Shown here piece after piece: positions 1-30,511 of a DNA stretch of 30,511 bases. Numbering within the stretch: position 1 is the stretch's first letter; the number at the start of each line of letters is the position of its first letter. The notes under the pieces are model-generated. The model ran no database searches, was not told where the DNA came from, and worked only from the letters and a program-made list of their open reading frames with translations. Source of the stretch: a virus; IMG/VR virus record IMGVR_UViG_3300046004_001222, positions 1-30,511 of that record; one strand, written 5' to 3'. The translations under genes and the position numbers were made by a program.

Positions 1-19
1 GCTCCGCCTTCCGTTTCCT
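1..19. repeat. Terminal direct repeat, left copy (identical to 30493-30511)
   Basis: The first 19 bases equal the last 19. With one copy removed, a reading frame crosses the join intact, so this is best read as the overlap left in a circularly closed contig of about 30,492 bp, not as a biological terminal repeat. The repeat lies in Glu-rich codons, a low-complexity setting where an assembler could also collapse repeats. Confidence 0.9.
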
Positions 20-329
20 CTTCCTCGTCGTCTTCGTCTTCTAGGTTTAAATCTAACCCGCCTTCCTCGTCGCTTTCTTCCTCTTCGTCGTCGTCGTTCT
101 CTTCCGTTTCTGGAGCTGCTGGCGCTTTTAGCTTCATTTTAACCACTCGCGGCGCGTCCTCCACTTCCTCCACGTCGAAACAATCCGCGAACCCGTTAGC
201 GTAATGGTACGCGTACTCCTCCGCTGGTGTTTTTGTAGTGTCAAAGACTAGCTTTCCAAGCACCCCGCGTCTTTCTAGGATCAAATTTTTTTTGTCCTCT
301 TTTAATCTGTAAATTTTTCTTTTTGCCAT
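1..329 (-). CDS. Acidic HeH/LEM-domain protein, N-terminal part (continues at the right end of the window)
   Basis: ATG at 329 opens a frame that is still open at base 1 and continues in the same frame at 30492 if the ends are joined, stopping at 30258 (187 aa in total). This part encodes residues 1-109: a basic start (MAKRKIYRLKEDKK), a mixed segment around residues 25-70, then a very acidic low-complexity run of Glu and Asp (residues 76-109). It follows the sigma-like gene by 17 bp and heads the late region. The acidic run suggests a flexible linker to the C-terminal domain. Proteins with such small helical end domains are often found near phage terminase and head genes, but the function is unknown. 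The frame continuity is seen directly; the role is inference. Confidence 0.85.
   Translation of the reverse strand, partial: MAKRKIYRLKEDKKNLILERRGVLGKLVFDTTKTPAEEYAYHYANGFADCFDVEEVEDAPRVVKMKLKAPAAPETEENDDDEEEESDEEGGLDLNLEDEDDEEEETEGG
97..127. repeat. 31-bp direct repeat within the HeH gene (second copy 30385-30415)
   Basis: An exact 31-bp match links 97-127 with 30385-30415. Both copies encode APAAPETEE in the same frame, on either side of the acidic core of one protein, so this is an internal duplication of a linker module. On the closed circle the copies are only about 200 bp apart, close enough for slippage or recombination to change linker length. Confidence 0.85.
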
Positions 330-346
330 TGTATTCTGTTTTTAAA

Positions 347-940
347 TTAGCCTTTTTCAATGTACCCGTATTTCTCCGCGAACTTTTTTAAATCTGTTTT
401 CAATGCTTTTATTTGCCTAAAGGCGGAAGTTTGAGAAATATTAAAACGCTGCGAGAATTTTAACTGACTGTCCTCCCCCTCTAAAACATACGCCTCAAAA
501 ATCCGTTTTAAAACTGGGTCTTTTACTTCCGCGTAATAATGGGACTTTAAAACTCTAAAATTAACCTCTCTTTGGTGTTCTAAAATTTTCTTTTCTAAAT
601 CCTGTTCCGCTTCAAAGTATTTTTGTAATTCGTCTTTTTTTATCCTGTCCTCGCTTATGGGGTTGTACTTTTTTTGGATCATTCGCCCACCTTCCCCATG
701 TATTGAAATATCCGAATTTTCCCACTTAATCGAATCACGTATAAATTTGATAGAATAAATGCGAACCTTTTTAACTTCGTCGATCAAACACGATTTTTTA
801 GAAATGTATAAATAAGCCTCATTAACTAGCATTCGCGCATCGTGAGCCTTTCCGTTTTTCTCCGACATTCCCGCCGAAATATTTAATAATTCGGCGTAAA
901 GTCTCGAAAACTCGTTATCTATTTCCGTTTTATTTAACAC
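347..940 (-). CDS. Sigma-70-like / HTH transcription regulator
   Basis: 197 aa, starting with GTG at 940, which overlaps the end of the upstream gene by 11 nt and implies translational coupling. Residues about 35-75 (ARMLVNEAYLYISKK onward) resemble the helix of sigma region 2 that carries the NEAYL-type motif. Residues about 140-190 (DPVLKRIFEAYVLEG, then FSQRFNISQTSAFRQIKAL) look like a region-4 helix-turn-helix. The middle is charged and helical. It is the last gene of the early region and lies just before the terminase and head genes, where phages often encode a late activator. I infer that it recruits host RNA polymerase to late promoters. It could instead be an HTH repressor with a chance resemblance to sigma factors. 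Confidence 0.6.
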   Translation of the reverse strand: MLNKTEIDNEFSRLYAELLNISAGMSEKNGKAHDARMLVNEAYLYISKKSCLIDEVKKVRIYSIKFIRDSIKWENSDISIHGEGGRMIQKKYNPISEDRIKKDELQKYFEAEQDLEKKILEHQREVNFRVLKSHYYAEVKDPVLKRIFEAYVLEGEDSQLKFSQRFNISQTSAFRQIKALKTDLKKFAEKYGYIEKG

Positions 941-1127
941 TATCGAACCAATTAAAAAAAATATCTATCCAAATTTTGCGTAGAACCTTTGTACACAAAC
1001 AACTTTTTTCTGCCTCTGGGTTATACTTCAAATAAATTCTTTGAACCCTTTTCAAATCGTACTTTTCAAAGCTCCCACGGCGCGCCTCAATCGTTTCTAT
1101 CTCGTCTTTTGTTGGTCTTGTATTCAT
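930..1127 (-). CDS. Small unknown protein with CxC motif
   Basis: 65 aa, not recognised. It starts at ATG 1127, overlapping the preceding stop as ATGA, and overlaps the GTG of the sigma-like gene at its own end. The N-terminal half is charged and probably helical (KDEIETIEARRGSFEKYDLKR). It then has a CLC pair at residues 43-45 and an aromatic, hydrophobic end (IWIDIFFNWF). The tight coupling on both sides suggests it is co-expressed with the membrane protein before it and the regulator after it. Confidence 0.7.
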   Translation of the reverse strand: MNTRPTKDEIETIEARRGSFEKYDLKRVQRIYLKYNPEAEKSCLCTKVLRKIWIDIFFNWFDSVK

Positions 1128-1405
1128 TTACTAGAATTTAAAATTTTGTTTGTATAAAAAGCAATAAAAGCCGCGACGCAAGCCCCGACCAATACGCTAG
1201 GAATGTTTATTTTGAATACTAAACAAATCAATGCACCCCAGAAGGAAAGACAGTACCAGCAAGACGCCACGGCGTAAACTGAAACGTTAAAAAATCCGCT
1301 CTTTTCGGCTAAATATTCTAAACCCTTTTGTAACGGGTCTAATTCAACGATAAACCACGCTAAAAAAACCGCTTTAAATACTATTTCCAACTCTGTCCAA
1401 CTCAT
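1124..1405 (-). CDS. Small polytopic membrane protein with CWYC motif
   Basis: 93 aa. The start is ATG 1405. The frame is open up to a TTG at 1429, but that TTG lies inside the -7 box of the promoter just upstream, so it would not be on the mRNA. Three hydrophobic stretches (about residues 6-22, 43-64 and 68-85) predict three membrane passes. The second carries C49-W-Y-C52 followed by LSFW, a pattern that recalls the small DUF1360-like membrane proteins of phages and bacteria (C-x-x-C then FW). The function is unknown; a membrane role such as exclusion is only a guess. Its stop overlaps the next ATG as ATGA. Confidence 0.75.
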   Translation of the reverse strand: MSWTELEIVFKAVFLAWFIVELDPLQKGLEYLAEKSGFFNVSVYAVASCWYCLSFWGALICLVFKINIPSVLVGACVAAFIAFYTNKILNSSK

Positions 1406-1426
1406 TTTTTGAATGTTTTTAGTTTT

Positions 1427-1455
1427 CAAATATAAACATATAATTGTTCCGCCGC
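1427..1455 (-). promoter_or_regulatory. Putative promoter (TATATTTG -7 box)
   Basis: The minus strand carries TATATTTG at 1434-1427, matching the Bacteroidota -7 consensus TANNTTTG, in the only gap (1406-1460) between the genes on either side. No convincing TTG -33 element lies 17-23 nt upstream, and the ATAC-N9-GTAT operator of the other early promoters is absent. It would drive the membrane protein, the CxC protein and the sigma-like regulator, possibly with separate timing. Confidence 0.45.
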
Positions 1456-1460
1456 TCTTT

Positions 1461-1760
1461 TTAGTTCTTTTTATTTTTAAACTGGTTGCCCTTTAGCTCT
1501 TTGACTTTGTCCGCTCCCTCTGTGTTCATCAAAACGTAAACCCGAAACAACCCAGCAACTCCCGCGCGCGCCTGTGCAAAATTTACCGCGTTTTTTCCGT
1601 GTTCTTTTAGAATCCTGTCAACTATTCTAATTTCCGCCTGTATGTATTCGGGGACGTTGTGAATAACTATGTAATTACACCCCAACGTTAACGGAATTTT
1701 CGCCGCGTTGCTTTCAAAATACCTTTTTAACTGTTTGTAACTTGGTTTTTCCGTATTCAT
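1461..1760 (-). CDS. Hypothetical protein, 99 aa
   Basis: Not recognised. ATG 1760 immediately follows the preceding stop (TAAATG). It is a soluble, mixed alpha/beta-looking protein: a basic helix (KQLKRYFESNAAKIP), a hydrophobic strand (NYIVIHNVP), a helix (IQAEIRIVDRILKEHG) and a second strand (GLFRVYVLMN), ending in a lysine-rich tail. It is the last gene of the unit driven from the promoter near 3,656 before the weaker promoter at 1,430. Confidence 0.7.
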   Translation of the reverse strand: MNTEKPSYKQLKRYFESNAAKIPLTLGCNYIVIHNVPEYIQAEIRIVDRILKEHGKNAVNFAQARAGVAGLFRVYVLMNTEGADKVKELKGNQFKNKKN

Positions 1761-2003
1761 TTATACCATAGTTAAAAAATTTATCTCGTCAATAAATGTA
1801 CGGGGAACTCCAAAAGCTCCTAAAATCATTCTTTCCGCTGCCTCTTGCTGTAAATGCAAATTCTTTACGTGTTCATTATATTTTAAGTCTATATTTTGAA
1901 CTTCAAACGTAAGAACTTTAAACCCTACCTTTCCGCCAAATAGAAATTTATACTTTTTCTTTAGCGCTTTCTTTTTCTTCCTTGGTAATCTTCCTTTTTT
2001 CAT
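1761..2003 (-). CDS. Lysine-rich small protein, 80 aa
   Basis: Not recognised. It starts at ATG 2003, overlapping the previous stop as ATGA. The first 20 residues are strongly basic (MKKGRLPRKKKKALKKKYK), suggesting nucleic-acid or ribosome contact. The rest has two short strands and a helix (LHLQQEAAERMILGAFGV). It is one of a chain of translationally coupled genes from 2681 down to 1761. Confidence 0.65.
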   Translation of the reverse strand: MKKGRLPRKKKKALKKKYKFLFGGKVGFKVLTFEVQNIDLKYNEHVKNLHLQQEAAERMILGAFGVPRTFIDEINFLTMV

Positions 2004-2143
2004 CGTTTACGCTTTTTCTTTTTTGGTGTAAAATTTGAACCTCTAACCTTTTGAAGTTCCCACGCTCTTTTAACGCCTTTCACGTCGTTATGCTCAATAA
2101 ATTGATAGTTTTCAATTTCTTCTTTTATATCTATTTTTTTCAT
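2000..2143 (-). CDS. Basic-tailed micro-protein, 47 aa
   Basis: A short gene supported by both edges: its ATG (2143) overlaps the stop of the 89-aa gene as ATGA, and its TGA overlaps the next ATG in the same way. The protein starts MKKIDIKEEIENYQF and has a helix with RAWELQ. It ends in a basic tail, TPKKKKRKR. The function is unknown; the basic tail suggests nucleic-acid binding. Confidence 0.65.
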   Translation of the reverse strand: MKKIDIKEEIENYQFIEHNDVKGVKRAWELQKVRGSNFTPKKKKRKR

Positions 2144-2409
2144 TTCAAAATTGTTTTTATTTCCCTTTTACCTAGCTTTATTTTTTCCTCGTAGCTTGTC
2201 CGAATGGTTAAAACTTGCGTTCTTTTATTTATTCGGGCTTTCCCTACTTTCTCTAAATTCTGGTTTAATATTTCCCCGTTCTTTAGATCAATAAAAAATA
2301 CCTCTTCACGGTTGCGGGGGTTTATGTTTTTAACCTCTTTTAGCTCTTTTTGTTCTTGCGCTGTTAGCCCGTAAACTGCAACCGTTACCCCTATTTCATT
2401 TTGTTTCAT
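2140..2409 (-). CDS. Hypothetical protein, 89 aa
   Basis: Not recognised. It is coupled at both ends by ATGA overlaps. The sequence looks beta-rich (IGVTVAVYGL; EEVFFIDLKNGEIL; TQVLTIRTSYEEKIKLG) with a lysine/glutamate-rich helix around residues 18-28 (QEQKELKEVKN). No membrane segment or signal peptide is visible. Confidence 0.7.
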   Translation of the reverse strand: MKQNEIGVTVAVYGLTAQEQKELKEVKNINPRNREEVFFIDLKNGEILNQNLEKVGKARINKRTQVLTIRTSYEEKIKLGKREIKTILK

Positions 2410-2681
2410 TTTCCTATACTGGTTAAATAATCGTTAAACTCCCACCCTTGAAAATATCTACCTTCGAAGCCTTTTAATTCGTACAGTTGAAACATTGTTA
2501 ATTCATAAGTATAATAAATTTCTTTGCCTCCTCTATAATTTTTTAACGTTTGAATCTCTAAACCTACCCCCGTGCGTGTCGGGTAGTGGGTTACTTTTGA
2601 AATAAAATAAGTTTCATCTTTTAAAAGCCTTACCGCTTTCCATTTACATAACGGTAAATGATTTATTACTCTACAAGTCAT
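2406..2681 (-). CDS. Hypothetical protein, 91 aa
   Basis: Not recognised. ATG 2681 overlaps the end of the membrane protein gene upstream by 11 nt, and its own stop overlaps the next ATG as ATGA. It is rich in aromatics and predicted strands (DETYFISKVTHYP; VGLEIQTL; EIYYTYELTMFQLYEL), probably a compact soluble beta fold. Two cysteines (C3, C12) lie near the start. Confidence 0.65.
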   Translation of the reverse strand: MTCRVINHLPLCKWKAVRLLKDETYFISKVTHYPTRTGVGLEIQTLKNYRGGKEIYYTYELTMFQLYELKGFEGRYFQGWEFNDYLTSIGK

Positions 2682-3126
2682 TTTTACCCCCTTCCTCGTC
2701 TGGCTCTATTTTCGTAATTGTTAACGTTACTTCCGCTAGAAGTTTAGAACCGATAAAAACACGCTCGTAACTGTTCGCGCTTTCCTCTGTGAAAAATCCG
2801 TTTCCCGCTTTGATGCTGTCGTAAATATCAGAAGCACCACCGTACAAACCCGCTTGTATTTCGTAAGTAAACGCCCAAAGGTTTCCGCCCATTATTTCAA
2901 CTAAAAATTCGGGCTTTGGTTCTACTATTTCAATGCTTTGTTTTTGATCCGAAAAAACGGCGTAAACTTTCCCGCTCTGGCTTTCTCCTTTCCCAAAGTC
3001 AACCCCAAACACTAACCTGTTTTTTTCTCTTCTTTTTCGTCTAACCTCTGAATAAATCGCTAATACTAAAACTAGCCCGACAATTAAAAGAAGGGCTACA
3101 ATTGTTATTAAATTTACTGTTTTCAT
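2671..3126 (-). CDS. Single-pass membrane protein, 151 aa
   Basis: ATG 3126. Residues about 5-26 form one strong hydrophobic segment (a VNLITIVALLLIVGLVLVLA core) followed by a basic stop-transfer run (RRKRREKNR), predicting N-out/C-in topology. The remaining 115 residues form a soluble, beta-rich domain with many Gly and aromatic residues and an acidic end. Family not recognised. An anti-defence or host-interaction role is possible but unsupported. Confidence 0.7.
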   Translation of the reverse strand: MKTVNLITIVALLLIVGLVLVLAIYSEVRRKRREKNRLVFGVDFGKGESQSGKVYAVFSDQKQSIEIVEPKPEFLVEIMGGNLWAFTYEIQAGLYGGASDIYDSIKAGNGFFTEESANSYERVFIGSKLLAEVTLTITKIEPDEEGGKNDL

Positions 3127-3145
3127 GTTTTACTTTTTTACTTGT

Positions 3146-3319
3146 TTATACTTTTTTTATACCTTTTACTGAACCCCATTTAGTACAATCTGCCCTTCTG
3201 CCATCCCATAAAACTTGTACTTTTTCAACACCTCTAATTTCAGCAGAATCATAAACAACTGTTCCTAATTCACCTTTTTTTTCAACTCTATCTCCTTTTT
3301 TAAATTTTGTTGTTTCCAT
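3146..3319 (-). CDS. Small SH3/KOW-like protein, 57 aa
   Basis: ATG 3319 to TAA 3146, filling the gap between its neighbours. The sequence begins METTKFKKGDRVEKKGELGTV and reads like a small SH3-like or KOW-like barrel: a GD-R-V turn, then a G-x-V-V strand, then VQVLWDG and a Trp near the end. Such domains bind nucleic acid or protein, but the role here is unknown. Its codons are AT-rich, with AGA and GAA and almost no CpG, unlike its CpG-rich neighbours, which hints at recent acquisition. Confidence 0.65.
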   Translation of the reverse strand: METTKFKKGDRVEKKGELGTVVYDSAEIRGVEKVQVLWDGRRADCTKWGSVKGIKKV

Positions 3320-3353
3320 AATTTTAAATTTTATTTTGATTTATTCGGGGCAG

Positions 3354-3629
3354 TTATCGAACTACCACCCCGTTTATTTTTCTTTCTTTTGCGTGTTCGA
3401 TCATTAGCCCTATTGCGTCCCCGCCTCCGTCTGAAATTCTGTGAGTTGGTCTAATTTCTTGCGCCGCTCTTTGTAGCTGGATATTTAGCGCCATTACTTC
3501 CTCGTTTGATAATTCCGAAAGGTTGTTAATTTTCTCCGCTCCTACTTCCTCTATTAATTGCGGCAACTCGTTAACTATTCTTTTAATTCCTCTAATTAAC
3601 GGCTTTGTAAATGTTAAATCTTGTTTCAT
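3354..3629 (-). CDS. First gene of an early unit, 91 aa, unknown
   Basis: The start is ATG 3629. The frame stays open up to a TTG at 3662, but those codons lie in the -7 box and operator of the promoter upstream. The protein has an amphipathic helical N-terminal half (IRGIKRIVNELPQLIEEVG) and a helix NEEVMALNIQLQRAAQEIR. It ends with a Gly-rich turn (SDGGGDAIGLMIEHAKE). Not recognised. As the first gene behind a strong-looking regulated promoter it is probably expressed early and highly. Confidence 0.7.
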   Translation of the reverse strand: MKQDLTFTKPLIRGIKRIVNELPQLIEEVGAEKINNLSELSNEEVMALNIQLQRAAQEIRPTHRISDGGGDAIGLMIEHAKERKINGVVVR

Positions 3630-3651
3630 GTTCTTTTGTGTTTCTGTCTTA

Positions 3652-3681
3652 CAAATATACAATTAAATTGTATTAAAATAC
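3652..3681 (-). promoter_or_regulatory. Early promoter with overlapping palindromic operator
   Basis: The minus strand carries TATATTTG (3659-3652, the Bacteroidota -7 box). It overlaps a perfect 17-bp palindrome at 3657-3673, ATACAATT-A-AATTGTAT, with a second nested inverted repeat GTATT-AA-AATAC at 3670-3681. About 36 bp here are identical to the promoter near 10,317. No clear TTG -33 box is seen at the usual spacing. A repressor bound to the palindrome would cover the -7 and spacer, so regulation is very likely. Confidence 0.75.
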
Positions 3682-3721
3682 ATTTTACTTTATTTTTTTT
3701 GAAATATTTTTTTTGACCATG

Positions 3722-3748
3722 AAAAAAGCCCGCTATTAGCGGGCTTTT
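3722..3748 (-). terminator. Rho-independent terminator after ninG
   Basis: An 8-bp GC-rich stem (AGCCCGCT at 3727-3734 with AGCGGGCT at 3738-3745) has a 3-nt loop and runs into a T-run on the minus strand. The ninG stop codon (3736-3738) lies in the loop and stem, so this ends the ninG unit just before the next promoter. Confidence 0.85.
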
Positions 3749-4263
3749 AATTCTTTTGTTTTTTCTCGATAGTATTTTATTATGGCGTCCAGTTCCTCAA
3801 TTGTCCAGCTTTTCGGCTCGTAAGCCCTAGCCCTTAAAAGTTCGAATCCAGTAACCCCCAAATGTTTCTCCAGTCTTACGAAATACTCGGTTACATTTCC
3901 CGCCTTTGCATTATTGCAGTCGAATCGTTGGGCGTGTACGTTGTCTTCGTCAAACAAAACCGCCGAATGTCCCCCGCCGCTGAACGCGTGACCCGCTTGG
4001 TAATTTTCCCCTAGAGGCTTCCCGCAACAAATACACGGTTTACCCTTGTCCCTTTCTCGAATAAAAGCGTTAAATGTTATTTTTGCCAGCTCCAATTTCA
4101 AAAGCCTGTCGCTCTTTTTCTTGGTCGCCCCTTTCTCTTCCTTTGCTTTCTTTTTTTGGTTCGCTAGTTCTCGCGCGTGTAACTCGCTGCAACAATTTTG
4201 AAACGATCTAAACGGCTTGAACTCTACCCCGCAAATTTTACACTTCTTGTTTTTTATTTCCAT
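3736..4263 (-). CDS. ninG: NinG/Rap-like recombination protein
   Basis: 175 aa, resembling lambda NinG (Rap), a structure-specific endonuclease that acts on branched recombination intermediates. An N-terminal zinc-knuckle pattern has C8-x2-C11 and C24-C25. A basic central helix follows (residues 31-60). The conserved core then has C77-x-C79-C80, A-G-H92 with a Gly run, and N-V-H110-AQ-x-FDCN-x-x-K-x-GN, typical of NinG and HNH-like treble-clef folds. The C-terminal helical part (YEPKSWTIEELDAIIKYYREKTKEL) also fits the family. It is the last gene of the exonuclease/DnaA-like operon, which supports a recombination role. Its start overlaps the previous gene by 10 nt and its stop lies inside a terminator hairpin. 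Confidence 0.9.
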   Translation of the reverse strand: MEIKNKKCKICGVEFKPFRSFQNCCSELHARELANQKKKAKEEKGATKKKSDRLLKLELAKITFNAFIRERDKGKPCICCGKPLGENYQAGHAFSGGGHSAVLFDEDNVHAQRFDCNNAKAGNVTEYFVRLEKHLGVTGFELLRARAYEPKSWTIEELDAIIKYYREKTKELKAR

Positions 4264-4928
4264 GGTTCTGAAATTTTCCTTTTTACCGCTTCTTTAACTA
4301 TTCTTTGCGCGAACTCTCGGCGCGGGTTAATAATTTTACTTTCGATTATTTTACCAATTAGTAACGATCTTTTAAGCCTTTCGCTTTTTTCGTTCTCGGC
4401 TTGGATTTCGTTCCAGATTTTGTTTTTCTCTTCCTGTGTGAACGAGTTTTTAAATTCCAATCCAATCACTCCCGCGTTGTATTCCGTGCCTATCCAGATG
4501 CCTTTTAAAAGGCTTTCGGTGTAAAGCTGGCGGGACTGTTCTAAAAAAACTTTTTCCGCTTCCTCCTCTCTTCTTTTTCGTTCTTGCATACTATCGAGAG
4601 CCGCGGCGCTTACTTCTTCCCCTTTGGTGTCTTCCGCCTTTTTCTCTTCGACGTTTACCGCTGCGTTAAAATACCGCTCGAAGTTGCCAGATATTAAAAA
4701 ATGTGTTGGTATATCGTTTCCAGAATTTACCGCCCACTGTTCGGGGTCTCTGAACATTTGCACCGCCGCCGCTCTCATTTCCTCCAGCGTGAAACCTCGC
4801 TTTACTAGCTTCTTAAAATTACGCTCGTCTTTGTCAGATAGTCCGCGCGCTATTCCTTTCCGTCCTTTTTCCTGTGTTTTAACTTCGTTGAACATTGAGA
4901 CGAAGTCTTTAGAGTTGAATGTTTCCAT
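4254..4928 (-). CDS. Putative replication / primosome protein, 224 aa
   Basis: ATG 4928. The N-terminal third holds IPTHFLISGNFERYFNA (residues about 72-88), resembling the HFL...NFERYLN motif near the C-terminus of DnaD-like and phage replisome organiser proteins. A charged, coiled-coil-prone middle follows (EERKRREEEAEKVFLEQSRQ), then a C-terminal helical domain with many Lys and Arg. It sits directly after a winged-helix gene and a DnaA-domain gene, a typical arrangement for phage replication initiation. No helicase Walker motif is present. The exact role (helicase loading or origin binding) is inference. Confidence 0.55.
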   Translation of the reverse strand: METFNSKDFVSMFNEVKTQEKGRKGIARGLSDKDERNFKKLVKRGFTLEEMRAAAVQMFRDPEQWAVNSGNDIPTHFLISGNFERYFNAAVNVEEKKAEDTKGEEVSAAALDSMQERKRREEEAEKVFLEQSRQLYTESLLKGIWIGTEYNAGVIGLEFKNSFTQEEKNKIWNEIQAENEKSERLKRSLLIGKIIESKIINPRREFAQRIVKEAVKRKISEPWK

Positions 4929-4930
4929 AA

Positions 4931-5329
4931 TTAAAAAAGCGTGTTTTGTTTGTCAATTACTCTAAATTCTTTTTGAGTTATAAACCCATTTTTAAGACCC
5001 TTGCCCAGCCAAAGCGCCATTCTTTTGTTCCAGTTTTCGGCGCGTCTTAGTCCTATTAAATCCGCTGGCGTTTCGCTCCAGACTGTATAGGTTGTTCCGT
5101 CTAAATCGTGTTTAGCTTTCTGGTATATTTTCCCGTCTTGCTCCAGCTCCGAAAGCCTAGCGCTCAAACTGTGGATTTTTAACCCCGTTTTTTCTACTAG
5201 TCTATCCGTACTTATTCCGTGTTGCGGTTCTTCTTTTGTGTAAAATTGGATTATCTCTAAAACCTTTTCGGCTTGCGACTTCCTTTTACTTTTTCCTTTT
5301 TTGTAGGCTCTGCCCTTTCTTTCTAACAT
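4931..5329 (-). CDS. Winged-helix DNA-binding protein
   Basis: 132 aa. A basic N-terminus is followed by a winged helix-turn-helix: residues about 22-70, with AEKVLEIIQFY, then GISTDRLVEKTGLKIHSLSARLSELEQDGKIY and a wing (GTTYTVW). Such domains recognise DNA in phage replication initiators and regulators. ATG 5329 overlaps the preceding DnaA-like gene by 44 nt, which is long. No better start is visible before the helix, so the overlap may be real, with both frames coding lysine-rich sequence. It is probably the origin-binding or regulatory partner of the next gene. Confidence 0.65.
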   Translation of the reverse strand: MLERKGRAYKKGKSKRKSQAEKVLEIIQFYTKEEPQHGISTDRLVEKTGLKIHSLSARLSELEQDGKIYQKAKHDLDGTTYTVWSETPADLIGLRRAENWNKRMALWLGKGLKNGFITQKEFRVIDKQNTLF

Positions 5330-5675
5330 TGGTAAAATCTGTTTTACAAATTACTTTAAAAACTTCCTCCTCGTACGGCTTTAAATACTCTTTTCTATTA
5401 AACGGGTCTTTTGCGTACACAATACCCTTGTAAACTGTCGAATGATTTTGACCGCCTGTCATTTTCCCTATCTCGTCAAATGTTACGCGGGGGTTTTGTT
5501 GCTTCACATAATACCAGAATAAAAACCTTTTAAACGCTATTCCTAGCGGTCTTCTCTTTGTATAAATTCCAAGCTCCCGCGCTGCCATTTCTGGGGTTAA
5601 ACCTTTCCCGTCTATTTCGTCCCGTCTGTTTATGTGAGCTATCCAAAGCTCCCCCGTATTATCTGCCGTTTCCAT
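5286..5675 (-). CDS. Stand-alone DnaA domain IV-like protein
   Basis: 129 aa. Residues 65-84 (TFDEIGKMTGGQNHSTVYKG) match the DnaA signature, in which the GG-x-x-H-[ST]-T-V helix-turn-helix reads the DnaA box. The helix before it (RPLGIAFKRFLFWYY) fits the first helix of domain IV. No AAA+ ATPase domain is present; full DnaA is about 450 aa. It may bind DnaA boxes or host oriC-like sites to start phage replication or to compete with host DnaA. It lies between the exonuclease gene (4 bp away) and the winged-helix gene. Confidence 0.85.
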   Translation of the reverse strand: METADNTGELWIAHINRRDEIDGKGLTPEMAARELGIYTKRRPLGIAFKRFLFWYYVKQQNPRVTFDEIGKMTGGQNHSTVYKGIVYAKDPFNRKEYLKPYEEEVFKVICKTDFTNVRKKGQSLQKRKK

Positions 5676-5679
5676 TCTT

Positions 5680-6687
5680 TTAACCCTCTACGTGGTGAAT
5701 ATTATATTTATTCGCTAAGTATTTACGGCAGTCTTTGATGCGTTCTTTAATGGCGTTAATTTCGTCCTCGTCTCGGTCTATTTCGATTTCGATAACTCTA
5801 TCTTGTAATTCAACTTCGACAAACGAATTAAACATTTCTTGCGCCTCTTCGTTCGAGTGTTCGCCCTTTGCCAAAATTCTTACTATTTCGCTCCCGTATT
5901 GATCCGTTAAGAACTCGCAAAAACTCACATAGTCGAAAATATTATCTTTTGCAATTTCAATAACTCGTTTTAACGGAACTTCGAAGCCCTCCAGCTCGTC
6001 CGCTTTTACGTTAAATGTTTCGCGTCTAATTTCGTCCATTATTAACGAGTAATCGTTATTTGTTAAAACGTTCGCAACGCTGGCGCTTTGGCAGTTATGC
6101 AAGTCGCAGTACCCTAACAACTGCAAACGGTTATCTTTTTTCGCGTCCTCGTCTCGGTTGTCTTCGAAGCTATCAATGTCGTAAGAGCTTTTAATATCTG
6201 TAACTTTCGAAACCTGCCCCAACGAATCCAGCCAATTCAAATCTGTCTCACCTGTGAAAAATTCGTTTTCTAATCTCTCTTTGTTGTTGTCCAGCGCCTC
6301 CCCTTTGAACTCGCTATAAAGTTCGATACTTTGCTCCTCGACGGCTAACCCTTTTTTTACGTACTTGTTAACTATTCTTTTTTTACGGTTGTATCGTATT
6401 TCAATCGCCATTGTTTTTAAGTAATCGCGGCAAGTTTTCGAAAGTAGAATTTCGTCTTTCACTTTTTCCAGCTCTACAATTTCGGCTTTTAATTTTGGTA
6501 TTTTTGCCTCTAGCTTTTCGCGTGTCTTTAACGCCGTGGCGCTACATTTTTCTAACTCCGCTTCCGCCTTCGCTAAACTCTCCAAAGCGTCCGCGTATTT
6601 TTGCGCGTTTGTTTTACCTTGTGGGCTTGTCATAATTTTGCCCAGCCCCGAACATCTAAATATAACTTTTGTTTCGATCTTTTTCAT
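5680..6687 (-). CDS. YqaJ-like PD-(D/E)XK exonuclease
   Basis: 335 aa. The N-terminal CSGLGKIMT (12-20) is typical of YqaJ-type phage exonucleases, where the Ser-Leu-Gly region contacts DNA. A lysine/glutamate coiled coil occupies about 27-90. The catalytic set is visible: E117/E118 (GLAVEEQSIELY), D149 (FTGETD) and D164-I-K166 (VTDIKSS), with QLLGY at 189-193 as the usual following helix. The enzyme would resect double-stranded DNA ends 5' to 3' to make tails for the annealing protein encoded at 7131-7805. The pair forms a two-component recombination system like lambda exo/bet. Unusually, the two genes lie in different transcription units, separated by a promoter and a lipoprotein gene. Confidence 0.85.
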   Translation of the reverse strand: MKKIETKVIFRCSGLGKIMTSPQGKTNAQKYADALESLAKAEAELEKCSATALKTREKLEAKIPKLKAEIVELEKVKDEILLSKTCRDYLKTMAIEIRYNRKKRIVNKYVKKGLAVEEQSIELYSEFKGEALDNNKERLENEFFTGETDLNWLDSLGQVSKVTDIKSSYDIDSFEDNRDEDAKKDNRLQLLGYCDLHNCQSASVANVLTNNDYSLIMDEIRRETFNVKADELEGFEVPLKRVIEIAKDNIFDYVSFCEFLTDQYGSEIVRILAKGEHSNEEAQEMFNSFVEVELQDRVIEIEIDRDEDEINAIKERIKDCRKYLANKYNIHHVEG

Positions 6688-6705
6688 TTTACAGTTATTT
6701 ATAAA

Positions 6706-7065
6706 TTAATAGTTAATTGTTTCCCCTTTTTCGCTCATTTTAAAAACTCCCGTTTCTAACGTGTCGCGCTCCGTTGTCAAAACGTAGTTAACAAAAATCT
6801 CTTTTTCTTGTCTCCACGTTGTAAACGTTTGTTTCTGGTGTTGACAGTTGTTAAAAACCAAATCAAAAGTAAATATTGTTTGATCCGTTCCAAGAAATAC
6901 GCGCGAAGCGTCAACGGTTAAAACTACTTTCTCCCCGTCTTCTAAATGCGAGTTTATCCACGCGGGCGAAAAATCCACTTTAACGGATAATTCAACCGCT
7001 TTTTGTGTATCTTCTTTTTTGCAGCTAATCAAAGCTAAACCGACTAATAAAATGATTTTTTTCAT
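6706..7065 (-). CDS. Surface-type lipoprotein, possible superinfection-exclusion factor
   Basis: 119 aa. A classic lipoprotein signal (MKKIILLVGLALISC, lipobox L-I-S-C15) is followed at once by KKED. In Bacteroidota, K plus acidic residues just after the lipid-modified Cys resembles the signal that sends lipoproteins to the outer face of the outer membrane. The mature domain is beta-rich with Trp and Phe, and has no enzyme motif I recognise. It is the first gene behind the best-formed early promoter, before the exonuclease. An early phage surface lipoprotein suggests receptor masking, as T5 Llp does for FhuA. That role is inference; the lipoprotein call is strong. Confidence 0.8.
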   Translation of the reverse strand: MKKIILLVGLALISCKKEDTQKAVELSVKVDFSPAWINSHLEDGEKVVLTVDASRVFLGTDQTIFTFDLVFNNCQHQKQTFTTWRQEKEIFVNYVLTTERDTLETGVFKMSEKGETINY

Positions 7066-7088
7066 GTTTTACGTTTTAAATATTTCTC

Positions 7089-7120
7089 CAAATATACAAA
7101 ATAAATGTATTCCGCTACAA
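7089..7120 (-). promoter_or_regulatory. Early promoter, full Bacteroidota type, with ATAC-N9-GTAT element
   Basis: The minus strand reads TTG (7120-7118), then 21 nt, then TATATTTG (7096-7089). This fits the TTG-N17-23-TANNTTTG consensus of Bacteroidota sigma promoters. An inverted ATAC (7094-7097) and GTAT (7107-7110) with 9 nt between them sits over the -7 box, exactly where the perfect palindromes lie in the promoters at 3,656 and 10,320. It drives the lipoprotein-exonuclease-DnaA-like-ninG unit. Confidence 0.8.
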
Positions 7121-7130
7121 TTATTTTGTA

Positions 7131-7805
7131 TTATTTTTTGAGAAATTCTATTTTCTTTTCCAGTTCCGCCGTCAAAATTTCAAATTCTTGTTGCGTTATC
7201 TCTTCGCTTTCCAGCCTTTTTTCAATTGCGGCGGCTGTATTTCTTAACCCTTGCAAAGTTTTAGATTTTCGAATTTGTGTTAAAATTCTCGCTCTTACTG
7301 GGTTCTCTGGTAGCTCTATAATTTCCTCTAGTTTGTTTTCTTTTGGCTGCTCCGCTTTTTCTGGCTCTGTTAAATCTCTCGAAAGATCACGCCCGAATAA
7401 ACGCCCAAGCTTTTTCGCCGCGTTCTTTTTCGCCAAGCTCTCCGCTATTGGCGCGGCTTGCTCTATCCCTAGTCTTGAATTGGCAGCCCCTACGCCGTCT
7501 GTGTGTTCAACGCGTCCCGTTTCTGGGTTTACGTACAAAAGGCGAACACTTACAACGATTGAATTTTGAGTTAAATTGGTGTCTAAAATTTCAATCCATG
7601 AACTCGCGAAAATTGAATTTAAAAGATAGTCTATTCGCTCAATAGGAAGAAAATAAATAGGCTCGCCGTTTTTGGTCTTCGCGTCTGGTAACTCTTTTAA
7701 CCATTCTTTCGCGGGTTCTTGGTTTAATAATGTTTTAAGTGGTGAAAATTCCACCTCTCCAGCTTTTAGCTGCTCTAGTGTTGGGAGTTGTTTTACAGTT
7801 TTCAT
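7131..7805 (-). CDS. Rad52-like single-strand annealing protein
   Basis: 224 aa. The N-terminal two thirds has the Rad52/Sak-type layout: IERIDYLLNSIFASSWIEIL, strands with VVSVRLLYVN, then GVGAANS and a long helix AESLAKKNAAKKLGRLFGRDL, the usual alanine/lysine helix ending in LGRxFG. The C-terminal 70 residues are charged and helical (a tail seen in phage annealing proteins that contact SSB). It would coat and anneal single strands made by the exonuclease at 5680-6687. It is the last gene of the unit that starts at the 10,317 promoter. No terminator is visible between it and the next promoter. Confidence 0.75.
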   Translation of the reverse strand: MKTVKQLPTLEQLKAGEVEFSPLKTLLNQEPAKEWLKELPDAKTKNGEPIYFLPIERIDYLLNSIFASSWIEILDTNLTQNSIVVSVRLLYVNPETGRVEHTDGVGAANSRLGIEQAAPIAESLAKKNAAKKLGRLFGRDLSRDLTEPEKAEQPKENKLEEIIELPENPVRARILTQIRKSKTLQGLRNTAAAIEKRLESEEITQQEFEILTAELEKKIEFLKK

Positions 7806-7810
7806 TCTTT

Positions 7811-8200
7811 TTATTTTTTAATTTCTAGCTCTTCGCCTGTTAATGCAAAATATAAGTTTTGTAGTTGGTGTACGTATTTAATATTAACACAAGGATTTAC
7901 ACTGTGCGTAGCTGTCATGCATTCAAGCCATACTACACCATTATCAGGATTTATTTCTAAAGAATAATTTACCAAGTAAGTAATTTTAAAAAATGGCAAC
8001 CTTTCCTTTTTCTTAAACCCAAACTTCAAAAGCCAGTCTTCCGTTAGTGCAATAGGTCTGCATATCTCAAAATTCACACCATCATAATCAGCCATTAACC
8101 CAAATTGATTTCGTTTTATTTCTTTAACTTGTCGCGCTATAATTCCATCATAATTAGCGTACATATACCAATTCCCAAGTCTTAATTCACTTTCTTTCAT
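7811..8200 (-). CDS. Conserved phage/prophage hypothetical protein, 129 aa
   Basis: It begins MKESELRLGNWYMY and contains PIALTEDWLLKFGFKK and the ending VHQLQNLYFALTGEELEI. This pattern (LRxGN at the start, PIxLTExWLxxFGF, then HQLQNLYFALTGEEL) recurs in uncharacterised proteins of Bacteroidota phages and prophages. It looks like a small soluble beta-rich fold. Codons are AT-rich and CpG-poor compared with the annealing gene next to it, which suggests it arrived separately. Confidence 0.8.
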   Translation of the reverse strand: MKESELRLGNWYMYANYDGIIARQVKEIKRNQFGLMADYDGVNFEICRPIALTEDWLLKFGFKKKERLPFFKITYLVNYSLEINPDNGVVWLECMTATHSVNPCVNIKYVHQLQNLYFALTGEELEIKK

Positions 8201-8222
8201 TGTATCGTTTTTTTTTTGTGTT

Positions 8223-8489
8223 TTACCTACTTAAAGCCTCAATATGTCGCAAATAGAAAATTTTTCCTAGTGTTTTCGTTGAATCCTGCGACCAGTCGGG
8301 CAAGTTTTTGTTAAATAATTCTCTTTTAAAAAAGGCGTTTACTGTTAAAGCCTCGTTTAATGTTTTACTTTGAGCTTTCAAATATACGCTTTTTCTTTCC
8401 TCTGGCGTCATTTCTCCGCTTTGCGTTAGTATTGCAACTGAAATAAACGCGGACGCTATTAAAACGCCTCCTATTAAGTTATTTGCCAT
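8223..8489 (-). CDS. Small membrane-anchored protein, 88 aa
   Basis: ATG 8489. Residues about 4-23 (NNLIGGVLIASAFISVAILT) form a signal anchor or membrane segment. The rest is a helical, charged domain (MTPEERKSVYLKAQSKTLNEAL) with FFKREL and WSQD. Not recognised. A chance TATATTTG-like string inside this gene is not treated as a promoter. Confidence 0.65.
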   Translation of the reverse strand: MANNLIGGVLIASAFISVAILTQSGEMTPEERKSVYLKAQSKTLNEALTVNAFFKRELFNKNLPDWSQDSTKTLGKIFYLRHIEALSR

Positions 8490-8512
8490 TTCATTCTATC
8501 ACTTTTATCTGT

Positions 8513-8695
8513 TTATTCATATCGTCTTTTATAACCATTGTTTTTTAATGCTCGGTCAACTAATTTTACCCATCTAACTCTGTCTTTATCGTCTTTATCT
8601 TCTCCTCCTCCAATCATAGAAGAACATTCGTTTGTGATTTCGATTAAAGCAATTAACTGAGCTTCTGTTACTTCTAATTTTATTTTATTTGCCAT
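8513..8695 (-). CDS. Small hypothetical protein, 60 aa
   Basis: Not recognised. It starts MANKIKLEVTEAQLIALIEITNECSS, then an acidic GGGEDKDDKDR loop, then an amphipathic helix (VRWVKLVDRALKNNGYKRR). It is probably a small helical protein. ATG 8695 overlaps the end of the membrane microgene by 11 nt. AT-rich, CpG-poor codon use, as in the neighbours at 7811-8200 and 8789-8995. Confidence 0.6.
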   Translation of the reverse strand: MANKIKLEVTEAQLIALIEITNECSSMIGGGEDKDDKDRVRWVKLVDRALKNNGYKRRYE

Positions 8696-8789
8696 TTCCT
8701 TTAATTACTGCAATTAGTGAAAAAATATAAACCGCTACCAAAAAACTTGTAATAGGGTATTCGTGTAACGCTGCTAAAAACTCTCTCAT
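8685..8789 (-). CDS. Single-pass membrane micro-protein, 34 aa
   Basis: ATG 8789 overlaps the stop of the upstream gene as TAATG, and the TAA at 8685 lies inside the next gene, so the coupling supports a real gene. A short charged start (MREFLAALHEYP) leads into a hydrophobic helix (ITSFLVAVYIFSLIAVI) and a basic end (KGNGK). A phage micro-protein with one membrane helix could modulate a host membrane complex or act in lysis timing. This is inference only. Confidence 0.6.
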   Translation of the reverse strand: MREFLAALHEYPITSFLVAVYIFSLIAVIKGNGK

Positions 8790-8995
8790 TATTTAAATGT
8801 TTTATTGTAGTAATAGTCTTTTTCTGTCTCTATTCTTGACTGTCCATTTTCCCAGCCGTCGTTAAAAGCGTTTTCTATTTGTTGCTTTTCCATTTCTTTG
8901 GCTTGATTAAACATATTAAATAATCTATCATCGTTTGATATGTAATATCTTATTTGACTTTCTAACCATTCTACCGCTGTTTGTTCCTTACTCAT
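8789..8995 (-). CDS. Small hypothetical protein, 68 aa
   Basis: It starts MSKEQTAVEWLESQIRYY and contains FNQAKEMEKQQIENAFNDGWENG. The pattern TAVEWLxxQ, then F-x-QAKEMEKQQIxxA, then an acidic and Tyr-rich end is widespread in small proteins of flavobacterial phages and prophages. Its function is unknown; the fold is expected to be an alpha-hairpin. It overlaps both neighbours by a few bases. Confidence 0.75.
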   Translation of the reverse strand: MSKEQTAVEWLESQIRYYISNDDRLFNMFNQAKEMEKQQIENAFNDGWENGQSRIETEKDYYYNKTFK

Positions 8996-9273
8996 TGTTC
9001 CGCGTTTTTAAGTGTATCTTTTGCCTCTGCTAGTCTTACGTAAATCGCTATTTTGACGGCTTGGAAAAATAACTTTCTTTTCACTTGCCACCAGTACGCA
9101 GAATCCAGAATTTCGTTTACTACTATTAAAGCCATTCCGCAACCTCTAATATTACTTTTTGCCATTTCATCACATTTGTACTGCCTGCTAGTTTCAAACG
9201 CTCTAAAATCAATATCTTTACATTCACTTATTAAGCTGTCCGCTTTTGTGTATGGTGCTATTTTCTTTTTCAT
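8992..9273 (-). CDS. Hypothetical protein, 93 aa
   Basis: Not recognised. ATG 9273 overlaps the HTH gene's stop as ATGA, and its own stop overlaps the next gene. Mostly helical, with three cysteines (C18, C34, C45) and a hydrophobic stretch (CGMALIVVNEILDSAYWW) that is probably a buried helix. The end is basic and helical (RLAEAKDTLKNAEQ). Confidence 0.65.
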   Translation of the reverse strand: MKKKIAPYTKADSLISECKDIDFRAFETSRQYKCDEMAKSNIRGCGMALIVVNEILDSAYWWQVKRKLFFQAVKIAIYVRLAEAKDTLKNAEQ

Positions 9274-9521
9274 CTTGTCAGCCCTCTATTTATTATGTAA
9301 GTATTGTTAATTTTTCGAAGAGTAAAACACGGATCAATTAACGCGGCAATTTTATTTATTTCCTCCTCGTCAACGTGCCCCCTGTTTACTTTCTGGTAAA
9401 CTGAATTATAATTTAACCCATGTTTTCCGCAAAGCTCTTTTAGCGTTGTCCCTTGCTGGGCTAAAAATACTTTTAGCGCTTTTTTTACGCCGTCAATTTC
9501 TGTTTTTTCTGTGTACTTCAT
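9270..9521 (-). CDS. Small HTH regulator, candidate early repressor
   Basis: 83 aa from ATG 9521. The frame extends upstream to a TTG at 9563, but the previous gene's stop lies at 9523-9525, one base before this ATG. Start-stop spacing therefore favours the internal ATG. Residues about 24-60 form a helix-turn-helix of the Cro/XRE kind (TTLKELCGKHGLNYNSVYQKVNRGHVDEEEINKIAALID). It is the only small, classical HTH protein in the early region and is the best candidate to bind the ATAC-N9-GTAT operators. That link is inference. Confidence 0.65.
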   Translation of the reverse strand: MKYTEKTEIDGVKKALKVFLAQQGTTLKELCGKHGLNYNSVYQKVNRGHVDEEEINKIAALIDPCFTLRKINNTYIINRGLTR

Positions 9522-9522
9522 C

Positions 9523-9681
9523 TTATTTACCGTGTTTTGATATGAAACAAAATGACATTTCAATAAATAAATCTTTATCTACATGACAAATTAATATTTC
9601 GTTATTAGGATTTTCTTTTTTGTCATTTAAAAGCGCGGCTAACTGCTCTTTTAAATATTCCGCTTGCTGTTCTCTAGTCAT
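9523..9681 (-). CDS. Small hypothetical protein, 52 aa
   Basis: ATG 9681 overlaps the end of the preceding gene by 8 nt, and TAA ends one base before the HTH gene's ATG. The sequence starts MTREQQAEYLKEQLAALLND, a helix, then a basic/Asn loop and a strand (NEILICHVDKDLFIEMSF). Not recognised. Start-stop coupling on both sides is the main support. Confidence 0.6.
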   Translation of the reverse strand: MTREQQAEYLKEQLAALLNDKKENPNNEILICHVDKDLFIEMSFCFISKHGK

Positions 9682-9823
9682 TTTTTTTTGTGTTTTCGTG
9701 AATTACTTTCTTCCCGTCTGGATAAACTGTGCTTTGTGCTTTTGCCTTTTCTATTTCTGGCTTTGCTTCTGGCTTTTTATTAAATTTATTCAGCCAGTTT
9801 TTTAATGTGTTATTGTTGTTCAT
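9674..9823 (-). CDS. Small hydrophilic protein, 49 aa
   Basis: ATG 9823 overlaps the previous stop as ATGA and the TAG lies inside the next gene. It starts MNNNNTLKNWLNKFNKKPEAK, has alternating KPE/EIEK residues and ends VYPDGKKVIHEN. It is probably largely disordered. The function is unknown. Confidence 0.6.
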   Translation of the reverse strand: MNNNNTLKNWLNKFNKKPEAKPEIEKAKAQSTVYPDGKKVIHENTKKND

Positions 9824-10059
9824 GATTTTTCTATTTCTTGTTTAACTTGACTCCAAAACCCTACATATCCTAAATCTTTTTTAGCATCTGTATATTTTAT
9901 TGCGTTAATTATTTCGTCAACTGCTATAATTGCGCATTGTTTAGCTGTTTGAATATGGTGATAAAGTTCCATTCTAAAATCACTTGTTTCATTTGTTGCT
10001 TTCATGTAATTACTAAGCAACTCTTTTGCTTTTTCTTTAGGCGTTTGATCCTGTCTCAT
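9820..10059 (-). CDS. Hypothetical protein, 79 aa
   Basis: It starts MRQDQTPKEKAKELLSNYMKATNE and contains AKQCAIIAVDEIINAIKY, then LGYVGFWSQVKQEIEKS. The pattern TPKEKAKELxxxY, then AKxCAxIAVDEII, then FWxxVKxEIE recurs in small proteins of many flavobacterial phages and prophages. Function unknown, all-helical. Codon use is AT-rich and CpG-poor. It overlaps the preceding gene by 23 nt. Confidence 0.8.
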   Translation of the reverse strand: MRQDQTPKEKAKELLSNYMKATNETSDFRMELYHHIQTAKQCAIIAVDEIINAIKYTDAKKDLGYVGFWSQVKQEIEKS

Positions 10060-10294
10060 AACTTAATTTAATTTGTGTTAATACTTGTAAATAAGCTTCC
10101 CAAAGGCGACGCGCTCCACGTCTACGCGTGTCTAGCTCTTTTTTCCATTTTAAAATTTTTCCGCTTTCTGGAAAGTTACATTTCCATAGTTCGATTTGTT
10201 CAGTCAGAAGTTTAACGCGTACGTCCATACCTTCCGCCATACTTAAAAGCTCTTCCGCTTTTTCTTCTAGTTTTAAAATTGCCTCTGTTCTCAT
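10037..10294 (-). CDS. First gene of the early unit, 85 aa, helical
   Basis: The start is ATG 10294. The frame is open to a TTG further upstream, but those codons overlap the -7 box and the transcript leader, as in the twin unit at 3354-3629. The protein is almost wholly helical and charged (ILKLEEKAEELLSMAEGMDVRVKLLTEQIELWK), likely a coiled coil, with a basic RRRGARRLWEAYLQ segment. Not recognised. It lies directly behind the rightmost early promoter. Confidence 0.7.
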   Translation of the reverse strand: MRTEAILKLEEKAEELLSMAEGMDVRVKLLTEQIELWKCNFPESGKILKWKKELDTRRRGARRLWEAYLQVLTQIKLSYETGSNA

Positions 10295-10316
10295 TTTTTT
10301 CTGTGTTTCTGTTTGA

Positions 10317-10346
10317 CAAATATACAATTAAATTGTATTAAAATAC
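10317..10346 (-). promoter_or_regulatory. Early promoter with palindromic operator (twin of 3652-3681)
   Basis: TATATTTG on the minus strand at 10324-10317 overlaps the same 17-bp palindrome, ATACAATT-A-AATTGTAT, at 10322-10338, plus the nested GTATT-AA-AATAC repeat. About 36 bp match the promoter near 3,656 exactly. The terminator at 10376-10405 insulates it from the late region. It heads the unit from 10294 down to 7131. Confidence 0.75.
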
Positions 10347-10375
10347 ATTTTGCAATAAAAAAAATTCATAAAACC

Positions 10376-10405
10376 AAAAAAGCCGCGACAAATCGCGGCT
10401 TTTTT
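10376..10405. terminator. Bidirectional rho-independent terminator after the endolysin
   Basis: An 8-bp stem (AGCCGCGA 10381-10388 with TCGCGGCT 10393-10400) has a CAAA loop, an A-run on its left and a T-run on its right, so it can stop transcripts from either side. It ends the late and lysis unit and isolates the early promoter at 10,320. Confidence 0.9.
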
Positions 10406-10451
10406 CTTACCTAAACTTACTGTAAAACACAAATTTTAACTAGATCGAAAA

Positions 10452-10484
10452 CAAATATAAACTATTTTTTGACAATTTCGACAA
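10452..10484 (-). promoter_or_regulatory. Possible promoter for a very short RNA
   Basis: TATATTTG on the minus strand (10459-10452) lies just past the endolysin stop. A TTG at 10484-10482 is 22 nt upstream, matching the Bacteroidota spacing. Only about 70 nt separate the expected start from the terminator, so it could produce a small noncoding RNA ending in the hairpin. No gene fits in that span. The match could be accidental. Confidence 0.35.
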
Positions 10485-11073
10485 TTTCAGAAATTCTACT
10501 ATGCTGCGTTATCGTTATTCCGTGGTTTTTAAAATACGAAATAATGTAACTTAAATACCCGTTTCGCTGTCTCGATCCTGTCGAATAGATTTTAACAAAC
10601 TGGTTTAACTGTCCCGTGTACGTGAAACGATAGCCCGCTACGTATGGACTCATGCCCGCGTACGTCTTCGGATTGTTCGCTATTTCCTTCGAGTAAAACG
10701 GTTTTAACGTTATTAACTTCCCTATTTTGTAAGCTGGATGCAAACCTTTTGCAACTCTTAAAACGTATTCCCTTTGAGCCTCTACGCCTTCACGAAGTGT
10801 TGCAAAGTATTTGTTTTTTCCGCTGTCCGTGTTTCCAATGTTCGCGGGGTTGTTATTGTCATGGCTTCGGCTTCCTTTTTCGAATCCTTCTTTTGATGCC
10901 ATTATAAACATTAAAAGTTTCAATCCTAGATTATCGTTTTTTGTTACCTCTTCCCAGACTGGTAAATATTCACTCAAAAGTTCTTTGGTGAAATTGATTT
11001 TCAAATCTGTTTTAATTGGATCGTCGGGGAAAATTGAGCCTTCAATTATTACCCCTTTATATTTGTCGCTCAT
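10462..11073 (-). CDS. Endolysin (lysozyme-like peptidoglycan hydrolase)
   Basis: 203 aa. Residues 57-80 (FIMASKEGFEKGSRSHDNNNPANI) carry the KEGF glutamate (E62, probable catalytic acid) and the SRSxxNNNPxNI loop common to lysozyme-fold and transglycosylase-type endolysins. TLREGVEAQREYV follows as the usual helix. No signal peptide is present, so it would rely on the holin encoded next to it. ATG 11073 immediately follows the holin/spanin stop (TAAATG). It is the last gene of the late unit, before a strong terminator. Whether it is a muramidase or a glucosaminidase cannot be settled by eye. Confidence 0.75.
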   Translation of the reverse strand: MSDKYKGVIIEGSIFPDDPIKTDLKINFTKELLSEYLPVWEEVTKNDNLGLKLLMFIMASKEGFEKGSRSHDNNNPANIGNTDSGKNKYFATLREGVEAQREYVLRVAKGLHPAYKIGKLITLKPFYSKEIANNPKTYAGMSPYVAGYRFTYTGQLNQFVKIYSTGSRQRNGYLSYIISYFKNHGITITQHSRISEIVEIVKK

Positions 11074-12051
11074 TTAGTGAATTTTAAAAAATTTACCTAC
11101 CAAAAACCCCAGCGAAAACAAAGAGAAGGCAAGCCCGAAAAGTATTAACGGCTTATCCGTCCATTTCTCCGCTTGTTTTGCTTCCGCTTTTACTTTCTTT
11201 CTGTCTTGCTTTTTCCCTTTGTTAGAAATTACGCCTTCGACTTTTTTGGTTTTCCTGTCTTCTGCTAACGAATCTAAAATAAATTCATTCCTCAATTTGT
11301 AAAGCTGCTCCGAATGTTTTAAGCTGTCCTTTTCGCTTTTGCGTTCTTGTCTTATTTCTGTATTGGTCTTTGGCGTTTCCGCTTGCGGGCAGTCAATAAA
11401 AACCGTTCTTTCTATAATCGAATCTTTACCCATTATTTTTAAAGTGTCCCGAATAATAACGGGTACTTTCTGGGCTTCAATCTTTCCGCCGTTTTTATAG
11501 AATTTATCCAACCCTCTTTGTGCTTGCTTTGCATTTGAGCAACTAAACAAGAACGCGCCCAGGATCAAAATAGATAAACCGCTTTTTACTTTTCCAATTT
11601 CGTTAACTAGCTTTCGCGCTTTCCCCGTTCCTTCGAATAAGGCAGAAAACAACCCGACGCCCTTAACGTCTTTATAACTTTTATTTATGCTTTTTAACTC
11701 CAGCAAAGCCAAAGCCAAGCCCGTTAATTTAACCCCTAAAAATTGTGCTTTTATTTCTAAAAACTGTTTAACTAAATCGTTTAAAACATATTTTTCAACC
11801 ATGAACACCACCGCCACAATTAAAAAGTATTGGAGCGCTTTTGTAAAGCTGGTTAAAAGACCCCATAAAAAAGAAACTTTTTCCTTTTTCTTTACCGCTC
11901 GCCAGACCCCCATAAAGTGATCCGCTAAAGCTGCAAATATTAACATTAAAAAAATTCCCATTACTGGGCTAAAATACGCAAGTATCAAACCGAATAAATT
12001 AATTATCAATTCCTTATTTGTCGCGTGTACGCTTGTCGCTTCTGGTTTCAT
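11074..12051 (-). CDS. Holin fused to a unimolecular-spanin-like lipoprotein
   Basis: 325 aa with two lysis-type halves. Residues 1-140 contain several hydrophobic helices (about 15-45, 62-86 and 105-118) with the cytoplasmic LKSINKSYKDVKG loop, as in phage holins of Bacteroidota. Residues about 153-171 (KVKSGLSILILGAFLFSC) look like a lipoprotein signal peptide with C171 as lipidation site. A long charged coiled-coil-like linker (about 230-295) follows, then one C-terminal membrane helix (301-320). Lipid anchor plus C-terminal membrane helix is the topology of a unimolecular spanin joining outer and inner membranes. No ATG is visible between the halves, so it is either a true fusion or is cut by signal peptidase II. 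Confidence 0.7.
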   Translation of the reverse strand: MKPEATSVHATNKELIINLFGLILAYFSPVMGIFLMLIFAALADHFMGVWRAVKKKEKVSFLWGLLTSFTKALQYFLIVAVVFMVEKYVLNDLVKQFLEIKAQFLGVKLTGLALALLELKSINKSYKDVKGVGLFSALFEGTGKARKLVNEIGKVKSGLSILILGAFLFSCSNAKQAQRGLDKFYKNGGKIEAQKVPVIIRDTLKIMGKDSIIERTVFIDCPQAETPKTNTEIRQERKSEKDSLKHSEQLYKLRNEFILDSLAEDRKTKKVEGVISNKGKKQDRKKVKAEAKQAEKWTDKPLILFGLAFSLFSLGFLVGKFFKIH

Positions 12052-12064
12052 TTAATTTACTTTT

Positions 12065-12583
12065 TTATATGAATAAAATGGAATCATTAAACCCCTCATC
12101 CAATTCCGAAGCGTTACAAATGTCCTTTACTTTTGAGCCTTTATTTTCCGCGCTCATTAATACGGGAAAAGTATTTTTATTTTCTACTAACCACTCGATT
12201 AAGTCGCCTTCGTACTGTTTGGAAATTTGCCCGTAGTGATCCATTCCAAATGTCACCTCGTTAAGCGTTACCCCTTCCGAGTTTTCCCCGTTTTGAATTT
12301 GAAGCCCTTTATTTTTTAACTGTCTTGAAAGGCTATAAACTGTCATTGCCGCAGCTCTCCACGCCACGCATGGTTGAATTAATAAAACTAATTCTACTTC
12401 GTCCTCGCTAAGGCTTTCCGCGTTGTATTTTGTTAAAAGGTCTTTAAAAAACAAATTCCCTAAAATTGGTTTTATCCTAATTTCCGCCGCTGGTTTTATC
12501 CATGGTACTATGTCTGTAGCGTCGCAATTCGCCGTTATCGGCGTCTCGTCCTTTAAATAATTCTCTGTAATAAAGTATTTCAT
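12065..12583 (-). CDS. Head-tail connector-like protein (DUF6712-like)
   Basis: 172 aa, just after the portal (start overlaps the portal stop as TAATG). It begins MKYFITENYLKDETPI and has IKPAAEIRIKPILGNLFFKDLLTKYN, then a long helix with LLIQPCVAWRAAAMTVYSLSRQLKNKGL. This helical layout (an IxPILG turn, then a P-x-x-A-W/Y-x-A helix and a NKGLQ stretch) is shared by the connector/adaptor proteins next to portals in Bacteroidota phages. Family assignment is by pattern only. Confidence 0.6.
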   Translation of the reverse strand: MKYFITENYLKDETPITANCDATDIVPWIKPAAEIRIKPILGNLFFKDLLTKYNAESLSEDEVELVLLIQPCVAWRAAAMTVYSLSRQLKNKGLQIQNGENSEGVTLNEVTFGMDHYGQISKQYEGDLIEWLVENKNTFPVLMSAENKGSKVKDICNASELDEGFNDSILFI

Positions 12584-13998
12584 TATTCCCCCGTTTGAGT
12601 GTTTGTACTTGGCGGAGCTGTTACCGCTGGCGCTGTCGTTACTTTATCGCCTCCGTTCACCCTTGGCGCTCCCCCTGCTGTTCTAATTTCGTTCAAAGTT
12701 AAACTTTCCAAGAACTTATTAGCCAGCAATGGCGACATAGATTTTAGATTTTCAAGAATTTTTGTACTATCTGTCCCTTGCTCCACTATTGCGTCGTTTA
12801 TAATCTGGTAATTTTTCAACTTGTATTCAGCCTTCACCCTTGCAATTTTCAGAATTTCGTTAAAAAATTCCTCCACGTTTTCGCGCATTGGTAAAATAGT
12901 ATTTTTTTCTAAGATAATGTAACTTTTTTCTATGTCGTTCCCGCTCCCTAGTTTCCCACTTACTCGAATACCCATTAAAAGCGGATCAATGCAATGAGCC
13001 TTACAAACTTGCGCGTCTATTCTCTCGTCGGTTTGCTCAAAAAGTTTGTCGTTCTGGTTTGTTGGTATCGCTTCAATCTTTGGCAACTGGTCTAAGTTGT
13101 TAGCGAATAACGCGAAAATTCGTCCAGCGTTCGGCGCTCCCTTTGCCCCTTCAATTGTGTTTTTAATTGCGTTTTTCTCTTTGTCTCCGTTTGGTTTTTT
13201 CGGAAACAATAAAGCAAACGAGGGGAAAATAGCGTTTTTAATGTTCGACTTGTGCAAAAGGCTCATTTCTCCCTCTAATTCCATCCAGTTAAAAGCACTG
13301 GAATAGGTAGGAATAGGGTAGACGTCTTGCCCAACACATTCTAATTCATACGGCAAAATAAAAAAGCTCTGCCCTACTTTTTCTTTTTCGTCAAATTTCC
13401 CCGTGTACGGTTTTATTTGTCTAATTTCTGTATTTTGCACCCAGTCGTTACAAACGAAATATAATTTTTTCGAGTTGTTTGTACGTACTTTTTCGGGCGC
13501 TATTCTTGTCGCCTTTTTAAATTCCCCGCTGTCAAATTCTAAAAGCGCGTAAGCTCTATAATGCTGTATTAAATCGCGGGTTATTGGAATACGCAATTTT
13601 TTGATCTTGTTTTTGATCTCGAAGTTAATTGCACGCGCTCGCGTTGCCTCGCTTTGATCTTTTAACACCAGTTCATAACCACCACCCGAAACGGCGTTAG
13701 TTTTAAAATCAATAATAGCACCATTTAATGAACTTGTGTAGTACATTTGGTTAACCATTTGCGGGAAAAGGTTATCTTTTCCAAAACGGATATAACCCTG
13801 CGCGCCTGTGTACGTGTTGTTTATATATGGTAGCGTTAAATTTCCCGCTCCTAAATTCAAAAACGGGCTAGAGTATTTTAATTCACCCGCTTTCATTACT
13901 CCTACTTCTGGCGCTTGCTCCGCTTGTGGTGCTGGCTCTTCTGTATAAAGTAAATATTCTCTCTCCTTTTTCGGAAACCAATTTGATAAAACCCCCAT
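12583..13998 (-). CDS. Portal protein
   Basis: 471 aa, typical portal length. The protein holds the dodecameric ring at one capsid vertex through which DNA is pumped. Visible portal-like parts include an N-terminal clip/stem start (residues 50-125), a central alpha/beta part with LEFDSG and RIAPEKVR, the stem helices (about 250-285, WMELEGEMSLLHKSNIKNAIFP), and a C-terminal crown (about 370-410) rich in Glu and Lys. The last 40 residues are Thr/Pro/Gly-rich and disordered. It sits downstream of the head genes and directly before the connector gene. The call rests on layout and size; no catalytic motif is expected. Confidence 0.8.
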   Translation of the reverse strand: MGVLSNWFPKKEREYLLYTEEPAPQAEQAPEVGVMKAGELKYSSPFLNLGAGNLTLPYINNTYTGAQGYIRFGKDNLFPQMVNQMYYTSSLNGAIIDFKTNAVSGGGYELVLKDQSEATRARAINFEIKNKIKKLRIPITRDLIQHYRAYALLEFDSGEFKKATRIAPEKVRTNNSKKLYFVCNDWVQNTEIRQIKPYTGKFDEKEKVGQSFFILPYELECVGQDVYPIPTYSSAFNWMELEGEMSLLHKSNIKNAIFPSFALLFPKKPNGDKEKNAIKNTIEGAKGAPNAGRIFALFANNLDQLPKIEAIPTNQNDKLFEQTDERIDAQVCKAHCIDPLLMGIRVSGKLGSGNDIEKSYIILEKNTILPMRENVEEFFNEILKIARVKAEYKLKNYQIINDAIVEQGTDSTKILENLKSMSPLLANKFLESLTLNEIRTAGGAPRVNGGDKVTTAPAVTAPPSTNTQTGE

Positions 13999-14007
13999 AG
14001 CCTTAAA

Positions 14008-14433
14008 TTATTTGTAAACTTGCGGAGCTTCTGAACTCTGCCCGCTTATTTGCGTGTCAATATCTAAACCAACAACCGCGCGCCCCTCTTCGAGAACTCG
14101 CCCCGTTGTCTCTTCAATTGTGAAAACTAAATTTTCACTTTCAAAAACCTTATAACTATATTGCCCTTTCTCCAGTTTTAAATGTGCTTTGCCTTCCTCT
14201 AAAGTTTCCCAGCCGTTAGCTGTTTGCTCGTCTCCACTTTCTCCCTCTACCAGTTCAAAAATATTCATTCTTTGAGGATAGCCCGAAACGTCTGGAGCTG
14301 CAAAAAAAATAAGCCCTTTATCTTTGTCAAATTCTGGGTAAAGAACCAATAAGTAAAACGGGTCTGTAATTCTTGAACGTTCCGCCGCTGTTACTGGTAC
14401 TTTATTAATTTGTCCTTTTTCTATGTAAATCAT
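14008..14433 (-). CDS. Conserved Bacteroidota-phage structural protein, unknown role
   Basis: 141 aa. It starts MIYIEKGQINKVPVTAAERSRITDPFYLLVLYPEF and contains FELVEGESG, then a beta-rich stretch ending KGQYSYKVFES and GRVLEEGRAVVG. The pattern (KGQxNxVxVTxxE, YLLV, GQYxYKVFES, VLEEGRAVVG) recurs next to portal or tail genes in Flavobacterium and related phages, where its role is unknown. The Gln/Ser-rich end looks flexible. It lies between a terminator and the portal gene. Confidence 0.65.
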   Translation of the reverse strand: MIYIEKGQINKVPVTAAERSRITDPFYLLVLYPEFDKDKGLIFFAAPDVSGYPQRMNIFELVEGESGDEQTANGWETLEEGKAHLKLEKGQYSYKVFESENLVFTIEETTGRVLEEGRAVVGLDIDTQISGQSSEAPQVYK

Positions 14434-14456
14434 TTTCGAACCTTTTTTAACCTCAA

Positions 14457-14484
14457 AAACCCGTTAAATTTACTTAACGGGTTT
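14457..14484 (-). terminator. Rho-independent terminator after the tail-tube-like gene
   Basis: An 11-bp stem (AAACCCGTTAA 14457-14467 with TTAACGGGTTT 14474-14484) has a 6-nt loop and ends in a short T-run on the minus strand. It would attenuate transcription between the tail-tube-like gene and the 141-aa gene, and may keep the preceding mRNA abundant and stable. Confidence 0.7.
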
Positions 14485-14502
14485 CTTTATTAACTTTAAT
14501 TA

Positions 14503-15021
14503 TTAAGGCGCTGGAGCTGCTTTAATTTGTGCAAAAACTGCCGCGTCCATTTGATACATTGAATACTCATTTTCTGCCATGAACGAAAGATCGTATTTTG
14601 ACCCCTCCGCCTTGTTTTGTCCGAACCCTCCGACATTTCCAGAAAGTTGCGCGTTCTCAATATACCAGCACAAGCCGTTCCCGTCCTTAAACGCAATCGC
14701 TAAAAGCCTTTGTCCTTCGCCAAGAATTTTAATTTTTGCGGACTTTTCTCCCTCTCTTCGTTTTAAAGATAAAGTAACTTTTGCCTCGTGGTAGTTGCTC
14801 CCTTCGTCTAAGTTAATTTTTTCCTCCTCTTCGACTTTGATAGCGTTACGCTTGAAAGCAATGTTTAAAAACGCGCTTTCGTGAACTGCCGCTGTAACTT
14901 TATGAGTTGCCGCGTCTTTGGTTACTGTGATGCTCGCCTGATCGTTTACTAAAAACTCAGTGCCGCCCCCTAGGTTGTTTGTACAACCAATTTCAATTTC
15001 TTCTAAATCTCCACAAGCCAT
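14503..15021 (-). CDS. Probable major tail (tube) protein
   Basis: 172 aa. It begins MACGDLEEIEIGCTNNLGGG and contains AFLNIAFKRNA, a run of strands, then CWYIENAQLSGNVGGFGQNKAEGS and a closing LSFMAENEYSMYQMD. This beta-rich layout, with Gly-rich loops and one extended helix, is what tail tube proteins show, and similar proteins follow the capsid gene in flavobacterial phages. It lies alone between two hairpin terminators, as expected for a protein needed in many copies. The alternative is a decoration protein. Confidence 0.6.
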   Translation of the reverse strand: MACGDLEEIEIGCTNNLGGGTEFLVNDQASITVTKDAATHKVTAAVHESAFLNIAFKRNAIKVEEEEKINLDEGSNYHEAKVTLSLKRREGEKSAKIKILGEGQRLLAIAFKDGNGLCWYIENAQLSGNVGGFGQNKAEGSKYDLSFMAENEYSMYQMDAAVFAQIKAAPAP

Positions 15022-15045
15022 GATTAAAAATTTTAAATGTTATCT

Positions 15046-15070
15046 AAAAAAGGGGGCTATTCTGCCCCCT
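15046..15070 (-). terminator. Rho-independent terminator after the capsid gene
   Basis: A 7-bp G/C stem (AGGGGGC 15051-15057 with GCCCCCT 15064-15070) has a 6-nt loop and is followed by six T on the minus strand. It lies between the capsid and tail-tube-like genes, so downstream expression needs read-through or a promoter I cannot see. Confidence 0.8.
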
Positions 15071-15092
15071 CTACTTTTTCCCTCTGGAACTG

Positions 15093-16280
15093 TTATACTA
15101 CTTTGTAGTAAACAATTTCCTCGTGGTTTACCAGATAGAAACCTACTTTTAAATTCGCGCGCGTTCTAATGATCGGCTCGTTTGTAGTGTCTCCAAGGTT
15201 AACCGCTTTCAATTGCTCCCCGTCTGTTGCTCCGTCGAACGCGTAAATTAAGTTACTTGCTCGCGTCATTACCATAGTATTATCCGAGATACCGTCAGCA
15301 ACCACGATTTTAATATCTAAGAACGTCAACGCCAAAGAAGTCGTAATATAGCTTTGTGTATTTGCCGAAGCTGTCGCAAGTCTATACAAATCCGCCGCAA
15401 CTGGCGACATATACAAACGTAACAAATCTTTACGGCGTCTAATACGTTTCGGCAATTTTGCGTAAACCTTATTCAACTCCGTTAAAATTGTATCAACTGC
15501 CAAAGCTGTCGACCCCGTTACGTACTCACATCGCGTTTGATAGCGCTTTCCTCCGTTTGTTACTGTAATTCCTGTAACCGTAATGCTCGGTGAACTTCCA
15601 GAAGTTGCAATTGTAAACGTTGCCCCAGTTCCTCCGCCTGTGTTCGCTAACGTTAAAACTGTCGGAGCTACTGAGTAAGCCCCAGCCGTCAACACGTCCA
15701 CGCTTTGAATAACACCTTTACGGCTTACATTTACTTTTAAAGTCGCAGCCGTCCCCGTTCCGTTTAAAGTCGCAGTAACACCCAACGCCGCAGCGTCTAA
15801 CTTAACTTCGTAACCGTCGCACAAAGCTAAAAACTCTTCGTCTTCTGTAAACGTTCCGCCTGTGTCTCCCTGCCAGCGGATTAACTCTACTTCCTCTTTA
15901 ATTTCGCTCGCCATTTCTGCCCAGTAGTAAGACATAAAAGACGCAATTTCAAACGAGTTTGAACCCTGCGCCATTTGTGCGCTAACAAAACTTTGCTCAA
16001 TATCAAACTGACAAACCTGAGCCATTGCACTAACCGCGCAAACGTCAATCTCTACCGCGTCTAACGTTGAATCTGTCGCAGCCCAAGCACACCCGCTTTC
16101 TGCTAACATCGAAGCAAACATTACAATTGCAATTTTCACTTTGCTTTTAATGTTTGGTAAAACTCGGTAGTTATCCGCCACTTCTGAATCCAGATAAGCC
16201 TTAGCGAAAAACTCTTGCGGGTTTGCTTGTAAGATAGCCCCGTCTTGTACATTCAAATCAAATCTTAGTTCTCTTTCCAT
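15093..16280 (-). CDS. Major capsid protein (HK97-type, with inserted beta domain)
   Basis: 395 aa, directly after the protease/scaffold gene, which is the normal place for the capsid protein. It has an N-terminal arm, then helices with MSYYWAEMASEIKEEVELIRWQGD (the long spine-helix region), strands and a C-terminal A-domain-like part (MSPVAADLYRLATAS, LDIKIVVADGISD). Residues about 166-250 differ in style: Gly/Thr/Ser-rich and beta-strand-rich, with APTVLTLANTGGGTGATFT and ITVTNGGKRYQT. Without this part the length is about 310 aa, normal for an HK97-fold capsid protein. The insert probably projects from the shell. An acceptable alternative is a large decoration protein. Confidence 0.75.
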   Translation of the reverse strand: MERELRFDLNVQDGAILQANPQEFFAKAYLDSEVADNYRVLPNIKSKVKIAIVMFASMLAESGCAWAATDSTLDAVEIDVCAVSAMAQVCQFDIEQSFVSAQMAQGSNSFEIASFMSYYWAEMASEIKEEVELIRWQGDTGGTFTEDEEFLALCDGYEVKLDAAALGVTATLNGTGTAATLKVNVSRKGVIQSVDVLTAGAYSVAPTVLTLANTGGGTGATFTIATSGSSPSITVTGITVTNGGKRYQTRCEYVTGSTALAVDTILTELNKVYAKLPKRIRRRKDLLRLYMSPVAADLYRLATASANTQSYITTSLALTFLDIKIVVADGISDNTMVMTRASNLIYAFDGATDGEQLKAVNLGDTTNEPIIRTRANLKVGFYLVNHEEIVYYKVV

Positions 16281-16330
16281 TTTTTGAAAAACTTTAATTT
16301 TTAAAAATTCCCTCTTTTTTTCGGCGGGGC

Positions 16331-17755
16331 TTAGCCTTTTCTTCCCAGTTTTGACAATAAATCAATTCTGTTTAATTCCTTTTCGTTTGCAGTATAAGCA
16401 AGTTCCGACGCTGCGCCGCCCGCTGGAGCTTTCCCCTCGTCTTCCGCTTCCTCTTCTTTGCTTACTTCTGAAAGTACGGCGCGCATTGCGTCGTCGATCA
16501 TTGGTTGCACTAATTCAGTAACTAACGCTTTCACGTCGTCCGCTGTTAATGTTTTTGCCTCTGGCGTCCCTGCTTCTTTTTCCGCTTCTTCTGGCGCTGG
16601 CTCGTCTGCCATTTCCTCCTCCGCTGCTGGCTTCTCGTCTTCTGGCTTTTTTCCCTCTTCTGTTTCTTCTGCCATTTCTTCCTCTGCCGCTGCTGGTTTT
16701 TCTTTTTCCTCTACTGGAACGCCATTTTTAAAGACGTAAATTTTACCGTCAATTTCGTGTTCTCCGTCTGAAATTTTTATATCCATGCTTTTTGGTTTTA
16801 AATTTTCTTTAACTTTCAATAGTAATTGTTCAAACTTCTTAGTACTGTTCAAAATCCATTCTAAACTGTCCGCCTCTTCCGCTTCTATCCACTTAAACGC
16901 TTCGTGTTCGTTTGATAAAATAGGCTCTTTTTCTGCCTCCGCTTTAAAATAGTGGCTTTTTGTCCCGTCTTCGTTTTGGATAGTCTCTACAAATTCAATG
17001 TTTTGTACTTCTATTCCTGTCTCCTCGAATGTTTCGCGCGCCGCTGCCTGTTCTGGCGTCTCTCCGTCTTCAATTTTCCCGCCTGCAAACCCCCATTTTC
17101 CAGCCTCGAACCCGTCGCCGCTTGCTCTTTTGATTACTAGGAATTTTCCCGCCTTGTTTCTTATAATTGTGTCCGCGTATTCCTGTCCCGTTTGATCGCT
17201 AAACATTTCCTCCAGTCCAAAAAAGCCCTCAATAGAAAAGCCTGTTTTATCCTGTTCGAGTAATTCGTTAAAATAGTCCTCGTCTGTAATTTGAGCAACT
17301 GCGAAAAGTGTACCTTTCGGACATTTCACCCCGTAAGTAATAAAACTTTTGTCTGTGTTCGGGTTTTCAACTATCCAAATTTCCAATAAATAAGCTGGTA
17401 CAATTTCTTCGGAGTGTTCCAAGTTAAAGAAGTTCTTTAACTTGTCTGGGTTGCTCATTAAGTGAGCGTGAAATTTTTGTATCTCTTCCGCTGTAAATTC
17501 CGTTTCATAGGCTGGCTCTTTTGTCCCGTCCTCTAAAATTTCTTCCTTTCGATAAGATACCATAGGAATCATTAACGGCGCGGCTAGTCTCATTTTAGCG
17601 TTATCCGCAAAAAATAACTCTTTTGAATCCTGCGAAAACATTAAGCCTTTTATCTTAACGGCTGGGCGTTGGGTAAATGCTGTTTTTCTCCACGTTAACG
17701 CCTTGCCGTCCACCTCGTCCCCTTCAATTTTTGCTAAATATCTTTTTAAAGCCAT
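16331..17755 (-). CDS. XkdF-like prohead protease with internal Nudix domain and scaffold tail
   Basis: 474 aa in three parts. Residues 1-185 resemble the XkdF putative serine protease: FFADNAKMRLAAPLMIP, a helix before H114 (NLEHS), YLLEIWIVE and GFSIEG with S174 as likely nucleophile. Residues 193-310 are a complete Nudix hydrolase. The box runs G226-x5-E232-x7-R240-E241-x-x-E244-E245-x-G247-I248, and EHEAFKWIEAEE follows as usual. Residues about 350-445 are Pro/Ala/Glu-rich with repeated KPAAEEEMA-type units, a scaffold-like region, and then NEKELNRIDLLSKLG. Prohead protease plus scaffold fused to a Nudix enzyme that normally cleaves nucleoside diphosphate derivatives is unusual. The gene precedes the capsid gene. 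Confidence 0.85.
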   Translation of the reverse strand: MALKRYLAKIEGDEVDGKALTWRKTAFTQRPAVKIKGLMFSQDSKELFFADNAKMRLAAPLMIPMVSYRKEEILEDGTKEPAYETEFTAEEIQKFHAHLMSNPDKLKNFFNLEHSEEIVPAYLLEIWIVENPNTDKSFITYGVKCPKGTLFAVAQITDEDYFNELLEQDKTGFSIEGFFGLEEMFSDQTGQEYADTIIRNKAGKFLVIKRASGDGFEAGKWGFAGGKIEDGETPEQAAARETFEETGIEVQNIEFVETIQNEDGTKSHYFKAEAEKEPILSNEHEAFKWIEAEEADSLEWILNSTKKFEQLLLKVKENLKPKSMDIKISDGEHEIDGKIYVFKNGVPVEEKEKPAAAEEEMAEETEEGKKPEDEKPAAEEEMADEPAPEEAEKEAGTPEAKTLTADDVKALVTELVQPMIDDAMRAVLSEVSKEEEAEDEGKAPAGGAASELAYTANEKELNRIDLLSKLGRKG

Positions 17756-17801
17756 TGTAAAACCTTTTACTAAAATTGTTTTTTTTCGCTTCCCTGTCCT
17801 T

Positions 17802-18581
17802 TTACTCTTCTAACTTAACTTCGTTTAACATCGTTTCGAAGTTAAAAACTAGAGTTAGTTTTAAGTCTGTTACCTCTTCGAACTTGGTTAAATCTTTGTT
17901 ACATAAACGGTAAATGAATACCTCCCAGCTCCATTTCTTTAACGCTTCTTTTTGCTTTTCCTTTTTAGCCTCTTCAATGGTTAAGTTTTCCAGCTCCTCG
18001 CTTTCCTCGTTGTCCATTTCGTCCTCCTCGTCCTCGTCCTCACCTTCAAATAATGGCTTTCTTTTCTTTATAAAATTCTCTCTAAATTCTAAATAGTCCC
18101 TTATTACCCTTTCCGCTAAATCAACGGGAGCGCTTTTAAAAATTTCCGTTCGCTCCGCAACGTTCACGGCTCTATACGGTTCTATTACCAACTCGCCCCA
18201 CTCTCCCGCTTTTGTCTTTCTGTATAGGATCGCTAGAATTTTCGCCGCGTTTTCTCTAAAGTCTTTCGCAAAGGTTCGCTCTAAATCTATGAACTCCCCT
18301 AATCTTAAATCCTTAAACCCTTTAAACTTAAAGCCCTCGAAGTCTTCCGCCGTCTTTCTTGGAATAACGCCTTTTTCAATCCAGCGCGTTTTCTGTGTTA
18401 ATTGTGTAAGCTGTTCTACGTCTTCTATTTCTTCCTCTATTTCTTCCTCGTCTTTGTCTGTCAATATTGCGAGGCGTGAAATCTGAAAATCGAAAATACT
18501 ATCAAAACTTACTTTTTTTAACTCTTCTAACTCGTTGAATTTATCTATCGTTATTTCGCTCCAGTCTTTAGGCGTTTTCAT
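17802..18581 (-). CDS. Possible tail-assembly protein, 259 aa
   Basis: ATG 18581 lies inside the end of the 212-aa gene (14-nt overlap in another frame). The sequence is helical and acidic: IDKFNELEELKKVSFDSIFDFQISRLAILTDKDEEE, then LGEFIDLERTFAKDFRENAAKILAILYR (a capsid/tail-chaperone-like helix), an acidic patch of Glu and Asp at about 190-215, and a Lys-rich helix. Two overlapping small acidic genes near the tape measure are the usual position for tail-assembly chaperones. No heptanucleotide slip site is obvious at the overlap. Role by position only. Confidence 0.5.
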   Translation of the reverse strand: MKTPKDWSEITIDKFNELEELKKVSFDSIFDFQISRLAILTDKDEEEIEEEIEDVEQLTQLTQKTRWIEKGVIPRKTAEDFEGFKFKGFKDLRLGEFIDLERTFAKDFRENAAKILAILYRKTKAGEWGELVIEPYRAVNVAERTEIFKSAPVDLAERVIRDYLEFRENFIKKRKPLFEGEDEDEEDEMDNEESEELENLTIEEAKKEKQKEALKKWSWEVFIYRLCNKDLTKFEEVTDLKLTLVFNFETMLNEVKLEE

Positions 18582-19206
18582 CTTTTGAATTTAAAACTTC
18601 TTTCATTTGCTCCGCTTCTTTTTCGTTTGCGTTTTCCAGTTCTTTAGCTCCAGAAACTAGAATTTTCTTAGCTATCAACATCGCATAAGGAACGGCAACA
18701 CTCCCCTTTAATTGCTTTCTAAAAATGTTCGCTTTGTTTTTGATATGAGCGTTCGCGTAGTGTTCGGCGTTTGTTAGTTCCGTGTCCTTGAAAATTACGG
18801 CTAACATTTCCGCCAAATACTTTTTATTATTTGCTTTTGCGTACTTCTCAATAAGTCGCCCGTCTTTTACTGGCAGTTTATACTCTTCACCTTCAAACGC
18901 TTTGTAAGTCCTTCCGTTTAATTCAAATTCCTTAATCATTTCGTAAGGCTCTGGAACAAAAGAACACCATTCTTTAACGGCTTTCTGGAACTCTTCTAAC
19001 TCCATTTCCTCCACAACTCCCAAAGGAAGCCCCGCCGCTTCTAAAACGTCGCAATACTTCTCTATTTGCGTCTCATATTTAAACGCCCCTTTTGTGCTGT
19101 TTGGTAACGCTATTTCTTCCGACAAAATCGCGCTCACTCTTTCGAACATTTCTAACGACATTTCCGCCGCGCAGTTCATAACCTCGTGTCCTTTTACAAT
19201 TACCAT
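18568..19206 (-). CDS. Possible tail-assembly chaperone, 212 aa
   Basis: ATG 19206. Mostly helical and acidic, with CAAEMSLEMFERVSAILSEE, VVEEMELEEFQKAVKEW, FELNGRTYKAFEGEEYKLPVKD and a Lys/Glu-rich end. The middle part (NGRTYKAFEGEEYKLPVKDGRLIEKY) resembles small modules found in tail chaperones of Bacteroidota phages. It lies between the gp10-like gene and the 259-aa gene. Not recognised by motif, so assigned by layout. Confidence 0.45.
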   Translation of the reverse strand: MVIVKGHEVMNCAAEMSLEMFERVSAILSEEIALPNSTKGAFKYETQIEKYCDVLEAAGLPLGVVEEMELEEFQKAVKEWCSFVPEPYEMIKEFELNGRTYKAFEGEEYKLPVKDGRLIEKYAKANNKKYLAEMLAVIFKDTELTNAEHYANAHIKNKANIFRKQLKGSVAVPYAMLIAKKILVSGAKELENANEKEAEQMKEVLNSKDENA

Positions 19207-19232
19207 TTTAAACTGTTTTTGTTATTGTTATT

Positions 19233-19565
19233 TTATTCCCCGTTTAGTGTTACTACTATTTTCGGTTTAAATTTTACCCCCCAATCTACTAGTGGGTATT
19301 GTTGTTTTTTTATATTGAGCCATTCCATGTAAGCCCTCGAAACTATGTTTTGATAATACACAAAGTCTTCTAAATTATAGTCATTGTATAAATATTTTAT
19401 ATAGTCCACCGCTTGCACGTCAATTTCTAAAACTCCGAACTCGTCAATATTTGCCGTTACCTCTACGCTTTCCACAAGTAACCCCGTGTCAATAAGTCCC
19501 CGCGCTCGGATCAAACGCCTTAATGAGTTACGCCAGTCCCTTTCAATTGATTTTAAAACTCTCAT
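19233..19565 (-). CDS. HK97 gp10-like head-tail joining / tail completion protein
   Basis: 110 aa. The pattern LRRLIRARGLIDTGLLVESVEV, then strands and YIKYLYNDY, is typical of the HK97 gp10 family: a GLIDTGxL turn after an amphipathic helix, followed by a YxxYLxxG-like strand. These proteins act at the head-tail junction. ATG 19565 overlaps the stop of the long terminator-like gene as ATGA. The size is slightly under the family norm. Confidence 0.7.
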   Translation of the reverse strand: MRVLKSIERDWRNSLRRLIRARGLIDTGLLVESVEVTANIDEFGVLEIDVQAVDYIKYLYNDYNLEDFVYYQNIVSRAYMEWLNIKKQQYPLVDWGVKFKPKIVVTLNGE

Positions 19566-21154
19566 ATCCCTAACTCCGTATCAGTTATATATCTACACGG
19601 AATATGTTTACCCGCTGCATAACTCATGTTTCCATTTGTCACAATGCAATAATTATAGTTTTGATAAACGTAAACCGCCGAGGCTGGTGTTATTGGTGTA
19701 TTTGTACACGTCCAAAAGTCGTCTGCCAAAGTAATGTTAAACGGCGCATAGTTTAATAATTTGCCCCCACTAGGCACGCCATTATATAAAATACTTTCTT
19801 TCTGTTTTTTGTTCGGCACGTACCAAGCACTAAAACCCCCGTATGTTGCCGCGTGCGCATTTAAACAAGCGTTTGCAAGTGTCGCCCCGTTTGTTGTATA
19901 GTTTCCTTTGTACCATGCTAAACGGCTCGTTCCGTTGTACGTTGAATGGTCTAAAATAATATTGTTAGCGTACGTTTGACCGCCTAACGTATCTGTAAAG
20001 CGGTTTGTATTTCCAAACTTATTATTCCCCGCCAGCGTGAAAAAATCCACTAAGCGCCCAAATTCATTATACCCATCATCATAAGGCACTTGACTTGCTG
20101 TCTGTCCCGTCTTCATTACGTCAGCAGTTGCGTAAGTTGGTAAACTGCAAGCACTCGCAATAATATCAACACCCGCCGCAACTGTTAACGTATTCCCGTC
20201 CGAATCTGTGAACGAAATATCTGGCGCTGTTAAATCAATATCTTTTAAAGCTGGTTTTGTTTGTTCGTCTAAAACTGTCCCTAGTGAATTAAATAATGTT
20301 GCCGTAATGTCTGGTACTGTTTTTGTTTCCTGTGCTTTTAAACCAATTGAAACGCTGTTATCTGTGTTTTTTATTGTCGCGTCCTGTATTGTTTTGTTTA
20401 GCGTTCCGCCGCTTACAACTGTCCCGCCGTACAATTCCGCCCCCGCTGTGTCTTTTATTGAGTAGCTGGCATCTGGCGCGGTTAAATCGCCGCTCTCTCC
20501 CGCTGCAATTTCCAAAGAATCTAAAACAAGCCCGCCAGTATCTTTTAATACTGCCGTCGCTGGGTCACATTCCCCTACATTTACTGGTATTTCTTCCGAG
20601 CCTCCCGCTGGAATTTCCCCACTCGCTAAAGTGTTTCCGTTTTGATCTTTTATTACATATACTGCTGGCTCGCAAAACTTCTCAAAAGGTACTATTTCCC
20701 CCATTGGAATTTCGCAAACACCATAACCCGCAACCGTAACCGCTAAAGTCATTTTGTTGCCCGCTGCATAATCTAACAAACTATTATTTAACGGTTCTAA
20801 ATTCCCAATTTGTTCAGCTTCGAAGCTCCAGTCACTCCCGTCGTTTATGAATAAAAGTAAATCATTCAGCAATAACGCCGTGTCGCTTACAATTTCCAAA
20901 ATGTTTTCGCGGTCTTTCTGTATAATATCAACGCAATAAATATCTAGGTTAAATGTGTTTAGCTTCGCGCCCTCTTCGTTGTTTCCAAGTGTCGAAGGTA
21001 GAGGCACAATAAAGAAAGCGGGGTATCTTTCCGACTTAGTTAAAACGTTATCAATTTGTTCGTAAAAATCAAACCCCACCTTTTTAATGGCTGTGTGACT
21101 GTTAGCGAACTCTTTAATGTATTCGACTATTTGTAAAAAACTTTTTCTTTCCAT
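19562..21154 (-). CDS. Tail-terminator-like protein fused to a DUF1566/lectin-like receptor-binding domain
   Basis: 530 aa. Residues 1-150 look like a tail terminator: FLQIVEYIKEFANSHTAIKKVGFDFYEQIDNVLTKSERYPAFFIVP, LDIYCVDI, then SDTALLLNDLL. Residues 165-335 hold repeated strand modules with Gly turns (YVIKDQNGNTLASGEIPAGGS and similar). Residues 345-530 match the DUF1566/FISUMP-type lectin-like domain: GQTASQVPYDDGYNEFG, FGNTNRFTDTLGGQTYANNIILD, WYVPNKKQKESILYNG and LNYAPFN, then FWTCT and CRYIT. Such ends bind receptors or carry variable surfaces. A terminator with a receptor-binding tail is unexpected. It stands next to the tape measure and gp10-like genes. Confidence 0.65.
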   Translation of the reverse strand: MERKSFLQIVEYIKEFANSHTAIKKVGFDFYEQIDNVLTKSERYPAFFIVPLPSTLGNNEEGAKLNTFNLDIYCVDIIQKDRENILEIVSDTALLLNDLLLFINDGSDWSFEAEQIGNLEPLNNSLLDYAAGNKMTLAVTVAGYGVCEIPMGEIVPFEKFCEPAVYVIKDQNGNTLASGEIPAGGSEEIPVNVGECDPATAVLKDTGGLVLDSLEIAAGESGDLTAPDASYSIKDTAGAELYGGTVVSGGTLNKTIQDATIKNTDNSVSIGLKAQETKTVPDITATLFNSLGTVLDEQTKPALKDIDLTAPDISFTDSDGNTLTVAAGVDIIASACSLPTYATADVMKTGQTASQVPYDDGYNEFGRLVDFFTLAGNNKFGNTNRFTDTLGGQTYANNIILDHSTYNGTSRLAWYKGNYTTNGATLANACLNAHAATYGGFSAWYVPNKKQKESILYNGVPSGGKLLNYAPFNITLADDFWTCTNTPITPASAVYVYQNYNYCIVTNGNMSYAAGKHIPCRYITDTELGI

Positions 21155-21189
21155 CCTTTTAAATTGGTTTTCGTTTGGTTAATAGTTCA

Positions 21190-23358
21190 CTATAAACTAG
21201 AATTTTTTAAAATTTTATTCTCCGTCGCTTGCGCCGCGCTCATTTCGTCCGCTACTACTACCGCGGTAACTTTTATTTCCTTGTTGTTTTCTTGTCCTGC
21301 CGCGCTCATTAAATTGTTAAAGTTATTCGAATTACCGAAAAGGTTAAACGCTGGAGCTGCCGCGCCTCCCGTTGAACTTGCGCCGCTTCCTCCTAAACTT
21401 GTCGCTGGAGCTGCCGCGCTTCCTCCTCCCTCGTATTTTGCGCTCGCAATTTTTGCAATATTTACTCCAGCCGTTACACCTGTCGCCGCTACTGTCGCCG
21501 CTTTTAAAATCGTTCCAATTGGAGCGGGTATCAACATAGGCTGTGCAAGGGCAGACATAACGGACTGAACTCCCGAAATAACCGCTGTACTCATTTGAAT
21601 TGCTTTGTTAATTTTAAACTGCTGCCTCGCCGCCTTGTCCTCTTCTGCTGATCCTTTTTTAAGGTTGTTTCTTTTTATTAAAAAAACTAAATCACTTAAC
21701 CCCTGTAAAGCCGTGGCGCTCTGGTTCGCTATTTGAAACTCCGCCTGTACTGTTTGTTTTCTTATTTCAATTTCCTTATTTGCCGCCTCTTCTTTTCTGG
21801 CTGCCTCTTCCTGTCTGTATTTCTCCCGAATAACTGCCTTTTGATTTTCTGTCAATTCTGTATTTTGTAATTCGGCTAACATTTGAGCGTTTAATAGTTC
21901 AAGCTGCGCCGTTAAACTGTCTTTGTTTTTAATCGCTTCCAATTCAATCGCGGCGAAGGCGTTAGCTTTTTCCTGCTCCGCTCTTTTTGCCGCTATTGTT
22001 TCCAGACTTTGTTTTATAATTTGGTTTTCCTCTTCAATTTTCGCTTGTCTTTCTTTTAATGCTTGCGCCTCTATCTTATCGCTTTCGATTTTTTCCTGTT
22101 CTTTGATTAGTTTGATAGTCTGTGAACGCTCGGATGCCGTTAGTTTTTCGTTTCTTTTAGTGTCTTCAATTAGTCGTTTGTATTTTTCCGCGTTTACCGC
22201 TAACTCTTTTTCAGTTCCTTCCGTCAAATTCTCTATTTCTAAATCTCGAACCATTCGGCGCGCCGCTATTCTGTCCGCTGCGTATTGCTTCGAACTTGCC
22301 GCCGCGTCCTTTGCCGCTTGCGCCTCGTCTTTCGCTTCGTCTTCTCGGTCTTTTTTACGGTCTACTTTCTCTTTGACTTTTAAAACTTTGGTATCTGAAA
22401 CACTTTGTTTGTAAGCGTCTTGAATTTCTCCTAGCGTTTTCGTCAATTCTTTAACCTGCTCCGCGTCCATTTCCTCAGTTAACTTGTTTTCCTTTAAACG
22501 CGCTTGTATTGCCTCCTGTCTGGCTAGCATTGTCTTTCTGATAAACTCCTGTTTTTGGAGTTCTAAATGGTACGTGCCTTTTCCTTCTAGTTGGTTAATT
22601 TTTATTTGTTCATCTAGTGCAAACTGCATTTTTTTATTTGCCTTCTCGTATGCTTGCGCTTTTGCTTCCGCTGCCTGTGCATGAACTTTCGCCGAGTCTT
22701 TCGCGGCGTTATCTGTAAAACCAAGCCAGTCCGTTAACTGTTTTAAACCTTTTATAATCATATCAATAACCCAACCAACGAACTCGAATACCTTTCCAAT
22801 TGCTGCCAGTACTGGTTTCAAAAGTCCCAGTTTATTCATAAGCGCTACAATAGCGACAACAATAGCAACGATAGCCGCCACAAGTAAAAAGATAGGGTTT
22901 GCAAGTAACGAGACGCCGAAAGAAATAAACGCGCGCGCCATTGTCCCCACGTTCTTAATTATTCCAGTTATGGCAGTTCCCGAAACTTTCCCCATTGTAC
23001 TAAAAGTGTCCGTTAAACCCTTCATTTGTTTGTTGATCTGTTCGGGTGTAATACTGCTAATTCTGTTTTGTAAAAGCTGCGCGCTCTCTGCTGCCCCTTC
23101 AAAATCTAAATTCATTAATTGATTACCAACTAACCCCAAAGCGTTAGCGCTTTGCTCAAATGGTGAACCGCTGGCGTAAATTCCTACTTGCTCGTTAACT
23201 CTAATTAAATTATCTTTTAGCTCCCCCGCCCTTTCGGATAGTTTCGCTATCTCTTCTGGGTCGAAAGTGTTTGCAATTTCGCCTTGAATCTGTTTTAATT
23301 GCTTTCTAATATCTGCAATTCCCAATTTAACGGGTATTTCAATAGGTGTCTGTTTCAT
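21190..23358 (-). CDS. Tape measure protein
   Basis: 722 aa. Long, Ala/Glu/Lys/Gln-rich and helical from about residue 220, with many heptad-like stretches (EKANKKMQFALDEQIKINQLEGKG, QAALKERQAK-type runs). It has a compact membrane-like segment at about 145-172 (VSLLANPIFLLVAAIVAIVVAIVAL), typical of tape measures. The C-terminus is Ala/Gly/Ser-rich (GGGSAAAPATSLGGSG). At the usual 1.5 angstrom per residue, 722 aa would set a tail of roughly 110 nm, which fits a siphovirus. It lies between the tail-tip gene and the terminator-like gene. Confidence 0.8.
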   Translation of the reverse strand: MKQTPIEIPVKLGIADIRKQLKQIQGEIANTFDPEEIAKLSERAGELKDNLIRVNEQVGIYASGSPFEQSANALGLVGNQLMNLDFEGAAESAQLLQNRISSITPEQINKQMKGLTDTFSTMGKVSGTAITGIIKNVGTMARAFISFGVSLLANPIFLLVAAIVAIVVAIVALMNKLGLLKPVLAAIGKVFEFVGWVIDMIIKGLKQLTDWLGFTDNAAKDSAKVHAQAAEAKAQAYEKANKKMQFALDEQIKINQLEGKGTYHLELQKQEFIRKTMLARQEAIQARLKENKLTEEMDAEQVKELTKTLGEIQDAYKQSVSDTKVLKVKEKVDRKKDREDEAKDEAQAAKDAAASSKQYAADRIAARRMVRDLEIENLTEGTEKELAVNAEKYKRLIEDTKRNEKLTASERSQTIKLIKEQEKIESDKIEAQALKERQAKIEEENQIIKQSLETIAAKRAEQEKANAFAAIELEAIKNKDSLTAQLELLNAQMLAELQNTELTENQKAVIREKYRQEEAARKEEAANKEIEIRKQTVQAEFQIANQSATALQGLSDLVFLIKRNNLKKGSAEEDKAARQQFKINKAIQMSTAVISGVQSVMSALAQPMLIPAPIGTILKAATVAATGVTAGVNIAKIASAKYEGGGSAAAPATSLGGSGASSTGGAAAPAFNLFGNSNNFNNLMSAAGQENNKEIKVTAVVVADEMSAAQATENKILKNSSL

Positions 23359-23362
23359 CTTA

Positions 23363-26221
23363 TTAAAGTTTTATTCTTGCCTCGCCTGTTGACGTTCTAT
23401 AAACCGTTCCGCTTGGTACTCCCGCCGCTGCCGCTGCCGTCTCGTCTGCATACTCCAAAGCCGCAGGCAATGAAAGTAAACCGTTTGAGATCAAAAGCGC
23501 CACGGCTAGCCCGTTATTGTTAAATATTTCCGCCGCTGCTACTGTGTCGTCAGTTCCTACCGTTAACGAAGTCCCGTTAGTCCCTGAATTTATTACTACG
23601 CTTCCGTTTAATAGCGCTAAAATATGGGCGGCTAAATCCTGTATTCTGTCCCCTGTTAGCACCAAATCCGCGTTAGCGAAGTTCTCCCCTATTCCGTCCT
23701 CGTCGCTTATTGTCTTCCCGCTTGGAAACGTTACGGCGTTTGTAAAAATTCCGTCTTTCTCTGCCGTGAATCCGTCCCCAACTATCAACGCGTTTTTTGT
23801 GTTTACTGTGTTTCTGTCTCCGTAAACTCCCCCCGCTTGTACGTCGCTTCCTACGTTGTTATTTTTCCCCATTACATTTATGGGCGCGTTTGTATTCACT
23901 ACGTTATTGCTTCCCCAGATTTTAGAGACAATATTTTTAATAGAGTTTAACATCGAGTCCCCGCCGATAGGTTTACTAATTATTTTCTTCCCGAACTTAG
24001 AAAACTTTTGCTCGCTGTCTACTGTAATTAATTCCGCCTTTGTTGGTGCTTTGCTGTTTGCGTCGTATTCAATCTTATTAATGTTGTACCACGTATCTAA
24101 AACAAAAATTTTATCTGATAGTTTGAGCTTTGAAATGTCCGACGCGTTTAAGTTAAAATACGCCGTTAACATTTTCCCCGTGTTTATTTGGTTTATTGTT
24201 CGCCTCCAGTTTAGGTTAAAAATATTATTATTTGTCTTCGCTCCGAAAGATGAATAAAAATAGAAATCACACAAACCGAAATTTAAATCAAATGTGGGGT
24301 TTATTGGTTTGTCAAAGTGCGACAAATGGGGGTAACTATTTACGGTAGTTGTTACCGCGTTCCCTACTGAATTAAAATACTCGGTAATTGTGTACGGCTC
24401 GCAGCTATACGCTCCCCCGTCGTACAATAAACGAATATTTGTTTTCGGAGCTGCGCCGTTGATAACTGGTACAACTGCCTCAAATGTTGTCTTTGTCATT
24501 GGAGAAGGTGAAAAGATTATTTCTTTTACTTCCGTCTCTTTTACAAATTCATTATCAAAGGTAAATTCTACCTGCCCGTAAACTTCCCCTGTATTCTCTA
24601 AATATCCTTTGTTAGCTTCGTCCGTGTCCTGTTTGTATGTTAGTCTTAGCTTTTTATTTTGAAGCGCTGGTAAGAACTGTAAAACCTGTTCTTTATTCTT
24701 TGCCAGTTTTTTCGTCCAGTCTACTTGTTTACCTTCGTCGAAATAGTTATCACGTTTTTTTAATATCAATTTAGACGAATTAAATTGATCAATTTCTACG
24801 TACAAATTATTAAGCGTTAGAATAGATTTTATAAAGTCGCTTTGTTTTATCTTTTTAGGTATAAAATCGTTTGCATAAATTCTTTGACCGTAACCAATAA
24901 CAGAAACGGACGGCGTTACCTCTATCGAAATACTTTTTATTCTTATTCCTATATCTACGCTCGCATCTATTCCGCTTGTGCTATTTGTTTTTTTCCATCG
25001 TAAAAAGCTAGCCCCTAACACGTTTAATTTAGTCCCTATCTGATAATCAACACCCCCAGCCGTTGCCGAATCCATTAACACCCTTTCAACTGTTTCACTT
25101 GCTAAAATTGTCTCCCCTGCTGGCAACGTGCTTTCTTGGTTTACTTCTATAATCGAACCCGAAAATAAATTAGAGTTCACCCCGAAATACACCCCGCTTT
25201 TTTTCAATAAAACTACTGGTGTATACTTGTATTTTTGAGCGCCTAGCCCGCTAATGTTTTTTAGGTAAACCGTTCCCGCTTCGTTGTTTTGTAAATAAAC
25301 TTCGTATTCCGTAACCACTTTAAAAGAAAGCGCCCCGCCTCCTATTGAATAAATAGGCGAAGTGTAAGTACTTGTAACTGGGTCGTAAATGTTACTTTGA
25401 TCCTGCGTTTCCGTGTTTATGTCCAGCATATAAATAGGCGTCGACTCATTTAGCCCCGCCGTTTGCTCCTCTTCAAATTCTTGTAACGTCGCTTCCTCCG
25501 CTTTTACTTTTAACTCCTCTAGTACTTCCTCTCTCAATTTTGGCGCGTCTCCGTTGTACGGAATTATCCACTTATCAAAACGTGTATTAATATCCGTCTG
25601 CCCTTGCCAGTAATACGAGAAACCAGCCCGCGCAAAAATACGATCAAAATACAATTTCGCATAAATACCCATTGCAAACTCTGTGAGGTTGTAATTATTC
25701 CCCACGTTGTACGGTAACAAGTATTTAAACCCTTCCGTAATTGTATTTGTAAAACTTCCCGTAATGTCCGCCGCTGTAAAGTCATGGTCTAAATCTGAAA
25801 AGTCCAAAGCTGTTAACTCGTCGTTACCTAACTTCGTGTAAAAGTCCGCTGTTAAATCTTTAATTATTACTTCGTACTCTGCGCGCTGCTCTCCGTTCGT
25901 CCCTTCCTGTAATTTTATAACCTTTACCAATTGCAAAACGGCGTTATCCATTAACGGCTCTCCGTCCTCAATTGCTATACATTTCGTCAGCTTGTTAATG
26001 TCAAACGTCCCCGCCACTATGTTAACATTATAGTAGTAATTTAACAAGGCGTGGTTGTTCTCTGTGTCCGCTAGTGTTAACGTTCTCGAAGTATTCCCCT
26101 TTTTTGCTGCCAAGTCCCGAACCTCCGAACCTTGAAATATTAACGGAAACGCTTTACCGTCTTTCAATTCTAAAAGCCCTTTTAATTCCCCCGTTAATTG
26201 TATTTTAATATCCTTCTGCAT
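23363..26221 (-). CDS. Large tail tip / tail fibre protein
   Basis: 952 aa. The N-terminal 750 residues are beta-rich and include KIQLTGELKGLLELKDGKAFPLIFQ and an SIGGGALSFKVVTEYEVYLQN run, as in baseplate hub proteins of Bacteroidota phages. Residues about 770-952 look fibre-like: NVMGKNNNVGSDVQAGGVYGDRNTVNT (Asn-ladder turns), VGDGFTAEKDGIFTNAVTFPSGK and a final AALEYADETAAAAAGVPSGTVYRTSTGEARIKL-type end. That ending is common in tail fibre proteins and may be a trimer or chaperone tip. It starts 3 bp after the upstream tail gene's stop. The exact structural slot is uncertain. Confidence 0.65.
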   Translation of the reverse strand: MQKDIKIQLTGELKGLLELKDGKAFPLIFQGSEVRDLAAKKGNTSRTLTLADTENNHALLNYYYNVNIVAGTFDINKLTKCIAIEDGEPLMDNAVLQLVKVIKLQEGTNGEQRAEYEVIIKDLTADFYTKLGNDELTALDFSDLDHDFTAADITGSFTNTITEGFKYLLPYNVGNNYNLTEFAMGIYAKLYFDRIFARAGFSYYWQGQTDINTRFDKWIIPYNGDAPKLREEVLEELKVKAEEATLQEFEEEQTAGLNESTPIYMLDINTETQDQSNIYDPVTSTYTSPIYSIGGGALSFKVVTEYEVYLQNNEAGTVYLKNISGLGAQKYKYTPVVLLKKSGVYFGVNSNLFSGSIIEVNQESTLPAGETILASETVERVLMDSATAGGVDYQIGTKLNVLGASFLRWKKTNSTSGIDASVDIGIRIKSISIEVTPSVSVIGYGQRIYANDFIPKKIKQSDFIKSILTLNNLYVEIDQFNSSKLILKKRDNYFDEGKQVDWTKKLAKNKEQVLQFLPALQNKKLRLTYKQDTDEANKGYLENTGEVYGQVEFTFDNEFVKETEVKEIIFSPSPMTKTTFEAVVPVINGAAPKTNIRLLYDGGAYSCEPYTITEYFNSVGNAVTTTVNSYPHLSHFDKPINPTFDLNFGLCDFYFYSSFGAKTNNNIFNLNWRRTINQINTGKMLTAYFNLNASDISKLKLSDKIFVLDTWYNINKIEYDANSKAPTKAELITVDSEQKFSKFGKKIISKPIGGDSMLNSIKNIVSKIWGSNNVVNTNAPINVMGKNNNVGSDVQAGGVYGDRNTVNTKNALIVGDGFTAEKDGIFTNAVTFPSGKTISDEDGIGENFANADLVLTGDRIQDLAAHILALLNGSVVINSGTNGTSLTVGTDDTVAAAEIFNNNGLAVALLISNGLLSLPAALEYADETAAAAAGVPSGTVYRTSTGEARIKL

Positions 26222-26224
26222 TGC

Positions 26225-27649
26225 TTACGCGTTTACTGGTGTATCGTTTGAAAATCTAACGGTAATGGTTTTTTTAATCATTCGCTTGTTTTTTCTAATC
26301 TCGGTTTTAAATCCTGTCTCCTCACATATCACAGAATAATAAACCCCGCGCAGTTTCAACAAAGTTAATTTAGAGGTTAACAACTGTTCAAAATACAAAC
26401 TCATTTCATCGTTTAGCCAAGCCGTAGTTATTTGTATTTTCTTTTTAACGTCTACGCTTATTGTTTCCTCGCCTCCGTCTTCATTGTTAAACGTGTACGC
26501 TCCTAACGTATCGTTATACTCTCCAATTTGCTTTTTAAACGTTTCGCGTTTAATCTCTCCGTTTTCGTACGCTCTCAAATTGAAATAAAAAGGAATTAAC
26601 GAGCCTTTTCGATCCTTAAACAAAACCTCTATTTCCTCAATGAAACATTGTCTTTTGATAAATACTCTATATTTTTTTGTTAACTGGTTGTCCCCCGCGT
26701 CTGTCAACCAGAAGTCATAGTACAAAGTAGACGGCGTTATAATTGTCGAGCCGCTTACTTCTAAATTTCCAGCTCCAGCCGCAAACTGTCTAACCATTTT
26801 CGCAGCTCCAGAAACTACACCTTTGCTGTACGTTGTCCCGCTGTCATTTTGAAACCAAGCCTTTGACACTTCCCCGCTTTCGAACTGCCCGAAATTTATA
26901 AACATTAACGCGCTATCGGTTGTGTAAAAATTATCTGGTAAATCCGTTAACAGTTCGTTGCTTGTCGAATCCGCTGTTAACTTATGCAAATCGCTGTCGT
27001 ATGTTCTAAACGTTGGTAAATCTAACGCCATATCGTAAGCCGTCAAAACCTCCGTTTTTAAATTCCTTGTTATTGTTGTTCGGTTGTCCGCGTATCGAAT
27101 AGCTCCACCCATTGCCGAACCGCTCCCCACGTCTGTGAACGCAATATCTACAATTACCTCTGTACTATTTGGAACTTCGACAACTGTAAACAAACCCTCC
27201 AGCATTGGTTTTAATGCCCCCCCGTCTGTCTGGCTTACTTTTATTTGATCTCCCACGGTGAACGGGTGCGCCGTCGTTCCATTCAACGCGGTTTTGTTTC
27301 CGCTTCGAAATTCATAGTCGTCGTATGTCCAATCCGTTATAAACTCCTCCCCGACTTTCAAGTCAATTTTAACAAACGAACCCGACGCGTCCAGACTTGT
27401 TTTATTTGCTAAATCAAAAGTTTGTTTAATTCGGCTTTGCAATTCCTTATCAATTCGAATAAACGCGTACCCGTCGCCGTATCTTGGCGCTATTCTCGTC
27501 TCGAATATCTTTGTACTTGTCCCGCTTAAATAAACGTCAACAACATAGCGGAACGCCTCGGCGTTTTTGTTCGTCGAATCCATTATAAAAACCACCTGAT
27601 TAAATGCAGGGGTGAAAATTTCGGGTCTTGCTTTTGTAGTGATACTCAT
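26225..27649 (-). CDS. Tail structural protein, 474 aa, near TerL
   Basis: Begins MSITTKARPEIFTPAFNQVVFIMDSTNKN, then mainly beta strands and Gly/Asp loops. A central part (about 120-200) resembles an inserted beta sandwich with GDQIKVSQTDGG and EGLFTVVEVPNSTEVIVDIAF. Proteins with the PAFNQ/V-x-F-I-x-D start are conserved before baseplate hubs in flavobacterial phages and are probably distal tail or baseplate components. It directly follows TerL and precedes the 952-aa tip protein. Confidence 0.6.
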   Translation of the reverse strand: MSITTKARPEIFTPAFNQVVFIMDSTNKNAEAFRYVVDVYLSGTSTKIFETRIAPRYGDGYAFIRIDKELQSRIKQTFDLANKTSLDASGSFVKIDLKVGEEFITDWTYDDYEFRSGNKTALNGTTAHPFTVGDQIKVSQTDGGALKPMLEGLFTVVEVPNSTEVIVDIAFTDVGSGSAMGGAIRYADNRTTITRNLKTEVLTAYDMALDLPTFRTYDSDLHKLTADSTSNELLTDLPDNFYTTDSALMFINFGQFESGEVSKAWFQNDSGTTYSKGVVSGAAKMVRQFAAGAGNLEVSGSTIITPSTLYYDFWLTDAGDNQLTKKYRVFIKRQCFIEEIEVLFKDRKGSLIPFYFNLRAYENGEIKRETFKKQIGEYNDTLGAYTFNNEDGGEETISVDVKKKIQITTAWLNDEMSLYFEQLLTSKLTLLKLRGVYYSVICEETGFKTEIRKNKRMIKKTITVRFSNDTPVNA

Positions 27650-27683
27650 ATATTAAAAATTGGTTTAATTCTTATCTGTGTTT

Positions 27684-29027
27684 TTACATGGTTAAATAGC
27701 TATCGTCTGCCTCTTCTAAAAAGAAATACATTAAATAGGCTAGCGCGTCGCTATAATCTGGGGAGCGTCCAATTAGCTTTTTAACTTCCGCTTTCGTTGT
27801 CATACATACGCGCCCGTCCCTCTCTACTTTTTCCCTTCTTAAAATTTGTAATTCCTGTGTTAACTTTTCGGCTTGCTCGTCTGCAATTTCATTAACCGCC
27901 AAACGCTCCCCATTTACCACCTCCGCCAGTTTGAAATAAAGCTGGGTTTTTAGGTTCTCAAAATTTTGATCTAGTAACGCCCTTGAATTATTTACTATCG
28001 AAACCGCGTTTTCAATTCCTAACATTTCCAATTGATCCACAACCCCGCCGCCTATTCCGTCCGCGTCTATTGCTATATCGTACTCGTCCACCCCGTAAAA
28101 GTCCGCCAGCTTTTTAATAGCCTTCGCGACAAAGTGGGTCTTTTGTTTTTCAATCTCAATTATCTTAATAACCTCCAGCGTGTTTGTTGAAACTATTATA
28201 ACGGTCTTATCCTTTCCCAGCCTAGCAATGTCCGCCGCAATAAAGCAACGCCCGCCCCTTTTGTATTTCCGCTTTCGGTTAATTGTTTCCTGTATTCTTA
28301 CAAAATCAAACATTGATAACTCGTCGGAATATTCCCACAACCCTAATTTTAATCTGTTACGGCTCACCTTGTCCAACCTATCCAAGTTCGAAAGGTAATG
28401 TTTTGATATAAAGTTATTGTCGTTAGAAAGTGCCTGTATAAATAAACGGTACTCCAAAAGTTTTCCATCTATAAACGGTTTGTAAAACGTATTATAAACC
28501 CAGTTTTTCGCAGGGTTGCAGCTCATAAAAATTTTGGGGCTTATTCCGTACACGTCTAAATTGTATCTTATTCGAGACATTACGACGTTCTTAGCTTTTT
28601 CCGTCACTTGGTTTACCTCGTCAATAAATGCGCCCGTAATTTCCAAAGAACCCAAACTGTCAAAATCTGGGTCGCTGGGGTACTGGAATAAATCTTTTAA
28701 AATTATCTCGCTACCGTTGTAAAATCTAATTTCATTTATTTGCCCGTTGTACTTGTAATCTCTCCCCTCTTTCAATTTGTACGCCTTGCATACTTGCCAG
28801 AATGTTTTTAACGTCGTTTGTTTTAACGCTAACAACTTCGCCCGCCCTATCAAATAGCGAGTTTCTGGAAACATTAAACACATTAACAAAACCCACGCGC
28901 AACCTACCCAGCTTTTTCCACCTCCAGCCGCGCCACCATAAAGAACCTCCGAAACATTAATTTCGTAATTCATCAAAGCGCGTAAGGCTTCCTTTTGTTT
29001 TGCGTGAAAATCTGGTACAATTTCCAT
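27684..29027 (-). CDS. terL: Terminase large subunit
   Basis: 447 aa, the normal TerL length. Walker A is GGAAGGGKS (31-39). Walker B lies in LEITGAFIDE (D136, E137), followed by the coupling segment around SCNPAKNW (169-176). The nuclease domain shows D266 (IAADIARLGKDKT), D321/D323 (DIAIDADGIGGG) and D427 (YSDALAYLMYF), the acidic residues that cut concatemers in RNase H-fold terminases. It packages DNA through the portal. A small gene separates it from TerS (2 bp from its stop). Terminase_3/6-like by order of motifs. Confidence 0.95.
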   Translation of the reverse strand: MEIVPDFHAKQKEALRALMNYEINVSEVLYGGAAGGGKSWVGCAWVLLMCLMFPETRYLIGRAKLLALKQTTLKTFWQVCKAYKLKEGRDYKYNGQINEIRFYNGSEIILKDLFQYPSDPDFDSLGSLEITGAFIDEVNQVTEKAKNVVMSRIRYNLDVYGISPKIFMSCNPAKNWVYNTFYKPFIDGKLLEYRLFIQALSNDNNFISKHYLSNLDRLDKVSRNRLKLGLWEYSDELSMFDFVRIQETINRKRKYKRGGRCFIAADIARLGKDKTVIIVSTNTLEVIKIIEIEKQKTHFVAKAIKKLADFYGVDEYDIAIDADGIGGGVVDQLEMLGIENAVSIVNNSRALLDQNFENLKTQLYFKLAEVVNGERLAVNEIADEQAEKLTQELQILRREKVERDGRVCMTTKAEVKKLIGRSPDYSDALAYLMYFFLEEADDSYLTM

Positions 29028-29028
29028 T

Positions 29029-29283
29029 TTAACCTCTTCCGTTTTTTACCGCCTGTCTTCTAAAGCTGGTTTTGTTTCTTTTTCTTTCACCCTTTCCATG
29101 TCTTTGCTTTTCGTGAAACGATTTAATCAACAAACTTGAACGCTTTAATGAATCGTTTACTTTTTCAATTTCCATTTTTTGAGCCTCCACAACTTTAACC
29201 GAGTTAGAATTAAAACACATTAACCCCCTCCCAACGTTTCCCGCTCCGACTATTAAAAAAATTCTATTTCTAGCTCTCATCAT
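29029..29283 (-). CDS. Small basic protein between TerS and TerL, 84 aa
   Basis: Starts at ATG 29283 or 29280, overlapping the TerS stop by 11-14 nt, and ends 2 bp before the TerL ATG. It has a hydrophobic start (NRIFLIVGAGNVGRGL), a helix (VVEAQKMEIEKVNDSLKRSSLL) and a strongly basic end (KRNKTSFRRQAVKNGRG). Not recognised. HNH nucleases are common near TerL, but there is no HNH motif here. The start choice is uncertain. Confidence 0.55.
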   Translation of the reverse strand: MMRARNRIFLIVGAGNVGRGLMCFNSNSVKVVEAQKMEIEKVNDSLKRSSLLIKSFHEKQRHGKGERKRNKTSFRRQAVKNGRG

Positions 29284-29749
29284 TTCCGAGATTTAATTTT
29301 ATTGTTATCCGTTCGCCTCCGCTACTTAAATCAACGTCCACTTTGTCCCCGTATTTTTTCGGCTGCATTTTTCCGAGCGCCCATTTTCTCGCATCTATCC
29401 GAACCTTTGAACGCTCTACAAATTCTTTATTTAGAATCTCGTAACTCTCCCCGCCTTTTTTATTTACGATTATACTGTCTTCGCTGCTGTCGTCTGCAAT
29501 TTCCAGAATTTCCTCAAAAATTAAGTCGCTTCTATCCTCGCACGCGCGCGCGTACTGGTTGCTCCTCTCTTCGTTTTCCTCTAACATTTTGTAAAACTTC
29601 TTTCTTTCCAGCCCCACAACTGTACACGCTTTTCTGGCGCTTATCCCCTCCTCTGCTATCTCCACTAGAACTTTGTTAAACAGTTCTTCGTAGTTCGGCG
29701 CGCTCGGTTTTTCCGTCTTTGTCGTTTGCTTCGTTCGCTTTGTTGTCAT
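29270..29749 (-). CDS. terS: Terminase small subunit (Sf6-like)
   Basis: 159 aa. A Lys/Thr-rich start is followed by a helix-turn-helix-like part, ARKACTVVGLERKKFYKMLEENEERSNQYARACEDRSD, with LIFEEILEIADDSSEDS. A C-terminal RKWALGKMQPKKYGDKVDVD segment is the hallmark of Sf6-type small terminases. It would recognise the packaging site and recruit TerL, which is encoded 243 bp further on. It starts 30 bp after the micro-protein gene's stop. Confidence 0.85.
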   Translation of the reverse strand: MTTKRTKQTTKTEKPSAPNYEELFNKVLVEIAEEGISARKACTVVGLERKKFYKMLEENEERSNQYARACEDRSDLIFEEILEIADDSSEDSIIVNKKGGESYEILNKEFVERSKVRIDARKWALGKMQPKKYGDKVDVDLSSGGERITIKLNLGNDES

Positions 29750-29779
29750 TTCCCCCTCCTTCTGTTTAACTTAATTGTT

Positions 29780-29890
29780 TTAAATGTCTCCTAGTGTTCC
29801 AGAAGCCGAAAAAGTCCCTACCACATAAAGTATAGAGACCAAGGGCAAAACTCCAGAAAGCCCGCCTATTAAAATAACTATTACCGCCAT
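29780..29890 (-). CDS. Single-pass membrane micro-protein, 36 aa
   Basis: ATG 29890 to TAA 29780. The sequence MAVIVILIGGLSGVLPLVSILYVVG is almost all hydrophobic, followed by a short Ser/Gly/Thr end (TFSASGTLGDI). It lies in the gap between the 81-aa gene and TerS. Size and composition fit a micro membrane protein, but no family is evident. Lysis modulation, exclusion, or a non-functional frame are all possible. Confidence 0.5.
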   Translation of the reverse strand: MAVIVILIGGLSGVLPLVSILYVVGTFSASGTLGDI

Positions 29891-29894
29891 GCTT

Positions 29895-30140
29895 TTAAAT
29901 TAACTTTAACTTTCCTTTTATCGTTGACTTAACGCCGTAGCTTTTCCCGCTCATTTTAACGTTTATTGATCCGTCTAATAAATGCTCGTTCTCGATTTTC
30001 CAGCCGTTCGCTCTCAAATCCGCCACAACCTTAAAAAACCCTCCCAGCGTCGTTTCTTCTATCGCCTCCGACACTTTCCCGCCTGTCGTTTGTACTATTG
30101 ACAACTCCGCGCGCTTTTGTAAATGCTTATTTACTGCCAT
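29895..30140 (-). CDS. Hypothetical protein, 81 aa
   Basis: Not recognised. It starts MAVNKHLQKRAELSIVQTTGGKV, a basic helix, then FKVVADLRANGWKIENEHLLDGSINVKMSGKSYGVKSTIKGKLKLI, a set of strands like a small alpha/beta fold. ATG 30140 lies 16 bp after the tRNA-like element. Given its position before TerS it may be a packaging or DNA-binding accessory protein. That is inference. Confidence 0.6.
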   Translation of the reverse strand: MAVNKHLQKRAELSIVQTTGGKVSEAIEETTLGGFFKVVADLRANGWKIENEHLLDGSINVKMSGKSYGVKSTIKGKLKLI

Positions 30141-30156
30141 TGTATTTTATTTTTTG

Positions 30157-30248
30157 CTCCCCTCGGCGGAATCGAACCGCCGCGCCCTGTTACTTTCTCG
30201 CTTTCAACTAAGATTTTGCCAGTATTTTACCTTCTAAACTAAGGGGAA
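30157..30248 (-). tRNA. tRNA-like element without a canonical anticodon arm
   Basis: About 92 nt filling the gap between two genes. The T arm is perfect (GGCGG-TTCGATT-CCGCC, 30181-30165). The acceptor pairs over 8 bp (30248-30241 with 30164-30157, two of them G-T wobbles), and a D arm with the usual AGAAGGTA loop is present. The 40 nt between do not form a normal anticodon arm. The best stem (ACTGG with TTAGT) leaves a loop CAAAATC lacking the U before the anticodon. The acceptor plus T stem totals 13 bp and the variable region is long, features seen in class II and selenocysteine tRNAs, but no matching anticodon (such as TCA) is present. It may be a decayed tRNA or a structural tRNA mimic. 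Confidence 0.45.
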
Positions 30249-30257
30249 AACCGTTTT

Positions 30258-30511
30258 TTACTTGGTTAACTTACTAATCAATTGAGCTTTTGTCTCTTTT
30301 GACTTGTACGGAATACCTAAAGCCTCTAAATGCGCTTGCAATTCGCTAACGCTTAACTTTTTTAAATCCGTTACTCCTGTGACTTTCTCTTCCGTTTCTG
30401 GAGCTGCTGGCGCTTCCGTTTCTACGTTTTCGCTTCCGTCTTCAATTTCAAAAACAGTTGACGTTTTAGGCTCTTCCGTCGTGCTTTCTTCCGCTCCGCC
30501 TTCCGTTTCCT
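30258..30511 (-). CDS. Acidic HeH/LEM-domain protein, C-terminal part (continues from base 1)
   Basis: Residues 110-187 of the protein that starts at 329. The codon at the join is GCG (Ala110), made from bases 2 and 1 and 30492. After a second acidic, Thr-rich linker (EESTTEEPKTSTVFEIEDGS) comes the internal repeat APAAPETEE. Residues 151-187 form a small helical domain, TDLKKLSVSELQAHLEALGI then SKETKAQLISKL, closely resembling the HeH/LEM or SAP-like helix-extension-helix fold that binds DNA or other proteins. TAA at 30258-30260. A DNA-binding end near the terminase genes would suit a packaging or head-accessory role, which is inference. Confidence 0.8.
   Translation of the reverse strand, partial: ETEGGAEESTTEEPKTSTVFEIEDGSENVETEAPAAPETEEKVTGVTDLKKLSVSELQAHLEALGIPYKSKETKAQLISKLTK
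30385..30415. repeat. 31-bp direct repeat within the HeH gene (copy of 97-127)
   Basis: Exact match to 97-127; it encodes the same APAAPETEE linker just before the HeH-like domain. Confidence 0.85.
30493..30511. repeat. Terminal direct repeat, right copy (identical to 1-19)
   Basis: The last 19 bases equal the first 19. This is the partner of the left copy and the basis for reading the window as a closed circle. Confidence 0.9.

Follow-up and report, generated by a model that had tools for sequence, protein, structure and literature searches.

A single polypeptide that joins a head maturation protease of the XkdF type, a complete Nudix hydrolase domain and an acidic, scaffold-like tail is encoded in the 30.5-kb stretch of viral DNA analyzed here (30,511 nucleotides, hereafter the window). 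The open reading frame lies on the minus strand at 16331-17755 and comprises 474 codons with an ATG start and zero internal stops; a sequence-only reading of this DNA, which gave no strand, had rightly placed the three parts in one polypeptide. We put it at slightly better than even that the protease-scaffold carries an accessory, MutT-like Nudix enzyme as a passenger in a tailed phage of the Bacteroidota-infecting type. By analogy, the Nudix domain is probably cargo of the virus head, because similar fusions arose separately in several other phages.

Nearly all long genes of the window are on the minus strand, and the fusion gene occupies a head operon. The first gene downstream of it encodes the major capsid protein (15093-16280, minus strand; PHROG 1623/11320), which aligns with gp02 of Nonlabens phage P12024S. 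A 172-aa head/neck protein (14503-15021, minus strand) follows in the place of P12024S gp03, in a gene order common to P12024S and the contig L221 described below, and then come a 141-aa protein and the portal protein (12583-13998, minus strand; PHROG 11226, E 1e-23), 2.3 kb from the fusion. The phage can be assigned to a Bacteroidota-infecting kind because its terminase large subunit (27684-29027, minus strand; PHROG 2) shares 45% identity with the Flavobacterium phage 11b terminase and its portal matches those of Nonlabens phages.

Several other features of the window were recorded. The capsid protein contains about 90 residues (roughly 165-255) that are absent from the P12024S capsid protein, apparently an inserted domain. 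Between the tape measure and the head genes, positions 19562-21154 encode a 530-aa protein with a weak, sub-threshold match to an Lcl C-terminal domain, possibly a receptor-facing decoration. A 66-bp direct repeat (91%) is found in two gene-start regions (3622-3686 and 10286-10351); within it lie the palindrome TACAATTAAATTGTA and a minus-strand motif, TATATTTG, which resembles Bacteroidota -7 promoter elements, and the two copies are perhaps a pair of repressor-controlled promoters. A perfect 31-bp direct repeat lies near both ends of the record (97-127 and 30385-30415).

The protease part spans residues 1-189 (17189-17755, minus strand). Residues 83-178 match the Peptidase_S78_2/XkdF family (PF14550) at 25.6 bits, a marginal score against the gathering cut-off of 24.0 (E 1.3e-5), and the assignment is backed by PHROG 24921 and by relatives that score 37-63 bits. 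The predicted catalytic histidine, H114 (codon at 17414-17416, minus strand), is kept in 61/61 aligned protease relatives, all distinct sequences from viral contigs, and the predicted catalytic serine of the GFSI motif, S174 (codon at 17234-17236, minus strand), in 58/58 of those with a residue there (3 have gaps). The description of this part as an XkdF-like protease with H114 and S174 is therefore borne out by the Pfam match and by conservation, which extends in the same relatives to E125, W127, D135-K136 and G148. The AlphaFold2 model of the protease (pLDDT 78) gave zero significant matches with Foldseek alone. With VIA-align, the T4 gp21 prohead protease came first among solved structures, with a Z score of 7.8 over 113 residues at 2.8 A, which is under 8 and hence no proof alone; the next chain scored Z 3.5. 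The predicted structure agrees with a maturation protease. The protease part had no tblastn match in isolate phages. The fusion, the portal and the capsid protein, each used as a single query against viral contigs, retrieved the sister contig only, and a scan of bacterial genomes returned only an unrelated Nudix.

XkdF proteases were also met in other company. PHROG 1530, named a DNA methyltransferase, matches them over its positions ~220-365, and this match hints that fusions of a methyltransferase to the protease are a further case resembling cargo. On a separate contig (L174:698-1723), an XkdF protease is followed by a cysteine-rich segment (ERTCPICVTLHN) with the look of a MuF-type domain, which makes this protein a candidate for a protease-MuF fusion.

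The Nudix domain occupies residues 195-299 (16859-17173, minus strand) and matches Pfam NUDIX (PF00293) at 79 bits against a gathering cut-off of 21.1 (E 4e-22). Its Nudix box (residues 226-247; 17015-17080, minus strand) reads G226 K I E D G E232 T P E Q A A A R240 E241 T F E244 E245 T G247 I. It departs from the consensus GX5EX7REUXEEXGU only in having T242 where the first "U" is expected; the metal-binding and catalytic positions are all present, and the seven residues singled out by the sequence-only reading (G226, E232, R240, E241, E244, E245 and G247) check out one by one. That reading had also proposed structure prediction of the three parts, of which the Nudix and protease parts were modeled. 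The Nudix fold was affirmed (pLDDT 93): the model matched 601 PDB entries at E<=0.001, and among the matches listed the top ones are Nudix proteins; the protease gave the T4 gp21 match at the Z score quoted above. Among solved structures, the Nudix model comes closest to MutT, to Ap4A/Ap6A hydrolases and to BdRppH, an RNA pyrophosphohydrolase. By its Pfam score, box and predicted fold, the domain is a member of the Nudix superfamily, with predicted hydrolysis of NDP-X compounds. The catalytic residues of both enzymes are present, and the Nudix is predicted to be catalytically competent.

On specific Nudix models, the domain scored 59.9 bits on the MutT 8-oxo-dGTP diphosphatase model (TIGR00586; equivalog cut-off 97.9) and 27.6 bits on the model for cellular NudE, as distinct from T4 NudE (NF008736; equivalog cut-off 169), and on these scores it is assigned to neither equivalog. 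Since all of the specific models fell below their cut-offs, no substrate is named for the enzyme. Genes of known NAD or ADP-ribose function were not found among the window ORFs scanned. The sequence-only reading had named loss of the box in relatives as a sign against it, but the box is well kept: it is intact in the window and, by a strict pattern, in 26/28 listed head-linked or multidomain phage Nudix proteins, and the other two deviate only near the end of the box.

The remainder of the chain is the acidic tail, residues 321-474 (16334-16795, minus strand). These last 154 residues are rich in A, E and P; residues 345-450 contain 33% D/E, 8% P and 19% A with a net charge of -24, and the short, slightly basic end beyond them has a net charge of +1. 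The sequence-only reading had called this part an acidic Pro/Glu scaffold. The acidic composition and the position are as described, and tails of like place and composition occur in relatives that have no Nudix domain; the scaffold role is a putative one, assigned by composition and position rather than by homology to a proven scaffold.

Among the 61 protease relatives, tails are either scaffold-like, as in the window, or short, and no Nudix domain was detected in any of them, by length or by HMM. The nearest by protease sequence (37%; G001) has no Nudix in the corresponding ORF, nor anywhere else on its 31.8-kb record. Because such close relatives do without it, the Nudix domain is probably an optional accessory and not an assembly part. 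A requirement for Nudix in head assembly is thus unlikely, given that the relatives keep protease and tail without it, although several of their records are fragments. The suggestion that the enzyme might act on the capsid interior fares no better, since in the closest relatives heads are built from the same protease-scaffold gene lacking any Nudix part. An enzyme linked to assembly, as the sequence-only reading also envisaged, is the natural reading of a Nudix domain within the protease-scaffold chain of a head operon.

Recurrence of the fusion was sought by scanning viral contigs with the Nudix alignment, and many of the nearest viral Nudix domains in that scan proved to lie within large proteins. 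A search for the same fusion in other phages had been advised, and it succeeded in PHROG 6216 and in the contig proteins L221/L302, L245 and L264. The L221/L302 protein (25.5-kb contig, IMGVR_UViG_3300020045_008227) resembles the window's in combining XkdF protease, Nudix and an acidic coiled-coil tail and in its gene order (tape measure, capsid, 189-aa protein, portal), but its Nudix sits within an N-terminal protease loop rather than after the protease. Its sister L304 (67% in the best segment) encodes the same protein minus exactly the Nudix domain, which makes a clean presence/absence pair. The L245 and L264 proteins have an N-terminal Nudix far upstream of the XkdF domain. PHROG 6216 is a Nudix-DUF2213 protease-tail arrangement in one polypeptide, found in at least 10 isolate phages, among them Klebsiella phages Chronis, RothC and RothD, Pantoea phage PdC23, five Yersinia phages and Shewanella phage QDWS; ten isolate phage records match over at least 80% of the query, with QDWS, a more distant case, in addition to these, and the viral-contig proteins L231 and L281 are also members. 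Rac-SA53 and pPE4 have a protein homologous to the PHROG 6216 protease-tail with no Nudix match.

Looser associations were found as well. In Chryseobacterium phage MA9V-3 and in L228, a head maturation protease gene of PHROG 1028 has an unfused Nudix gene immediately upstream, and in L225, L226 and L005 a large Nudix protein is encoded at that place; portal-Nudix fusions occur in Bcep1, Mufasa8 and L268. Phages also have many Nudix genes of this superfamily that stand alone. A 1094-aa protein on another contig (L222:2885-6169) combines zeta-toxin-type kinase, Nudix, 2H/Acb1-like and ADP-ribosyltransferase (ART) domains; the bacterial host is the probable target of this multidomain protein, and such company of a related Nudix domain fits a host-directed role.

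The origin of these fusions was addressed with a tree of 74 Nudix domains, the depth of which is poorly resolved. AU tests rejected a single clade both for the Nudix domains fused to XkdF, four in number (p 0.0002), and for the full set of eight fused to proteases (p 3e-97); a clade of the window and L221 alone was rejected only marginally (p 0.033, few columns). The tested groups were named after the tree was seen, and therefore the weight rests on the strongest values. One ancestral Nudix-protease fusion is rejected by these tests, the window-L221 pair alone being marginal, and Nudix was therefore joined to head proteases more than once. Furthermore, the attachment sites vary: after the protease in the window, inside the N-terminal protease loop in L221/L302, and at the N terminus in L245/L264 and PHROG 6216.

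The simplest way to model the carrier role is by a sequence of packaging and self-cleavage. The scaffold tail would pull the fusion chain into the assembling prohead, and after assembly the protease would cleave its own chain and free the Nudix domain. The freed enzyme could then stay in the head and enter the next host with the DNA, or it could be left in the producing cell. Once there it would hydrolyze a host compound linked to a nucleoside diphosphate, for example a dinucleoside polyphosphate, the 5' end of an RNA, a nucleotide that has been damaged or a signal used in defense. Many phages degrade their protease-scaffold and clear it from the capsid, and therefore packaging is no proof of retention or injection.

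A trivial explanation is that the fusion arose by chimeric assembly or a frameshift, an origin that the sequence-only reading had itself raised, or that it is a decaying gene. The second contig (IMGVR_UViG_3300046028_005524; L016) carries the fusion ORF unchanged, while elsewhere its genes have diverged by 1-4% at the nucleotide level from those of the window, mostly at synonymous positions, and this recurrence between diverged flanks rules out an assembly or frameshift artefact. With the active sites of both enzymes intact and analogous fusions present elsewhere, we regard this whole class of explanation as exceedingly improbable. The contigs are 100% identical over window positions 14008-19565, which cover the 141-aa, 172-aa, capsid, fusion and tail-side genes, with 1-4% differences on both sides; this block points to a recent exchange of the head module or to a shared assembly stretch, and because it is identical in both contigs the pair is uninformative about selection acting on the fusion. 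Alternatively, the ORF may contain a nested gene, in which an internal start at M184 (~17206), at the end of the protease, yields abundant Nudix-scaffold protein that lacks the protease; Nudix would then be a high-copy core component, with the same cargo role as in the carrier model. Many XkdF relatives have a methionine just past the GFS motif, where M184 lies, and M184 is preceded by GGAGG in the window and its L128 counterpart by AAAGGAG. The GGAGG is, however, separated from the ATG by just 2 nt, such sites are dispensable in many hosts of this kind, and chance GGAG is expected from glutamate codons, so that these weak indications leave the nested start a quite improbable arrangement.

Phage Nudix enzymes are common and may act in the producing cell. 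This one could thus work only there, late in infection, as a cleaner of the nucleotide pool or a breaker of signals, with the fusion setting the time and amount of expression and with packaging and injection playing no part. The nearest solved folds (MutT, the Ap4A/Ap6A hydrolases and BdRppH) are housekeeping-type enzymes and many stand-alone phage genes belong to the same superfamily, both of which favor such a role; it gives no account of why Nudix was repeatedly fused to components of the prohead (protease, portal or MuF) instead of being kept as a separate late gene, and we consider it rather unlikely. A different proposal makes Nudix a sensor or structural module, in which nucleotide binding tunes protease activation or scaffold size and catalysis is secondary. 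The location of Nudix inside or adjoining the protease, as in the protease loop of L221, would suit this idea. Yet relatives assemble without the domain, the catalytic box is intact in almost all fused copies, and a tuned allosteric module would hardly tolerate such variable position and orientation, all of which make a sensor improbable. More tentatively than the carrier model for this one phage, and with somewhat less than even expectation, we suggest that the protease-scaffold is a general carrier of enzyme cargo: unrelated phage groups would have independently attached Nudix at different permissive sites, with assembly loading the enzyme and maturation freeing it for the next cell, where a host nucleotide signal would be removed. 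If the cargo reading is true, counter-defense enzymes would be loaded by way of a protein that is cut up in capsid maturation, tying loading and release together in one chain. The repeated gain of Nudix and the clean sisters that lack it provide natural controls, and the cultured phages PdC23 and QDWS carry a Nudix-protease-tail protein, making packaging, cleavage and function directly accessible.

The internal head proteins of phage T4 provide a working analogue for the proposed cargo. In that system, the prohead protease cuts off a targeting segment and the proteins are ejected with the DNA; the window fusion is no member of the T4 family. Literature searches on XkdF and scaffold returned nothing relevant, and no experimental test of any protease-Nudix fusion was found in the literature searched. 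Nonlabens phage P12024S gp01 and other XkdF protease-scaffold proteins of PHROG 24921 share with the window the protease family, the scaffold-like tail and the neighboring capsid, 172-181-aa and portal genes but, unlike the window protein, have no Nudix. Portal-Nudix proteins of Burkholderia phages Bcep781/Bcep1 and Arthrobacter phage Mufasa8 likewise bear an intact Nudix on a head protein, the carrier there being the portal and not a protease-scaffold. Closer in plan is PHROG 6216, which also unites Nudix, a head maturation protease and a charged scaffold-like tail in a head operon before the capsid gene; its protease is DUF2213 and not XkdF, its Nudix is N-terminal, and that Nudix falls elsewhere in the tree.

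The sequence-only reading knew of no described system of this form, a view contradicted by these three-part proteins and by Iyer et al. 2022 (PMC9503650), whose section 3.5.2 describes phage Nudix domains fused to MuF, portal and a capsid-processing serine peptidase and suggests packaging and injection. The general kind is therefore already known, and the likeness extends to both the placement of Nudix on a capsid-processing protease and the proposed packaging and injection. The domains treated in that section are T4 NudE-like, whereas the window Nudix scores low on the cellular NudE model and is nearer to MutT-type folds, and the order protease-Nudix-scaffold is nowhere spelled out in the text. 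What is new here is the placement of Nudix between an XkdF protease and a scaffold; a second Bacteroidota-type phage with Nudix in a protease loop, together with a close sister cleanly without it; further Bacteroidota-type phages in which Nudix and protease are adjacent genes, with Nudix upstream; and the AU tests that reject a single origin of protease-fused Nudix domains.
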